From Acetobacter cibinongensis (GTDB lineage: Bacteria > Pseudomonadota > Alphaproteobacteria > Acetobacterales > Acetobacteraceae): a stretch of DNA of 64,000 nucleotides. The notes under the pieces were generated by a model. That model saw only the letters and a list, made by a program, of their open reading frames with translations. It was not told the origin of the DNA and ran no database searches. The first letter of the stretch is position 1. Each line of letters begins with the position of its first letter. Where the stretch lies: positions 186,001 to 250,000 of the forward strand of contig NZ_BAMV01000008.1 in assembly GCF_000963925.1 (NCBI RefSeq), written 5' to 3'. Positions 1 through 64,000 of the stretch are shown here, piece by piece. A program made the position numbers and the translations under genes.

Positions 1-2
1 TT

Positions 3-2222
3 TCCTTCGGTAAAGATGATATGATCATCCCTGAAGAGAAAAAGATTTTTGTTGAGAAGACGGCTGCTGAAGTTAAGGAATTCGAACAGCAGTATCAGGA
101 CGGTCTGATCACCGCTGGCGAACGCTATAACAAAGTGGTTGACGCATGGTCGCGTTGCACGGACGAAGTGCAGGCTGCCATGACCAAAGAAATTTCCCGT
201 CAGGAAATTGGTAAGCCAATCAACTCGGTCTGGATGATGAGCCACTCCGGTGCGCGTGGGTCACCAGCACAGATGAAACAGCTTGCTGGTATGCGCGGTC
301 TGATGGCCAAACCATCTGGTGAGATTATCGAACAGCCGATTATCGCAAACTTTAAAGAAGGTTTGTCGGTTCTCGATTACTTTACGTCTACCCATGGTGC
401 ACGTAAGGGGCTGGCCGATACAGCGCTTAAAACCGCTAACTCCGGTTACTTGACGCGCCGTCTGGTGGACGTTGCTCAGGACAGCATCATTATTGAAAAT
501 GATTGCGGTACCGAGCGCGGCCTGACTGTGCGCGCTGTGCTGGACGGTGGTGAAGTTGTGGCCTCCCTCTCCGAGCGTATTCTGGGACGTACAGCGGCTG
601 CAGACATTGTTGACCCAGCATCGGGTGAAGTCATTGTCGCACGTAATCAGCTCATTGAAGAAGCTGATGCAGAGCGTATTGAAAATGCCGGTATTGAATC
701 CGCTTTCATTCGTTCTGTGCTGACCTGTGACAGCCGGATTGGCGTGTGCGGTCATTGCTATGGCCGTGACCTTGCACGTGGTACGCCAGTGAACATTGGT
801 GAAGCGGTTGGCGTCATTGCGGCTCAGTCCATTGGTGAGCCTGGCACACAGCTGACAATGCGTACCTTCCATATTGGTGGTGCGGCACAGCGTGGTGCTG
901 AGCAGTCAGCAATTGAAGCTTCTCGTGATGGTCTGGTTGTTATCCGCAACCGTAACGTGGTGCATAACTCTCAGAACGTGCCGATTGTCATGGCGCGTAA
1001 CTGTGAAATTCTGATCACGGATGAAAACGGTTCGGAAAAAGCACGCTACCGTGTGCCTTACGGTGCACGACTGCTGACAACGGAAGGTGAAGCTGTTTCA
1101 CGCGGTCAGAAGCTGGCCGAGTGGGACCCCTACACACTGCCTATCATTACCGAAAAGGCAGGTAAGGTTGAGTATCTTGACCTGATCGATTCCATCACGC
1201 TTGTTGAGCGTATGGATGAAGTGACGGGCCTTACCGCCAAAGTGGTGGTGGACTACAAGCAGGCAGGGAAGGGCGTAGATCTGCGTCCACGCTTGCAGCT
1301 TAAAGGTCCAAACGGCGAAGTCATGAAACTGGATAACGGCAGCGATGCCCGTTACTTCCTGTCTCCTGAAACACTTCTCTCCGTTGAAAACGGTGCAGAA
1401 GTCCATGCAGGTGACGTACTGGCCCGCTTGCCGCGTGAAGGGTCCAAGACCCGTGATATTACCGGTGGTCTGCCGCGTGTGGCCGAGCTTTTTGAAGCCC
1501 GTCGCCCGAAAGACCATGCGATTATCGCGGAAATGGAAGGTCGCGTTGAATTTGGGAAAGATTACAAGTCCAAGCGTCGTATCATCGTGAAAAACGATGA
1601 AAGCGGGCACGAGACCGAATATCTGATCCCCAAAGGCAAGCACGTGTCCGTTCAGGAAGGTGACTTTGTCGAAAAAGGCGATCCGCTGGTCGACGGTCCG
1701 CGTGTTCCACACGACATTCTGAAGGTCATGGGGGTTGAGGCATTGTCCGATTACCTTGTGAACGAAATTCAGGATGTTTACCGTCTGCAGGGTGTTAAGA
1801 TTAACGATAAGCACATCGAGGTTATCGTCCGTCAGATGCTCCAGAAAGTTGAAATTCTGGAGCCAGGCGACACGACTTACCTGATTGGCGAAACCGTTGA
1901 CCGGATTGAGTTTGATGTCGAAAATACCAAATGCATGAATGCTGGTGAGCGGCCTGCCGTAGCCATGCCAGTGCTTCAGGGTATTACCAAGGCATCTCTG
2001 CAAACACAGTCCTTCATCTCTGCTGCGTCCTTCCAGGAAACAACGCGCGTTCTTACCGAAGCTGCTACGGCAGGGAAGGTTGACCGGCTGAATGGCCTGA
2101 AAGAAAACGTGATTGTTGGCCGCCTCATCCCTGCGGGGACAGGAAGCGTCATGAACCGCCTGCGTGCCATTGCGGCATCTCAGGACCGTCAGCGTGTAGG
2201 ACGCTCCTCTGCGGCTGAATAA
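3..2222 (+). CDS. rpoC: RNA polymerase beta' subunit, C-terminal part (5' end outside window)
   Basis: Carboxy-terminal part of the beta' subunit of RNA polymerase, the catalytic partner of RpoB. The reading frame is open from the first bases of the window, so the true start and the catalytic NADFDGD loop lie upstream. Visible landmarks are the bridge helix/trigger loop region ([17 protein letters not shown]), the second zinc site with cysteines in DCGT and [11 protein letters not shown], and the strongly conserved stretch around [19 protein letters not shown]. Sequence between about 900 and 1700 corresponds to the beta'-jaw and SI3-region side of the protein. It ends at TAA just before a terminator, as expected for the last gene of an rplKAJL-rpoBC unit. 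Assignment is certain; only the start is missing. Confidence 0.98.
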
Positions 2223-2251
2223 GCCTTAACAGAGGGCACCAGGCTCGGAAT

Positions 2252-2286
2252 AGGGGGTCGGGGCTAACGCTCCGGCCCCTTTTTCT
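2252..2286 (+). terminator. Rho-independent terminator after rpoC
   Basis: A stem of about 12 bp with two G-U type mismatches (arms AGGGGTCGGGGC and GCTCCGGCCCCT, loop TAAC) is followed directly by a run of T. It separates the rpoBC unit from the str operon. Confidence 0.9.
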
Positions 2287-2336
2287 ATTTTATAGAGAGT
2301 TATTGGCTGAAACCCTTAAGAATCGCGTCTCTTCGC

Positions 2337-2365
2337 TTGACTTCGCGTGGGCGCAGGGTTAGGTA
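2337..2365 (+). promoter_or_regulatory. Candidate sigma-70 promoter of the str operon
   Basis: TTGACT at 2337-2342 is a good -35 box. Seventeen bases later comes TAGGTA, a poor -10 box. The position after the rpoC terminator and before the rpsL leader is right, but the -10 match is weak. Confidence 0.3.
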
Positions 2366-2510
2366 GCAGCCCTCAGCTCCGCTCCATTGCAGGGGCAGGG
2401 GTAAATCGTAATTCTTTGTAAAGCATGCGGTTGGCTTCCGGCAGGAAGCAACACCGGATGTCAACATAGCCCCATATGAGCGTTTTGCTCGATGGGATTT
2501 TCAAATGACA

Positions 2511-2539
2511 GTCGGCAGTCGATGAAAAGACTAGCCGAC
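2511..2539 (+). promoter_or_regulatory. Hairpin in rpsL leader
   Basis: A 10-bp stem with a single bulged A and an 8-nt loop, lying 28 nt upstream of the rpsL ATG. There is no T-run, so it is not a terminator. An autogenous control element of the str operon is possible but unproven. Confidence 0.4.
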
Positions 2540-2567
2540 CGAACTGTGTAAGGATCGGGAAAGGCGC

Positions 2568-2939
2568 ATGCCGACCATCAACCAGCTCATTGCCAAAGGG
2601 CGCAAGCCTGCAGTTAAGCGCAATAAAGTGCCTGCTCTGCAGAGTTGCCCTCAGAAACGTGGTGTTTGCACCCGTGTTTATACGACGACGCCTAAAAAGC
2701 CGAACTCCGCCCTGCGTAAAGTTGCCAAGGTGCGTCTGACGAACGGCTATGAGGTGGTTAGCTATATTCCGGGTGAAGGTCATAACCTTCAGGAACATAG
2801 CGTCGTGCTAATCCGTGGCGGTCGTGTAAAAGATCTTCCGGGTGTGCGTTACCATATCCTTCGCGGTGTTCTCGATACCCAGGGTATCGCAAAGCGTCGC
2901 CAGCGGCGTTCGCTTTATGGCGCTAAGCGTCCGAAGTAA
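2568..2939 (+). CDS. rpsL: 30S ribosomal protein S12
   Basis: S12 sits at the interface of the small subunit near the decoding centre and takes part in tRNA selection and accuracy. The 123-residue product has the family's normal length and starts [12 protein letters not shown]. The two loops where streptomycin-resistance mutations arise, [11 protein letters not shown] and [10 protein letters not shown], both keep the wild-type lysines, so the sequence itself predicts a streptomycin-sensitive ribosome. It is the first gene of the str operon; rpsG follows 14 bp later. A GGATCGGGAAAGG purine-rich stretch precedes the ATG. Confidence 0.98.
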
Positions 2940-2950
2940 GGGAAGGTTAA

Positions 2951-3430
<480 letters not shown>

Positions 3431-3525
3431 TCATTCGAGTATGCTGGCGCTCCCTTGTTTTGGGGTGCTGGTAGACTTATTTGGAAACTGCTCCTTGCAT
3501 GTGGCGAGGGGTATGGAGTGGAAAA

Positions 3526-4716
3526 ATGGCTAAGGCTAAGTTTGAGCGGAATAAACCGCACTGTAACATTGGTACCATTGGTCACGTTGACCATGGTAAG
3601 ACGTCTCTGACGGCTGCCATCACCAAGACGCTGGCGAAAGCCGGTGGCGCAGAATTCAAAGCATACGACCAGATCGATGCTGCTCCTGAAGAACGCGCTC
3701 GTGGTATCACCATTTCTACGGCTCACGTGGAATATGAAACTGCAAACCGTCACTATGCTCACGTGGACTGCCCCGGACACGCTGACTATGTGAAGAACAT
3801 GATCACCGGTGCTGCTCAGATGGACGGCGCAATTCTGGTTGTGTCCGCAGCTGACGGCCCAATGCCGCAGACCCGTGAGCACATCCTGCTTGCTCGTCAG
3901 GTTGGTGTGCCTGCTCTGGTTGTGTTCCTGAACAAAGTTGATCAGGTTGACGATCCGGAACTGCTTGAGCTGGTTGAAATGGAAGTTCGTGAACTTCTGT
4001 CTTCTTACCAGTTCCCTGGCGACGATATCCCCATCATCAAAGGGTCTGCTCTGGTAACCCTCGAAGATGGTGACCCGGAAATCGGTGAAAACCGCGTTCG
4101 CGACCTGATGGATGCAGTTGACTCCTACATCCCGCAGCCAGAACGTCCGGTTGACCGTCCGTTCCTGATGCCGATCGAAGACGTGTTCTCCATCTCCGGT
4201 CGTGGCACCGTGGTGACGGGTCGTGTTGAGCGTGGCGTTGTTAACGTTGGTGACGAAGTTGAAATCGTGGGTCTGAAAGACACCGTGAAGACGACTGTTA
4301 CAGGCGTTGAAATGTTCCGTAAGCTGCTTGATCGCGGTGAAGCTGGTGACAACATCGGTGCGCTGGTTCGTGGTACGAAGCGTGAAGACGTTGAGCGTGG
4401 CCAGGTTCTTGCTAAGCCGGGTTCAATCACCCCGCACAAGAAGTTTAAAGCTGAAGCTTACATCCTGACGAAAGAAGAAGGCGGCCGTCATACTCCGTTC
4501 TTCACAAACTATCGTCCGCAGTTCTACTTCCGTACAACCGACGTGACGGGTGTTGTTCACCTGCCAGAAGGTACGGAAATGGTCATGCCTGGCGATAACT
4601 GCGCTATGGATGTTGAACTGATTGCGCCGATCGCCATGGATGAAGGCCTGCGTTTCGCTATTCGCGAAGGCGGCCGTACCGTTGGTGCAGGCGTTGTGGC
4701 TTCCATCTCCGAATAA
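3526..4716 (+). CDS. tuf: Elongation factor Tu
   Basis: GTPase that delivers aminoacyl-tRNA to the ribosomal A site. The product from the ATG at 3526 ([12 protein letters not shown]) is 396 residues, the standard length; a TTG-initiated extension from 3481 would add 15 residues foreign to the family and is not used. The GTP-binding motifs are intact: GHVDHGKT (P-loop), RGITI (switch I), DCPGHADY (switch II) and NKVD. The C-terminal beta-barrel domains contain [10 protein letters not shown] and FRTTDVTG. It follows rpsG directly, without fusA. A long perfect hairpin lies in the gap before rpsJ. Confidence 0.98.
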
Positions 4717-4745
4717 TTTCGGTAAAGAGGCCAAGGACTGTATGG

Positions 4746-4770
4746 CCCCGGCTGAGTCACTCAGCCGGGG
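4746..4770 (+). terminator. Perfect 11-bp hairpin between tuf and rpsJ
   Basis: CCCCGGCTGAG, loop TCA, then CTCAGCCGGGG. The following TCTTACTTGG is only moderately T-rich, so it may act as a terminator, an attenuator or an RNA-processing site. A second small hairpin (CCGGG TTTC CCCGG) follows at about 4783-4797, still upstream of rpsJ. Confidence 0.65.
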
Positions 4771-4825
4771 TCTTACTTGGCGGCCGGGTTTCCCCGGACA
4801 AGTTAAAGTGTTGGACTAAAAAACA

Positions 4826-5134
4826 ATGGACAACCAGAACATCCGCATTCGCCTAAAGGCGTACGATCACCGCGTGCTTGATAACAGCACAAAAGAGATC
4901 GTAAACACGGCGAAGCGTACGGGTGCGCGGGTTCGGGGTCCTATCCCGCTGCCGACGCATATCGAACGGTTTACTGTTAACCGCTCTCCCCACGTGGACA
5001 AAAAAAGCCGCGAACAGTTCGAAATTCGGACTCACCGCCGCTTGCTCGATATTGTCGAGCCAACTCCGCAGACCGTGGACGCCCTCATGAAACTCGACCT
5101 CGCCGCTGGCGTAGATGTCGAGATCAAACTTTAA
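4826..5134 (+). CDS. rpsJ: 30S ribosomal protein S10
   Basis: Small-subunit protein of the head domain (also the NusE partner in antitermination complexes). The 102-residue product has the usual length and core motifs ([51 protein letters not shown]). First gene of the S10 block; rplC follows 10 bp later. The leader has two hairpins but no obvious RBS other than weak purines (AAAAAACA). Confidence 0.98.
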
Positions 5135-5144
5135 GGTCCAGACG

Positions 5145-5828
5145 ATGCGCACCGGATTGATCGCAAAAAAGTTGGGCATGTCCCGACTCTTCAAGGAAGA
5201 TGGCACGCATGTGCCCGTCACCGTCCTGCACGTAGATGCGTTGCAGGTGGTTGATGTCCGTACTCAGGAACGTGACGGCTACACAGCTGTTCAGTTGGGT
5301 ATGGGCAAAGCCAAAGTGAAAAATGTCACCCAGCCGAACCGCGGCCATTTCGCCCGCACGAAGGTTGAGCCGAAAAAAGTTGTTCGCGAATTTCGTGTTG
5401 CTGACGATGCAACGCTTGAGATCGGTGCAACGCTTTCCGCTTCACACTTCGTTGTTGGCCAGAAAGTGGACGTGACAGGCACCAGTAAAGGTAAGGGTTT
5501 CGCAGGCGCCATGAAGCGCTGGAACTTTGCCGGTCTGGAAGCCAGCCATGGTGTTTCTATCTCACACCGTTCTCATGGTTCTACCGGTAACCGTCAGGAT
5601 CCCGGCAAAACCTTCAAGAACAAAAAGATGGCAGGCCATCTGGGTGACGAGCGTATCACCACCCTGAATCTTGAAATTGCAGCGATCGATCCGGAAAAGA
5701 ATCTGGTTATGGTGCGTGGCTCCATTCCTGGTGCAAAAAACAGCACTGTCCTGATTCGTGATGCGATCAAAAAAGCCCGCCATGTCGATGCGCCATATCC
5801 GGCAGCTCTCGTGACGGCGGAGGGCTGA
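5145..5828 (+). CDS. rplC: 50S ribosomal protein L3
   Basis: Early-assembling large-subunit protein near the peptidyl-transferase centre. The start at 5145 gives [16 protein letters not shown], the typical N-terminus, with TAAGG as RBS. An upstream in-frame ATG at 5115 lies inside rpsJ and is rejected. The product is 227 residues. The conserved [11 protein letters not shown] and [28 protein letters not shown] loop that reaches toward the peptidyl-transferase centre is present. Sits between rpsJ and rplD (4-bp gap). Confidence 0.97.
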
Positions 5829-5832
5829 GGTC

Positions 5833-6447
5833 ATGGAAATCGAAATCAAAACGCTTGATAACGGCACAGCAGGGTCTGCTACTCTCCCTGATGAGCTGTT
5901 TGCGGTTGCTCCGCGTGCAGACATTATGGCGCGTGTTGTTCACTGGCAGCTGGCAAAACGCCGCGCTGGTACACACAAGGTCAAAGGCATGGGCGAAGTG
6001 TCCGGCACGACCAAAAAGCCATACAAGCAGAAAGGCACAGGTAGCGCTCGTCAGGGCTCTCTGCGTGCGCCTCAGTATCGTACGGGTGGTGTTGTTCATG
6101 GGCCGGTTGTTCGCGACCACGGCTATGATCTGCCAAAGAAAATCCGCCGTATGGGCCTGATCTCTGCGCTTTCTCAGAAAGCTCAGGACGGCAAGCTGAT
6201 TGTTCTGCAGTCTGCTTCTGGCATTGAACGCACGAGTGAACTGGCTGTTAAGCTGAAGAACCTCGGCCTTAAATCCGCCCTCATTGTTGACGCTGCTGTT
6301 GATGAAGGCTTCGTACGTGCTGCACGTAACCTGCCTAAAATCGATGTTCTACCGACCATCGGCGCCAACGTTTATGACATTCTTAACCACGAGGTTCTGG
6401 CCATCACCCAGGCAGGTCTCGAAGGTCTGAAGGAGCGCCTGGCATGA
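5833..6447 (+). CDS. rplD: 50S ribosomal protein L4
   Basis: Large-subunit protein whose long loop lines the polypeptide exit tunnel; in E. coli it also regulates the S10 operon. The 204-residue product contains the tunnel loop ([15 protein letters not shown], with [12 protein letters not shown]) and the conserved C-terminal region. Its stop overlaps the rplW start by 4 nt (ATGA), implying translational coupling. Whether it regulates this cluster as in E. coli cannot be read from the sequence. Confidence 0.97.
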
Positions 6448-6779
6448 CCAACATTCTTGCAGTGCGCAAGAAAGCCGAGCGTCTTTCCCGTGAAGCATTG
6501 TACGACATCATTCGTGCGCCGCTGATCACGGAAAAGGCAACCGCGCTTTCCGAAAAAAATCAGGTTGCATTCAAGGTTGCCATGACAGCAACCAAGCCTG
6601 AAATCAAAGTCGCAGTGGAAACACTGTTTGGCGTCAAGGTTGTTGGTGTTAACACCCTTGTCCAGAAGGGCAAGGCCAAGCGCTTCAAAGGGCGTCTGGG
6701 GCAGCGTTCTGACATCAAAAAGGCGTTCGTTCAGCTTGCAGAAGGTCAGTCTATTGACCTGACCGCCAAACTGGCCTGA
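6444..6779 (+). CDS. rplW: 50S ribosomal protein L23
   Basis: L23 stands at the exit of the peptide tunnel and docks trigger factor and SRP. The 111-residue product has an N-terminal extension of about 17 residues before the family core ([14 protein letters not shown]). A later core motif is [18 protein letters not shown]. The ATG overlaps the rplD stop by 4 nt. A shorter start inside the gene is possible, but the overlap favours this one. Confidence 0.96.
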
Positions 6780-6795
6780 CGTGGGGTAGGAACAA

Positions 6796-7626
6796 ATGGC
6801 ACTGAAGCACTTTAATCCCGTCACGCCGAGCCTTCGTGGTACGGTTCTGATTGACCGCGCTGACCTTTGGAAAGGTAAGCCAGTCAAGCAGCTGACCGAA
6901 GGTAAGAACAAGACGGGTGGCCGCAACAATAACGGCCGCACAACCTCTTTCTTCCGTGGCGGCGGTCACAAACAGTCTTACCGTTACATCGACTTCAAAC
7001 GTCGCAAGTTTGACGTGCTGGGCACGGTTGAGCGTCTGGAATATGACCCCAACCGCACAGCATTCATTGCGCTCGTGAAGTATGAAGACGGTGAACTGGC
7101 TTACATTCTGGCTCCGCAGCGTCTGAAGGTTGGCGATAACGTTATCGCTGGCGCGCGCGTTGACATTAAGCCAGGCAACGCAATGCCACTGGCCGCTATT
7201 CCGGTCGGTACCATTGTGCATAACATCGAGCTGAAACAGGGTGCAGGCGGCAAAATGGCACGCTCTGCAGGGACCTACGCTCAGCTCGTGGGTAAAGACG
7301 CTGGCTACGCACAGATCAAACTGCAGTCTGGCGAGCTTCGTATTGTCCGCGGTGAATGCATGGCTACCGTTGGTGCCGTGTCTAACCCTGACAACATGAA
7401 CCAGCATCTGGGTAAAGCCGGTCGTGCCCGTTGGTTGGGCCGTCGTCCACATAACCGTGGCGTCGTCATGAACCCGGTTGACCATCCGCATGGTGGTGGT
7501 GAAGGCCGTACATCTGGTGGTCGCCATCCGGTCACACCGTGGGGCAAGCCCACCAAAGGTTACAAAACTCGGGTCAACAAGCGTACGGACAGTCTGATTA
7601 TCCGTCGTCGCAAGACCGGCAAGTAA
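6796..7626 (+). CDS. rplB: 50S ribosomal protein L2
   Basis: One of the largest and most conserved 50S proteins, needed for subunit joining and peptidyl-transferase centre structure. It is 276 residues, normal for the family. Landmarks: [15 protein letters not shown] at the N-terminus, [22 protein letters not shown], and the universally conserved [24 protein letters not shown] loop carrying the key histidine. Preceded by GGGTAGGAAC as RBS. Between rplW and rpsS. Confidence 0.98.
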
Positions 7627-7639
7627 GGGGCAATAGAAG

Positions 7640-7918
7640 ATGGCACGTTCCGTCTGGAAAGGCCCGTTCGTCGACGGGTATCTGCTGAGCAAAGCCGAAG
7701 CGTCCCGCGCGTCGGGTCGTAACGAAGTGATCAAGATCTGGTCACGTCGTTCCACGATCCTTCCGCAGTTCGTAGGACTGACGTTCGGTGTTTATAATGG
7801 TCATAAGTTCCTGCCTGTGCAGGTGACAGAGAACATGGTCGGACACAAGTTCGGTGAATTCTCTCCCACCCGTACATTCCACGGGCACGGGGCCGACAAA
7901 AAGTCGAAGCGGGGCTAA
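7640..7918 (+). CDS. rpsS: 30S ribosomal protein S19
   Basis: Head protein of the small subunit, in contact with S13. The 92-residue product carries [16 protein letters not shown] and the C-terminal [11 protein letters not shown] motif. It begins 13 bp after rplB with a GGGG RBS and ends 2 bp before rplV. Confidence 0.97.
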
Positions 7919-7920
7919 TA

Positions 7921-8331
7921 ATGAGCAAGCCGAAGCAGCCGCGCACGCTCGCGGAAACAGAAGCGCAGGCCGTTACGCGCAACATTCGGGTTAGTCCCCG
8001 TAAGTTGAACCTTGTTGCGGGTCTTATCCGCAACAAGCCAGCGTCTCAGGCAGTCGCCACCTTGACGTTCTCCAAGCGTCGTATCGCGCAGCAGGTCAAA
8101 AAGACCCTTGAAAGCGCCATTGCGAACGCTGAGAACAATCATCAGCTCGATGTTGATCAGCTGGTGGTCAAGACAGCTGAGGTTGGAAAGTCTATTGTCA
8201 TGCGGCGTTTCCACGCCCGTGGCCGTGGTCGTTCCGCCCGTGTGGAAAAATTCTTCAGCCATCTGAAGATTGTTGTTGCCGAGCGGGCTCCTGAGCCTGA
8301 AGCAGCTTCTACTGAGCAGAAGGCGGCCTGA
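7921..8331 (+). CDS. rplV: 50S ribosomal protein L22
   Basis: Large-subunit protein with a beta-hairpin lining the exit tunnel. At 136 residues it is a little longer than the E. coli protein, because of a short N-terminal extension ([16 protein letters not shown]) and a C-terminal tail rich in Ala and Glu. The core contains [18 protein letters not shown] and the tunnel hairpin [16 protein letters not shown]. Two bp separate it from rpsS and 3 bp from rpsC. Confidence 0.97.
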
Positions 8332-8334
8332 GGT

Positions 8335-9012
8335 ATGGGACACAAAGTTAATCCAATCGGGCTGCGGCTCGGGATCAATCGTACGTGGGATAGCCGTTGG
8401 TACGCTGACGCCGACTATTCCCGTCTGCTGCATGAAGACCTGAAGCTGCGCGCATTCCTGCGTCGCAAGCTTTCTGGTGCAGGCGTGTCTCGCGTTGTTA
8501 TCGAACGTCCGGCCAAAAAGCCTCGCGTTACGATTTATGCAGCACGTCCAGGCGTCGTGATTGGAAAAAAAGGTCAGGATATTGACGCTCTGCGTAAAGA
8601 GCTGACCCGTATGGCCGGTACCGAAGTTGCGCTGAACATCGTCGAAATCCGTAAGCCGGAAATCGACGCGACCCTGGTTGCTGACAACATTGCCCAGCAG
8701 CTGGAACGTCGTGTGGCTTTCCGTCGTGCCATGAAGCGCGCCGTGCAGTCCGCTATGCGTCTTGGCGCACAGGGTATTCGTATCAACTGCTCTGGCCGTC
8801 TTGGTGGCGCGGAAATCGCTCGTATCGAGTGGTACCGCGAAGGTCGCGTGCCTCTTCACACGCTACGTGCTGACATTGACTACGGTACGGCAACCGCACA
8901 GACCACCTATGGTGCTTGCGGTGTGAAGGTTTGGATCTTCAAAGGTGAGATCCTCGCGCATGACCCCATGGCTCAGGACCGCCGGGCAGCCGAACAGGCT
9001 CCTCAGCGCTGA
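8335..9012 (+). CDS. rpsC: 30S ribosomal protein S3
   Basis: Small-subunit protein at the mRNA entry channel, with a KH domain. The 225-residue product starts [20 protein letters not shown]. It has the KH loop [12 protein letters not shown] and the C-terminal domain motif [31 protein letters not shown]. Belongs to the S10 block between rplV and rplP. Confidence 0.98.
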
Positions 9013-9030
9013 GGCGAAGGATAAAAGATA

Positions 9031-9447
9031 ATGCTTTCTCCAAAGCGGACAAAATTCCGTAAGGCGCACAAAGGTCGTATTCACGGCCTCGCCAAAAGCG
9101 GTACAACGCTTAACTTTGGTACGTTCGGTCTGAAGGCTCTTCAGCCCGAACGTATTACGGCACGCCAGATCGAAGCATCCCGTCGTGCTATCACCAGGGC
9201 TATGAAACGTGCGGGTCGGGTATGGATTCGTATTTTTCCTGACCTTCCGGTCTCGACAAAGCCTGCAGAAGTGCGTATGGGGTCCGGCAAGGGATCTCCC
9301 GAATACTGGGTAGCCCGTGTGAAGCCAGGTCGCATTCTGTTTGAAATCGAAGGTGTGCCACCAGAAGTCGCGCGTGAAGCGCTGGCTCTCGGTGCAGCAA
9401 AGCTGCCGATTAAGACCAAGTTTGTGACCCGAATTGGAGATGCGTGA
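9031..9447 (+). CDS. rplP: 50S ribosomal protein L16
   Basis: L16 shapes the A-site tRNA pocket of the 50S subunit. Normal length (138 residues). It starts [19 protein letters not shown] and contains [22 protein letters not shown] and [22 protein letters not shown] at 9016-9019 followed by ATAAAAGATA. Its stop is 1 nt before the rpmC start codon. Confidence 0.97.
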
Positions 9448-9448
9448 G

Positions 9449-9685
9449 ATGGCAAAGGCAACAAAGCCAGCTGATCTGCGTGCCAAAACGGCCGATGAAC
9501 TGAATGCGCTTCTGATTGAGCTGAAGCGCGAACAGCTCAACCTCCGTTTCCAGCAGGCAACCGGGCAAACCGAAGGCCAGAGCCGTGTTCGGGTTGTCCG
9601 TCGTGAAATTGCGCGCATCAAGACGATCGTCGCGCAAAATGAAAAGACTGCAGCAGGTGCAAAAACATCTGCTGCCATTTCCTGA
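9449..9685 (+). CDS. rpmC: 50S ribosomal protein L29
   Basis: Small all-helical protein near the tunnel exit. The start at 9449 ([11 protein letters not shown]) is chosen over an in-frame ATG at 9434 because it follows the rplP stop by one base and has GGAGA eight bases upstream. The 78-residue product includes the family motif [17 protein letters not shown] and has a slightly longer C-terminal tail than usual. Confidence 0.94.
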
Positions 9686-9698
9686 AGGGAGTTGGACG

Positions 9699-9971
9699 AT
9701 GCCAAGGCGCGTCCTTACCGGGCGTGTGACTAGCGACAAGATGGACAAGACCGTAACGGTTCTTGTCGATCGTCGCGTCATGCATCCGCTGTATAAGAAG
9801 TTCATCCGTCGCTCTAAAAAATATGCGGCGCATGATGAAGAAAATGTCTGCAAGGTGGGTGATGCGGTGCGCATTATTGAGTGCACCCCGATTTCCCGGC
9901 GCAAGACGTGGGCTGTGGTTTCCCGCAATGGCGAAACCGTTGACGCTTCTGCCGCCGGCGTGTCGGCTTAA
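9699..9971 (+). CDS. rpsQ: 30S ribosomal protein S17
   Basis: Primary 16S rRNA-binding protein with an OB fold. The start at 9699 ([23 protein letters not shown]) has GGGAG as RBS; the longer open frame upstream overlaps rpmC and is not coding. 90 residues. Motifs: [19 protein letters not shown] and [18 protein letters not shown]. Last gene of the S10 block. Confidence 0.96.
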
Positions 9972-9990
9972 GTTTAAGGATATCTAAGAC

Positions 9991-10359
9991 ATGATCCATC
10001 CCGAGACCAACCTCGACGTGGCCGATAACTCAGGTGCTCGTCAGGTGCAGTGCATCAAGGTGCTGGGCGGCTCCAAACGGAAGTCTGCCTCGGTCGGCGA
10101 CGTGATCGTCGTTTCCGTCAAGGAAGCCATCCCCCGTGGGAAGGTGAAAAAAGGCGACGTCCACCAAGCTGTGATCGTTCGTACCTCTTATCCGGTTCGC
10201 CGCCCTGATGGCAGCGCAATCCGTTTTGATAAGAATGCTGCCGTTCTGATCAACAAGCAGCAGGAGCCGATTGGTACGCGTATCTTTGGCCCAGTTGTTC
10301 GTGAACTGCGTGCGCGCAAGTTCATGAAAATCATCTCTTTGGCGCCGGAGGTGCTATAA
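9991..10359 (+). CDS. rplN: 50S ribosomal protein L14
   Basis: L14 forms part of the intersubunit bridge region. The 122-residue product has the standard length with N-terminal [19 protein letters not shown] and the [10 protein letters not shown] and FGPVVRELR motifs. First gene of the spc block. Stop and rplX start share one base (TAATG), so the two are probably coupled. Confidence 0.97.
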
Positions 10360-10679
10360 TGGCTGCGCGTATTAAAAAAGGCGACACGGTCGTTGTTATC
10401 ACCGGTTCCTCAAAAGGGACTCAGGGTGAAGTTCTTTCTGTGCGTCCGGCAGAAAACCGCGCCATCGTGCGTGGTGTTGCTATCGTGAAGCGTCACCAGA
10501 AAGCGACTCGCATGGGTGAAGAAGGCGGCATCATTTCTCGTGAAGCCCCGATTCATCTTTCAAACCTGAAGCTGGTTGATCCTGCTTCCAAGAAGCCCAC
10601 TCGCGTTGGCTTCCGTGTTCTGGAAGATGGCCGCAAAGTCCGCGTTGCTAAGGCAACCGGCGAAGTAATCGAAGGCTGA
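10359..10679 (+). CDS. rplX: 50S ribosomal protein L24
   Basis: Assembly-initiator protein with a KOW motif near the N-terminus ([15 protein letters not shown]). 106 residues, normal. It overlaps rplN by 1 nt; GGAG stands 8 nt before the ATG (GGAGGTGCTATAATG). rplE follows after 10 bp. Confidence 0.97.
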
Positions 10680-10689
10680 GGGGGCGAGA

Positions 10690-11259
10690 ATGACTGAGTC
10701 TAAGAGCGTTCGTTCCGTTCCTCGTCTTCAGGAGCGTTATGAAAACGAACTGCGTGCGAAACTTCGCGAGCAGTTTGGTTACACAAACGTTATGCAGGTT
10801 CCACGGCTTGAAAAAATCGTCCTGAATATGGGCGTTGGTGAAGCTGCTGGTGATCAGAAGAAGCTTGACGCCGCTGTTGCTGAGATGACACTGATTGCTG
10901 GTCAGAAACCAGTTAAAACAGTGGCAAAAAAAGCTATTGCAGGCTTCAAGATCCGTGAAGGTCTGCCGATCGGTTGTAAAGTTACTCTGCGTCGCGTGCA
11001 GATGTACGAATTCCTTGATCGTCTCGTCACGATCGCTATGCCACGCATCCGTGACTTCCGCGGTCTGCCGGCAAACAAAGGGTTCGACGGACGTGGCAAC
11101 TTTGCTCTTGGTCTGAAAGAACAGCTTGTTTTCCCGGAAATCGACTACGACAAAGTTGACGATATCCGTGGTATGGACATTGTGTTCGTGACCAGCGCAA
11201 AAACGGATGCTGAAGCTAAGGCGCTTCTTAAAGCATTCGAACTTCCCTTTGCAGCCTAA
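10690..11259 (+). CDS. rplE: 50S ribosomal protein L5
   Basis: 5S rRNA-binding protein that contacts P-site tRNA. The 189-residue product has a short N-terminal extension before [17 protein letters not shown]. Core motifs: [46 protein letters not shown]. An 83-bp gap containing two small hairpins follows before rpsN, the largest gap within the spc block apart from rplO-secY. Confidence 0.97.
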
Positions 11260-11271
11260 GGGAAATCGTCT

Positions 11272-11320
11272 ACCTGTTTTCAGGTGTTGTTGTCTTGGAA
11301 AACCGTCGAAGGTTTTCGAA
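11272..11320 (+). promoter_or_regulatory. Two tandem hairpins in the rplE-rpsN gap
   Basis: The first hairpin is ACCTG TTTT CAGGT at 11272-11285. The second is GAAAACC GTCGAA GGTTTTC at 11298-11317, extendable outward with one mismatch. A good RBS (GGAGGA) follows 8 nt before the rpsN ATG. Neither hairpin has a following T-run. Confidence 0.4.
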
Positions 11321-11342
11321 GGGTTCCGGAGGATAGATTTAT

Positions 11343-11648
11343 ATGGCTAAGACTTCTGCCATCACGCGGAATGCCAAACGGGCACGTATGTCCGCGCGTG
11401 ATAAAGAAAAGCGTGCCGCGCTGAAAAACATTGTTATGGACCGTACACTTCCTGTGGAAGATCGGTTCGATGCGTCTTTGAAGCTGGCTGAACTGCCTCG
11501 TAACGGGTCTCGCGTACGTGTACGTCTGCGTTGCAAACTTACGGGTCGTTCTCGCGGTAACTATCGTAAATTCGAACTGTGCCGCATTGCACTGCGTGAT
11601 CTAGCTTCTGGTGGCCAGATCCCAGGCCTGGTCAAAGCAAGCTGGTAA
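11343..11648 (+). CDS. rpsN: 30S ribosomal protein S14 (zinc-free form)
   Basis: Small-subunit head protein. The 101-residue length and the lack of paired CxxC motifs (only [12 protein letters not shown] and ELCRIA carry cysteines) mark the long, zinc-independent type normal in Proteobacteria. Starts [17 protein letters not shown] behind a strong GGAGGA site. rpsH follows after 9 bp. Confidence 0.97.
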
Positions 11649-11657
11649 GGGCGCACA

Positions 11658-12056
11658 ATGTCACTTTCTGATCCGTTGGGTGATATGCTCACCCGTATCC
11701 GTAACGCACAGCGTGCGCGTCATGCATCCTGTGTGTCTCCGGCTTCTAACCTGCGTTCAAACGTTCTGGATGCTCTTCAGCGTGAAGGCTACATTCGTGG
11801 CTACAAGCATGAAGAAGTCCGTAAGGGTGTGACTCAGCTTCATATCGAGCTGAAATACTCTGAAGGTGAACCGGTTATTAAAGAAATTCACCGCGTGTCC
11901 CGTCCGGGCCGTCGTGTCTATTCTAAAATTAAAGAACTGCCGCGGGTTTGCGCAGGTTTGGGTGTTTCCATCCTGTCTACGCCACGCGGTGTTCTGTCCG
12001 ATGTCGAGGCTCGCACTGCCAATGTTGGTGGTGAAGTTCTCTGCCGCGTCTTCTGA
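11658..12056 (+). CDS. rpsH: 30S ribosomal protein S8
   Basis: Central-domain 16S rRNA-binding protein; in E. coli also the repressor of the spc operon. The 132-residue protein begins MSLSDPLGDMLTRIRNAQRA and ends with the typical GVSILSTPRGVLSDVEARTANVGGEVLCRVF region. Lies between rpsN and rplF. Confidence 0.97.
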   Translation: MSLSDPLGDMLTRIRNAQRARHASCVSPASNLRSNVLDALQREGYIRGYKHEEVRKGVTQLHIELKYSEGEPVIKEIHRVSRPGRRVYSKIKELPRVCAGLGVSILSTPRGVLSDVEARTANVGGEVLCRVF

Positions 12057-12066
12057 GGAGCGATAG

Positions 12067-12600
12067 ATGTCACGTGTAGGCAAATATCCCGTCGAAGTTC
12101 CTGGTGGGGTGACCGTCTCGATTGCAGATGGTATTTTCAAGGCAAAAGGCAAGCTCGGCGAACTTTCGCTGCCGCTGTCTTCTCACATTGAAGCAGCTAT
12201 TGAAGACGGTAAGGTCTCGGTTAAACCCGTAGGCACGGCCGCTCAGGCTCGCATGATGTGGGGTACAACTCGCGCTTTGATTGCAACAGCAGTTAAAGGC
12301 GTTTCTGATGGGTTCTCAAAAACTCTGGAAATCAACGGCACAGGTTATCGTGCTGCTGTTCAGGGTTCCAACCTTGTGATGAACCTCGGTTTCTCTCACG
12401 ACGTGGTTTACCCGATTCCGCAGGGTATCAAGATTTCCACGCCGCGTCCGACTGCGATTGTTGTTGAAGGTATCGACAAACAGCGCGTAGGTCAGGTTGC
12501 TCTTGATATTCGCAGCTACCGCAAGCCAGAGCCATATAAAGGCAAGGGCGTGCGTTACGATACGGAAACCATTCGTCGCAAGGAAGGCAAGAAGAAATAA
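12067..12600 (+). CDS. rplF: 50S ribosomal protein L6
   Basis: Two-domain protein near the factor-binding site of the 50S subunit. 177 residues. Motifs: [34 protein letters not shown] and, at the C-terminus, [27 protein letters not shown]. Its stop overlaps the rplR start by one base (TAATG). Confidence 0.97.
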
Positions 12601-12962
12601 TGAGCACTCAGCAGGAACTGCGGAATCGGCGGCGTGCACGTCTCCGTTTTCAGCTCCGTCGCAAGGCTGGTGGTCGTCCGCGTCTATCGGTCTTCCGGTC
12701 TGGCAAGAACATTTATGCGCAGGTCATTGATGATGTGCAGGGGCGTACCCTCGCTGCTGCCTCCAGCCTGGATAAAGAACTGCGTGAAGCCCTGAAGACG
12801 GGCGCAACAAAAGACAGCGCAAATGCTGTTGGTAAGCTGGTTGCCCAGCGTGCCGTTGCTGCTGGCGTCTCTCTGGTTGTGTTCGACCGTGGGGAATATC
12901 TTTATCATGGGCGCGTGAAGGCGCTGGCGGAGGCTGCCCGCGAGGGCGGTCTCTCCTTCTGA
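12600..12962 (+). CDS. rplR: 50S ribosomal protein L18
   Basis: 5S rRNA-binding protein. 120 residues. Motifs [25 protein letters not shown] and [26 protein letters not shown] match the family from end to end. Overlaps rplF by 1 nt; rpsE begins 15 bp later with GAGGAAAGG as RBS. Confidence 0.97.
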
Positions 12963-12977
12963 GGAAAGGATCACGTA

Positions 12978-13556
12978 ATGGCTCGTGAACCAAGAGAAGG
13001 CGGTCGAGGCGGCCGTGATCGCGAACGCGAAGGTGATGAACTGGTTGATAAGCTGGTTACCATCAACCGCGTTGCCAAGGTTGTAAAAGGCGGACGTCGT
13101 TTCGCTTTTGCAGCACTGGTTGTTGTGGGTGACCAGAAAGGTCGCGTTGGTTATGGCGCGGGTAAAGCTCGTGAAGTGCCTGAAGCAATTCGGAAGGCTA
13201 CGGAACGTGCTAAACGCGGCATGATCCGCGTGCCGATGAAAGAAGGTCGTACCCTGCATCATGACGTTGCCGGTCACTTCGGTGCCGGTAAGGTTGTTCT
13301 GCGCTCGGCTGAAGCTGGTACGGGTATCATCGCTGGTGGCCCAATGCGTGCTGTCTTCGAAAGCCTGGGCATCAATGACGTGGTTGCTAAGTCCCTCGGG
13401 ACGCGTAACCCGCACAACATGGTGAAAGCCACGTTTGATGCTCTGACACGTTGCGCAAGCCCACGTTCAGTTGCTAACCGTCGCGGTAAGAAGGTTGCAG
13501 AAATCTTCGGTAAGCGCGATCAGGCAGCTGTGGCAGGGGAGTCTGCAGATGTCTGA
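12978..13556 (+). CDS. rpsE: 30S ribosomal protein S5
   Basis: Small-subunit protein involved in decoding accuracy and mRNA helicase function. The 192-residue product has a glycine- and arginine-rich N-terminal extension ([16 protein letters not shown]). The conserved [21 protein letters not shown], the [17 protein letters not shown] loop (the spectinomycin-resistance region) and [13 protein letters not shown] follow. It overlaps rpmD by 8 nt. Confidence 0.97.
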
Positions 13557-13734
13557 GGCAAAAACCTTTAAGGTTACGCAGATTGCTTCTGGTAACGGTC
13601 GCAAGCCTGGCCAGCAGGCAACTTTGATCGGGCTTGGTCTTAACAAGATCGGGCGCGAGAAAGTTCTGGAAGACACCCCGTCAACGCGTGGTATGGTCAG
13701 CAAAGTGGCCCACCTTGTGAAGGTGGAGGATTGA
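13549..13734 (+). CDS. rpmD: 50S ribosomal protein L30
   Basis: Small large-subunit protein, 61 residues. The start at 13549 ([15 protein letters not shown]) lies inside the end of rpsE with GGGGAG upstream; longer upstream frame is rpsE shadow. The motif [22 protein letters not shown] is diagnostic. rplO starts 1 bp after the stop. Confidence 0.95.
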
Positions 13735-13735
13735 T

Positions 13736-14224
13736 ATGAATCTGAACGAGCTTCGCGACAACGAGGGTTCTCGTTATCGCAAAAAACGTCTTGGGCGTGG
13801 TATCGGCTCAGGTAAAGGCAAGACATCCGGTAAGGGTGTTAAGGGGCAGAAAGCACGTGAAGGTGTTTCCCTTAACGGCTTTGAAGGTGGTCAACTGCCG
13901 CTTTACCGTCGTCTGCCAAAGCGTGGCTTTAAGAACATCTTCCGCAAGATCTATGCGCCAGTTAATCTTGGTGCAGTTGATAAAGCCATTGCGGATGGCA
14001 AGATTGAAGCCGGTGCAGTTGTTACAGAGGACCTGCTGAAAACAGTAGGTCTTGTAGGAACAGGCAAGTACGCTGGTGTGCGCATCCTGGGTGAAGGCGA
14101 ACTGACTCGCGCAGTTACCTTTGAAGTCTCCGGTGCTTCTGCATCTGCTGTTGCAGCTGTAGAAAAAGCTGGTGGCTCCGTTAAGGTTCTTGCTCCGAAA
14201 GCAGCTGAAGCTAGCGCATCCTAA
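13736..14224 (+). CDS. rplO: 50S ribosomal protein L15
   Basis: Late-assembling 50S protein. 162 residues. It has the glycine-rich basic N-terminal arm ([22 protein letters not shown]) and the [17 protein letters not shown] motif. The C-terminus is a little longer than in E. coli. A 142-bp gap with a hairpin separates it from secY. Confidence 0.97.
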
Positions 14225-14234
14225 TGCGATGGAG

Positions 14235-14265
14235 AGGAGAGGCTGTTTTGGCAGGCTCTCCTTTC
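14235..14265 (+). terminator. Hairpin between rplO and secY
   Basis: AGGAGAGGCTG and CAGGCTCTCCT form an 11-bp stem with one G-G mismatch, followed by TTC and, a little later, GTTTTT. It could be a partial terminator or an mRNA-processing site that lowers secY-adk expression relative to the ribosomal genes. Confidence 0.5.
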
Positions 14266-14366
14266 AGTCTGTTTTTCCAGAGGTTTCTTCTGGTTTAGCT
14301 TTTAGACTATCATGCCAGCGTCCCGCATTGACTGCGGCGGCGCTGTTTGTGTGAAAGGACGGATGC

Positions 14367-15725
14367 ATGGCTTCCGCGGCCGAACAGCTGGCTGCCAACT
14401 TCAATGTGGGCTCCTTTGCCAAGGCAACTGAACTCAAAAAGCGGATTTGGTTCACGCTTGGCGCATTGATCATTTATCGTCTTGGAACGTACATCCCTGT
14501 TCCTGGTGTAGATGCGACCGTAATGGGCCAGCTTCTGGCGCAGCATCAGGGTGGCATACTTGGCATGTTTAATATGTTCACGGGGGGTGCGCTTGGGCGT
14601 ATGACCGTGTTCGCGTTAAATATTATGCCCTATATCTCGGCTTCCATCATCGTTCAGCTGATGTCCACGGCAATACCTTCTCTTGAAACACTCAAGAAAG
14701 AAGGTGAAGCAGGTCGGAAAAAACTGAATGAGTACACACGCTACCTGACAGTCTTCATCGCGTTGTTTCAGGCTTACGGCATTGCCGTTGGGCTTGAAAG
14801 CATGAGAAGTGCTGCGGGGGCTGCGGTTGTAAGCCCAGGCCCATTTTTTCTGGCATCCTGCGTAACAACGCTGGTTGGTGGAACGATGTTCCTGATGTGG
14901 ATTGGTGAACAGATCACGTCTCGTGGCGTGGGTAATGGTATTTCGCTGATCATTTTTGCGGGTATCGTTGCGAACTTGCCTCACGCTTTAGCGAGCTTGT
15001 TTCAGTTGGGCTATACGGGGGCGTTGTCTCCTATTTTTGTCCTCCTGTTTCTTGTTCTGGCAGCCATAACCATTACGTTTATAGTGTTTATGGAACAGGC
15101 CCAGCGGCGGGTGGTTATTCAGTACCCTAAACGTCAGATGGGGCAGAGAATGTTTGGTGGTGACACCACACACATGCCGCTGAAAGTGAACACGGCAGGC
15201 GTTATTCCTCCCATTTTTGCCTCTTCAGTGCTGCTTATTCCTGTTACGATTTCTGGCTTCATGAACGGTAAGTCCATGCCAGGCTGGTTGTCGTTTCTTG
15301 GAGAAGAGATGGGGCAGGGGCAACCGCTCTACATGCTGTTCTATGCAGCGATGATCGTATTCTTCTCGTACTTCTACGCTGCTGTAACATTTAACCCGAC
15401 AGAGACTGCGGATAACTTGCGCAAGCAGGGTGGTTTTATCCCGGGTATTCGCCCAGGTGCCGCCACGGCAGTATATTTTGACAAAATCCTGACGCGCCTT
15501 ACGACCATCGGTGCCGCGTATATGGTTCTTGTCTGCCTGCTGCCGCAAATTCTGATCAGCCGTTACAATGTTCCGTTCTATTTCGGCGGGACCAGTCTGA
15601 TCATTATTGTCTCTGTAACCATTGATACCGTGACGCAGATTCAATCCCATCTGGTGGCACATCAGTATCAGGGGCTTATGAAGAAGTCTCGTGGTGGGAG
15701 AAAGCAGAGGATTATCCGGCGATGA
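14367..15725 (+). CDS. secY: Protein translocase subunit SecY
   Basis: Pore-forming subunit of the SecYEG channel in the inner membrane. The 452-residue product has ten hydrophobic segments. Motifs: RLGTYIPVPGVD in the first periplasmic region, GEQITSRGVGNGISLIIFAGI, and the cytoplasmic loop QAQRRVVIQYPKRQ. The cytoplasmic loop near the C-terminus, FNPTETADNLRKQGGFIPGIRPG, is also present. Starts at 14367 with GAAAGGACGG upstream. Its stop overlaps the adk start by 4 nt (ATGA). Gene order rplO-secY-adk-rpsM is usual in Alphaproteobacteria. Confidence 0.98.
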   Translation: MASAAEQLAANFNVGSFAKATELKKRIWFTLGALIIYRLGTYIPVPGVDATVMGQLLAQHQGGILGMFNMFTGGALGRMTVFALNIMPYISASIIVQLMSTAIPSLETLKKEGEAGRKKLNEYTRYLTVFIALFQAYGIAVGLESMRSAAGAAVVSPGPFFLASCVTTLVGGTMFLMWIGEQITSRGVGNGISLIIFAGIVANLPHALASLFQLGYTGALSPIFVLLFLVLAAITITFIVFMEQAQRRVVIQYPKRQMGQRMFGGDTTHMPLKVNTAGVIPPIFASSVLLIPVTISGFMNGKSMPGWLSFLGEEMGQGQPLYMLFYAAMIVFFSYFYAAVTFNPTETADNLRKQGGFIPGIRPGAATAVYFDKILTRLTTIGAAYMVLVCLLPQILISRYNVPFYFGGTSLIIIVSVTIDTVTQIQSHLVAHQYQGLMKKSRGGRKQRIIRR

Positions 15726-16372
15726 ACATTATCTTCCTTGGCCCGCCGGGCGCAGGCAAAGGTACGCAGTCGAAGCTTCTGGAAGAGCGCTACGGCCTTG
15801 TCCAGATTTCTACTGGAGACATGCTGCGCGCGGAAGTTGCGCGTGGCTCTGAGACGGGCCAGCAGGCTAAGAGTTTGATGGAAACAGGGCGTCTGGTGCC
15901 AGATGACCTGATCATCAAAATGCTTGAGTCCAGAATTGCTCAGCCAGATTGCGCCAAAGGGTTCATTCTGGATGGCTTTCCGCGGACAACAGGGCAGGCA
16001 GAAGCGCTTGATGCGATGCTTAAAGCAAGCAACAAGCATATTGATGTCGTCCTGTTTCTGGACGTGGACGAAGATATTCTGGCTGACCGTATTTCCGGTC
16101 GTTTTACATGCGCAAAATGTGGAGCGACCTACAACGAGGTTTCGAACCCGCCCAAGCAGGACGGAGTTTGTGATTCGTGCGGTAGCCATGAGTTCAAACG
16201 TCGGGCTGATGACAAACGTGAGACAGTTGTTGAGCGTTTGAAAGAGTACCGGAAACTGACTGCACCTATTTTGCCGTTTTATGAAAAAACAGGTCGTCTT
16301 CATGCCATTAATGGAATGCTGCCGACGTCTGAAGTTACGGCTCAGATAGAAACAGTTATGGCTGGACAGTGA
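15722..16372 (+). CDS. adk: Adenylate kinase
   Basis: Cytosolic enzyme that interconverts ATP + AMP with 2 ADP. The 216-residue product has the P-loop GPPGAGKGTQ and the AMP-binding region STGDMLRAEVARG. The lid motif GRFTCAKCGATYNEV is followed by CDSCGS. The two CxxC pairs in the lid imply a bound structural zinc, unlike the E. coli enzyme. GFPRTTGQAEALD is also conserved. Coupled to secY by a 4-nt overlap and followed by a terminator. Confidence 0.98.
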   Translation: MNIIFLGPPGAGKGTQSKLLEERYGLVQISTGDMLRAEVARGSETGQQAKSLMETGRLVPDDLIIKMLESRIAQPDCAKGFILDGFPRTTGQAEALDAMLKASNKHIDVVLFLDVDEDILADRISGRFTCAKCGATYNEVSNPPKQDGVCDSCGSHEFKRRADDKRETVVERLKEYRKLTAPILPFYEKTGRLHAINGMLPTSEVTAQIETVMAGQ

Positions 16373-16398
16373 CAGATCACGAAAAAGTGATCTGTTTT
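16373..16398 (+). terminator. Rho-independent terminator after adk
   Basis: Perfect 8-bp stem CAGATCAC / GTGATCTG with loop GAAAAA, followed by TTTT. It starts at the base after the adk stop codon and separates the spc and alpha blocks. Confidence 0.8.
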
Positions 16399-16511
16399 CG
16401 TTGACTTGTGCGAGTGGCCGGTATATCTCGCGGCCACTGAGTGAAATCTGCTTCCGTGCATGGAAGCTATGAGAATCTGCCTTCGGGTGGATGTCTACAG
16501 GAGTGTAAGGC

Positions 16512-16889
16512 GTGGCACGTATTGCCGGCGTGAATGTCCCGACGAACAAACGGGTTGTTATCGGGCTTCAGTATATTTACGGAATTGGCGCAACCAAAGC
16601 AGCCCAGATCTGCACGGAAGCGGGTATTCCTGACGCGAAACGCGTTAACGAACTGAGCGACGACGAAATCATGAAGCTGCGTGAGCTGATTGATACCCAG
16701 TATCGCGTTGAAGGCGATCTGCGTCGTGAAGTTGCTATGAACATTAAACGCCTGATGGACCTGGGTTGCTACCGCGGCCTGCGTCATCGTCGTGGCCTGC
16801 CTGTTCGCGGCCAGCGTACCCATACCAACGCCCGTACCCGTAAGGGTAAGGCTGTTGCGATTGCTGGTAAGAAGAAAGTAGCACGCTAA
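16512..16889 (+). CDS. rpsM: 30S ribosomal protein S13 (GTG start)
   Basis: Head protein of the small subunit that contacts S19 and P-site tRNA. The start codon is GTG at 16512 (product [14 protein letters not shown]), with AGGAG 11 nt upstream; no in-frame ATG gives a family-like N-terminus. 125 residues. Motifs: [14 protein letters not shown] and the basic tail [24 protein letters not shown]. First gene of the alpha block; 66 bp separate it from rpsK. Confidence 0.97.
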
Positions 16890-16955
16890 TCCGTGTTGTT
16901 GAAAAACTCCGGACGGCTTTTGCGGGCTTCTGGGTAGGGACTGAGGTAGAAAAAT

Positions 16956-17348
16956 ATGGCGAAAGCCGCAGCACCGCGTATTCGTAAAAAAGAGCGCAAG
17001 AACATTATTTCTGGCGTGGCACACGTTCTGTCCACGTTCAACAACACCATGATCACCATTTCTGACGCTCAGGGGAATGCTATCTCCTGGTCTTCAGCAG
17101 GTGCTCAGGGCTTCAAAGGCTCACGTAAATCCACACCGTATGCTGCTCAGGTTGCAGCAGAAGACGCGGGCCGTAAGGCACGTGAACACGGTATGGAAAC
17201 GCTGGAAATTGAAGTGTCCGGTCCAGGGTCAGGCCGTGAAAGCGCATTGCGTGCTCTTCAGGCTGTGGGCTTCTCCATCACCTCTATCCGTGACATGACA
17301 CCCGTTCCGCACAACGGTTGCCGCCCGCGTAAGCGTCGTCGCGTCTAA
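16956..17348 (+). CDS. rpsK: 30S ribosomal protein S11
   Basis: Platform protein of the 30S subunit next to the E-site mRNA. 130 residues, standard. Motifs: [38 protein letters not shown] and the C-terminal [18 protein letters not shown]. As in other Alphaproteobacteria, rpsD is not next to it. A strong terminator-like hairpin follows before rpoA. Confidence 0.98.
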
Positions 17349-17360
17349 GAGTGAAAATAA

Positions 17361-17389
17361 GTGGCTACAGCACTGTAGCCACTGTTTTT
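17361..17389 (+). terminator. Terminator-like hairpin between rpsK and rpoA
   Basis: GTGGCTACAG and CTGTAGCCAC form a perfect 9- to 10-bp stem, then TGTTTTT. It looks like a full intrinsic terminator in the slot where rpsD sits in E. coli, and would reduce or uncouple transcription into rpoA-rplQ. Confidence 0.75.
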
Positions 17390-17459
17390 GGTCTTGTTTG
17401 TTAAAGCTCAGAGAAATCGCTGCTTCAGCAGTGGTTTTTCGTATTGAAAGGCCTGCACC

Positions 17460-18479
17460 TTGGTCCTTCAGAAAAACTGGCAATCTCTGATCAAGCCTGA
17501 AAAGCTTGAGGTCGAATCCGGAGTGGAGCCGACACGTATTGCAACGGTTGTTGCGGAGCCGCTGGAACGTGGTTTCGGGATGACCTTGGGCAACGCCCTG
17601 CGTCGCGTGCTGCTGTCTTCCCTGCAGGGTGCGGCTGTTACCGCAGTGCAGATTGATGGCGTGCTGCACGAGTTCTCGTCCGTAGCGGGTGTGCGTGAAG
17701 ATGTGACGGACATTGTCCTGAACATCAAACAGCTTGCTCTGCGTATGCACGGCGAAGGCCCGAAGCGCATGGTGCTGACGGCAACAGGCCCTGGCGAAGT
17801 TCGTGCCGGCCAGATCCAGACAGGTCATGACATTGAAATCATGAACCCTGACCTGGTTATCTGCACACTGGATGACGGTGTGAAGCTGGGTATGGAATTT
17901 GTGGTTGGTATGGGCAAAGGCTATGTGCCAGCTGCCGCTAACCGCCCGGAAGATGCGCCGATCGGTCTTATCCCGGTTGATGCTATCTATTCTCCGGTCA
18001 AGCGCGTGTCTTACAAAGTTGAGCCGACCCGTGTTGGTCAGGTTACCGACTATGATAAGCTGCTGCTGACGGTAGAAACAAACGGTGCTATCACGCCTGA
18101 AGATGCGGTTGCGCTTGCTGCACGGATCCTGCAGGATCAGTTGCAGTTGTTCATCAACTTTGATGAGCCGCGTCCGGTACAGGCTGAAGAGCCGCAGGAT
18201 GACCTGCCATTCAACCGCAATCTGTTGCGTAAGGTTGATGAGCTGGAATTGTCTGTTCGTAGTGCAAATTGCCTTAAGAACGACAACATCATCTATATCG
18301 GGGACCTCGTCCAGAAGAGCGAGCAGGAAATGCTGCGGACTCCAAACTTTGGCCGTAAGTCTCTGAACGAGATCAAGGAAGTCCTGACTTCTATGGGGCT
18401 TTCCCTGGGTATGAATGTGCCGGCTTGGCCGCCGGAAAATATTGAAGATCTGGCAAAACGGCTTGATGAGCCGTTCTAA
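17460..18479 (+). CDS. rpoA: RNA polymerase alpha subunit (TTG start)
   Basis: Alpha subunit; the N-terminal domain dimerises and scaffolds beta and beta', the C-terminal domain binds UP elements and activators. The 339-residue product begins at a TTG codon ([18 protein letters not shown] follows) with GAAAGG eight nt upstream; no in-frame ATG or GTG would include the conserved N-terminus. N-terminal landmarks: [22 protein letters not shown] and [10 protein letters not shown]. The C-terminal domain has [17 protein letters not shown] and [12 protein letters not shown]. Preceded by a terminator-like hairpin; rplQ follows after 29 bp. Confidence 0.98.
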
Positions 18480-18508
18480 GCCCACTTCTTACGACTAGGA
18501 ACTGAACT

Positions 18509-18934
18509 ATGCGTCACCGTATTGCCGGCCGTAAGCTCGGCGTTACTTCTTCTCACCGCGCTGCCATGTTCCGCAACATGGCAGTTGCTCTGATCAAACA
18601 TGAGCAGATCACAACAACCCTGCCGAAAGCAAAAGAACTGCGCCCGGTTGTGGAAAAGCTGATCACCCTAGGCAAGCGTGGTGACCTCCATGCTCGTCGT
18701 CAGGCTCACGCTCTGCTGCGCGACGATGTGATTGTGAAGAAACTCTTCTCCGCAATTGCAGAACGCTACAAAGGCCGTACAGGCGGTTACTCCCGCGTGA
18801 TGCGTGCTGGTATGCGTTATGGCGATGCAGCTGACATGGCTGTTATTGAACTTGTTGACCGTGACATCAGCGCAAAAGGCCAGGATAGCGGCCCGCGCCC
18901 AGAAGTTGCGGAAACACAGGACCTCGCAGCTTAA
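18509..18934 (+). CDS. rplQ: 50S ribosomal protein L17
   Basis: Last gene of the ribosomal cluster. The 141-residue product begins [20 protein letters not shown] and carries [31 protein letters not shown] variable acidic tail follows. RBS is TAGGAACTG. A clear terminator follows its stop codon. Confidence 0.98.
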
Positions 18935-19241
18935 TAGGCTGAGATGTTTGGGGAGCCGTAGTCTGCGGCTCCCTTTGCCTTATTTTTATAAGGCGTCTGT
19001 TTACCTCCGTTGGTAGGCAGATATAAGCAACTGCGAATGTTGAGTTTGCTCCATTCAATGTTGTGTGGGTGAGATCATTCCTGATCTGTCTAATCCGCGC
19101 TTTGTTGCGGTACCCAACCCAAAATCTTTTTTCACGAACTAGGTGAGCACTCCCGCCATGGTTCGTATTGATAATGCGCTCTAGTCCTGTGCAATGAGGC
19201 ACATGGTCTATGCCGTTATCGCGTCTAAGGAGAGCATGTAG
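18935..19241 (+). other. Intergenic region rplQ - MFS permease
   Basis: 307 bp without a gene. It contains the rplQ terminator and a 6-bp dyad AGATCA TTCC TGATCT at 19072-19087. There is also a weak promoter-like pair, TTGATA (19168-19173) and TGCAAT (19190-19195), with a 16-bp spacer. AAGGAGAG precedes the next start codon. Confidence 0.5.
18950..18987 (+). terminator. Rho-independent terminator ending the ribosomal cluster
   Basis: GGGAGCCG and CGGCTCCC (loop TAGTCTG) are followed by TTTGCCTTATTTTT. Confidence 0.85.
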
Positions 19242-20567
19242 ATGCAAACAGCAGCCCAGCAGGAAAAACAATCCCTCGCAGATCGAATAGGTATTCCACG
19301 GCCTCTGCTTTGGGGCTTTATTGGTTTATTACTTTTCATGATCGGGGATGGCGTTGAAGCCGGCTATTTGGCCCCTTTTCTTGAAGGGCAAGGACATTCC
19401 TCTACACAGGTAGCCCTGCTTTTCACTATTTATGGTGTTGCTGTTTCGCTTTCGTCATGGCTTTCCGGCCCGTTGTCAGACCTGTGGGGGCCTAAAAAGG
19501 TTATGTGGGTTGGCTTATGGATCTGGGGCATTTTTGAAGTCTTTTTTCTGGTTTTCGGCCTTCAACCCAATAATTATCCCATGATGATTGCAGCTTACAC
19601 GGCACGCGGCTTGGGCTACCCGCTATTTGCCTACGGGTTTCTGGTATGGATTGCTGCGGCAACGCCCGCGCGCCAATTAGGGTCTGCAGCAGGGTGGTTT
19701 TGGTTTGCTTTCTCAGGTGGACTGCCCACGCTTGGTTCGCTGTTTGCAAGTTTTGCAATTCCTCGCATTGGCGAAATGGGAACATTTTGGTCGTCGCTGG
19801 CGCTTGTGATGGTGGGCGGACTGGTAGCCCTCCTCTGCACCCATGAACCGCGTGGCACCCAGCGCCTTAGCCCACCTGATGTGACGCTGAAGCAGGCCAT
19901 GTTTGGGTCAATCAGCATTATCTGGCGTGAACCAAAAACGTTGATTGCCGGGTTGGTGCGTACCATCAACACGTCTTCTGAATATGCGTTTCTGGTTATT
20001 ATGCCGGGTGTATTTACGAAGGTGGTTGGCTTTTCGCTCGAACAGTGGCTTCAGCTTTTGTCTATTGTTTTCCTCAGCAACATTATCTTCAACCTGCTGT
20101 CTGGCATGATGGCAGACCGCTTTGGGCCGCGTGCGGTTGTTGCTGTTGGTGGGGGCCTGGGTGCCGCCATTTCTGTCCCATTATTTTATTATGTGCCGCT
20201 CTCAATGCCACATAACTTTCCCATTGCAGCAGCTATGGGCATTCTCTACGGTGCTGCTTTGGCAGCATTTGTGCCACTTTCGGGGCTTATGCCTCAGGTT
20301 TGCCCCAAGGAAAAAGCGGCCGCATTGTCCATATTGGGCCTTGGTGCGGGTGCTAGCACATGGGTTGGTCCTGCCATCGTAACATGGTTTGAAGGGTGGC
20401 ATGGTGTTGAAGGTGTCATCTGGATTTTCAGTGGCCTTTATGTGCTTTCCGCTGTGATGACGCTTGCTATTACGGTCTCTCCAGAAGCGCGGGCTTATAT
20501 CCGGCGCTCCGAGGCTGTTTCTCAATCCGACCGTGAAGCCGCTATGCATGCTGCGGGCAATCAGTAA
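19242..20567 (+). CDS. MFS permease of the polyol (ribitol/arabinitol) type
   Basis: Inner-membrane major facilitator protein of 441 residues with 12 predicted hydrophobic segments. It resembles the pentitol permeases RbtT/DalT: LLWGFIGLLLFMIGDGVEAGYL in the first segment, LSSWLSGPLSDLWGPKK in the MFS loop 2-3, and FLVFGLQPNNY. Further matches are ARGLGYPLFAYGFLVW, SAAGWFWFAFSGGLP and IPRIGEMGT. By family it should take up a sugar alcohol by proton symport, which suits an acetic acid bacterium living on polyols; the true substrate is not shown. The gene stands alone between two terminators, with no dehydrogenase or kinase beside it. Start ATG at 19242 has AAGGAGAG 11 nt upstream. Confidence 0.85.
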   Translation: MQTAAQQEKQSLADRIGIPRPLLWGFIGLLLFMIGDGVEAGYLAPFLEGQGHSSTQVALLFTIYGVAVSLSSWLSGPLSDLWGPKKVMWVGLWIWGIFEVFFLVFGLQPNNYPMMIAAYTARGLGYPLFAYGFLVWIAAATPARQLGSAAGWFWFAFSGGLPTLGSLFASFAIPRIGEMGTFWSSLALVMVGGLVALLCTHEPRGTQRLSPPDVTLKQAMFGSISIIWREPKTLIAGLVRTINTSSEYAFLVIMPGVFTKVVGFSLEQWLQLLSIVFLSNIIFNLLSGMMADRFGPRAVVAVGGGLGAAISVPLFYYVPLSMPHNFPIAAAMGILYGAALAAFVPLSGLMPQVCPKEKAAALSILGLGAGASTWVGPAIVTWFEGWHGVEGVIWIFSGLYVLSAVMTLAITVSPEARAYIRRSEAVSQSDREAAMHAAGNQ

Positions 20568-20600
20568 AACTCTGGACGTCTCATAATCGGGTTGTCTTGG

Positions 20601-20637
20601 AAGGGCGCAAGGACTTTGTCTCTTGCGCCCTTTTTTT
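20601..20637 (+). terminator. Rho-independent terminator after the MFS permease
   Basis: GGGCGCAAG and CTTGCGCCC form a perfect 9-bp stem followed by seven T. Confidence 0.92.
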
Positions 20638-20735
20638 GCTGCTGGGGAGAAGGGCTTTTTGCGCTAACCTGCGTGTTGAAGGTGTAAAATACTATTGGTA
20701 GGGGCTGGCTGTAATATATCGCATACTGCGTGTGA

Positions 20736-20776
20736 TTGACATTGAATGAGATATTACCACTATTGTGTGGTAATAT
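20736..20776 (+). promoter_or_regulatory. Promoter candidate with 26-bp dyad operator before the ABC importer
   Basis: A consensus -35 box TTGACA is at 20736-20741. A perfect inverted repeat ATATTACCAC TATTGT GTGGTAATAT covers 20751-20776. TATTGT in its centre would be a -10 box with a 19-bp spacer; ACTATT gives 17 bp. A regulator bound to the dyad would cover the -10 element, which suggests repression. No regulator gene is adjacent. Confidence 0.55.
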
Positions 20777-20808
20777 TAGTCACTTATCCGCAGATGGGCG
20801 TGAAACAC

Positions 20809-21852
20809 ATGAAGCGTTTGTTTTCCAAATTGGCGCTGCTCGGGGCTGTTGCCCTCTCAGCGTTTGCAGTGCCTGCCAGTGCAGGTACGCCTATCAAGGT
20901 TGGTTATATACCAGTCCTCGGGTCGTCCGCTTTGTTTGTAGTGGATGGGGAAGGCTGGGCTAAATCTGCCGGGTTGGATTTACAGCTTGTTCGCTTTACC
21001 TCTGGCCCGCAAGCCATTCAGGCTTTGGTCTCTGGACGCATAGATGCCTACGTGGCGGGAGTACTGCCTTTATTGCAGGCGCGTGCTCATGGTGCGGATG
21101 TAAAGGTTGTTACGGCGGCCTCTGTGGAGGAATTGGAGGTTGTTGCGCGCGGCAAGCTGGCTGAGGCACTTCCCAAACAGCAGGATGGGGACGTACCTGT
21201 CTCCGCTGTAAAAACGGCTTTTGATACTTTCAAGGCGGAGCAGTCACGGCCACCGCGTCTGGCAGCACAGCCTGCCGGCTCCGTGCCGGATACGCTGTTG
21301 CGTTATTGGCTTCAGAAGCGCGTGAACATCCCGGCACCATTGACCAATACGGTCAGCATAGTTGGCGTTGATATTGATGCAGCACAGCAGGCCTTTCTTG
21401 CGGGTGCAGTCGATGCAGCCGTTCTGCGTGAACCTGCTTTGACGGTTGTGCGCTCACGGTTGCCCGAAACCAGAACGCTTGCGACCGGGCATGATCTGTT
21501 ACCAGACCAGCCTGGATCAGTTCTCGCTATCGTCAAGCCTGACGCTCCAGAACATCAGGTCTGGTCCCAAAAGCTGGCAGAATTGTTTGTGAAAGCCACA
21601 ACGCTTCTGGCGACCCACCCAGATGAAGCTGCGCCTTTTGTCACGAAAGCTTTGGGTGGAGGCATTTTGAGTGAAGATATTCTCAAAAAAGCGCTCGAGC
21701 ATTCGGCCTCTCGGTTTGTCAGTGACCCAGCAAGAATAGTTGAGGGCGTCCGCCAATTGCAGGATTTTGAAGTTGAGCAGGGCTTGTTACGCAAGGCACA
21801 ACCGGTAGATGATCTGTTTGATCTTGATTTATGGCGGCGTGTCAAACAGTGA
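20809..21852 (+). CDS. NitT/TauT-family ABC transporter, periplasmic substrate-binding protein
   Basis: Periplasmic binding protein of a three-gene ABC importer. The start at 20809 gives MKRLFSKLALLGAVALSAFA with a cleavable signal ending in ASA; an ATG at 20794 would add five residues and is possible, while 20746 lies inside the promoter dyad. After the signal, IKVGYIPVLGSSALFVVDGEG and FTSGPQAIQALVSGRIDAYVAG match the NMT1/SsuA/TauA-like fold. About 347 residues, normal for the family. Known members bind nitrate, sulfonates, taurine or pyrimidine precursors; nothing here fixes the substrate. Its stop overlaps the permease start. Confidence 0.82.
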   Translation: MKRLFSKLALLGAVALSAFAVPASAGTPIKVGYIPVLGSSALFVVDGEGWAKSAGLDLQLVRFTSGPQAIQALVSGRIDAYVAGVLPLLQARAHGADVKVVTAASVEELEVVARGKLAEALPKQQDGDVPVSAVKTAFDTFKAEQSRPPRLAAQPAGSVPDTLLRYWLQKRVNIPAPLTNTVSIVGVDIDAAQQAFLAGAVDAAVLREPALTVVRSRLPETRTLATGHDLLPDQPGSVLAIVKPDAPEHQVWSQKLAELFVKATTLLATHPDEAAPFVTKALGGGILSEDILKKALEHSASRFVSDPARIVEGVRQLQDFEVEQGLLRKAQPVDDLFDLDLWRRVKQ

Positions 21853-22613
21853 GTGACAAAGTTTCGGTTAAAAGCAGATGGCTTCTATCGGCCATCGGGT
21901 TGCTTTTCTTTTTTGGGACATGGGAAGCATCGGTCAGGACCGGCCTGCTTCCTGCCGGTATGGTCCCGGCACCCAGCTCGCTCTGGCAGGCTTGGCGGGA
22001 TGAGGTGCAGGGAGGTTTCTGGCAGCAGGCCATCAAGGACAGTTTGGGCCATTATCTTCTCGGTTTGGCCATTGGCTCAGTCTTTGGTGCGCTTTTAGGG
22101 CTGTTGTGCGGCATGCTTGCTGTGCTGGATGGCCTGCTGGATGGCATTGTGAGGTTGCTGCGGCCCGTGCCGGGTTTGGCATGGGTGCCATTTGCCATTC
22201 TCTGGTTTGGCCTCAACACAGCCGGGGCGACGTTCGTTATCGCCATTTCAGTATTCTGGATTAATTTTTACGCGGCCTATGCTGCTGTGAAGAGCGTAGA
22301 TCCCGAATTTTATGAGCTTGCGGCCTCTTTCGGGCATGGCAGTTTTTTTGGCCGTCTGGTCAAGGTTGTCTTACCTGCTTCTGCTCCCGGTCTGATGGCG
22401 GGTTTACGCACGGGGCTTGGGCAAGGCTGGATGTCCGTTGTGGCCGCAGAACTGTTTGGGGTGCCGGGTATTGGTGCCAGAATGATGCAGGCCTCGAGCT
22501 TGCTGGCTACCGATGTTGTGGTTGTCTATATGCTGACCATGGCTTTGCTTTATGCCCTGACAGACTTTCTGTTCGGGTTTGTGAGAAAATTCGTTTTGCG
22601 GTGGCAGCCATGA
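21849..22613 (+). CDS. NitT/TauT-family ABC transporter, permease
   Basis: Integral membrane subunit with about six hydrophobic segments. The conserved EAA-type loop is near ELAASFGHGSFFGRLVKVVLPASAPGLMAGLRTGLGQGW, where it would meet the ATPase. The GTG at 21849 overlaps the stop of the binding-protein gene (GTGA) and is preferred; an ATG at 21831 would add six residues and overlap by 22 nt. About 254 residues. Ends in an ATGA overlap with the ATPase gene, so the three genes form one coupled operon. Confidence 0.83.
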   Translation: MSDKVSVKSRWLLSAIGLLFFFGTWEASVRTGLLPAGMVPAPSSLWQAWRDEVQGGFWQQAIKDSLGHYLLGLAIGSVFGALLGLLCGMLAVLDGLLDGIVRLLRPVPGLAWVPFAILWFGLNTAGATFVIAISVFWINFYAAYAAVKSVDPEFYELAASFGHGSFFGRLVKVVLPASAPGLMAGLRTGLGQGWMSVVAAELFGVPGIGARMMQASSLLATDVVVVYMLTMALLYALTDFLFGFVRKFVLRWQP

Positions 22614-23416
22614 GCAGTGCAGACCAGATTGCCGGGCTTGAAAATGTTGGCCTGTCTTATGATGGCGGAAAGAATTTTATTCTTCGCCATGTTAGCCTGA
22701 CATTACATAAAAATGAGTTTGTGGCCCTGCTTGGGCCGTCTGGTGTGGGGAAGTCTACAGTTCTGCGGGTCTTTATGGGGCTTACAGCACCTTCCGAAGG
22801 CCGTGTTGTTTTATCGGATGAGGCTGGGAAGCTGCCGCAGGAAAAAACCAAGCGGCGCAAGCAGGCTCTCGTTTTTCAGGATGCACGCCTTATGCCGTGG
22901 CGTACGGTCGCGCAGAATGTGGCATTTGGGCTTGAAGGGCTGCACCTGACACGAGAAGAAAAAACATCCCGTGTTTTGCAAGCGCTGAAACTTGTGGGGC
23001 TGGAGCAGGCCGCTGAACGCTGGCCACGCCAGCTTTCTGGGGGCCAGCGTCAGCGTGTTGGCGTGGCACGCGCTCTGACAGTGGACCCGGACCTGCTGCT
23101 GATGGATGAACCATTCGGCGCACTGGACCCGGTAACACGGCTTAATTTGCAGGATGAGTTGCTTAGAATATGGGAACAGACCCATAAGACCGTCCTGTTT
23201 GTAACCCACGACATAGAAGAGGCTCTCAAGCTTGCCACACGCATAGTCGTGCTTTCGGGCTCGCCTGCTGGCATTGCAGGGGTTCTGGAGGTGCCCGAAA
23301 ATCAGAAAGATCCGCTCTCGGAGGCGTTTCGTATCAACTCTGCCCGCTTACGCGCCATGATAGCGGGTGAGGCAGATCCGGGTGGGGCCCCTTACTGGTA
23401 CTCTGGCCAGATTTAG
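22610..23416 (+). CDS. NitT/TauT-family ABC transporter, ATP-binding protein
   Basis: Cytosolic ATPase of the importer, 268 residues. It has Walker A GPSGVGKST, the Q-loop in LVFQDARLMPW, signature LSGGQRQRVGVARAL, Walker B LLLMDEPFGALD and the H-loop VTHDIEEA. The LMPW motif after the Q-loop is typical of the SsuB/TauB group. The ATG at 22610 overlaps the permease stop by 4 nt; a GTG three codons upstream is less likely. No terminator is evident in the following 84 bp. Confidence 0.88.
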   Translation: MSSADQIAGLENVGLSYDGGKNFILRHVSLTLHKNEFVALLGPSGVGKSTVLRVFMGLTAPSEGRVVLSDEAGKLPQEKTKRRKQALVFQDARLMPWRTVAQNVAFGLEGLHLTREEKTSRVLQALKLVGLEQAAERWPRQLSGGQRQRVGVARALTVDPDLLLMDEPFGALDPVTRLNLQDELLRIWEQTHKTVLFVTHDIEEALKLATRIVVLSGSPAGIAGVLEVPENQKDPLSEAFRINSARLRAMIAGEADPGGAPYWYSGQI

Positions 23417-23500
23417 GTATTTTATCAAAAAATTGATGCGACCATGCATCCCAGCGCAGAAGGCTGCGTTAGAAGAAGTTATTAGAAGGGAGTAGGCGTA

Positions 23501-23743
23501 ATGAGTGACAAAGCAGACGATATTCAGCACAAGCTGGAAGACGGTGTAGGCCGCCTGCAAGACGGCGCTGACAAGCTGTTTGATAAAGCCGATGCCGCCA
23601 CGGACGACTTTGTAAGCAGCGTTAAAAGCTGCACGGCGCTGGATGCTGTGCGGGACACGATTGTTGACCAACCACTGCTTGCTGTAGGCGTGACAGGGGC
23701 TGCAAGTTTTCTGCTTGGTGCTGTTCTAAAACGCAAACTTTGA
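23501..23743 (+). CDS. Small DUF883-like (ElaB/YqjD-type) membrane-anchored protein
   Basis: An 80-residue protein with an amphipathic, charged N-terminal helix (KADDIQHKLEDGVGRLQDGADKLFDKADAATDD). A single C-terminal membrane segment with a glycine-zipper look (QPLLAVGVTGAASFLLGAVLKRKL) follows. This layout fits the ElaB/YqjD/DUF883 group, members of which are ribosome- or membrane-associated stationary-phase proteins in E. coli. Good RBS (AAGGGAG). Its C-terminal half is similar to that of the CsbD-like protein at 35140. Function here is not known. Confidence 0.7.
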   Translation: MSDKADDIQHKLEDGVGRLQDGADKLFDKADAATDDFVSSVKSCTALDAVRDTIVDQPLLAVGVTGAASFLLGAVLKRKL

Positions 23744-23778
23744 TCTAGTAACAGCTCTTTTTTTAAGGACATACTCTT

Positions 23779-23955
23779 ATGCTGAAAATGGCTCTTTTCT
23801 TTTTGGTGATTTCTATTATCGCCGCGCTATTCGGGTTTGGTGGCATTTCCAGCGCTGCTGCTGGTATGGCAAAAATCCTGTTCTTTATTGCCATTGTCCT
23901 TTTTGTTGTGTTCCTGGTCGTGGCACTTCTGGCCGGTCGTACCATTATGAGGTGA
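23779..23955 (+). CDS. Small DUF1328 (YtjA-like) membrane protein
   Basis: A 58-residue protein starting [20 protein letters not shown], with two hydrophobic segments around a [12 protein letters not shown] turn, as in the DUF1328/YtjA family. It is followed by a bidirectional terminator. RBS is AAGGA at 23765-23769. It lies 35 bp after the DUF883-like gene and probably shares its transcript. Family function is unknown; members are often stress-linked. Confidence 0.8.
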
Positions 23956-23984
23956 TGCTGAGTTCTTACTGAACACGCGTCATT

Positions 23985-24022
23985 AAAAAAGCCTCTCCCA
24001 TGAAAGTGGGAGAGGCTTTTTT
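23985..24022. terminator. Bidirectional terminator
   Basis: AAAAAAGCCTCTCCCA, loop TGAAAG, TGGGAGAGGCTTTTTT. The A-run and T-run serve both the rightward small genes and the leftward RND operon, whose last gene ends at 24042. Confidence 0.93.
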
Positions 24023-24041
24023 GTGTGCAGAACGCTTGCCC

Positions 24042-25613
24042 TCAGCGGTTGCTGGGCAGGAAGTTTTTGTCTTTCTGGATAAAGGTAGGCAGGAAGGGGT
24101 TGTCTTTCTGCATGGAGTTCTTGCTTGGCAGGCTAGTGGCATCCCAGCCGCCGCCGAGATTCTGGATGAGTGTTACTGAATCTAGAATTCGGCTCTGCTG
24201 AATTTGGAGTGCCGTCTGAGCGTTGGAAAGAGCGGTCACTTCAGACGTAATAACCGTTGTATAAATCTGGGTCCCAGCCAGGTACTGGTTCAGGGCAACG
24301 GTGACAGCTTTATTAGCGGCATCCAGCGCCACTTTTTGTTCATCAGCCTGCTGCGCGAGAATACGCAGGTTTGAGAGCTGATCTTCTACCCCTTGTAGCG
24401 CCGTCAGCACCGTCTGGCGGTAAGTGGCAACATACAGGTCATAGTTCGCGTCAGCTTCATGCACAGCGGCTGTGCGGCTGCCACCAGAGAAGATGGTTTC
24501 CGTAGCGGAAGCGCCCAGCGACCAGATGCGGTTTGCGACCTGAACCAATGAACCTACCGGGTCGCCACTGTAAGAGTAAGACGCACTCAGTTTAACTTCA
24601 GGATAGAACGCGGCAATGGCCGCACCAATCTGCGCGTTATATTCTTCCATTCGGCGTTCTGCTGCGGCCACATCCGGCCGCCGTTCCAGCAGTTGTGCCG
24701 GGACGGATACCGGAATGGCGGGAATATCCCGCGGCAGTGCGCCAGGTGCAATAGACACGTCTGCCGGGGTTTTACCAATCAGAATAGCAACCGCATGTTC
24801 ATATTGTGCCCGGTTAGCCTGCGTAGCCGTTGCCTGAGCACGGGTCTGTTCAAGCTGTGTTTTGGCTTGCAGCAGGGTTGTGGGGTCTGCCGTGCCAGCT
24901 TCATACTGGTTGCGGGTTATCTCGTAAGAGCGTTCGTAGAACTTTACGTTGCGTTGCAGCAGATCATGCAGGCTGTCCTGATACCGCATGTTGAAATAGG
25001 CTGTTGCCAGTTGGGCCTGATAAGAAAGTTTGGCATTGGCCAGGTCAGCCGCACTTGCCTGTGTTTCCGTAACCTGAGCCTGAATCTGCCTGCGGATCTT
25101 GCCCCAGAGATCAAGGTCCCAAGAGGCACTAGGCCCCATGCCATAGGTGTTCGCTGTGCTGTTGGACGGCATAGCCCCCCCGACTTCTGTGGTGCCGCCG
25201 TTGCTGACAACCGTACCAGATGAGCGGGAGCCACGCCCTGCACTTTGCCGGTTAAAAGTAAGAGAACCGCTGAGGGTAGGGTAAAGCTGTGCGCGAATGG
25301 AATTAATGCTGGCCCGTGCAGCGCGGTAACGGGACTCATATTCCTTCACATTCTGGTTGTTGAGTTCAACCTGAGCTTCAAGCTGGTTCAGCACGGGGTC
25401 ATTATAAATGGTCCACCAGGTGCCTTTGGGAAGTTCAGCCAGAGCCGGGTTGGCGTAGTTCCAGCCGGGGGCAGGGCGCAGTTCCTTGAATTTTGGGGAT
25501 ACGATGGCTGTGGGACGTTTGTAGGATGGACCAACCATACAGCCGGTAAAAACCAGCGGTGCCAGCAGGATACCCAAACGGCGTGAGAGCGGACGGAAAG
25601 GAGAAAGCTTCAT
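24042..25613 (-). CDS. RND efflux outer-membrane channel lipoprotein (NodT/OprM type)
   Basis: TolC-like outer-membrane channel of a tripartite pump. The 523-residue product begins with a lipoprotein signal whose lipobox is FTGC, followed by MVGPSYKRP, the hallmark of the NodT family. Two outer-membrane efflux repeats follow, with long coiled helices (for example YESRYRAARASINSIRAQLYP and YEITRNQYEAGTADPTTLLQAKTQLEQTRAQ). The C-terminal tail after NLGGGWD is longer than usual and Lys/Phe-rich (KDNPFLPTFIQKDKNFLPS). It is the last gene of the operon, 10 bp after the second RND subunit. Confidence 0.9.
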   Translation of the reverse strand: MKLSPFRPLSRRLGILLAPLVFTGCMVGPSYKRPTAIVSPKFKELRPAPGWNYANPALAELPKGTWWTIYNDPVLNQLEAQVELNNQNVKEYESRYRAARASINSIRAQLYPTLSGSLTFNRQSAGRGSRSSGTVVSNGGTTEVGGAMPSNSTANTYGMGPSASWDLDLWGKIRRQIQAQVTETQASAADLANAKLSYQAQLATAYFNMRYQDSLHDLLQRNVKFYERSYEITRNQYEAGTADPTTLLQAKTQLEQTRAQATATQANRAQYEHAVAILIGKTPADVSIAPGALPRDIPAIPVSVPAQLLERRPDVAAAERRMEEYNAQIGAAIAAFYPEVKLSASYSYSGDPVGSLVQVANRIWSLGASATETIFSGGSRTAAVHEADANYDLYVATYRQTVLTALQGVEDQLSNLRILAQQADEQKVALDAANKAVTVALNQYLAGTQIYTTVITSEVTALSNAQTALQIQQSRILDSVTLIQNLGGGWDATSLPSKNSMQKDNPFLPTFIQKDKNFLPSNR

Positions 25614-25623
25614 CGGGCGTATT

Positions 25624-28600
25624 TCAGGTATCTTGCAGGTTACGGGAAAAAGGAAGGCGCCACAGTCTACCCTGTTCTATACGCAGGCGCAGGCCGTCTA
25701 TCAGCAAATAAATAACAGGCGTGGTGTAAAGTGTCAGCGCCTGGCTGACCACAAGCCCGCCAACAATGGCAATACCCAGAGGGCGCCGGAGCTCCGCGCC
25801 ATAACCATTGGCGACAATAAGCGGCGCGGCGCCAAGGGCTGCGGCAAGGGAGGTCATCATAATCGGGCGGAAGCGTAGAAGGCACGCGGTCCGAATGGCT
25901 TCCAGTGAGGAAAGGTTTTGCTCCCGCTCTGCCGCAATAGCAAAATCGACCAGCATGATTGCGTTTTTCTTCACAATGCCAATCAGCAGAATAACGCCGA
26001 TCATGGCAATGAGCGAGAATTCTTCCCCCGCAATCTGGAGCGCCAGAAGGGCTCCTACACCTGCGGAGGGCAGGGTGGAGAGGATGGTAAGGGGGTGCGC
26101 ATAGCTTTCATACAGCACGCCCAGCACAACATAGACTGCCACCAGAGCCGCCAGAATCAGCAAAGGCTCATTGTTGACGGTCTTCTGAAACTGCGCGGCA
26201 TTGCCAGCAAAACTACCGTGAATGGTAGGGGGCATGTGCAGTGCAACCTGCGCAGCTTCGATAATCTGCGTAGCGGCTCCCAAAGAGACGTTCTGCGCTA
26301 GATTGAACGAGATTGTAGACGCAACAGATTGTCCCTGATGATTAACTGACAGAGGCGTTTTGGTCTGTTTAAGTTGCGATATAAAAGTCAGCGGGACTAC
26401 GGACGAAGAGGACGTAGAGACGGCAGACCCATTTGAGGCTCCGCTGCCACCAGCCAGTGCATTGGCAATCTGGTTCTTGAAGGATTGTGTGCTCAGGCTG
26501 GATGCCACATCGTTCCCGGCTGAATCCCGCCCCGTGGTGTTGCGTACACGGATGGTATTGGCGCGCGTTCCCCCACCAGCGGACCCGCCAGATACGCTCA
26601 CCCAAACCTGGTGCAGGTCATTGGGAGAAGACCAGAAGGCGGGGTCAGCTTCCATGACAACGCGATACTGGTTGAGCGGATTATAAATGACAGAGGCGGC
26701 ACGCTGACCAAACGCATCATAGAGTGTGTTGGACAGCATTTGCGGGGTAACATTGACCCGCGCCGCCGTGTCACGGCTGATCATGACACTAATGGCGGAG
26801 CCACCTTGCTCAACATCGGAAGTAACTTCTGTCAGTTCCTTATGTTTTTGCAACTCCGCCTGCAATTTGCTGGTCCAGGAATAGACCTCTGAGGCATCCT
26901 CCCCCTCCAGCGTGTACTGGTAAGAGGCGCTGCTCTGGCGCGCTCCGGCACGGACGGCACCAGGCTGCATCAGGAAAAATTGAGCCCCGACCATGGAGGT
27001 GAATTTGCTTTCAATACGCGCAATCAACTCGGTTGGGGTATCGTGGCGCTCTGATTTGTCCTTGAGCTGTAAAAACATATTGGCAGAGTTGGAGGAGCCG
27101 CGTCCGCCCATAAAACTGGCAACACTTTTTACATCAGGATCGCTTTTGATAATGTTTTGTACCTGCGTAAGCTTTTTTGACAGGGCTTGAAAAGAAATCC
27201 CTTGGTCACCGCGTAGATGGCCCATCAACATTCCCGTATCTTCTGTTGGGAAAAACCCTTTGGGCATATGCACAAATAACGCGACGATCATAACAAGCGT
27301 TACAGGTAGCGAGAGAAGCACCAGCCAATAGTGTCGCAGGGCAATATCCAGAGAATGGGTATAATGCGTCTGAACGCTATCCAGAAAACGGGTTATGCTG
27401 CCAGATATTTTTGAAAGAAAACCGTTCTTTTTGCTCTGTTCAGGCGGTGTGGCTTTAAGAATTTGCGCGGCCATCATTGGGGTGAGTGTCAGGGAAAGCA
27501 CCATTGAAATCAGAATGGTGATGGACACGGTCATGGCAAATTCGTGAAAAAGCCGACCAGCTAAACCGCCCAACAGCAGAATGGGAAGAAAAACGGCAAT
27601 AAGCGAAATGGAAATGGAAATAACCGTAAAGGCAACTTCCTGACTGCCCTTGAGTGCTGCCTCTCTGGGGGACAGGCCTTCTTCAATATAACGCGCAATA
27701 TTTTCCACAACCACAATGGCATCATCAACCACAAAACCAGTTGAGACGGTGAGCGCCATGAGGGACATGTTATCCAGCGAATACCCCAAAAGCTTCATGG
27801 CGCCGAATGTCGCGACAATAGACGTTGGGACAACAATGGCTGGAATAAGCGTCATACGAACAGAGTGCAGGAAGACCAGCACAACCAGAATAACCAGTAC
27901 GACGGAGATAATGAGGGTGAGTTGTGTATCAGCCAAAGAGGCACGGATGGTCAGAGACCTGTCCAGCCCAATATGCAGGTCAACGCCCCCGGGTAATGCT
28001 GAGCGCAGGAGCGGTAATTTGGCGTTAATTTCATCCACGGTCTGAATAACGTTGGCACCGGCTTGCGGGAACACGATACCAATAACAGAGCGGGAATTAT
28101 TGAAAAAACCGGCGTTGTGTAAGTCTTCAACGCTATCATCGACCCGTGCGACATCGGACAGCCGGACAGGGCGGTTGTTGCGCCATGCAATAATCAGGTC
28201 ACGGTAGGATTGTGCATCCCGTGCCTGATCATTGGTATCCAGTGTGAAGCGGAAGCCGTTCTGGTCAATAATCCCTTTGGGGGTGTGGGCGTTGGCGGAT
28301 GCCAGAGCCGCCCGAATATCCTCAAACCCGATCCCGTAACGGAAGAGCGGCAGCGGGTTGATTTCCACGCGGACCGCGGGAAGGGAGCTTCCTCCGATTT
28401 CAACCTGACCCACACCCCGGATTTGTGAAAGTTGCTGCACCAGCACATTGGTTGCGTAATCGTAAAGCTGGGGCTGCGTATGGGTATCTGACGTGAGCGC
28501 CAGAATAAGAACAGGCGCACCATTGGGGTTTGCTTTGGAATAACTGGGGTTCTGGCGCAGAGATGTCGGGAGGTCTGCGTGTGCCGCCTGAAGAGCTGCC

Positions 28601-28926
28601 TCCACATCCCGCGCGGCCCCGTTAATATCCCGCGATAAAGCAAATTGCAGCGTAATGCGCGTGGTGTTCTGGGAAGATTGAGACGTCATTTCCGTAAGGT
28701 CTGCAATCTGGCCCAGATGCCGCTCCAGCGGTCCGGCTACGGCGCTGGCTATTTCTTCTGGAGAGCCACCAGGTTGGCGGGCCTGCACCTGAATGACCGG
28801 AAAATCGACATTCGGCAGGTCCGCTACGGGCAGGCTTCTATACCCCATCAAGCCTGCCAGCAGTAACGCCACAGTCATGAGCGTCGTGGCAACTGGCCGG
28901 TCAATAAAGATCCGGCTTATGTTCAC
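25624..28926 (-). CDS. mdtC: RND multidrug efflux transporter, MdtC-like subunit (GTG start)
   Basis: Proton-driven inner-membrane exporter subunit with 12 membrane segments. The start is GTG at 28926, overlapping the preceding stop (GTGA); it yields [24 protein letters not shown], the usual N-terminus. An open extension to 28992 lies within the previous gene. The proton-relay aspartates of segment 4 are present in [17 protein letters not shown]. At about 1100 residues it is some 75 longer than E. coli MdtC, partly through a Gly/Ser/Asn-rich stretch in the periplasmic domain near 26385-26600. Forms a heteromeric pump with the MdtB-like subunit. Confidence 0.88.
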
Positions 28927-31900
28927 GGCGCAGCCTGTTCCGGGTGATGCGTCTGTTTGCCTTGCCGCCACGTTGCCCAGCGATGACCCCACGTATCAAG
29001 CGTGAGGTAAATGACAGGGGTGGTGAACAGGGTAAGAAGCTGCGAGAGCGCAAGGCCGCCGATAATAGCCAGACCCAAGGGGTAGCGGAGTTCAGATCCA
29101 GTGCCCTGCGAAATAACCATAGGAACAGCCCCCAGCATGGCGGCCAAGGTGGTCATGAGAATGGGGCGGAAACGCAGTGTTGCGGCCTGCCGTATGGATT
29201 GTAGAGAGTCCATGCCATGTTCACGCTCCGCTTCCAGCGCGAAGTCGATCATCATGATGGCGTTTTTCTTCACAATACCAATCAGCAGAACAATGCCGAT
29301 AATACCCATGACATCCAGCCCGGCACCCGCGACCCACAGTGTCAACAACGCCCCAATGGCGGCGGAGGGCAGGGTGGAGAGAATGGTGACGGGGTGAATG
29401 AAGCTCTCGTACAAAATACCCAGCACGATATACACGGCGATAAGTGCTGCCGCGACTAGGAAGATTTCGTTGCTGAGAGACCCTTCAAACGCAGCCGCAG
29501 TCCCCTGAAAGGATGTCTGGAAAGACGCTGGCAGCTTGATCTCTTCTTCTACCTTGCGGATGGCTGCCGTGGCGTCCCCCAAAGAATAGCCGGGGGCAAG
29601 GTTGAACGAAATGGTTGTGGCCGGGAACTGCCCGAAATGGGTAATGAGCAGCGGCGCAGTATCATGAGTAACAGTTGTAACAGCCGGTAGGGGCACCAGC
29701 CCGGATGTTGGGGACCGGGTTGGGCCGGATGCACTTTCACCCGAGTTCCCGCTAATACCGGGCAGATATAGCTGGTTGAGCGAGAACAGACTGTTCTGAA
29801 AACGAGGGTCTGCTTCCAGAATGACACGGTACTGGTTGGACTGCGTGTAGATGGTAGAGATCTGACGCTGGCCGAAAGAGTCATACAACACGTTGTCGAT
29901 TGTTTGCGGTGTGATGGAATACCGCGCACCGGTTGTACGGTCGAGCGTAACCTTGGCCACCAGCCCCTGCGCCTGAAGATCCGATGTTACATCAGAAAGC
30001 GCAGGTTCTGCCCGCAGGCGTTCCAGCAGCTTGGGAACCCATGTGTTGAAAGCGCTGTATTCCGGGTTTTCAAGCAGGAACTGATACTGTGTTGCGGTGA
30101 CGGTCGTGTCCAGTGAAAGGTCCTGCACTGGCTGCATGTAGAGCTTGATGCCAGTAACCTGCGCTGTTTCCTGCGACAGGCGGCGCGCAACCTCAGCGGC
30201 ACTGCTGGAACGGGCGTCATGGTCCTTCAGGTTGATCAGGAAACGGCCCTGGTTGAGGGTTGCGTTCTGACCATCCACCCCAACGAAGGAAGAAATGGAC
30301 ACGACATCCGGATCTTTAAGAATAACCTTGGCCAGATCCTGCTGATGGGTCTTCATGCTCTCGAAAGAGATGGACTGTGCAGCAACAGAGATACCCTGAA
30401 TAACGCCAGTATCCTGCTGCGGAAAAAAGCCTTTGGGGATGACATAGGCCAGCACGCCAGTCAGAACCAGTGTCCCTACCGCTACCAGAAGGGTTGTTAC
30501 GCGGTAGGCCAGCACAACGTCCAACGCCCGGTCATAGGCGGCAATCAGTTTTTCGGTTGCAATTTCAACTTTTGCGGACCAGCGCTGGAAACGGGTGGTT
30601 GCGCTGCTGGCGTCGTGCGGGCGCTCGGTCAGGATACGGGCGCACATCATGGGCACCAGCGTAAGGGAGACTATGGCTGACAGAACAATGGTGACAGACA
30701 GTGTCAGAGCGAATTCATGGAAGAGGCGCCCGACAACATCGCCCATGAACAGGAGCGGGATAAGCACGGCAATAAGAGAAATGGTCAGCGAGATAATGGT
30801 AAACCCGATTTCTCCGGCCCCTTTGATGGAGGCGGACATACGGTCTTCACCCATTTCGACATACCGCGAAATGTTCTCGATCATGACGATGGCATCATCC
30901 ACAACAAAGCCCGTTGCGATGGTGAGCGCCATAAGAGAGAGGTTATCCAGCGAGAAGCCCAGCAGATACATGATCGCCAATGTGCCTACGATAGAAAGCG
31001 GCACAGATAGGCTGGGGATGATGGTTGCGGGAATATTGCGCAGGAAAACAAAAATGACGGCAACAACCAGAACCAGTGCCATAAAAAGCTCGAACTCAAC
31101 ATCCGCAACGGAGGCGCGGATGGTTGTGGTTCGGTCCGTCAGGGGGACGATATCAATACCCGGAGGGAGCGATTTGCGAAGCTGAGGCAAGGCGTCCTTG
31201 ATGTTGTCCACAACCGCAATCACGTTGGCGCCGGGCTGGCGCTGGACGTTCATGATCAACGCAGGCGTCAGGTTGGACCATGCTGCCAGTTGGGTATTTT
31301 CCGCCCCAATCACCACAGAGGCAACATCCCTCAAGCGAATGGGGCCGCTGTTCTGGTACGCAATAACCTGATTGAGCAGGGTGTCTATGGAGGTAATCTG
31401 CCCGTCAACACGCAGGGTTGCCGCACGGGTAGCGCCGTCAAATGTCCCGGTGGGAGAATTGACGTTCACGTTGCCAATGGTTGTTCGCAGGGTATCCAGA
31501 TCAATGCCGTAAGAGGTCAGCTTGGGAATATTGACCTGAACCCGGATAGCCTTGCGGTTACCCCCCGACAGAGAGACAAGTCCCACGCCTGAAATCTGGC
31601 TGATTTTTTGGGCCAGTCGCGTGTCAACGTAGTCTTCCACCTCCGGCAGCGGAATGGTGGCGGAGGTGATGCCTAGCGTGAGGACAGGGGTATCAGCCGG
31701 ATTTACCTTGGCGTAAATTGGCGGCGCGGGCAGGTCGCTCGGCAGGAGCGAGTTCGCCTGATTGATGGCTGCCTGCACCTCCTGCTCTGCCACATCCATG
31801 GACATGGTCAGGTTGAAACGCAGGGTAATGACGGAAGCCCCGCCCGACGAGCGGGAGGTCATCTGGTCAAGGCCCGGCATTTGCCCGAACTGCGTTTCCA

Positions 31901-32099
31901 GCGGTGCCGTGACCGATGTTGCCATGACATCCGGCCCGGCACCGGGGTAGAAGGTCTCAACTGTAACGGTTGGATAATCTACCTGTGGCAGGGCGGAGAT
32001 AGGCAGAAAATGATAGCCCAGTAACCCTGCCATCAGGATGGCAAACATGAGCAGGGTTGTGGCTACCGGCCTGCGGATAAAGAGGGCAGAAGGATTCAC
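28923..32099 (-). CDS. mdtB: RND multidrug efflux transporter, MdtB-like subunit
   Basis: Second RND pump subunit, 1058 residues. N-terminus [33 protein letters not shown] is typical of MdtB. The segment-4 aspartate pair occurs in [20 protein letters not shown], and GKPKKNA-type loops appear as [20 protein letters not shown]. The periplasmic docking region carries a short Gly/Ser/Pro insert ([17 protein letters not shown]). Start and stop both overlap neighbours by 4 nt, so mdtA-mdtB-mdtC are translationally coupled. In E. coli the MdtBC pair exports bile salts, novobiocin and metal-chelated compounds; the substrates here are unknown. Confidence 0.9.
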
Positions 32100-33394
32100 T
32101 GCGCTGACGTGCCTGCTGGGGTGTCGGGTTTATCGGTTTTGGTCGCGGCTGGAATGGTCACTTTAGCCCCAGCGCGCAGGTGGTCCGTGCCGTCTGTCAC
32201 AACGCGGTCACCAACCTTCAGGCCAGAGCTGACGACAGTGCGTGTACCATCGGAAATACCAATGGTTACGGTACGGACATCCACCGTGTTGTCATCTTTC
32301 ACCACATAGACAAACTGACCGGATGGCCCTGTTTGAAGGGAGGCCGCAGGAACGAGGATGACATCCTGCAAGGTTTTGACCAGCAGGCGCGCGTTAACGA
32401 ACTGGTTGGGGAACAGATGTTCATCCGTATTCGTGTAGATAGCACGCAGGCGTACGGTGCCTGTGGCGGTATCAATCTGGCTATCCAGCACGCTGACCGT
32501 GCCGTCTGCAATTTTTTTGGTGTTGGAGCTGTCCCATGCCTCAACAGGCAAGGAGCCGGTGGCGCGGAGTTGCTCTGCCACCTGCGGCAACTGATCCTGC
32601 GGCAGGGTGAAAATAACGGAAATAGGCTGCATCTGTGTCAGGACGGCAAGGCCGCCAGACTGACCTGCTGAGAGGTAGTTGCCTTTATCCACCGCACGAA
32701 TACCTATGCGGCCATCAACAGGGGCTACAATGTGACAGTAAACAAGCTGAAGTTTCTGGGCATCCACCAATGCCTGATCAGACTTTACCGTTCCTTCAAG
32801 CTGCTCGACCGTAAATTCCTGATCACGCGCGGTTTTGGCATCAATACTGTCCTGCTTGATAAGGCGCTGGTAGCGGCCGTTATCAACGCGGGCCTGCGCC
32901 AGTTGTGCCTTGTCCCGTGCTAGCTGGCCTTCGTACTGGTCCAGCAAAACCTGATAGGGGCGCGGGTCGATAATGGCCAGAAGGTCGCCCTTATGGACAT
33001 GCTGACCTTCCGTAAACAGAACATCTGTCAGGTAGCCCTCAACGCGGGTTTGTACCGTGACATTGGTAATGGGCACCACTGTGCCAAGTTCAGTCAGCAC
33101 AACGGGCATGGTGCCGTGCTGGACAACTTCAACCGCAACAGGCTGTGCATCGGCTGCTCCGGCATCTGCCGCAGGGGCGGTGCTGGCCTGGGTGGCCGCA
33201 CTATGCCGGTGGTGCTTGCCTGTTGTCTGCTTTGCCCCATGCGGCCAGAATGCAAACGCCAGAAGGCATACGCCAGCAACGGCAACGCCGCTCCAGATAA
33301 GACGTTTTTTCTTGGCAGATGTGCGGGGCGGGTGGGGTGAATCGGATCGAGGGTCCGTGGTATGGTTATCCATAGGGCGCGCTTGGTCGTTCAC
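32096..33394 (-). CDS. mdtA: RND efflux periplasmic adaptor, MdtA-like
   Basis: Membrane-fusion protein joining the RND pump to the outer-membrane channel. The 432-residue product has an N-terminal membrane anchor ([19 protein letters not shown]) and a low-complexity linker. The lipoyl half-motifs ([30 protein letters not shown] and [20 protein letters not shown]) flank a helical hairpin, and a beta-barrel domain follows. The first codon is GTG at 33394; an ATG at 33373 is an equally possible start because neither has a clear RBS. First gene of the pump operon. A possible promoter lies upstream at 33459-33486. Confidence 0.9.
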
Positions 33395-33458
33395 CTGAAA
33401 TTATTGACTGGAAACGTACGAAATAGCCGCACCGGCTTTTGACGGCGTGCCGGGCAGG

Positions 33459-33486
33459 TAGATAGCTATGCCAGAGTCAGTGCCAA
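33459..33486 (-). promoter_or_regulatory. Promoter candidate for the mdtABC operon
   Basis: Read on the minus strand, TTGGCA (33486-33481) is followed after 16 bp by TATCTA (33464-33459). It lies 65 bp before the mdtA start in a 242-bp gap that otherwise shows no gene. Confidence 0.35.
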
Positions 33487-33636
33487 TAAGAAACAAATAA
33501 AAGCACAAACCCACAGCTCCCGAGAGTGAAAAGCAGTTTAACCTATCCAAGTTTGGAAGGGGGGCCAAGGATATTGGGCCGAAAACTGGGTTTATATTAA
33601 AAATGACATATGCAAATGGCCAGCAAGAGGCTGATT

Positions 33637-35031
33637 TTATGCCTTTTTACCGGTTAAAACAGCGCCCGCATTGGGGGCGAGCCGCGCGGCTGCCGGGGTG
33701 GCCAGTAACGAGATAAACCCGACCACCAGAAACGCTATGACAAAGTCATGTGGCGTGGGTTCAGAATGGAAATTCAGGATGCCCGTTAGGGTCAGGGTGC
33801 CTGCGGCAATGCAAATGCCCAAAGAGAGCATCAGTTGCTGCATGGTGGCATAAAAGCTGGTTGCGGCACTCATGCGGCTGGCCGGAATATCGGCATAGGC
33901 AATGGTGTTGTAGGCCGAAAATTGTACGGATTGCGCCATGCCGGACGCCAGCAGGATGGCTGCCAGAACCCAGAGCGATTGCCCACGATGATACTGGGCC
34001 AAAAGTGCGGCCAGTATGCCTGCGGAAAGTCCGTTTGTGACCAAAACCCGCCGGAAGCCCCATTTACGCAGTATGGCGGGCACAAATGGCCTTATGCCAA
34101 TTGCCCCAACAGGGGCCAGGAAAGTCACCATGCCGCTTTGTGCGGCCGTCATGCCGGTGCCAATTTGCAGGAAGGTTGGCAGCAGAAAGGGGAAGGCCCC
34201 CACGGCAATGCGGGAGGCTGCACCCCCTATGACCGAAATGCGGAACGTGTCTGTGGCCAGAAGGCGGAAGTCCAGCAAGGGAGCGCGGATGCGCTGGGCA
34301 TGAAGGCCGTAAATGCTCATCAGGCCCGTGCCCATCAGCAGAAGCGTGAGAATAAGGCTTTTAGTGCCCTCATTGTGGCTGAACAGTTCCGCGACAAGAG
34401 AGAGGAGGGCCAGCCCGCCCCCGGCAAGAAACATGCCCTTGAGGTCAAATGGTGGCGGATGCTTCTCCCTGACTTCCGGAATGAAGCGCCGGGTGAGGAT
34501 AAGGCCGATAATGCCAACCGGTATATTAAGGTAAAAATTCCACCGCCAAGAAAGATAGGTGGTGATAAAGCCGCCTACAACCGGCCCGAGCAGAGGGCCA
34601 AGTGTTGCGGGCAGCATCATCCACGTCATGGTGCGGACAAGCTCTTCCCGTGGGGTGCTGCGTAAAACCACAAGGCGGCCAACCGGCACCATCAGTGCTC
34701 CGCCAATGCCTTGCAATGTGCGCATACAAGCCAGAAACGTAAGGCTATGCGCGGATGCGCAGGCAACCGAACACAAGACAAACATAATAATGGCCCCGCT
34801 CAGCACGGTGCGGCTGCCCAGCCGGTCTGCCAAAGCGCCGGAAGCGGGGATAAATATGGCCAAACCAATAATATATGCAGTCAGCGCAACAGACGTTGCA
34901 ACCGTATCCACATGTAAACTGTTAGCAATGGATGGGAGGGCTGTTGAAAGAATGGTGCCATCAAGTTGCTCCATAAACAGCATGGAAGCGACAATAAGGG
35001 CTGTGAGATGAACGCGGCTGAGTGACACCAT
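33637..35031 (-). CDS. MFS drug exporter of the DHA2 (EmrB/QacA-like) family
   Basis: Inner-membrane proton-coupled exporter, 464 residues, with 13-14 hydrophobic segments. The antiporter motifs fit the 14-segment DHA2 family: FMEQLDGTILSTALPSIA in segment 1, GALADRLGSRTV in loop 2-3, and GPLLGPVVGGFITTYLSWRWNFYLNIPVG in segment 5. Unlike emrB in this window it has no adaptor gene beside it, so it may export into the periplasm, from where the neighbouring RND pump could pick substrates up. The C-terminus lies 242 bp from mdtA. Start ATG 35031; the RBS is weak. Confidence 0.85.
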   Translation of the reverse strand: MVSLSRVHLTALIVASMLFMEQLDGTILSTALPSIANSLHVDTVATSVALTAYIIGLAIFIPASGALADRLGSRTVLSGAIIMFVLCSVACASAHSLTFLACMRTLQGIGGALMVPVGRLVVLRSTPREELVRTMTWMMLPATLGPLLGPVVGGFITTYLSWRWNFYLNIPVGIIGLILTRRFIPEVREKHPPPFDLKGMFLAGGGLALLSLVAELFSHNEGTKSLILTLLLMGTGLMSIYGLHAQRIRAPLLDFRLLATDTFRISVIGGAASRIAVGAFPFLLPTFLQIGTGMTAAQSGMVTFLAPVGAIGIRPFVPAILRKWGFRRVLVTNGLSAGILAALLAQYHRGQSLWVLAAILLASGMAQSVQFSAYNTIAYADIPASRMSAATSFYATMQQLMLSLGICIAAGTLTLTGILNFHSEPTPHDFVIAFLVVGFISLLATPAAARLAPNAGAVLTGKKA

Positions 35032-35139
35032 GCTAGTCAGAGACGCGTTTTTGCGGTCTGATGCAACAGCCGACCACGCACTATTACCGCTTTTTTAAGC
35101 GGATGTGTGTGGGAACACGATAACAAAAGGAGACGCCAA

Positions 35140-35445
35140 ATGGCTGACGATAAACTGAAAAACGTGTCCAACAAGGTTGAAGGTCTGGTTGATGAAACCA
35201 AAGGACGCGTCAAAGACGCCGTGGGTGGTCTGACGGGTGATCTGGGGTTGCAGGCTGAAGGTAAGTTTGACCAGTTCACTGGCGCCGCCCAGCAGGACTT
35301 TGCTGACCTGTACGAAGAAGGTGAAGGCGTGGTGGAAAAAGCCGTGACCTTAGTGCGTGATAAACCCCTGCTGTCACTGGGTATTGTGTCCGTGGTTGGC
35401 CTGCTGGTTGGCTGGCTGCTTTTCCCACGTGGCAAACGTTCCTAA
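35140..35445 (+). CDS. CsbD-like small stress protein with C-terminal membrane segment
   Basis: 101 residues from the ATG at 35140 (MADDKLKNVSNKVEGLVDETKGRVKDAVGG) with AAGGAG as RBS. The N-terminal half matches the CsbD pattern of short repeated amphipathic helices (KVEGLVDETKGRVKDAVG, LQAEGKFDQFTGAAQQD). The C-terminus is a membrane segment ending in basic residues (PLLSLGIVSVVGLLVGWLLFPRG), like the DUF883-type protein at 23501. CsbD proteins are general-stress induced in other bacteria. Divergent from the MFS exporter; the rnhB-ccrM leader starts right after its stop. Confidence 0.75.
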   Translation: MADDKLKNVSNKVEGLVDETKGRVKDAVGGLTGDLGLQAEGKFDQFTGAAQQDFADLYEEGEGVVEKAVTLVRDKPLLSLGIVSVVGLLVGWLLFPRGKRS

Positions 35446-35454
35446 AAAAATACC

Positions 35455-35544
35455 GACTCCGAGTCTTGCGCTCGGAGTCAAAAAGTGATTCTCCTTGCCT
35501 CACAGAGTCGGTGATGGTGCGACTCGGTAATTTTAACCGAGTCG
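35455..35544. promoter_or_regulatory. Cluster of seven GANTC (CcrM) sites in the rnhB-ccrM leader
   Basis: GANTC occurs at 35455, 35461, 35475, 35487, 35505, 35521 and 35539, seven in 89 bp against about one per 256 bp expected. Two perfect 9-bp inverted repeats each span 25 bp: GACTCCGAG / CTCGGAGTC at 35455-35479 and CGACTCGGT / ACCGAGTCG at 35520-35544. Each arm contains a site. The sites are the methylation targets of the enzyme encoded two genes downstream, which points to methylation-dependent control of ccrM. Confidence 0.8.
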
Positions 35545-35569
35545 TTCCAAATCAGTCGAAAGAGGGGCA

Positions 35570-36199
35570 ATGCCGGATTTTACGCGGGAAATGCAACACG
35601 GTGGGCGTGTGGCGGGAGTGGATGAAGTGGGTCGTGGCCCGCTTGCTGGTCCTGTCGTGGCTGCCGCAGTCGTGTTTGCCGCTGGCGTGCCGGATGACCT
35701 GGCTGCCGTTATTGATGATTCCAAAAAACTGAAGCCAGTGCTGCGTGAGGCCATAGCCGCACGCCTGCCCACTGTGCCGGGTATTGAAATTGGGCTTGGC
35801 GCAGCTTCCACCTCTGAAATTGACGACATGAATATCCATCATGCCGCACATCTGGCCATGCAGCGTGCTGTAGCACGTCTGCCAAGCCTGCCGGATCATG
35901 TGCTGGTTGATGGCAACAAGACCCCGGATTTTGGGTGCAGCACACAAACGCTGGTTGGCGGTGACGGCCTGAGCCTGTCTATCGCGGCGGCGTCCATCAT
36001 CGCCAAAGTGGTGCGCGATCGCATCATGGCGCGTCTGGATGCCCGTTGGCCTGCTTATGGGTGGGACAGGAATGCCGGTTACGGCACGCCTGTGCACCGG
36101 CATGCGCTGACCACAGTGGGCGTCACCCCGCATCATCGTAAAACTTTCGGCACAGTACGCCGGCAACTTGAATTTTTTAACAGGGAGGGCCGGGCATGA
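35570..36199 (+). CDS. rnhB: Ribonuclease HII
   Basis: Endonuclease that nicks RNA in RNA-DNA hybrids and at single ribonucleotides in DNA. 209 residues. The acidic active site is present: [15 protein letters not shown] (Asp-Glu), [10 protein letters not shown] (Asp) and [13 protein letters not shown] further on. Start ATG at 35570 with AAGAGGGGCA upstream. It overlaps ccrM by 4 nt (ATGA), so the two are coupled; rnhB-ccrM linkage is common in Alphaproteobacteria. The GANTC-rich leader lies directly upstream. Confidence 0.96.
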
Positions 36200-37329
36200 G
36201 CGGCGCACAATCAATGGGCATGGAACTGCCTCTGGACCAGATTCTGCGCGGCGAATGTGTGGAAACCATGCGTGGCCTGCCTTCAGGCTCCGTGGACTGC
36301 ATTTTTGCAGACCCGCCTTATAACCTTCAGTTGCGTGGTGAACTGCGCCGCCCGGATGACAGTCTTGTTGATGGGGTGGATGACGACTGGGATAAATTCA
36401 CAGACCTTCAGGCCTACGACAAGTTCACGCGGGACTGGCTGACGGAAGCGCACCGGGTGCTACATAAAGATGGCACCATGTGGGTAATTGGGTCTTACCA
36501 CAATATTTTCCGCATCGGGGCTATTCTGCAGGATCTGGGATTCTGGATCCTGAACGATATTGTGTGGCGGAAGTCCAACCCTATGCCTAACTTTCGTGGG
36601 CGGCGCTTTACCAATGCGCACGAAACCATGATCTGGGTGGCAAAAAGCGAAACAAGCCGCTACCGCTTCAACTATCAGGCCATGAAAGCCCTGAATGATG
36701 ATGTGCAGATGCGGTCAGACTGGTATTTGCCCCTTTGCACCGGGAATGAGCGCCTGCGGAACGAGCATGGCCTGAAGCTGCACCCGACACAAAAGCCTGA
36801 AAGCTTGCTGCACCGGGTTATTCTGGCCTCCACCGCTGTTGGGGATGTGGTGCTTGACCCGTTCACAGGCACGGGCACAACACCGGCTATGGCCCGTCGG
36901 TTGCGCCGCCGCTTTATAGGAATTGAGCGTCACCCGGACTATGTGGCGGCTGCACGAGACCGCGTTGAGCGTGAAGTGCCACTGGCCGAGGACGCCGTAC
37001 AGGCAACGCCTGATAAGCGCGAAACGCCACGTGTACCGTTTGGTAGTCTGGTGGAGCAGGGGTTGATTGGTGCCGGTGTTGCCTTGTGTGACAAGAAGCA
37101 GCGCGTTCAGGCAACGGTTGCACCGGATGGTACGCTGGTGAGTGGCACGAAGCGCGGTTCCATTCACAAAATGGGCGCTATGCTGACAAATGCTCCCTCC
37201 TGCAACGGTTGGACATTCTGGCACTTTGAGCGGAATGGAGAATTGCTGCCTCTGGATGTGCTGCGGCAGGAAAGTCTGGCCTTGGCACAACAGACTATGG
37301 AAATGGCGTTACAAACGGCGGTTGGCTAA
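36196..37329 (+). CDS. ccrM: Cell-cycle regulated DNA adenine methyltransferase (GANTC-specific)
   Basis: Methylates adenine in GANTC; in Alphaproteobacteria its timed synthesis late in replication links methylation state to the cell cycle. The 377-residue product is a beta-class N6-adenine methyltransferase. The catalytic [16 protein letters not shown] motif comes first (about residues 37-52) and the SAM-binding [13 protein letters not shown] later. It follows Caulobacter CcrM closely through [39 protein letters not shown] and HPTQKPE. The C-terminal extension with [12 protein letters not shown] and [13 protein letters not shown] is the domain specific to CcrM orthologues. Followed by a bidirectional terminator. 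Confidence 0.96.
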
Positions 37330-37348
37330 AACAAAACTGCCTGCGTAA

Positions 37349-37381
37349 TAAAAAAGCCGCTCATAAAGAGCGGCTTTTTTT
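37349..37381. terminator. Bidirectional terminator between ccrM and the ankyrin-like gene
   Basis: AAAAAAGCCGCTC, loop ATAAA, GAGCGGCTTTTTTT. It serves both convergent genes. Confidence 0.93.
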
Positions 37382-37398
37382 GTTTGAACTGCTTAGGC

Positions 37399-38004
37399 TT
37401 ATCTGCCGCCGAACCCGAGAAAGCCGATTTCCGGCTTGGCTGTGCCGCCAGACTGATCATAACGAGTGCCATAGCGTGACGTCTTGCTCGGGGCTTTGCC
37501 TGCACCGATTGTAAGATGGCCCGAACCATTTTCCATGCTCATGCTCGGCTCGCCGGTTGCCACGGCGGTGCGTGCCCCTTGTTCGTCCGCGCTGCGGAGG
37601 GAGAGCAGTAGGAAGGTGATGGGGTTACGGTTCAGGTCAATGGACATTTCAAGCGGCGTCTGTCCCAGAATATTCCGGTGATACATGTCCGCGCCACGGT
37701 TGATAGATTCTTTGGCCGCACTGACGCTGCCACGATTAATGGCGTCAAACAGGGCAGCGGTTGGCTCCATGTCCGCATTGGCATGTTCACCGTCATCTTC
37801 CTCATTCCCTGCGCCGGGAATGGCGGCCGGTGGGGCTGCGCGTTTGGCTTCTTTGGCAGCCTCAGCTTTTTGCTGGGCTTCTTCCGCAGCGGCCTGCTGC
37901 TCCTGCTCACGGGCGGATTGCGCCCAGGCGGAGGCAGGAAGGGCAACTGCCAGAAAACCAGAGCAGGCCAAAGTAGCCGGAAGAATGCGGAACAAGCGGG
38001 TCAT
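37399..38004 (-). CDS. Secreted ankyrin-repeat-like protein
   Basis: 201 residues with a signal peptide (LPATLACSGFLAVALPASAWAQ, cleavage after AWA). A charged Ala/Glu/Lys coiled stretch follows (EQEQQAAAEEAQQKAEAAKEAKRAA). Then comes at least one degenerate ankyrin unit pair (ALFDAINRGSVSAAKESINRGADMY and LGQTPLEMSIDLNRNPITFLLLS). The C-terminal tail is Gly/Ser-rich and ends LGFGGR. It is probably periplasmic. I cannot name a function; ankyrin units suggest protein binding. The gene stands alone between the ccrM terminator and the vWA operon. Confidence 0.7.
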   Translation of the reverse strand: MTRLFRILPATLACSGFLAVALPASAWAQSAREQEQQAAAEEAQQKAEAAKEAKRAAPPAAIPGAGNEEDDGEHANADMEPTAALFDAINRGSVSAAKESINRGADMYHRNILGQTPLEMSIDLNRNPITFLLLSLRSADEQGARTAVATGEPSMSMENGSGHLTIGAGKAPSKTSRYGTRYDQSGGTAKPEIGFLGFGGR

Positions 38005-38074
38005 GTTCTGTCCATACGGAAAACGATAACAGCCAAACTATCACATTGGCAGGACGGCGGGAAGAAGAAGCCGC

Positions 38075-40252
38075 TCAAGAACGTCCTTCCCGCCACCAGC
38101 CTACAAAAAGAAGGCCGAGTGAAACAATAAGCATAAGCCACGCAGGCAGGAGCGGTGTTGCCGTCCGGCCTGTGACAACATGGGCATTCCTATGTGGAAA
38201 TCCCGCCCAGTCCGTCCCGTGAAAAGACGAGCCATTGACCAGTTTAAGGCTTGGAGCCTGTGCCGGAGCGCCTGTCCAGAACACACCACCGCCGCTGGCG
38301 GTGCTGAGGGATGCGAGACGGGACGCCGTTGCCCGAATATCAGTAAATTCCTGTGGATCAGGCGGCATGGCGGCAGCAAAAGCCTTGTGGCTTCCATCAT
38401 CGACCTGCCAAATCCCGGCTTGCTCCGCCTGCATGTGGCCAGTGGTGATGCCATTTTTTACAGGAGAGGGAGAGGACGCAGTTTTATCCGCTTCAACAGG
38501 GCTTAGCGCCAGAGGGTGTGTCTGCCCATCCGGTGCCGTAACTGTCACGGTGGCAGGCGTGCTGCCAGTGGCACTGCGGCGCGTGACTGTGAGGACGCCC
38601 CCTTCATCTTGTGCTGTCAGTTGCTCCTCTTCCAGTTCCGGCTCTTTCATGAGCCAGTGAGAAATGCGGCGTAACAACTCAGCCTGTGGCCCTCCGCCGC
38701 CTTCACCCCGTGACCAGAGCCATATCTGGTCAGAGAGCAGAAGGGCGACCCGGCCTTGGTCAACCCGGTCCAGCACTAGCAGTGGTGCATTGTCCGGCCC
38801 GCTGAGCAAGGTCTGGCCATGTGTGGAACTGGGTTTGAGCGACCGATACCACGGCCCCCACTGGCCTGTGATGGTTTGCGCCGTGTCCGTTTGTGCGCCG
38901 GTGCCGGGGGTTGGCGCACCCGGTAAAGCGGCCGTCACCGGGTGATTTTGCCCCTCTGCTGTTAGGCGCGGGCGGAAGGCCTGCTCTACCATGCTGCCAT
39001 CAAGCGGAACATGCGCAGGCAGAATATCGCCTACCGCCGTGTCCTGTAGTGTACCGGGGCCGACAAATTCCGGCCCGGCAGTCAATAGCAGGCCACCCCC
39101 TTTACGCACAAAATTTGCAATGTTGCGCAGGTAGCTGGGGGGCAGGATGTTCTGATTTTCAAACCCGTCCAGAATGATCAGATCAAACTGATCAATCTTT
39201 TCCTGAAAAAGCTCCCGAACCGGGAAGGCAATCAGAGCGAGGTCGGACAGGGGGGTACCATCATCCTTATCCGGTGGCCGCAGAATGGTGAAGTGTATGA
39301 GATCGACAGACGGGTCAGCTTTCAGCAGACGCCGCCAGACCCGTTCCCCCTGATTAGGTGTGCCAGAGATCAACAGAACCCGGAGCCGATCGCGTATGCC
39401 ATTCATCCGGGTAACGGTCTGGTTGTTCAGGCTGGAGACCTCGCCCTCCAGAGGGGACACAGCAAGGCTGACAAGGATTTGGCCAGGGTGTGAGGCCGGT
39501 ATTTCAATATCCTGTGGTGTGCCTGTCTTAATTGGTAAGGTGAAAGGGGCATCCCCATTCACACGCACCGTCAGCGTAGCCGGGGTACCTTTTGCTGTGC
39601 CGGGGCCGGAATCATCGGCTTGCACACGCACAGTGGCGGGCTGGCCCACAATAGCATAGGGCGGAGCTTGCAGAACCCTTAACCGGCGATCACTTTCCTC
39701 CCCTTTGGCGGGAAGAATGACATGCAGTGGCAGCGTGGTTTTACTGCTATCCGCAGCGGTGAGTGTCAGTTTTTCGGGCAGGGTTTGCGGTGTGTCCGCA
39801 ACCTGACCATCCGTGAGCAGTATGGCTCCAGCAAATTGGTCAGAGGGAATATCCGCCGCAGCCTGATCCAGCGCGTCAAACAGGCGCGTACCATCATGGC
39901 CGGAATTTCGCACTGTCACTGTGCGGAGGCTGAGGCCCTGCTTCTTTTCATCCGCCAGCAGGTGTTCTGCCTGCTGTGCCAGTGCCGCGCGTTGGCCCAG
40001 TGACATGGAGGGGGATTGATCCACCACCAGCAATGCGGTTTCTGGCAGCATATGCCAGCTTTCATGCAGGCGTTGTGGTCCTGCCAGCCATACCAGAACC
40101 GAAGTAATGGCAGCCAGCCGGAAAAACGCGCCTTTTGTGCGGTGGAACAAGGCGTAGACACAGAGGGCAAGAGCGATGAAGCCAAGTGTGATTAGAACCC
40201 ACACAGGCACAAGAGGCGCAAAGCCAAAGCTGGAGGTGAGGTGAGTAAGCAT
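38075..40252 (-). CDS. Membrane protein with vWA domain and glutamine-amidotransferase-like domain
   Basis: 725 residues. Two N-terminal membrane segments (VPVWVLITLGFIALALCVYALF and FFRLAAITSVLVWLAG) are followed by a von Willebrand A domain with an intact metal site (VVDQSPSMS, the DxSxS pattern). Later comes a class I glutamine-amidotransferase-like fold (RVLLISGTPNQGE, FDLIILDGFENQNILP, FVRKGGGLLLTAGPEF) without the nucleophilic cysteine, so it is probably not catalytic. One C-terminal membrane helix ends in WWREGRS. Last gene of the moxR operon, 6 bp after the DUF4159 gene. It probably acts with the MoxR ATPase in a membrane assembly; the client is unknown. Confidence 0.75.
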   Translation of the reverse strand: MLTHLTSSFGFAPLVPVWVLITLGFIALALCVYALFHRTKGAFFRLAAITSVLVWLAGPQRLHESWHMLPETALLVVDQSPSMSLGQRAALAQQAEHLLADEKKQGLSLRTVTVRNSGHDGTRLFDALDQAAADIPSDQFAGAILLTDGQVADTPQTLPEKLTLTAADSSKTTLPLHVILPAKGEESDRRLRVLQAPPYAIVGQPATVRVQADDSGPGTAKGTPATLTVRVNGDAPFTLPIKTGTPQDIEIPASHPGQILVSLAVSPLEGEVSSLNNQTVTRMNGIRDRLRVLLISGTPNQGERVWRRLLKADPSVDLIHFTILRPPDKDDGTPLSDLALIAFPVRELFQEKIDQFDLIILDGFENQNILPPSYLRNIANFVRKGGGLLLTAGPEFVGPGTLQDTAVGDILPAHVPLDGSMVEQAFRPRLTAEGQNHPVTAALPGAPTPGTGAQTDTAQTITGQWGPWYRSLKPSSTHGQTLLSGPDNAPLLVLDRVDQGRVALLLSDQIWLWSRGEGGGGPQAELLRRISHWLMKEPELEEEQLTAQDEGGVLTVTRRSATGSTPATVTVTAPDGQTHPLALSPVEADKTASSPSPVKNGITTGHMQAEQAGIWQVDDGSHKAFAAAMPPDPQEFTDIRATASRLASLSTASGGGVFWTGAPAQAPSLKLVNGSSFHGTDWAGFPHRNAHVVTGRTATPLLPAWLMLIVSLGLLFVGWWREGRS

Positions 40253-40258
40253 GGCCTC

Positions 40259-43081
40259 TTATTCCCCCAGCCGTTTAAGTAGCATGGGCACGTGCACCTG
40301 ATCTGCTTTATAATTGCCTGTCAGGGCGTAAATAACGGCATTAACCCCGAAGCGATACGCCAGTTGCCTCTGCTCCGCTCCGCCGGGAATAACGGCGTAG
40401 GGTGTGTTGCCATTTTCATCGACCGCCCAGGCGTGCGCCCAGTCGCCTGAACCGATGATAACCGGGCTGACATCATCATTCTCCGCAACGCCTTCACGCG
40501 CGACCCAAATGTTTTGGCCAGCGTAACGGCCCGGAAACTCATGCAGCATATAAAAAGTATGTGCCAGAAGGTGATGGTCGGTCATGACGCTGAGTGGCGG
40601 AATGGGCAGGCCATTCGTCACGCGCCGCAGGGCTGAGCGTGAGCCAGGGGCATCCCCGGCAAATCCGGAAGAGGGGTCAGCAGTGTCAGCGTTGCCGGAA
40701 TCCTGCCCTTGCGTATCAATCAGCAAAATGCCGCCATGCGCCATAAAGGCTGTCAACGCAGCGGTCTGTTGGGGGGTGATGTGCGCATCTGCCGTAATTG
40801 GCCAGTAAAGCAGGGGATAGTAACTCAAATCATCCTGCCCGATGGTCACTCCGTCCGGGTGGCCGAGCATGGCGGAGGTACGGGCGTTGGCATAGTCAGA
40901 CAAGCCCTGAAGACCCTGTCGGGAGACGGTATCAATATCGGTGTGGCCAGTCAGAACATAAGCCAGCCGGGTTTCCAGCGCCCCGCCGGGCACATGGGCC
41001 GTTGCTGGCGTATTGGCTGTTGGGGTCGCAGGTGTTTGTGCCTGTGCGGCGGGCTGCGCGGCGCACAGCAGGACAAATGCCATGGCGATACTGCTACGAC
41101 GGCTAAAAGGGCGTTTGCCCAGTTTCAAGCCTTGCCGCATGGCCAGAACCAGCGCGGCGTCCAGCAGAAGCAGGGCAAGAGCAGCCAGCAGGCAATAGCG
41201 GCCTACGGGTGTGTCCGGTCTATGACCAGACGGGCTGGTTATGACCCCAAACGCTGCTGCTGGTGTCAATGTATGCAACTGTGTTGCTGCGTTAAGAGCA
41301 CGGCGTGTGGCGCGTGGGCCATACAGGCCGGGTGGATGTGCCGCAGATGCCTGTGTGGTGGCAAAAGCATTGGCCCGCAAACCTTTGGCTGTGGCTGGTG
41401 GAGGGCCAAGCGCGCCGTCTCCATCCAATGTCAGCACAGGCGACAGAATACTGGTATCGGCTGGAATGCTGACCCCATTTGCGTGCTCTGTCAGGCGTTG
41501 CAACATGCTGACAAACAGGCCGGAAAGCGGCAGGTTAGACCAGTCTGCCGTGCTGCTGACATGAAAGAGAATGACCTCGCCCTTACCAAGTTCTTTATGG
41601 GTCACAAGCGGTGTGCCATCCGCCAGTCGCGCCCAGCTATGGGCGGACAGGTCTGCCATGGGGCTGGCCAGTACCTGCCGGGAAATTGTGACGTCTGACG
41701 GAATGGCCAACCCGTGGAAAGGAGAAGATGCGTCAAACGGAGCAAGCTTCTGCGGTGTGCCCCAGGTCATGGTGCCGCCAAGCTGTCGTGACCCGTCCAG
41801 CAAGGCGACGGGAAGCAGGGCATCGTGTCCGTTATCCAGAGGGTCTGTGCCAGCGGGGGCATCGGGTGGAGGGGTTGCGCTACCATCGTGCTGGGCCCCT
41901 GCAAGAGCCGGGCCAGCAAACCGAATAAGCGTGCCGCCATTTTTGACCCATTCCGCTACTTTCTGGCGTAGGGCTGGGTCTGCCAAGGCCCCATCGGGCG
42001 CAATCAGCACAGAAAAGGGTTGGGCCAGCAGGGTTGCGGCAGGGCCTTCATGCAGGTCTGCTGTGGGGGCCAAAGCACGACGGAGGTAGAAAAGTGGGCC
42101 AATCAGAGGAGTATCGGCAGCGCCTGTGGTCATGAGACCAACCGGGCGCAGGCGGTCACCTTCATCAAGCAACAGCGTGGTGGCCGCACTTGGCTGACCG
42201 GAGAGAGACAGCCGGTCAATCCGGTTGCGCACCGTGGTCGGCAGATCCACCACAACGTCCGTCCCGCCACTTTTGGCGGGAAGTGTTACAGGAACAACGG
42301 CAAGCGTTCCGCCACCCTGTGTATGAACATGCACGGTAACAGCCCTCGGGGCCTCGGCGGGCAGGGCGAGAAGGTGCGCCATGACGGCACCGGTATGGGA
42401 GTGCGCCGGTTGCAGGGCGTATATGGCACTGTCAGGGATCCGTATTTCCTGAACGGGACCTAGGGCCTGCAAGAGTTTTGCCAACTGGGCATCCCCGTCA
42501 CTGGCCACTCCGTTGGCGATATACACCACATTTCCGATGGATGGCAGGCTGTGAGCAGCAAGTTTGCGGGCCAGAGCCGTCCGGTCTGTTCCCCACGGGG
42601 AGGGGCGGAGGGAGGCCAGTTCCTGCCTGACCATTTTTGCCGGACGAAGTGTGGGAGGCGCGTCAGTACCGTCTTCAGCACGTGTGCCCGCTGTGCGTAA
42701 CAGGAGAACGGGCCTGTTGGCGTGGTCCGCATCATCAACAAGGCTTTGGGCCACAGCCAGCCGCTCTGGCCAGCTTGCAGCGGACAGCATGTCATCATCC
42801 AGCACCAAGGCAAGGGGGCCATGCCCAGCGGACGGGAGAGCATCTCCCGTAATGACAGGATGAGCCAGCCCTAGAACCAGCAATGTCACAGCGCACAGCC
42901 GTATGAGCAGCAGCCACAAGGGCGCACGGCTGGCATCTACTTCCTGCGGATGGAGGCTGCGTAAGATCTGGATGGCAGGAAAACTCTGCCTGCGTGGGCG
43001 CGGTGGCGTTGCCCGGAGCAGAAACCATACGAGCGGCAGGCTCAACAGCCCCAATAGGGCGAGGGGGGTCAGGAAGATCAT
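40259..43081 (-). CDS. BatA-like / DUF4159 membrane protein
   Basis: 940 residues. The N-terminus (IFLTPLALLGLLSLPLVWFLLRATPPRPRR) is the BatA/aerotolerance-regulator type membrane start. A vWA-like domain with a degenerate metal site follows (VLDDDMLSAA in place of DxSxS). Around residues 330-400 there is an amidotransferase-like stretch (FSVLIAPDGALADPALRQKVAEWVKNGGTLIRF). More membrane segments lie near residue 650, and a C-terminal DUF4159 domain starts at TRLAYVLTGHTDIDTVSRQGLQGLSDY. It overlaps the DUF58 gene by 4 nt. Family members occur with MoxR and DUF58 in many Alphaproteobacteria. Confidence 0.8.
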   Translation of the reverse strand: MIFLTPLALLGLLSLPLVWFLLRATPPRPRRQSFPAIQILRSLHPQEVDASRAPLWLLLIRLCAVTLLVLGLAHPVITGDALPSAGHGPLALVLDDDMLSAASWPERLAVAQSLVDDADHANRPVLLLRTAGTRAEDGTDAPPTLRPAKMVRQELASLRPSPWGTDRTALARKLAAHSLPSIGNVVYIANGVASDGDAQLAKLLQALGPVQEIRIPDSAIYALQPAHSHTGAVMAHLLALPAEAPRAVTVHVHTQGGGTLAVVPVTLPAKSGGTDVVVDLPTTVRNRIDRLSLSGQPSAATTLLLDEGDRLRPVGLMTTGAADTPLIGPLFYLRRALAPTADLHEGPAATLLAQPFSVLIAPDGALADPALRQKVAEWVKNGGTLIRFAGPALAGAQHDGSATPPPDAPAGTDPLDNGHDALLPVALLDGSRQLGGTMTWGTPQKLAPFDASSPFHGLAIPSDVTISRQVLASPMADLSAHSWARLADGTPLVTHKELGKGEVILFHVSSTADWSNLPLSGLFVSMLQRLTEHANGVSIPADTSILSPVLTLDGDGALGPPPATAKGLRANAFATTQASAAHPPGLYGPRATRRALNAATQLHTLTPAAAFGVITSPSGHRPDTPVGRYCLLAALALLLLDAALVLAMRQGLKLGKRPFSRRSSIAMAFVLLCAAQPAAQAQTPATPTANTPATAHVPGGALETRLAYVLTGHTDIDTVSRQGLQGLSDYANARTSAMLGHPDGVTIGQDDLSYYPLLYWPITADAHITPQQTAALTAFMAHGGILLIDTQGQDSGNADTADPSSGFAGDAPGSRSALRRVTNGLPIPPLSVMTDHHLLAHTFYMLHEFPGRYAGQNIWVAREGVAENDDVSPVIIGSGDWAHAWAVDENGNTPYAVIPGGAEQRQLAYRFGVNAVIYALTGNYKADQVHVPMLLKRLGE

Positions 43082-44181
43082 GCGCGGTCTCCCTTCAATG
43101 CTGCCTTATGGCGTACCTGGTTTTGAAGTGTCAGCAGGCAGCTCAGCGGTGTGTCCTGCGTGCAGTGGCTGACTAGCGAATGGCCATAACGTGCAGCGTG
43201 CGCTGTGAGGGCATTTTGACGGGCCAGAAACTGTTTTTCGTAATCGGCCCGAAGCGATTGCACATGTGGCAGGTCAAGCGGCGCTTCCTGCTCCAGCCCC
43301 TCAAATGAAATGCGGCCCTGATAAGGGAGCGTTCGTTCTGCCGGATCATAAATATGGAGGAGATGCGCTGTAGCAGGAACGCCCGCCAGTTGACGGAGCA
43401 CCGTGTGCAAAGCCGCATCCTCGCATAAAAAATCGCTCGTTATCAGCAGGTGGGCATGGCGGGGAATATACGCAGCCACAGGCAGAGCGGGGTAAGAGGG
43501 CTCGGCTGTACCTGCAAGACGCAACAGACCCAGAGCTAGTCGTTCCAACGGGCTGCCGCCTGTAGGAAGGGTGGCCAACCCGGCGGGCGTCAACAGGCGT
43601 ACGCGTTCTCCGGAGCGTAACAGGAGAGCTGCTACCGTGAGTTGCAGAAGCAGTGCACGATCACGCTTTTCCGGCAGAGTAGTGTGAGAGCGCCATCGCA
43701 TGGACGGTGAGAGGTCACACCACAAAAGAAGGGTTTGTGGTGCCTCGGCCTCGGTTTCACGCACGTAGGTTTGTGTGCTGCGGGCGGATTGCCGCCAGTC
43801 TATATGCGCCGCAGGTTCCCCCGGCTGGGCTTGCCTGTATTGCCAGAAGGCTTCGCCCCACCCGCCGCGCCGCTCGCCGTGCTGACCCGCATAGAGTGTC
43901 GCGGCAATACGGTTCGCTTTGAGCAGCATGTCCGGCAAGCGGGCAGCAAGAGCCGCTGCCTGTGGGCCAAGGTGACTGCCTTGCACCGAGAGGGCATTAT
44001 TGCCGCTACCATCGGGCTGCCTGCCGTTAAGAGACGCGGAAAAATCCTGCGTGGCGGCCCAATCGCTCCCCTTCAGTACGGACGTAGCCTGACTGGTGCG
44101 TCCCTTCAGGCGTTGCAGGAGACTGGCGGGAGAAAGCAAGATGTCAGCCCAGATGTTTGAGGAGCTGAGTGATGACAGCAT
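43078..44181 (-). CDS. DUF58 (vWA-like) protein
   Basis: About 367 residues. The DUF58 signature covers HGERRGGWGEAFWQYRQAQPGEPAAHIDWRQSARSTQTYVRE; a vWA-type metal site appears as WCDLSPSMRW (DxSxS intact). It acts as the soluble partner of MoxR AAA+ ATPases in systems that mature or assemble proteins. The start is uncertain: ATG at 44181 has GGGGTG seven nt upstream but overlaps moxR by 38 nt; a TTG at 44139, 5 nt after the moxR stop, is an alternative. It overlaps the DUF4159 gene by 4 nt. Confidence 0.8.
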   Translation of the reverse strand: MLSSLSSSNIWADILLSPASLLQRLKGRTSQATSVLKGSDWAATQDFSASLNGRQPDGSGNNALSVQGSHLGPQAAALAARLPDMLLKANRIAATLYAGQHGERRGGWGEAFWQYRQAQPGEPAAHIDWRQSARSTQTYVRETEAEAPQTLLLWCDLSPSMRWRSHTTLPEKRDRALLLQLTVAALLLRSGERVRLLTPAGLATLPTGGSPLERLALGLLRLAGTAEPSYPALPVAAYIPRHAHLLITSDFLCEDAALHTVLRQLAGVPATAHLLHIYDPAERTLPYQGRISFEGLEQEAPLDLPHVQSLRADYEKQFLARQNALTAHAARYGHSLVSHCTQDTPLSCLLTLQNQVRHKAALKGDRA

Positions 44182-45166
44182 CAAGCTGCACCCCATCCGC
44201 ACGCGCCGCAAACGTCAGGGACATGCGGTGGGCCAGAACAGGGTGCGCCAGAGCAATCACATCGTCTAGATTGGGGGAGAGGCGTCCATCCAGAAGGGCT
44301 CTTGCGCGCGTAGCAAGCATGAGCGCCTGCGCTGCACGCGGGCCGGGGCCCCATGCAATCTGGTTACGGAGGGTGTCATCATACGTGGTTTCGGGCCGTG
44401 CTGAGCGCACCAGCTTCAGGATGGCATCCACCACCTTGTCACCAACCGGCAGGGTGCGGACAAGGGATTGTGCGGCCAGTAGGTCCTGCGGTGTCATGAC
44501 TGCTTGGGCTGTAGCACTTTCAGCCCCTGTGGTGGCCAGCAACATGGCACGCTCCGCTGCTTCATCAGGGAAGTTGAGCGGAATTTGCAGCATGAAGCGG
44601 TCAAGCTGGGCTTCTGGCAGGGGGTAGGTGCCTTCCTGCTCCAGCGGGTTCTGGGTTGCCAGCACATGGAAGGGGTGAGGCAGCGTATGGTCTGTGCCAG
44701 CAATGGCAACGCGCCGTTCCTGCATGGCCTGAAGCAGGGCGGACTGGGTGCGGGGGCTGGCACGGTTAATTTCATCGGCCATCAGAAGCTGGCAGAACAC
44801 CGGCCCGGGCACAAAACGAAAACTCCGATGACCGGCCGCGTCTTCATCCAGAATTTCACTGCCGGTAATGTCGGAGGGCATCAGGTCTGGGGTAAACTGC
44901 ACGCGCCGGGCATCAAGCCCCAGCACGGTGCCAAGTGTTGTCACCAGCAGGGTTTTACCAAGGCCCGGAGCGCCAACCAGCAGCCCGTGGCCACCTGCCA
45001 GTATAGCCGTAAGGGTCTGGTTTATGACCCGTTCCTGCCCAAAAATAATGCGCGCAATTTCCTGCTGCACTGTTTTCAGGTGGGCGCAAAGGCGGTCTGC
45101 CTCACGCACATCTGGGGTTGGTGTGGCGGTCTGGCCGGTGATCGGCTGAGGGTCTGATGCGGTCAT
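44144..45166 (-). CDS. MoxR-family AAA+ ATPase
   Basis: 340-residue AAA+ ATPase with chaperone-like function. Walker A is VGAPGLGKTLLV and Walker B is LLMADEINRASPRTQSALLQAMQE. The MoxR-specific sequence FHVLATQNPLEQEGTYPLPEAQLDRFML (sensor 1 with arginine finger region) is complete. First gene of a four-gene operon with DUF58, DUF4159 and vWA proteins. By analogy with other MoxR-vWA pairs it probably drives metal-dependent vWA partners in remodelling a cell-envelope target, which is not identifiable from sequence. Divergent from the DUF1285 gene, with about 100 bp between them. Confidence 0.92.
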   Translation of the reverse strand: MTASDPQPITGQTATPTPDVREADRLCAHLKTVQQEIARIIFGQERVINQTLTAILAGGHGLLVGAPGLGKTLLVTTLGTVLGLDARRVQFTPDLMPSDITGSEILDEDAAGHRSFRFVPGPVFCQLLMADEINRASPRTQSALLQAMQERRVAIAGTDHTLPHPFHVLATQNPLEQEGTYPLPEAQLDRFMLQIPLNFPDEAAERAMLLATTGAESATAQAVMTPQDLLAAQSLVRTLPVGDKVVDAILKLVRSARPETTYDDTLRNQIAWGPGPRAAQALMLATRARALLDGRLSPNLDDVIALAHPVLAHRMSLTFAARADGVQLDAVITQLLKHLG

Positions 45167-45264
45167 GGGTCCAATCTGGGCAGATACGGGGCTTACATCA
45201 AGCGGGGTATCATCCCTATATCATGGTCTACGCAGTGAAACAGTCATAACAGGATTATCTGCCA

Positions 45265-45858
45265 GTGCATGATGAAGGCCCATTCCAACAGCGCGCGGTG
45301 CCCTGCCATACCGCAGGACCGGAGGAAGCCGCACGCGGCGGAACTGACAGAAAACTGCCGTTTTTGATAAAGCGTGATGGTGTCTGGCTTTATAAGGGTA
45401 CGCCTATCAAGCGCAAAGCCATGGTCTGTTTGTTCGGGTCCATGCTCACGCGGGATGATAAAGGGGCATATCTCCTCCGCACTCCGTTTGAGAGTGGGTG
45501 CATTGAGGTAGAGGATGTGCCGTTTTTGGCCGTAGGGCTGGACTGGAAGGGCTGTGGACGGGCGCAAAAGCTCTGTTTTTGCACCAATGTGGACGAACCA
45601 GTGGTTGCCAGTCGGAAGAACCCGATTCGCGCACAATGGGATGTTCCGCCAGATGCATGCGCCGAGGGTGGCTGCCCCCCTTATATCACCGTACGGGCCG
45701 GAGATGGCCGCTTTCCAATAGAGGCGCGTCTTTCCCGCTCGGTCTGGTACGAGCTTGCGGCTCTGGCCGAGCCTGGGCAGTGCAACGGTGTGCCGTGTAT
45801 GGGCGTGTGGAGCTGTGACTGTTTTTTTCCGCTTTCCCGTATGCCAGCGGAAAGCTGA
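45265..45858 (+). CDS. DUF1285 protein
   Basis: 197 residues, beginning at a GTG (45265); no in-frame ATG precedes the conserved core. The core RKLPFLIKRDGVWLYKGTPIKRKAMVCLFGSML and CIEVEDVPFLAVGLDW match the DUF1285 family. The protein is unusually cysteine-rich in its C-terminal half (about ten Cys, such as CGRAQKLCFC, CAEGGCPP and CMGVWSCDCF). Function unknown. It sits 3 bp before cca and is divergent from moxR, an arrangement seen in other Alphaproteobacteria. Confidence 0.75.
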   Translation: MHDEGPFQQRAVPCHTAGPEEAARGGTDRKLPFLIKRDGVWLYKGTPIKRKAMVCLFGSMLTRDDKGAYLLRTPFESGCIEVEDVPFLAVGLDWKGCGRAQKLCFCTNVDEPVVASRKNPIRAQWDVPPDACAEGGCPPYITVRAGDGRFPIEARLSRSVWYELAALAEPGQCNGVPCMGVWSCDCFFPLSRMPAES

Positions 45859-45861
45859 GTT

Positions 45862-47094
45862 ATGGCGCAGGAAGAAACGCAGCCTGTGCTGACAAAGGGG
45901 AGTGAGGGGTTAAGCCTTCCGCAACGTCAGGCTTTGGCTGACATCTGGCGTATTCTGCCAGATGCGCGTCTGGTTGGTGGGGTTGTGCGTGACCTGATGG
46001 TAGGCCGCACCGTTGCAGATGTTGATCTGGCCACACCAGAGCCACCAGAACAGGTGCAGCAAAAGCTGGAAGCTGCGGGGATAAAAGTTGTGCCGACCGG
46101 GCTGTCCCACGGCACGGTAACGGCGGTTATCGGGGCGGCGCCGTATGAAATTACGACCTTGCGGCGAGATACGGAAACGGACGGACGCCACGCCGTTGTG
46201 TGCTGGACACAGGATTGGCGGGAAGACGCCTTAAGGCGGGATTTTACCATCAATGCCATGTCCCGTGACAAAGAGGGGCAGCTTCACGATTATTTTGGCG
46301 GGCAGGCGGACCTTCTTGCCGGGCATGTGCGCTTTGTCGGCCAAGCTGGCCTGCGCATAGAAGAAGATGCTCTGCGTATTTTGCGGTTTTTCCGGTTTCA
46401 GGCGCGTTATGGCCAAGGTCAGCCAGACCGGGATGCGGTGAAAGCCATTGCAGACCGGGTTGGGCTGCTGGCGCGTCTTTCCGTGGAGCGCATCTGGTCA
46501 GAGTTGCAGCGCCTCTTGAGCGGGCCTGCTCCGGCAGGGCAGTTGGCTCTTATGGCAGAGCTTGGTGTGTTGCAGGCATTGTTCCCCCAAGGGACCACAT
46601 TAGAGCGCTTTAAAGCCTTGATAGATTTGATGCCTCCCGCCGATGCCGTGCTGCGTCTTGCCGCTCTTGTGCAAGGGGATGTGACGACACTGGCCCGAGG
46701 GCTAAAATTTTCCCGCGCGGATGAGGTCTCTCTAAAAGCTTTCACGGAGCAGCCTGTTCCGGCACCCGATATGGACGACGCGGCCCTACGGTGCCTGTTA
46801 TCTGATACGCCAGCATCTATTTTAATAGGGCGGACATGGTTGGTGCAGGCTGACCTGAACCGCGAGAGGCCTCAGTCAGACGAGGAAAAAGCTCAGTTTG
46901 CGGACTTGCGTCACAGGCTTGCCACCATGGATACGCCTGTCTTCCCTCTGGCGGGGAGAGACCTGCTTGCCGCCGGTTTGCCGCCGGGGCCGGAAGTCGG
47001 GCGTACGCTGGCGCATATTCGGCACTGGTGGCAGCAAGGGGGCTGCGTGGCATCCCGGCAGGCATGCCTTGCTTATGCGGGTTTGGTCTCCTGA
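45862..47094 (+). CDS. cca: CCA-adding enzyme / poly(A) polymerase family tRNA nucleotidyltransferase
   Basis: Adds or repairs the 3'-CCA of tRNAs. 410 residues. The head domain carries LVGGVVRDLMVGRTVADVDLA with the catalytic D-x-D pair, then RRDFTINAMS and the flexible loop. The neck/body region has RIEEDALRILRFFRFQARYG. The tail is shorter than in class II enzymes with an HD domain, as is usual in Alphaproteobacteria. ATG at 45862, 3 bp after the DUF1285 stop. A poly(A) polymerase role is a less likely alternative. Confidence 0.9.
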   Translation: MAQEETQPVLTKGSEGLSLPQRQALADIWRILPDARLVGGVVRDLMVGRTVADVDLATPEPPEQVQQKLEAAGIKVVPTGLSHGTVTAVIGAAPYEITTLRRDTETDGRHAVVCWTQDWREDALRRDFTINAMSRDKEGQLHDYFGGQADLLAGHVRFVGQAGLRIEEDALRILRFFRFQARYGQGQPDRDAVKAIADRVGLLARLSVERIWSELQRLLSGPAPAGQLALMAELGVLQALFPQGTTLERFKALIDLMPPADAVLRLAALVQGDVTTLARGLKFSRADEVSLKAFTEQPVPAPDMDDAALRCLLSDTPASILIGRTWLVQADLNRERPQSDEEKAQFADLRHRLATMDTPVFPLAGRDLLAAGLPPGPEVGRTLAHIRHWWQQGGCVASRQACLAYAGLVS

Positions 47095-47167
47095 GTGCGG
47101 CAGAGTATAAATTTTTTTAGGGTCGGCGGCTTTCACGCGTGGGGAAGAGGCTGGTAGAGGAAGCAGC

Positions 47168-49042
47168 ATGAGCTCTTCTGACCCACTTGCACCGTCTCCG
47201 TCTTCCCTCGCGTCCGCGCAGGCGCAGCACCCTGAACAGTCTGCCGCAACACGGCAGGATGATGAAGGCTCCTCCAAAAAGAAGAAGCGCGAAAAAGCGG
47301 CTCTCTCCGGTGATGATACGCGCGTGTTGCTTGGGCGGTTGTGGCGCGAGCAGGTTCGGCTTTATCCCAGCCGTATTGTTGCTGTTATTGGCCTGACAGT
47401 GCTCACCGCCGTGTTTACCGCGCTGTATCCGCTGGTGATCCAGCGTGCGCTGGATATGTTTGCAGAGCGTGACCCGCGTATTCTGTACCAAGTGCCCATG
47501 CTGGTGGTGGTGATTACGCTTGCGAAGGCAATCTCCCAATATGCTCAGACGCTGGCCGCGCAAGGGTTGGTTCTGGTGGTGATACGCGGCTTGCAGGGCA
47601 CGATGTTTGAGCACCTTGTGCAAACAGACATTACCCGTATTGAAAGCGAGGCCCCGGCCAAGCTGGCAGCCCGTTTTACAACAGATGCCGTCTCTATTCG
47701 GGAAGCCATGATCCGGGCCGTCAATTCCCTAGGGGATGTTGTGACGGTCGTGGGGCTGATTGTCTCCATGTTCTACATGGATTGGGAACTGAGCCTGATT
47801 GCAGGCCTGCTTTACCCCATAGCGGCTGTGCCTATTCAAAAACTGGGCAAGCGGGTTCGTCGGGCCTCTGGCGGTATGCAGGAACGTATTGGCGAGACAG
47901 CGGCCTTCCTGACAGAAAGCTTCTCTCAGGCACGGACCGTGCGGGTGTACGGTATGGAGGGAGGCGAGAAGGCACGGGCGACGCTGTCTTTCGATCGGCT
48001 GTATCTTGCTATGCTCAGCATCACCAAAGGGCGTGCGCGTGTTGACCCGTTGCTTGAAGCTCTGGGTGGTGCTGCTGTGGCAGCCGTGTTGGGGTTTGCC
48101 GGGTGGCGCGCTGCCATGGGCGGCGCCACGCTTGGTGATTTTTCCGGGTTTGTGGCGGCATTGCTGCTGGCTGCCCGCCCGCTGCGTGCCTTGGGGTCTC
48201 TTAATGCGGCAGTGCAGGAAGGGCTGGCTGGTCTGATCCGCATTTTCAGCATTATTGATGAAAAACCTGCCGTGACTGATAGCCCGAATGCTGTGGCGCT
48301 GCCGCCGGGGCAGGGGCATCTGGTTTTTGAGGATGTCGGCTTTGTTTACAGTGATGGCCGCGTAGGGCTTGATAAACTGAGCTTTGAGGCTTTGCCGGGG
48401 CAGACCGTGGCGCTGGTCGGCCTCTCTGGGGCCGGGAAGTCTACCGCCTTGTCTCTGGTGCCGCGTCTGCATGATGTCACATCTGGTCGCATTCTGCTGG
48501 ATGGGCAGGATTTACGGACGTTAACGCTTGAGAGCCTGCGTGGCGCTATTGCCTATGTCAGTCAGGACCCGCTGCTGTTTGACTATTCCGTGCGCGAGAA
48601 CATCCTGATTGGCAAGCCGGATGCGTCTGAACAGCAGGTTGAGGACGCTGCACAGGCCGCCGCGGCAGACTCCTTTATTCAAAACCTGCCGGACGGTTAC
48701 AGAACGAACGTAGGGCCGGGTGGTCAGCGTCTTTCCGGCGGGCAGCGGCAGCGTGTGGCGCTGGCGCGTGCGCTCTTGCGTGACCCACGGTTGTTGTTGC
48801 TGGATGAAGCGACCAGCGCGCTGGATAGTGAAAATGAGGCCGCCGTACAGCAGGCGCTGGCACAAATGCGGGATAAGCGGACCACCATTATTGTCGCGCA
48901 CCGGCTTTCCACCGTGCGGTCCGCCGACCTTGTCGTGGTGCTGGCTGAGGGCTGTGCGCTGGAGAGTGGCACCCATGAAAGCCTTATGGAGCAGGATGGC
49001 CTCTATGCCCGGCTGGTGCGTACGCAGGGGCTGGAACGCTAA
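47168..49042 (+). CDS. ABC exporter with fused membrane and ATPase domains (MsbA-like)
   Basis: Half-transporter of 624 residues that should work as a homodimer. An unusual cytosolic N-terminus of about 50 residues rich in Ser/Gln/Lys comes first. Six membrane helices follow (from IVAVIGLTVLTAVFTALYPLV), then a nucleotide-binding domain. That domain has Walker A GLSGAGKST, Q-loop YVSQDPLLF, signature LSGGQRQRVALARAL, Walker B LLLLDEATSALD and the switch histidine VAHRLST. The family includes lipid A flippase MsbA and drug exporters; which applies is unclear. RBS AGAGGAAG. It stands alone, upstream of emrAB. Confidence 0.85.
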   Translation: MSSSDPLAPSPSSLASAQAQHPEQSAATRQDDEGSSKKKKREKAALSGDDTRVLLGRLWREQVRLYPSRIVAVIGLTVLTAVFTALYPLVIQRALDMFAERDPRILYQVPMLVVVITLAKAISQYAQTLAAQGLVLVVIRGLQGTMFEHLVQTDITRIESEAPAKLAARFTTDAVSIREAMIRAVNSLGDVVTVVGLIVSMFYMDWELSLIAGLLYPIAAVPIQKLGKRVRRASGGMQERIGETAAFLTESFSQARTVRVYGMEGGEKARATLSFDRLYLAMLSITKGRARVDPLLEALGGAAVAAVLGFAGWRAAMGGATLGDFSGFVAALLLAARPLRALGSLNAAVQEGLAGLIRIFSIIDEKPAVTDSPNAVALPPGQGHLVFEDVGFVYSDGRVGLDKLSFEALPGQTVALVGLSGAGKSTALSLVPRLHDVTSGRILLDGQDLRTLTLESLRGAIAYVSQDPLLFDYSVRENILIGKPDASEQQVEDAAQAAAADSFIQNLPDGYRTNVGPGGQRLSGGQRQRVALARALLRDPRLLLLDEATSALDSENEAAVQQALAQMRDKRTTIIVAHRLSTVRSADLVVVLAEGCALESGTHESLMEQDGLYARLVRTQGLER

Positions 49043-49178
49043 AAAGAGACATGCCGGAGAATGGGTTTAAGGGTTTGTTTCAGTAGACCTTTTCTCTGGC
49101 TTCATTTGGCCGGGCGGGCGTGAAAATCAGGCCGGTCATGTTATGCCTGCTTGAAGCGCTCTTCTGATCGTGTCACAT

Positions 49179-49201
49179 ACTGACCGAACCGATCGGTCAG
49201 T
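49179..49201. promoter_or_regulatory. TetR-type operator upstream of emrAB
   Basis: ACTGACCG and CGGTCAGT are perfect 8-bp inverted half-sites around a 7-nt centre. The sequence resembles operators of AcrR/TetR repressors of efflux genes. It lies 69 bp before the emrA start, just downstream of TTGAAG (49151) and CATACT (49176), which could be a promoter. No tetR gene is in the window. Confidence 0.6.
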
Positions 49202-49269
49202 GACGCGACAAGATGAGCGCTCATGGCCGGATGTGAGTGCGGTATTGCGTGTGAAAGACGGGGAACAGG

Positions 49270-50436
49270 ATGGCTGACGACCATAACGAACAGTCTGGTG
49301 AAGAGGCTGAGAACGGGACAAAGCCTGTTGAGAAGAAAAAGAGTGCGCGCGGTAAGATTATTCTTACGGTCGTTATTCTGGTTCTGGCTGTTGCCGCAGG
49401 GGTTTACTGGTTCCTGACCCGCAACGAGGTGGAGACGGATGACGCCTTTACCGCAGGCCGTGCTGTCACCATTTCTCCGCATGTTGGTGGTTATGTGACT
49501 GAACTGCTGGTGAACGATAACCAGTATGTTCACAAGGGCCAGCTACTTGCCCGTATTGACCCGAGAGACTGGAAGGCTGCGCGTGATAAAGCAGCAGGCG
49601 TGCTGGAACAGGCACAGGCGGGGTTTCAGGCGTCTGAGATGCTGCGGGATGTTGCCGCACTTGAATTCCCGGGCCGCCTGACGCAGGCGCAGGGTAATCT
49701 GGCAGCCGCCAAGGCGCAGGCCCTGAAAGCTGAAGCAGATTACAAACGCCAGCGCTCAGTTGAGCGTGCCGCAACGTCGCAGCAGGATATTGACTACGCG
49801 CGGGCCGCGCTGGAGTCTGCCAAGGCGCAGGTTATGGAAGCCCAAGGTGCGGTACAGACGGCTACACCTGTTCTGCCCAACATCAACAATACCAAAATTC
49901 GTGTCAGCCAGCAGGAAGGGCAGGTTAAATCTGCTCAGGCTGACCTTGATAACGCTGCTCTGAACCTTGAGTGGACGGAACTCCGTGCCCCCTGTGACGG
50001 CTGGATTTCCCAGCGTAATCTGGAGCGTGGCAACTACGTTGCTGCCGGCCAGCATGTGCTGTCTATTGTTGAGCCGGAAGTATGGGTCGTTGCCAACTAT
50101 AAGGAAACGCAGCTCACCCACATCCGCCCCGGCCAAGCCGTGGATGTGAAGGTGGATGCGTATCCCTCCCTCAAACTGCATGGCCATGTTGACTCCCTGC
50201 AGAAGGGCACAGGTGCAACCTTCAGCGCGTTCCCGCCAGAAAACGCCACCGGCAACTATGTGAAAATTGTACAGCGTGTACCGGTGAAAATTCTGATTGA
50301 TGATGGCCTGGATCCCAACCTGCCATTGGCCCTGGGGCTTTCCGTTGTGCCAGTGGTGCATATCGACACAGATGGCCATTCTGATGCCCCGGCGCACACA
50401 GCGGCGCAACCAGCTCATGAGCATACTGCGCAATGA
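49270..50436 (+). CDS. emrA: EmrA-like membrane fusion protein (HlyD family)
   Basis: Periplasmic adaptor of an MFS drug exporter. The 388-residue product has one membrane anchor (IILTVVILVLAVAAGVYWFL) followed by NEVETDDAFTAGRAVTISPHVGGYVTELLVNDNQYVHKGQLLARIDP, the EmrA biotinyl-lipoyl half-motif. Long coiled helices come next, and the second half-motif is LRAPCDGWISQRNLERGNYV. The C-terminus is His/Ala-rich. It overlaps emrB by 4 nt. The start at 49270 has GAACAGG upstream. Confidence 0.9.
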   Translation: MADDHNEQSGEEAENGTKPVEKKKSARGKIILTVVILVLAVAAGVYWFLTRNEVETDDAFTAGRAVTISPHVGGYVTELLVNDNQYVHKGQLLARIDPRDWKAARDKAAGVLEQAQAGFQASEMLRDVAALEFPGRLTQAQGNLAAAKAQALKAEADYKRQRSVERAATSQQDIDYARAALESAKAQVMEAQGAVQTATPVLPNINNTKIRVSQQEGQVKSAQADLDNAALNLEWTELRAPCDGWISQRNLERGNYVAAGQHVLSIVEPEVWVVANYKETQLTHIRPGQAVDVKVDAYPSLKLHGHVDSLQKGTGATFSAFPPENATGNYVKIVQRVPVKILIDDGLDPNLPLALGLSVVPVVHIDTDGHSDAPAHTAAQPAHEHTAQ

Positions 50437-52010
50437 GCGGACAGGCCGACACAGCTAAGGCGGGGTGGAAACCCCGCCACAACCCGTGGGCCGTTGCCTT
50501 CGTGGTAACGATGGCGGCCTTTATGGAAATTCTGGACACGACAATTGTTAACGTGTCCCTGCCACATATTGCTGGCAGTCTTTCAAGCACTTATGACGAT
50601 GCAACATGGACTCTGACCGCCTACCTTGTTGCTAATGGTATTGTTCTGACCATTTCCGGATGGTTGGGAAAGGTCTTTGGTCGAAAACAGTATTTCATGA
50701 TCTGTATTGTCATGTTTACTGTCTCCTCGTTTCTTTGCGGTATGGCCACATCGCTGGTGGAACTCATCATCTTTCGTATGATGCAGGGCTTCTTTGGCGG
50801 AGGGTTGCAGCCCAATCAGCAGTCCATCATTCTTGACAGCTTCCCGCCTGAAAAGCGGGCTGCTGCCTTTGGCCTGACAGCCATTGCCGCTGTGGTTGGT
50901 CCGGTTATTGGCCCAACGCTGGGGGGCTGGATTACCGATAACTTCTCATGGCGCTGGATCTTCTTCATCAACGTGCCGTTTGGCTTCCTGACAACGCTGG
51001 GTGTTGCCACCATGGTGGAAGACCCGCCGTGGGCCAGAAAGCGCAAAGCCCCGGTTGACGTAATAGGTATAAGCCTGATCACACTAGGCTTTAGCTGCCT
51101 TGAAGTGATGGTTGACCGTGGTGAGGATGCTGACTGGTTCGGCTCAACCTTCATTCGTATTATGGCTGTTCTGGCGGTGCTTGGCATTGGTGGTGCCATT
51201 ATGTGGCTGCTGCATACGGACAAACCTGCCGTGGACCTGCGTGTCTTCAAGGACCGTAATTTTGCAGTGGGTACGGCGCTTATCGGGGCCATGGGGGCGT
51301 TGCTGTATGCCTCGGCAATTATTGTGCCGCAGTTTGCGCAGCAGGTGATGGGGTACACGGCCACGCTATCCGGGCTTATCCTCTCGCCGGGCGGTATTGC
51401 CGTTATTATCCTTATCCCCATTGTCGGAAAGCTTATGTCGCTTACGAGCGTTCGTAACGTGATTGCGCTGGGGTTCTTCCTGATGGGGATAGCGCTTTAT
51501 ACTTCCGCCAATCTTGTGCCAGCACTTGACTTCAAACATCTGGTCTTCTTCCGCATGATCCAGACGGCTTGTCTGGCCTTCCTGTTCGTGCCGCTTTCAA
51601 CCATTGCGTATTCGACCATCCCTGAAAAGATGAATGCGGATGCGTCAGCGTTGTTCAGTATGTCACGTAACGTTCTGGGGTCTTTGGCAATTTCGGGCGC
51701 AACAGCCTTGTTGACCGAACGCAGGCAGGCGCACCAAGCCCATATGGTGCACTGGATGACCCCGTTCCATCAGCCTTATAATGACTACCTGAACCATGTA
51801 AAAACAGCGGCAGAAGCCAATGGGGCTTTGCCGCAAACAGCGCAGGCAATAGCGGAGCATGTACAGTTTGTACGCTTCTCCCAGCAGGTTGCGTTGCTGA
51901 CCTATAATGAAGTGTTCATGATTTTGGGTATCGGGGCGTTTTTGTGTGTCCCATTCTGCTTCCTGTTTTCTCCGGTGCGGGGAAATGGCAAGCCAGGTGC
52001 TGCACATTAA
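50433..52010 (+). CDS. emrB: EmrB-like MFS multidrug exporter (DHA2 family)
   Basis: Inner-membrane drug/proton antiporter, 525 residues with 14 hydrophobic segments. Motifs: FMEILDTTIVNVSLPHIAGSL in segment 1, FGRKQYF in the loop, QGFFGGGLQPNQQSIILD, and GPTLGGWITDNFSWRWIFFINVPFG in segment 5. Works with EmrA and a TolC-like channel to expel hydrophobic compounds across both membranes. Coupled to emrA by ATGA overlap and followed by a strong terminator. The operator at 49179 suggests control by a TetR repressor. Confidence 0.92.
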   Translation: MSGQADTAKAGWKPRHNPWAVAFVVTMAAFMEILDTTIVNVSLPHIAGSLSSTYDDATWTLTAYLVANGIVLTISGWLGKVFGRKQYFMICIVMFTVSSFLCGMATSLVELIIFRMMQGFFGGGLQPNQQSIILDSFPPEKRAAAFGLTAIAAVVGPVIGPTLGGWITDNFSWRWIFFINVPFGFLTTLGVATMVEDPPWARKRKAPVDVIGISLITLGFSCLEVMVDRGEDADWFGSTFIRIMAVLAVLGIGGAIMWLLHTDKPAVDLRVFKDRNFAVGTALIGAMGALLYASAIIVPQFAQQVMGYTATLSGLILSPGGIAVIILIPIVGKLMSLTSVRNVIALGFFLMGIALYTSANLVPALDFKHLVFFRMIQTACLAFLFVPLSTIAYSTIPEKMNADASALFSMSRNVLGSLAISGATALLTERRQAHQAHMVHWMTPFHQPYNDYLNHVKTAAEANGALPQTAQAIAEHVQFVRFSQQVALLTYNEVFMILGIGAFLCVPFCFLFSPVRGNGKPGAAH

Positions 52011-52026
52011 GTTCTGAACTCAACAC

Positions 52027-52064
52027 AAAAAGGGCCTGTACAGTGTTTGTACAGGCCCTTTTTT
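52027..52064. terminator. Strong terminator after emrB
   Basis: AAAAGGGCCTGTACA, loop GTGTT, TGTACAGGCCCTTTTTT: a perfect 11-bp GC-rich stem with flanking A and T runs. Confidence 0.93.
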
Positions 52065-52100
52065 ATGACTGGAGAAGTTATAAGTTTAAGGGGTATGCCT

Positions 52101-52148
52101 CACTGTACGAGGGGGTACGAGCACGGGTGCCAGAATTACCGTACAGTG
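52101..52148. repeat. Nested inverted repeat downstream of emrB
   Basis: CACTGTACG (52101-52109) and CGTACAGTG (52140-52148) pair perfectly over 9 bp. Inside them GGTA pairs with TACC, and GCAC with GTGC around GG. The result is one long, multi-part stem-loop in the 138-bp gap before rppH. The outer arms share the word TGTACAGTG with the emrB terminator. No gene is visible in it. Confidence 0.5.
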
Positions 52149-52202
52149 TTGATCAAGACCGATAGCGGCGAGAAATGGCTATGAGCTAGAATACTTCACG
52201 CC

Positions 52203-52694
52203 TCACGGGCGCGAAGTGTAATGCGCCAGAACATGCTCGTAGAGCGCTTTTTTGAAGCCAAGATCCAACGCCAGAAATTCGGCTGGTGATACCCACTGGA
52301 AGACATCAAATTCCGGGGGGTTCTGAAAAGCTAGGTTTATGTCTGAGTCCTTGCCGAGGAATTCAACAACAAACCACTTTTGTGTCTGTCCCCTGTAACG
52401 CCCGCCCAGTGCTTTGCCGATCAGATGCTCTGGCAAGTCATACGGGATCCATTCAGGATATTCGTATTTTATAACGAATTTGTCTGTCCCAAGTTCTTCA
52501 TGCAGTTCACGCAGTACGGCGTGGCGCGTATCCTCGCCTGTATCAATGCCGCCCTGAGGGCATTGCCAAATACCTTCAGATAATGGGCCGCCTGCTCCGG
52601 GCATGTCTGTGCGTCGCGCAGCCAGTAATTTACCATCTGCGCGCACAATAAGAGCGCTGACATTGGGGCGGTAGGGAAGGTCTTGCGGTAACAT
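52203..52694 (-). CDS. rppH: RNA pyrophosphohydrolase RppH (Nudix)
   Basis: Removes pyrophosphate from the 5' end of mRNAs, opening them to RNase E decay. 163 residues with a complete Nudix box: GGIDTGEDTRHAVLREL and then HEELG. Other RppH-specific sequences are YRPNVSALIVRADGKLLAARR, WQCPQGG and YRGQTQKWF. Last gene of the gpmI-envC-ctpA-DUF610 set, 51 bp after the deacetylase-like gene, with its own purine stretch before ATG. Also named nudH or invasion-associated protein A in related genomes. Confidence 0.95.
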   Translation of the reverse strand: MLPQDLPYRPNVSALIVRADGKLLAARRTDMPGAGGPLSEGIWQCPQGGIDTGEDTRHAVLRELHEELGTDKFVIKYEYPEWIPYDLPEHLIGKALGGRYRGQTQKWFVVEFLGKDSDINLAFQNPPEFDVFQWVSPAEFLALDLGFKKALYEHVLAHYTSRP

Positions 52695-52745
52695 GCTCAG
52701 CGTGGCTCGTTCTTCTGTGTCGGACGGAAAGTAAGAAAGCTAGTA

Positions 52746-53849
52746 TTACTGCTGTCTGCCCATTCTTGGGTTGGTCAGGTGAACGCGCATTGCCCCGTTA
52801 TCCAGCGTTGGCCCTGCGTTGGAAGAGGGCGGAGGCGTTTGTGGTTGAGCAGGTGGGGCAACCAGCATGCTCACCGGCACAAGCGTAATGCCTACGTCTT
52901 TCAGGTGTGGAATCCAGGCGCGCAGACAGGCTAGAGCAACGGGGCGCAGTGGCCCCATGACACCAATGGCCCGACCATTTCGGCGGGCGGCCTGTTGCAG
53001 CTTGAGGAGCTGAATATCAATATTGACGATATCCGCATCCGTATTCACAGCAATATCAGCAGTGCCTGTAACCCCGGTCTTGCTGGGTAGCGTGGTATTA
53101 GGCGTGGCGTTCAGGTACAGAAGGCCGCGCTTATCAATATCGTCCAGCAATGGGCTGAAGGCTGGAGAGTGTGTAAAGTCACTCTGGTTAGCGCCGGACG
53201 CTGCATTTGTTACGCCAACATAACCTGCAAGGCTGGATAAGGCCCACTGGTAGTTTTGCAGGTTCTGGCGTGCGGAAAGATCGCTTCCCAAAGCATTCGG
53301 ACCCGCTAACGAGGCGGCTGCCTCAGCGTTCCCTTTGCCCGTTTGGATGGGCAGAGATACCAAGGTTTCATGTTTGTTGGCACGTGCCTGCTCCAGCAAG
53401 TGCTTCATGTCAGGCGCATAGGGAGAAATAACCAGAGAGACCGCACCGGGTAGAGAGGTCATAGCCTCGTCCGTCAGGGCGCTGGCGTCTCCCACACCTG
53501 TTACGACCAGAGCAATCTGGGCTTCTCCTGCCGGAACATCGACGGCGGGGGCTGCATATACCTGCCGTGCCACATGGCCGTGCTGACCGCGGCGCGGCAA
53601 GGGGTAACCGTTAGGGCCAGATCTTTTTTCCAGCAGGTCAGCCTGCGGGCCGGGAATATCCGATTTATCCGCAGGGTTAAGCGCAGGGGTGGAGACGTCA
53701 ATATCGTCACCGCCCATGGGTGGCGGGCCGGCAATTTGCAGCCCAATGGCCAATACGCCAGCGGCAACGGCACAGCCGCCCCAGAAGCGTACAAAAAGAC
53801 GCCCGGAAGATGGCATTTGCTGCCAAAGGGACGCGCTGTGCATTGTCAT
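52746..53849 (-). CDS. Divergent polysaccharide deacetylase family protein (DUF610, YibQ-like)
   Basis: 367 residues with an N-terminal membrane segment (LFVRFWGGCAVAAGVLAIGLQIAG) and a Pro-rich linker. The deacetylase-like barrel follows: EAQIALVVTGVGDASALTDEAM, ISPYAPDMKHLLEQARANKHETLVSLPIQ and GYVGVTNAASGANQ. The metal-binding Asp/His motifs of true NodB enzymes are not recognisable, so activity is doubtful. Its fixed place after envC and ctpA suggests a role in peptidoglycan or division. ATG at 53849 with AAGGA; 18 bp after ctpA. Confidence 0.8.
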   Translation of the reverse strand: MTMHSASLWQQMPSSGRLFVRFWGGCAVAAGVLAIGLQIAGPPPMGGDDIDVSTPALNPADKSDIPGPQADLLEKRSGPNGYPLPRRGQHGHVARQVYAAPAVDVPAGEAQIALVVTGVGDASALTDEAMTSLPGAVSLVISPYAPDMKHLLEQARANKHETLVSLPIQTGKGNAEAAASLAGPNALGSDLSARQNLQNYQWALSSLAGYVGVTNAASGANQSDFTHSPAFSPLLDDIDKRGLLYLNATPNTTLPSKTGVTGTADIAVNTDADIVNIDIQLLKLQQAARRNGRAIGVMGPLRPVALACLRAWIPHLKDVGITLVPVSMLVAPPAQPQTPPPSSNAGPTLDNGAMRVHLTNPRMGRQQ

Positions 53850-53867
53850 TTTTCCTTACAACCGGCG

Positions 53868-55319
53868 TTATTTTGACGGCGCTTTACTCTCGCCTTTTTT
53901 GTCCACAGGCTTTGCTGGTGGCAATGCCGCGGCCGGGTCCAGCGCTGGCAGTCCAGCCATTGACCGGACAACCCGCAGGCCTTCCTGAAGCTGGAAGTCT
54001 GTTTTTGGCTTCAGATAGTCAAATTCTGGCCAGTTTGCCGGGGGCTCGTTCGGTATGTCCTTGGCAATAGCGGGCAGATCCGTGCGGGGTGTGGCCTTGG
54101 TCTGGTTTCCACCCTGATTTTTCAGAATATGTTCAAGGTCAGCCTCATGCAGGCTGAAGCCCGGATCTTCACGGGATTCCTTGACCGTAATATCAGGGGT
54201 GATACCCAGCGCCTGAATGGAGCGGCCAGACGGCGTATAATAACGCGCGGTGGTCAGGCGTACAGCGCCATTGCCGGGGATAGGAATAATGGACTGTACG
54301 GACCCCTTGCCGAAGGAGCGGGTGCCCAGCAGCACAGCCCGTTTATGGTCCTGTAAAGCGCCAGACACAATTTCGGACGCGGAGGCGGAGCCACCATTGA
54401 TCAGCACGACAATGGGCAGGCCATTGGTAATGTCTGTCCCGTGTGCATCCCAACGCTGGCTATCTTTCGGGTGGCGGGCGCGGGTGGAGACGATCTCACC
54501 AGAACGAATGAAGTTGGAAGAGACTTCAATAGCCTGATTTAGAAGGCCACCAGGGTCACTCCGCAGGTCAAGAACCAGACCTGCCAGCGTGCCGCCAGCC
54601 TGCTGTTTAAGTTGGTTATAGGCTTTGAGCAGGCCTTTTTCCGTTTCTTCGTTAAACTGGGCAATACGGATATAGCCAACGCGGTCATACAGCGCAGACT
54701 TGATGACCTCGATATGAATGATCTCACGCGTCAGGGTCAGGATAATCGGCTTGGGCGTTTTTTCACGCACCAGCGTCAGCGTGATCTTGGTGTTGGGTTT
54801 GCCGCGCATTTTCTTCACGGCTTCATCCAGCGGCGTGCCATCAACGGGGTGGCCGTCAACGGCAATGATGTAATCACCCGGCTTGATACCCGCCCGGAAG
54901 CCCGGCGTGCCATCAACGGGGGAGACAACACGGATATGGCCGTCCTGCTGTTGCAGCTCTAGCCCCAACCCTCCGAATTCCCCTTTCATCTGTGTCATCA
55001 TGTCTTCGTACTGTTTTTCAGTCATGTACGAGCTATGAGGGTCAAGGCCGGTCAACATGCCGTTCAGCGCGTTGGTAATCAGGTCCTTGTCAGAAACGGG
55101 TTCAACATAATCCGCCCGGACCAGATCCAGCACGGTGCCAAACAGGGTGAGAAGGCGGTAGGTTTCCGCGTGGTTGGAGGTGGGGGAGGCATCAGGGGCT
55201 TTTTCCGCCAAAGCAGAAGATACCAGCATGGAGGAGCCCGGGAGCACTCCAGTGTGGGAGGCTACGGCAAAGCCTGCCAGAAAAGTGGCACCGAGCATCA
55301 GGCCTGTGCGAAACTTCAT
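53868..55319 (-). CDS. ctpA: Carboxy-terminal processing protease (S41 family)
   Basis: Periplasmic serine protease of 483 residues. The start at 55319 gives MKFRTGLMLGATFLAGFAVA, a signal sequence, with AGGAG upstream; the extension to 55379 has no RBS. A PDZ domain follows (EFGGLGLELQQQDGHIRVVSPVDGTPGFRAGIKPGDYI), then the catalytic domain. The serine is in NGGSASASEIVSGAL and the lysine in GTRSFGKGSVQ. It cleaves C-termini of envelope proteins, plausibly those that regulate peptidoglycan hydrolases, in keeping with the neighbouring envC. Confidence 0.93.
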   Translation of the reverse strand: MKFRTGLMLGATFLAGFAVASHTGVLPGSSMLVSSALAEKAPDASPTSNHAETYRLLTLFGTVLDLVRADYVEPVSDKDLITNALNGMLTGLDPHSSYMTEKQYEDMMTQMKGEFGGLGLELQQQDGHIRVVSPVDGTPGFRAGIKPGDYIIAVDGHPVDGTPLDEAVKKMRGKPNTKITLTLVREKTPKPIILTLTREIIHIEVIKSALYDRVGYIRIAQFNEETEKGLLKAYNQLKQQAGGTLAGLVLDLRSDPGGLLNQAIEVSSNFIRSGEIVSTRARHPKDSQRWDAHGTDITNGLPIVVLINGGSASASEIVSGALQDHKRAVLLGTRSFGKGSVQSIIPIPGNGAVRLTTARYYTPSGRSIQALGITPDITVKESREDPGFSLHEADLEHILKNQGGNQTKATPRTDLPAIAKDIPNEPPANWPEFDYLKPKTDFQLQEGLRVVRSMAGLPALDPAAALPPAKPVDKKGESKAPSK

Positions 55320-55424
55320 GCGTTCTCGTCTCCTGTCGCCGGGCGGTGCCCGTGCGGGTCGTATCCTTGTAGCGGGCAAGGTTAGCTGTTTCTTCGTGTC
55401 AGGAAAACTGCCTGCCTGCTTTTC

Positions 55425-56996
55425 TTAGAGGAAAGGCGCTGGATTTATGACCTTTTGCCCGTGCCTAAGCTGAATGAAGAGGGTGCCGGACCCACTCATA
55501 TGCCCCACGGGAGCGCCTTTTGTCAGGCTTTGCCCCGTTTCCACATCCAGCCCGCCTAATCCTGCCATGATGAATCGGTAGTGCTGCCCACAGTTCAAAA
55601 TAACCATCTGGCCGTAGGTTCTGAACGCACCAGCAAAGTCTACCCTGCCGGAACACGGGGTCCGAACACTCGCTCCTGAAGGGGTGCTGTAGGTAATACC
55701 GGTTGAAGGGCCGGTCTCGGTTGCAGCACCCCACGTTGCCACAATACGGCCTGCAACAGGCCGCGTGCCCGAACTGGGCCCACTGCCGACCGAGGCGCTG
55801 GTGTCGGGTGTGGAGGAAGTGGTGGTTTTTTTAGACGGTTGTACGGTAGAATGTTCGCTCAGGCCGGGGCCGGAAGAGCGTTGCAGGGCAGCCATTTTGC
55901 GGCGTGCCTCTGCCGCGCGTTCCTCAGCCAGTTTGCGGGCGGCTTCATCCCGTGCGGCCTTGTGGGCACGCTCCGCAGAGGCGAGTTCTTTTTGCAGAGC
56001 GCTCTCGGCATCGGCCTGTAAGACGTCCAGCCGCGCAACCGCATCTTGTAAGCTGGAGGCCTTGCGTGTTGCGTCTTCCAAGCGTTGTGCGGCGGCTTTG
56101 GCTGCTGTGTTAGCCTGCTGCTGCGCCTGTTTTGCTTTAAGCGCCTGCTGGCGGACCGTATCGCGCTGCGTGGTTTGTTTGTGTTGCAGGGTGCCTAACT
56201 GGGCGAGATGATTGGTCAGTTCTGCATCAAGTGCTGTCAGTTGCGTTTGCCGGGTTCGCATGTCTTCAGCCTGATGTTCCAACTCCCTTGAAAGCCCTTT
56301 CAGGACAAGAAAGCCGGTCACAGCTTCACCTTGCGGAACCGGGGCCGCCAGCAGTGTATCTGACGGGTAGAGGGATAATCTCTCGGCAAGGGGTAAAACA
56401 GGCGCAAGGGCCTTTGCATCTTCCGCCAGAGCGCTGCGCAGTTTTTCCTGCTCCTGCCGGATAGTGGCAATGCGGCCATCCAGATCCGAAATCTGCTGCT
56501 CTGTTGTTTGCAGTTGGGATGTGGCGGTCACTGTCGCGGCCGATAACGCGGTTGCTTTGGCAGCACTTTGCACAGCCAGAGCCTGTGCTGCGTTGCTCTT
56601 GGCGCGGGAAGCCTCAACTGCCGCAGCCTGAGCCGCTTTCTGTTTGGCTATGGCGTCCCTTTGGGTCTGCGTAGTTTGCAACGCATCTCGCGCCTGCTTG
56701 ACGGATTGCTCTGCCTGCACTTCCGCTTTGGTCAAAGGGCGTGTGGCAGCGGTATGTGAGCCGCCAGAGGCAGATTTGCGGGACGGAGAAGTTTTGTGGG
56801 GTGCCGGGGCGCTTTTCTGGCTGCTGTGGTGTGCCGCAGCGTGATGAGCGCCCGTATTTTTGTGCTCTGCTGCGTAAGAATGTGCAGCAGAGCAAAGCAG
56901 TATGCAGCCTAAGGCTGTTCGGAAAGCCCCCTTGCCAGCGCCGCTGTAATAGCGGTGCATGTGGGGAAAGCGCGGCAAGGGGGAGGAAGAAAGCAT
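55425..56996 (-). CDS. EnvC-like murein hydrolase activator with degenerate LytM domain
   Basis: 523 residues: N-terminal signal (TALGCILLCSAAHSYA), a His/Lys/Ser-rich linker, then long coiled coils (about residues 90-380) rich in Ala, Gln and Lys. A C-terminal LytM/M23-like domain starts at GRIVATWGAAT. The metal ligands of active M23 enzymes are missing: the first motif reads TGITYSTPSGASV, the second YRFIMAGL, and the last TLFIQLRHG. It should therefore be an activator of amidases, like E. coli EnvC, rather than an enzyme. The start codon directly abuts the gpmI stop (TAAATG), so the two are coupled. Confidence 0.88.
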   Translation of the reverse strand: MLSSSPLPRFPHMHRYYSGAGKGAFRTALGCILLCSAAHSYAAEHKNTGAHHAAAHHSSQKSAPAPHKTSPSRKSASGGSHTAATRPLTKAEVQAEQSVKQARDALQTTQTQRDAIAKQKAAQAAAVEASRAKSNAAQALAVQSAAKATALSAATVTATSQLQTTEQQISDLDGRIATIRQEQEKLRSALAEDAKALAPVLPLAERLSLYPSDTLLAAPVPQGEAVTGFLVLKGLSRELEHQAEDMRTRQTQLTALDAELTNHLAQLGTLQHKQTTQRDTVRQQALKAKQAQQQANTAAKAAAQRLEDATRKASSLQDAVARLDVLQADAESALQKELASAERAHKAARDEAARKLAEERAAEARRKMAALQRSSGPGLSEHSTVQPSKKTTTSSTPDTSASVGSGPSSGTRPVAGRIVATWGAATETGPSTGITYSTPSGASVRTPCSGRVDFAGAFRTYGQMVILNCGQHYRFIMAGLGGLDVETGQSLTKGAPVGHMSGSGTLFIQLRHGQKVINPAPFL

Positions 56997-58535
56997 TTAG
57001 TCCGATAACAGGGATTGGCCAGTCATGTCATCCGGTTTGGCAACACCCATCATAGCCAACAAGGTGGGGGCCAAATCTGCCAGACGGCCATCGCGCAATG
57101 TCTGTGTGCCAATATTGAAGGCTACCAGTGGTACCTCATTGAGTGTGTGGGCCGTGTGTGCTTCCCCGGTTTCGGGGTCTTTCATGGTTTCGCAGTTCCC
57201 GTGGTCTGCGGTAACCAGCAGAGCGCCATTCTGTTTTTTGAGCGCCTCCAGAATACGGCCTACGCCAGTATCAACCGTCTCAACAGCTTTGATGGCGGCT
57301 TTCAGAACGCCGGTGTGACCCACCATGTCCGGGTTGGCAAAGTTCAGGACGATAAGATCGTACTTCCCGCTTTCAATCGCTTCAACCGCTTTGTCTGTCA
57401 GTTCCGGCGCAGACATTTCTGGTTGCAGGTCATAGGTGGCAACTTTGGGAGAAGGCACCAGAATACGATCTTCGCCTTCAAACAACATTTCCCGACCACC
57501 ATTAAGGAAGTAGGTGACGTGCGGATATTTTTCTGTCTCGGCCATGCGTAATTGCGTGCGCCCGGCGCGGGAGACAACTTCACCCAGAATATTTGTGAGA
57601 GTTTCGGCAGGGAAGAGAATGGAAATCTGCTCGGCCAAAGCATCACTGTAATGCGTCATGCCCAGTACAGCAGAGAACTGCACGATCTTTTTGCGTGCAA
57701 ACCCGTCAAAAGCTGGGTCCACCAAGGCATCCAGAAGCTGACGGATACGGTCGGCACGGAAATTGAAAGACAGGATGGCGTCCCCATCCTTCATGCCGGA
57801 ATAGGTGCCAATAACGGTAGGCAGGATGAATTCGTCTGAAATATCAGCCGCGTAAGCCTGTTTTACAACATCCAGCGGCGTGGCCGCGACCGGGCCTTCA
57901 CCACTCACAAGCACATTGTAATTTTTTTCAACACGGTCCCAGCGTTTGTCGCGGTCCATGGCGTAATAGCGGCCGGAAACGGTTGCAATCGTTGCGCCGG
58001 AGGGAAGGGCAGCTTCCAGCTTCCCGACATAATCCAGCGCAGAGCGCGGTGCGGTATCGCGTCCGTCAGTAAAGACATGGAAGGCAACCGGAATACCTGC
58101 CTGCGTCACAAGCTTTGCCAGTGCAACTGCGTGGTCCTGATGTGCGTGGACGCCACCGGGGGAAACCAGGCCCATCAGGTGGCAGGTGCCGCCAGATTTT
58201 TTCAGTGTTGCCAGAAACTCTGTCATGACCGGGCTGCGGGCAACAGAGCCATCGTCCAAGGCCGCAGAAATACGGGGGAGTTCCTGCATGACAACGCGGC
58301 CTGCACCGATATTCAGGTGCCCGACTTCAGAGTTGCCCATCTGACCATCAGGAAGGCCGACATCTGCACCACAGGTGCGTAGAAAGCTACGGGGGCTGTT
58401 TTGCCACAGACTGTCAAAAACTGGGGTTTTGGCAAGGCGGACCGCATTATCGGCATCGTCTTCACGCCATCCGAATCCGTCCAGGATAACGAGCATGACG
58501 GGGCGATGAGGCTGAGCGGTCAGGGGTGCATTCAT
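56997..58535 (-). CDS. gpmI: 2,3-bisphosphoglycerate-independent phosphoglycerate mutase
   Basis: Manganese-dependent glycolytic/gluconeogenic enzyme that interconverts 3- and 2-phosphoglycerate. 512 residues. Motifs: VMLVILDGFGWREDDADNAV (metal Asp), the phosphoserine loop GQMGNSEVGHLNIGAG, RGVHAHQDH-type histidines in GGVHAHQDHAVAL, and VTADHGNCE near the C-terminus. First gene of the leftward envelope operon, directly abutting the envC-like gene. This organisation is typical of Alphaproteobacteria. Confidence 0.97.
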   Translation of the reverse strand: MNAPLTAQPHRPVMLVILDGFGWREDDADNAVRLAKTPVFDSLWQNSPRSFLRTCGADVGLPDGQMGNSEVGHLNIGAGRVVMQELPRISAALDDGSVARSPVMTEFLATLKKSGGTCHLMGLVSPGGVHAHQDHAVALAKLVTQAGIPVAFHVFTDGRDTAPRSALDYVGKLEAALPSGATIATVSGRYYAMDRDKRWDRVEKNYNVLVSGEGPVAATPLDVVKQAYAADISDEFILPTVIGTYSGMKDGDAILSFNFRADRIRQLLDALVDPAFDGFARKKIVQFSAVLGMTHYSDALAEQISILFPAETLTNILGEVVSRAGRTQLRMAETEKYPHVTYFLNGGREMLFEGEDRILVPSPKVATYDLQPEMSAPELTDKAVEAIESGKYDLIVLNFANPDMVGHTGVLKAAIKAVETVDTGVGRILEALKKQNGALLVTADHGNCETMKDPETGEAHTAHTLNEVPLVAFNIGTQTLRDGRLADLAPTLLAMMGVAKPDDMTGQSLLSD

Positions 58536-58626
58536 TATGGTATGCCTTCTTCGTGTTTATGCAGTGATAATGCCACTAAAAAGACAGACGACAAACCCCC
58601 TCTCGCGCCGAGCTTAGGGTCAAGTT

Positions 58627-60246
58627 TTACGCTTTTGCAGACCGTATGGCCTTGTAACGCGCCATATCCCGCAATCCCGCACAGACTGTTTCAAGGACAT
58701 CATGCCATTCGCGCGGTTTGCTCTGGCGAATAATACGCAGGGTAGGGTACCAGGGGCTGGTTGGCGTGTTGTGCAGCCAACGCCAGCAATTATCAAAACG
58801 GTCCATCAGCAAAACAGGTTTGCCAAGTGCGCCTGCCAGATGCACGCAGGAGGTATCAACGGATACCAGAACATCCAGAGACATCAGCAGGGCGGCCGTG
58901 TCATCCATTGTCAGCAATTCGTCTGTTGGGTCGTAGATCGTCATGCCGTCCGGCGGGGTCTGTAGTTGGTCAGCGTAGGGGCCTTTTTGCAGGCTTATCA
59001 GGTTCAGGCCCTGCACTTGTGCCAGTGGTGCCAGTGTCTCCAACGGCATGGAGCGTCTGCGGTCGGTCATGTAGGCACCAACCAATGTGGGGCGGGGTGC
59101 TCCTCCCCAAATCAGGCCGACATTCAACTTGCCGTTGTGTGGGACCAGTGCTGCAAATTCCCGAATTTTCGCGGCATCGGCTTTCAGGTACGGGACGGGT
59201 GCGCCCATGGCATCGTCAGTGGCGGAAAATACACGGGGAAGGCTGATGAATGGGCAATGCCAGTCAAACTCCGGAACATCACCACCAACCTGCACAATGG
59301 CAGCGCCATTCACCCGGCGGCAGAGGTCGCCCAATGTATCGGGCACCCACAGGTGCGGTATGGCGCCCCGCTTGGCCAGAGGCTCAATATAACGGAGATA
59401 CATCAGCGTATCTCCTAACCCTTCCTCCTGCGTAATAAGCACCCGTTTGCCGCGAATATCACTGTCCGGCCCAAGAGACGGCATGAGTGTTGCCGAGGGC
59501 AGGTTACTATGGCCCGGTAGCTTCAGGCGCCATTCATGCTCGGTCCAGCCCTGGGCGTAACGCCCGGCCTTAAGCAGGGAGATGGAATGGTTAAGGCGGA
59601 TCTGCGGATGTGTGGGATTATAGAAAATAGCCTTACGGTAGAAATTGAAGGCATCTTCCATCCTCCCCATAGCGGAAAGCGCACAGCCCATGTTGGAGAG
59701 GGTGCCTGCGTGCGTAGGGTTTTTGTTGAGGGTGGCTTCCAGTACGGCCAGGCACTCTTCCGTATCGCCGCGCTCGGAAAGGGCCATGGCCAGAAGATTG
59801 GCTGAAAAACTGTTGTCTGGTCGAAGTGCGACAGACTGGCGGAGCAGATCAACCCCTTCGTCAAACGCGCCCATTTGTACAAGTATGCTGCCCAGTATGT
59901 CATAAACTCTGGCGTCTTCTGGTGTCAGAGCGATAGCGGCACGGCATACCGGCAGGCTTTCTTCCCGCTTGCCCAGTTCAATCAGCAGGTCTGTAAAAGG
60001 CTGGAGCGGATGTTGCTCCGTAGGTTTGGCTGCGGCAACAGCACAAAATATCTTTGCAGCTTTTTCGGCTTTGCCGGTACCTGCAAGACAGGCAGCAAGG
60101 AGCAGTTGGGTCTGCTCGTCTTTGCTGCGGGCAAAGAGGTTGAGAGCCTCAAGCGTAGACGCAAAATTACCGGCCTTAATTTCACTCTGAGCGCGGCGAA
60201 GCGTTGTGGGGTCCGGGGTGGTTACGTTTGGGGCATCTTGCGTCAT
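58627..60246 (-). CDS. TPR-repeat protein with glycosyltransferase-9-like C-terminal domain
   Basis: About 539 residues from the ATG at 60246 (MTQDAPNVTTPD); a TTG at 60273 would add nine. The N-terminal 230 residues are tetratricopeptide repeats (for example AFDEGVDLLRQSVALRPDNSFSANLLAMALSERGDTEECLAVLEATLNKNP). The C-terminal part resembles heptosyltransferase-type GT-B folds (KRVLITQEEGLGDTLMYLRYIEPLAKRG, VSVDTSCVHLAGALGKPVLLM). Proteins of this layout are common in acetic acid bacteria; substrate is unknown. No flanking partner gene gives a clue. Ends at 58627, converging on nothing; gpmI is in the same direction downstream. Confidence 0.72.
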   Translation of the reverse strand: MTQDAPNVTTPDPTTLRRAQSEIKAGNFASTLEALNLFARSKDEQTQLLLAACLAGTGKAEKAAKIFCAVAAAKPTEQHPLQPFTDLLIELGKREESLPVCRAAIALTPEDARVYDILGSILVQMGAFDEGVDLLRQSVALRPDNSFSANLLAMALSERGDTEECLAVLEATLNKNPTHAGTLSNMGCALSAMGRMEDAFNFYRKAIFYNPTHPQIRLNHSISLLKAGRYAQGWTEHEWRLKLPGHSNLPSATLMPSLGPDSDIRGKRVLITQEEGLGDTLMYLRYIEPLAKRGAIPHLWVPDTLGDLCRRVNGAAIVQVGGDVPEFDWHCPFISLPRVFSATDDAMGAPVPYLKADAAKIREFAALVPHNGKLNVGLIWGGAPRPTLVGAYMTDRRRSMPLETLAPLAQVQGLNLISLQKGPYADQLQTPPDGMTIYDPTDELLTMDDTAALLMSLDVLVSVDTSCVHLAGALGKPVLLMDRFDNCWRWLHNTPTSPWYPTLRIIRQSKPREWHDVLETVCAGLRDMARYKAIRSAKA

Positions 60247-60307
60247 GGCGGTGACTGTATCCTGCTTGTGCAAAGCGGGAAAGACGCTCCATGCAAGGCA
60301 AAGTCAT

Positions 60308-60344
60308 AAAAAAACCGGCACCCCATTCAGGGTGCCGGTTTTTT
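60308..60344. terminator. Terminator downstream of carD
   Basis: AAAACCGGCACCC and GGGTGCCGGTTTT form a perfect stem with A and T runs. It lies between the carD stop (60369) and the TPR gene start (60246) and ends carD transcription on the minus strand. Confidence 0.92.
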
Positions 60345-60368
60345 AATAACCTGTTCAGTAAAGCAGTT

Positions 60369-60959
60369 TTAGGCTGCCTTCATCACCTCGGTCAGGGCAG
60401 TCAGGACGTCTGTTGGTTCTTTTTTCTCAAGAACGGCAACTTCGGCCACAAAGCGTTCCTGAGCGGCTTCAAACAGTTTGCGCTCACTGAAGCTGCCATC
60501 CAGGCTGTCCACATTGCGGCGCAGATCACGCAGGACCTCAGCAATCTGGACCAGATCACCAGAGTTGATCTTTTCCTGATAAGCAACGGCCCGGCGTGCC
60601 CACATGCCTTTGCTGACATGCGGCTTACCTTTGATGATGGCCATGGCTTTATCGACAATCTCGCGAGAGACGATTTTCCGCAGACCGGCCTTGCGGGCTT
60701 TGGTCAGCGGGATGCGCAGGGTCATCTGGTTGCCGGGAAAGGAAATCTGGATGACTTCCAGCTTGGTGCCCGCAATTTCGTCTACACCAATACGGTCAAC
60801 GCGTCCTACGCCGTGGGCTGCATAAACAATGGCGTCACCTTCCTGGAAGGGGTCATCATCCTTGACCTTTGTTTTGGCCTGTGCAGCGGTAGCCGCTGCT
60901 GCTGTGCGTGCCATTGCATCTGTCACGCCGCCTTTAGGGGTGGTTCTGAATGTGCTCAT
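60369..60959 (-). CDS. CarD/CdnL-family RNA polymerase-binding transcription regulator
   Basis: 196 residues with a basic, disordered N-terminus of about 35. The TRCF-RID type RNA polymerase beta-binding domain follows (FQEGDAIVYAAHGVGRVDRI). The alpha-helical DNA-interacting domain comes next (HVSKGMWARRAVAYQEKINSGDLVQIAEVLRDLRR). CdnL proteins stabilise open complexes at housekeeping promoters and affect growth and cell wall supply in Alphaproteobacteria. Alone between a terminator and the bestrophin-like gene, 73 bp away. Confidence 0.92.
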   Translation of the reverse strand: MSTFRTTPKGGVTDAMARTAAAATAAQAKTKVKDDDPFQEGDAIVYAAHGVGRVDRIGVDEIAGTKLEVIQISFPGNQMTLRIPLTKARKAGLRKIVSREIVDKAMAIIKGKPHVSKGMWARRAVAYQEKINSGDLVQIAEVLRDLRRNVDSLDGSFSERKLFEAAQERFVAEVAVLEKKEPTDVLTALTEVMKAA

Positions 60960-61032
60960 AACACAGGGTTATAGCACAAAAACGCAGGCCTGTCTTCCAT
61001 CATGCAAGCGGCCTGCGGGCTCTGTTACTCCG

Positions 61033-61908
61033 TTAGGCCTGAATACCTTTTACGGCGGTCAGGGGTGGTGGAGACTGTGTGCCGGTTGGCTGGACCACAT
61101 CAATTTCAATGGTGCGGGCCATTGTTGCCATGGGCAGGGCATGGGGCGTGTTGGAGAACGGCTCCTGAAGGTCATCCGCACTTTTGTCGAGCACAAGGAA
61201 CAGAAGCCCTACAAGCGAAGACCCTAGCGGCGTAATCCATTCCAGCGTCTGCACCATGGACAGCGGCAGCACGATGCAGAAAATGTTGACCAGAGTTCTG
61301 GGGAGCGCGGAAAACTGCATGGGGAGAGGTGTATTGCGAATACGCTCAAGGCCGCCCTGAGCGTTGGCAAGGTCGGACAGAATACGGTCGATCTGGCCAT
61401 GAACCGCGCCGTCAATGCCTTTCTTGGCTACTTCCTCGCTCACACCCAGGCCGAGCTGATACAAAATGGCGTTGGGCTGGTTCCGCCACCCAACAATGGC
61501 CTCTGCCATTTCCGGCGGGAGCAGACGTTTGACATCCTCAGAGGCATCAATTTTGCCCAAGGCTCCACGCAGGGCATGGGGATAGGCTGCTATGCCGTAC
61601 ATAAGATCAGGGCGGTCCCCCAGCAGGGTTCCCACCTGACGCCCGAACGAGCGGCAGTTATTGGTAATGGCGCCCCACAATGTGCGGGCTTCCCACCACC
61701 GGGCATAGGCGCTGTTGCTCCGGAAGCCCATAAACAGTGCGAGAGCAGAGCCAATGAGTGAGGTTGGCAGGCTGGGCTGTTCCATCCATTCCTGATGGAA
61801 AACCTGAAACAGAATAACCACGGCAAAATCCCACGCAGCCATAAGCAGGATAACGCCAAGGATCTCTTTGCCAATGATGCGTAGGCCGACCCTCTGGTCA
61901 ACGATCAT
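61033..61908 (-). CDS. Bestrophin-like (UPF0187) membrane channel
   Basis: 291 residues with about four membrane helices. The family pattern is clear: ILGVILLMAAWDFAVVILFQVFHQEW at the N-terminus, SALALFMGFRSNSAYARWWEARTLWGAITNNCRSFGRQV, and the late LVGLLFLVLDKSADDLQEPF acidic motif near the pore exit. Bacterial bestrophins form pentameric ion channels; selectivity cannot be read here. Same direction as carD, 73 bp upstream of it. Confidence 0.85.
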   Translation of the reverse strand: MIVDQRVGLRIIGKEILGVILLMAAWDFAVVILFQVFHQEWMEQPSLPTSLIGSALALFMGFRSNSAYARWWEARTLWGAITNNCRSFGRQVGTLLGDRPDLMYGIAAYPHALRGALGKIDASEDVKRLLPPEMAEAIVGWRNQPNAILYQLGLGVSEEVAKKGIDGAVHGQIDRILSDLANAQGGLERIRNTPLPMQFSALPRTLVNIFCIVLPLSMVQTLEWITPLGSSLVGLLFLVLDKSADDLQEPFSNTPHALPMATMARTIEIDVVQPTGTQSPPPLTAVKGIQA

Positions 61909-62224
61909 TCACATATTCTCCATTCTGTATCATTCCGGTTGATGAAAAGGGCTTAACAGCCACGGGCTGCTGAAGTTTCCAGAATGATGGTAAAGCGGGC
62001 AGGGCTTGGTGCCCCGTCTCTGATTTTCTGGCTGATACGCTACATCTTCCATTTGCGTATTCCAAGTATGCCAATAATGCATGATGGTCAGTTTTTTCTC
62101 AATCCATTGATGGCGTTATCATCGGGGATGAGGGCTTTTCTGGTGAAAAGGTCCGATAAAAAAGCGTTGTATCCAGACCGGCCTGTGACATTCTGCCGAC
62201 TGGTGCCGGGAGGAGAGTGTAGTC
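61909..62224 (+). other. Intergenic region bestrophin - fghA (divergent)
   Basis: 316 bp between divergent genes. It contains a small hairpin CAGCC ACG GGCTG (61957-61969). A weak rightward promoter-like pair, TTGCGT (62053-62058) and TAATGC (62075-62080), has a 16-bp spacer. GGGAGGAGAG precedes the fghA start. A rightward open frame from 61984 is judged non-coding. Confidence 0.5.
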
Positions 62225-63088
62225 ATGACAGTTGCAAAAATAACCCTGCGCTCAGAAAGTCTGTGCGCGGGGGGTACTGTAGGGTTTTATGAGCATCAGT
62301 CTGAAGCGTTAGGCCTGACGGCCCGGTTTGCTGTGTTTGTGCCACCGCAGGCCAGCGCCCAGAACCCTGTGCCAGTTGTGCATGTTCTGGCTGGCCTGAC
62401 CTGTAGCGAAGAAACGTTTTTCATCAAGGCGCATGCCCTTGAAGAAGCTGCCCGCTTGGGGGTCGCCCTTGTGGCAACGGATACATCCCCCCGTGGTGCG
62501 GGAGTGCCCGGCGAGGCAGATGACTGGGATTTTGGGGTAGGTGCAGGTTTTTACCTTGATGCAACGCAGGAGCCATGGAGCCAGCATTATCGTATGGGGC
62601 GCTATATCACGCAGGAACTGCCAGCGTTGACGGAAGCCCATTTCCCTCTTGATGGCACACGCCGGGGTATAATGGGCCATTCCATGGGCGGACATGGTGC
62701 TTTGGTACATGGGTTGCGTGCGCCACAGATGTGGCGCTCTGTTTCTGCCTTTGCGCCCATTTGTCATCCGTCTGTTGTGCCGTGGGGGCAGAAGGCCTTT
62801 ACAGGCTACCTTGGGCCAGACCGGCAGGCATGGCGCGCTCATGATGCAGTCTGCCTGCTTGAAGACGGTTACCGTCACCCTAATCCCATTCTGGTGGATC
62901 AAGGCATGGCCGATAAATTTCTGGAGCGTGAACTTCAGCCGTGGCATCTGCGGTCAGCGGCAGAGAAAGCGGGGCAAAGCCTGATTTTGCGTGAGCAGCA
63001 GGGTTACGACCACTCATACTGGTTTGTACAAAGTTTTGCCGCAGAGCACATACGCCATCACGCAGCCCTGCTGAAAGCTGGAGCCTGA
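62225..63088 (+). CDS. fghA: S-formylglutathione hydrolase
   Basis: Esterase-D type serine hydrolase that releases formate from S-formylglutathione in formaldehyde detoxification. 287 residues. The catalytic triad is visible: Ser in GHSMGGHGAL, Asp in LVDQGMADKFL and His in GYDHSYWFVQSF. Other family sequences are VVHVLAGLTCSEETFF and DTSPRGAGVPGEADDWDFGVGAGFYLDAT. The usual partner, glutathione-dependent formaldehyde dehydrogenase (adhC), is not in the window. Strong RBS GGAGGAGAG. Confidence 0.95.
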   Translation: MTVAKITLRSESLCAGGTVGFYEHQSEALGLTARFAVFVPPQASAQNPVPVVHVLAGLTCSEETFFIKAHALEEAARLGVALVATDTSPRGAGVPGEADDWDFGVGAGFYLDATQEPWSQHYRMGRYITQELPALTEAHFPLDGTRRGIMGHSMGGHGALVHGLRAPQMWRSVSAFAPICHPSVVPWGQKAFTGYLGPDRQAWRAHDAVCLLEDGYRHPNPILVDQGMADKFLERELQPWHLRSAAEKAGQSLILREQQGYDHSYWFVQSFAAEHIRHHAALLKAGA

Positions 63089-63095
63089 AAGCAGT

Positions 63096-63728
63096 TTATC
63101 CGTGGGACGGGTTGTGCACAAACCCGGCCAGAGCACCCAGCCATTTAACATATTCCGTGCTCAGCAAGCGCAGGGTTTCCGTCTTGAATGGGTGCTCAAG
63201 TGCGGGGGGTTTAACGGCATAGGAATAAAGGGTCACACCCGGTAGAGTGCGGCTCAGCTCCAGCATAGCGCGCCGCATATGATAGCCTGCTGTCACGACA
63301 GTCAGGCTGTAAATGTGGTTGTCAGCAACCCAGGCCGCAGTCTCAGCCGCATTTTCAATGGTGGAGCGTGCCTGGTAGCCAAGCGTAATGCGCTGCCTGA
63401 GTGCCTCTGGCATAGGGGGCAGCAGGTCTTTGCTGCCGGTTTGCGGGTCCACCCCTGAGATAAGAAGTTTGTTGCCGCTGTTTCTGGCAAGCAGTTTGAG
63501 TGACGTCTCGATGCGGCCTTGTCCGCCCGTCAGGGCCACAATGCCATCCGTGTGTGGTGGAAGCCGCTGAGGGCTGGGCTGTAGGGCGTCATAAACAAAC
63601 CAGCAGAATGCCAAAAACAGGCAGACAAACCCTAAGCCGGTTAGCCGTATAAGAGCGAGGGCCATGCGTAGCAGGCGCGGCTTTTGTTTTTTTTGCTGAG
63701 GTTTCAAGGCGCGGCGATGCGTGTTCAT
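63096..63728 (-). CDS. DUF218 / YdcF-like membrane protein
   Basis: About 210 residues from the ATG at 63728 (MNTHRRALKPQQKKQK), which follows directly on the ftsX stop with a short overlap; longer in-frame starts lie in ftsX. One N-terminal membrane helix (LALIRLTGLGFVCLFLAFCWFVYDAL) is followed by the DUF218 fold: DGIVALTGGQGRIETSLKLL, GNKLLISGV and LTVVTAGYHMRRAMLELSRTL. Family members (YdcF, SanA, ElyC) act in the envelope, ElyC on lipid carrier metabolism. Its place after ftsX in Alphaproteobacteria supports an envelope role. Confidence 0.82.
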   Translation of the reverse strand: MNTHRRALKPQQKKQKPRLLRMALALIRLTGLGFVCLFLAFCWFVYDALQPSPQRLPPHTDGIVALTGGQGRIETSLKLLARNSGNKLLISGVDPQTGSKDLLPPMPEALRQRITLGYQARSTIENAAETAAWVADNHIYSLTVVTAGYHMRRAMLELSRTLPGVTLYSYAVKPPALEHPFKTETLRLLSTEYVKWLGALAGFVHNPSHG

Positions 63729-64000
63729 GGCATTCCACGAAGCCACAGGCGCACCATAACCTGCGTGGTAAACCAACCAATAAAAGCGGCCACAACAGGC
63801 AGCCCCGCAAGGCCTATTAGCAGGTCTGTTGGCAAAAGGCGTGGGAGGGTATCCCAGCTTGGCATGGCGGCAGTGGCTGTCTGTAAAGAAGTAGCCGCAA
63901 AAGGCGCTGCCATTCTGAACAGTAATGCCAGTGGAGCCATTGCCAGTACTGTACCCAATAGGCCGCCCCCAAAAGCTAGTGCTCCTGTGCGGCTGGCAAA
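63725..64000 (-). CDS. ftsX: Cell division protein FtsX, C-terminal part (runs off window)
   Basis: Ninety-one C-terminal codons remain in frame to the last base of the window with no start. They contain a membrane segment region FGGGLLGTVLAMAPLALLFRMAA, a periplasmic or cytosolic stretch, and the final helix LLIGLAGLPVVAAFIGWFTTQVMVRLWLRGMP. The glycine-rich helix, length and position before a DUF218 gene fit FtsX, the membrane half of the FtsEX ABC-like complex that controls EnvC-type amidase activators. The assignment is by context and fold, since the FtsX core lies outside the window. Confidence 0.65.
   Translation of the reverse strand, partial: FASRTGALAFGGGLLGTVLAMAPLALLFRMAAPFAATSLQTATAAMPSWDTLPRLLPTDLLIGLAGLPVVAAFIGWFTTQVMVRLWLRGMP

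Follow-up and report, generated by a model that had tools for sequence, protein, structure and literature searches.

In Acetobacter cibinongensis, rnhB and ccrM are encoded as a coupled unit downstream of a csbD-like gene, within the stretch of 64,000 nucleotides analyzed here (the window), which lies on contig C113; the genome (3.1 Mb, 120 contigs) encodes both gcrA and ccrM. Among rnhB genes with a species name, the closest relative was that of Acetobacter orientalis (89% identity; the window's own genome was perhaps outside the search). A first-pass annotation had described rnhB-ccrM as the only nearby operon, which needs correction with regard to the csbD-like left neighbor on the same strand, which ends at 35445. 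The gap of 124 bp between the csbD-like gene and rnhB contains seven GANTC sites and two inverted repeats, IR1 and IR2, among the following features (leader counts refer to the genus alignment described below).

35146-35445, plus strand: csbD-like gene, left neighbor of rnhB
35455-35479, plus strand: IR1, perfect 9-bp inverted repeat GACTCCGAG/CTCGGAGTC around TTGC, span of 25 bp
35455-35459, unstranded: GANTC (GACTC), clade specific, in the 5' arm of IR1; 2/44 leaders
35461-35465, unstranded: core GANTC, -109 relative to rnhB; 44/44 leaders
35475-35479, unstranded: GANTC, clade specific, in the 3' arm of IR1; 2/44 leaders
35481-35504, plus strand: tract rich in pyrimidines that may act as anti-Shine-Dalgarno strand, weakly so in the window
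35487-35491, unstranded: GANTC at -83, subclade specific; 13/44 leaders
35505-35509, unstranded: GANTC core site at -65; 44/44 leaders
35514-35550, plus strand: IR2, perfect 9-bp core within a 15-pair genus stem, with 13 pairs formed in the window; conserved
35521-35525, unstranded: GANTC core site at -49, in the 5' arm of IR2; CGACTCG matches the GcrA motif (YGAKTCG) on the opposite strand; 44/44 leaders
35539-35543, unstranded: GANTC core site at -31, in the 3' arm of IR2; CGAGTCG fits the GcrA motif YGAKTCG; 44/44 leaders
35558-35567, plus strand: Shine-Dalgarno-like purine run GAAAGAGGGG, 5' of rnhB, read from the sequence
35570-36199, plus strand: rnhB (RNase HII)
36196-37329, plus strand: ccrM (N6_N4_Mtase and RAMA), overlapping rnhB by 4 bp

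All seven GANTC sites noted at first inspection were found in place within 89 bp (35455, 35461, 35475, 35487, 35505, 35521, and 35539), as were both perfect 9-bp inverted repeats with their spans of 25 bp. GANTC is a rare site in this genome: the whole window holds 62 copies versus 187 expected from dinucleotide shuffles, and two stretches of the same genome totaling 450 kb hold 476, or 1.06 per kb. Array aside, no 89 bp of the 450 kb examined contained more than three sites; the only ones with three were at G000:C113:49911 and at three places on G000:C104. The Poisson chance of at least seven GANTC in a given 89 bp was ∼9e-12. The enrichment claimed earlier was thus real, but its magnitude ("about twenty times" the random expectation) was too low, since we obtained ∼28-fold against shuffles and ∼78-fold against the real genome density. 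The pattern GACTC-N13-GAGTC occurred only once in the genome, at the array, and a related pattern with up to two mismatches likewise had a single occurrence.

Conservation was analyzed across 49 genomes of the genus, all of which had a ccrM match at an E value of ≤0.001 (weak only in G035, which is 68% complete). Leaders taken from 48 genomes and from named Acetobacter contigs yielded 74 sequences, 48 of them distinct, with four starts corrected or checked by hand. A csbD relative was present upstream in 47 of the 48 distinct sequences, as well as in many other loci of the family, and the order csbD-rnhB-ccrM was kept. The alignment comprised 44 distinct leaders, as L114, L150, L151, and L152 were left out for want of the arrangement: L114 has two sites before rnhB, and none were counted in the other three (the starts of L151 and L152 being uncertain). 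In L151 and L152, rnhB and ccrM are separated by ∼85 nt and ∼126 nt, respectively, and L152 has two GANTC before ccrM.

The sites at -109, -65, -49, and -31 were kept in all 44 aligned leaders, equivalent to 44 of the 48 distinct genus sequences. Also invariant were TTGC immediately 3' of the -109 site, the CGACTCG that contains the -49 site, and CGAGTC at -31. Conservation of the array in relatives, one of three points on which the first-pass annotation could have been refuted, therefore holds for these four sites but not for the other three, which were present in 2, 2, and 13 of the 44 leaders. As a general pattern, an array of seven had to be given up: 18 leaders contained four sites, 15 contained five, 8 contained six, and only 3 contained seven (the window, L005, and L140, the last at other positions), so that four or five is the usual number (33/44).

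The core arms of the 3' repeat IR2 (CGACTCGGT/ACCGAGTCG, 35520-35544, span of 25 bp) lie inside a 14-nt, 86% repeat pair at 35515-35549. Across the genus, the outer arms vary and are mostly complementary (GATGC/GCATC, GGTGC/GCACC, GAAGC/GCTTC, GAGC/GCTC, GGTAC/GTACC, and AAAC/GTTT). Outer-arm cells were paired in 191 of 272 cases (70%), compared with 33 to 45% in slid registers; in the right register, the outer stem was 78.6% paired and reached a score of 0.322. When all stem cells of the 34 distinct rows were considered, 88% were paired, compared with 28 to 41% after sliding. Cells with a double change numbered 33 versus 13.4 in shuffles, and the covariation score was 0.208 versus 0.126. Three of five covariation measures lay above all shuffles and two did not, the latter being pairs with a double change (5 versus 4.7) and further pair types (14 versus 14.6), both at shuffle level. 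On the rnhB tree of the 44 leaders, parsimony yielded 12 double changes of the compensatory kind, 11 of them in the outer arms and 1 inside, together with 24 pair-breaking and 14 restoring changes, in a simple count without an error model. Six stem pairs, which include both GANTC sites, showed no variation in the 34 distinct rows, where base pairing by itself would have tolerated change. Fold energies were more than 2 SD below those of shuffles in 40 of 44 leaders, with L115, L139, L140, and L153 as exceptions, and Rfam covariance models gave no match in 34900-36300 at E values of up to 1. In place of the -49/-31 hairpin, the site at -49 could instead pair with that at -65 (35505-35525), and two such pairs appeared in the consensus fold.

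Outside the genus, the hairpin of Gluconacetobacter-type loci is often extended by GAATC/GATTC. In L116, L118, L121, and L124, the second (3') site reads GGTTC and the stem is kept via a G-U pair (fold z of -3.4 to -6.3). The second site is also lost in the Gluconacetobacter-type loci L119, L120, L126, L127, and L131, here with a mismatch in the stem (z of -1.8 to -0.2); L122 has a broken inner stem. Weighed together, these loci distinguish a constraint on pairing from one on the site and favour RNA, in which a G-U pair is stable. L157, L158, L159, and L169 kept three to five sites and showed no notable hairpin (fold z of 0.0 to 1.1).

Both repeats had been suggested to form hairpins in the mRNA leader. 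For IR2, compensatory changes are what such folding would lead one to expect; for IR1, covariation was equivocal, and GANTC occurred in both arms in only 2 of 44 leaders. The IR1 score of 0.251 exceeded that of shuffles; a register slid by -2 gave a near-equal 0.234 with 29 versus 26 double-change cells, and the region hardly folded in seven leaders (L058, L139, L144, L146, L147, L149, and L153). IR1 was accordingly not retained among the conserved structures. Together with an adjoining T-run (35453-35481), it scores as an intrinsic terminator on the minus strand; judged by eye, this T-run is not kept in relatives. Neither IR1 nor IR2 was predicted as an intrinsic terminator on the plus strand, and no T-run follows either of them on the csbD strand.

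For 36 of the 44 leaders, folding predicted a helix that masks the Shine-Dalgarno run (pairing of >0.5), with a median pairing of 0.86 versus 0.21 in shuffled leaders. A leader's own masking strands paired at -15.3 kcal/mol versus -12.4 kcal/mol for swapped strands, a shuffle that ignores relatedness, and a control with the reversed strand came close, at -14.2 kcal/mol. Pairing was 0.41 in the window and ∼0.2 in L005, L006, L007, and L009, and the register varied between clades. Given the close reversed control, the clade-dependent register, and the low value in the window, we regard this helix as no more than a possibility.

We then placed the cluster in the context of the family and the class. 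ccrM was found at 1e-80 or better in 279 of 299 family genomes, 271 of these outside the genus. Among the matches listed, one contig (G253:C262:11825-16046) carried two divergent, equal-scoring ccrM matches, possibly an assembly artefact. Among the matches listed, 89 family loci from outside the genus were compared (87 from these genomes and 2 from named Gluconacetobacter contigs); rnhB was not found in the fetched stretch for 14, leaving 75, several of which are from the same genus or near-identical and hence not independent. Expected counts for family and class were derived from base composition, the window's own genome being depleted in GANTC. Since intergenic GANTC is generally >1.5-fold over-represented in these bacteria (PMC3973325), such expectations are somewhat low for gaps.

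Where rnhB and ccrM were <45 nt apart (49 family loci), the 130 nt before rnhB contained 166 GANTC versus 21.8 expected, with at least two in 43 of the 49. At the 26 family loci with a wider gap, 18 GANTC preceded rnhB versus 10.1 expected (at least two in 5 of 26), and 15 were located in the 130 nt before ccrM. Because these gapped loci have few GANTC before either gene, the site-cluster device seems to be absent from these mostly basal genera of the family. By eye, many basal Acetobacteraceae loci (L186 to L216) have a TTGACGCG-type motif before ccrM and few GANTC.

At class level, ccrM matches of 1e-60 or better came from 83 of the 114 genomes. From the best 50 outside the family, 40 were sampled, one per family (L241 to L280); of the ten omitted, some lay near contig ends and the rest had no reason of this sort. 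rnhB was located upstream of ccrM in 37 of the 40 loci, and the 120 nt before rnhB held 9 GANTC in these 37, where base composition gives ∼15. At the 31 loci with an rnhB-ccrM gap of >40 nt, the gap itself contained 88 GANTC versus 12.8 expected (ccrM starts being estimated). In 30 of the 40 class loci, the pattern TTGAC-N1-6-GANTC lay no more than ∼250 nt ahead of ccrM, with a second GANTC after it in 21; the remaining 43.7 kb of the class stretches held the pattern once and the version with a second GANTC never. Taken from these sequence comparisons, the cluster tends to follow the ccrM promoter, standing before ccrM where the gene is separate and before rnhB where the two are coupled, basal genera of the family excepted. 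Such tracking fits the proposal, made for Caulobacter, that ccrM autoregulation is sensitive to methylation.

The invariant TTGC at 35466-35469, directly after the -109 site, is a possible -35 region. When the aligned leaders were inspected by eye under several -35/-10 readings, no -10 box common to all clades was found downstream of TTGCGC. A full CtrA box (TTAA-N7-TTAA) was present in 0 of 44 leaders, and the half-site TTAACC/GGTTAA was present in 24. The suggestion of ccrM control as in Caulobacter is supported in part, by a cluster that tends to follow the ccrM promoter; with the full CtrA box of the Caulobacter scheme absent, the activator may differ from that of Caulobacter. GcrA is reported to act at methylated promoters with YGAKTCG, elsewhere given as YGAKTCK (PMC7987155). 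Each of the 44 leaders contained at least one site fitting YGAKTCG. In the window, the sites at -65 and -109 did not fit it, and that at -109 fitted the looser YGAKTCK.

How the cluster is read can be judged from these data against several explanations. It is possible, if somewhat doubtful, that the sites form nothing but a GcrA-activated promoter, without negative feedback, in which a high density of GANTC simply makes activation following replication more likely. The genome encodes gcrA, the core sites at -49 and -31 fit its motif, and published work describes GcrA binding to methylated promoters and activating them (PMC8116508, PMC7987155); on the other hand, the window's other two core sites depart from YGAKTCG, and there is no recognisable -35/-10 pair to which most of the sites would belong. 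A constraint at the RNA level alone, with GANTC incidental to a leader hairpin and GACTCG/CGAGTC merely a convenient stem, would account for the covarying outer arms of IR2 and for the four loci that kept the stem despite losing one site. It would leave unexplained why the six stem pairs with both sites never vary where pairing permits it, why the -109 and -65 sites outside the hairpin are just as constant, and why L157, L158, L159, and L169 retain their sites at fold z values around or above zero; we consider it unlikely.

The symmetry of the repeats would also suit operators of a dimeric DNA-binding repressor, and the minus-strand score of IR1 with its T-run recalls a terminator, here as part of csbD termination. 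Both variants are very unlikely: the IR2 arms underwent repeated symmetrical changes in a single genus, as would not be expected of an operator, and a csbD terminator is at odds with the missing T-run on the csbD strand and with the loss of the minus-strand T-run in relatives, as seen by eye. Apart from its repeat form, nothing speaks for a functionless repeat, a mobile element, or a mutational accident, and with a position fixed throughout the genus this explanation has a negligible probability; a repeat or mobile element was rejected on the single genomic occurrence.

The conserved GANTC cluster most likely lets CcrM regulate its own production. More specifically, we think it fairly probable that the region is the control region of the coupled rnhB-ccrM unit, in which methylation by CcrM of the GANTC cluster in promoter and leader acts back on transcription of ccrM. 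GcrA, an activator that reads methylation, would probably mediate this feedback, together with the half-methylated state in which replication leaves the DNA. We infer both an effect of methylation state on rnhB-ccrM transcription and its direction; repression of ccrM by full methylation would be an idea carried over from Caulobacter. In the simplest reading, a methylation-sensitive promoter and leader would couple the level of CcrM to replication and to CcrM itself.

Since two core sites lie in hairpin arms kept by compensatory changes, the leader is probably transcribed and folded, and the IR2 fold may affect ribosome access or mRNA stability. More tentatively, and with the chances rather against it, the same bases may be used twice, as CcrM sites in DNA and as the arms of a conserved rnhB-ccrM mRNA hairpin that would hinder access by ribosomes. 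The methyltransferase would then be restrained through promoter methylation and message folding alike, possibly with CcrM or another protein bound to the hairpin. CcrM is reported to be inactive on single-stranded RNA (PMC6787082), and a contact between CcrM and the hairpin would for that reason mean binding rather than RNA methylation. Beyond the genus, the comparison suggests a GANTC-bearing promoter for ccrM in many alphaproteobacterial families. Where rnhB and ccrM are fused, acetic acid bacteria being a case in point, this promoter lies ahead of rnhB; autoregulation thereby becomes an idea that can be tested in many species.

In the literature surveyed, the case for CcrM feeding back on its own expression comes from Caulobacter. 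A 1995 study of the ccrM promoter is said to lie behind the methylation control of ccrM described for this organism, whose ccrM control region has two GANTC sites in a scheme that uses CtrA. Transcription of Caulobacter ccrM is reported only from the hemimethylated chromosome (PMC2217572), and ccrM itself is named as "most probably" a target of control by methylation (PMC3973325). A literature search, with most subscription papers outside its scope, retrieved no paper joining Acetobacter, GANTC, and methyltransferase, nor one joining ccrM and rnhB; the class-wide pattern of the ccrM promoter may be in print elsewhere.

As in Caulobacter, GANTC sites are present here at the control region of ccrM itself. 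Unlike in Caulobacter, they precede rnhB, which overlaps ccrM, and number four to seven rather than the two of that organism; moreover, a full CtrA box is absent and a conserved hairpin spans two of the sites. The locus also resembles the GcrA/CcrM promoters ctrA P1, ftsZ, and mipZ in having GANTC in the promoter region, a CGACTC context that is conserved here and shared with ftsZ and mipZ (PMC3708114), and both gcrA and ccrM in the genome; it differs from them in that the cluster extends into the leader and belongs to an acetic acid bacterium. With mRNA leader hairpins that control translation or stability, it shares a stable hairpin shortly before the Shine-Dalgarno run and compensatory changes in the stem. 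In contrast to known hairpins of this kind, it has no Rfam match and its arms double as DNA methyltransferase sites. If confirmed, this overlap of site and hairpin would be unusual, with one sequence under selection for both DNA methylation and RNA structure.
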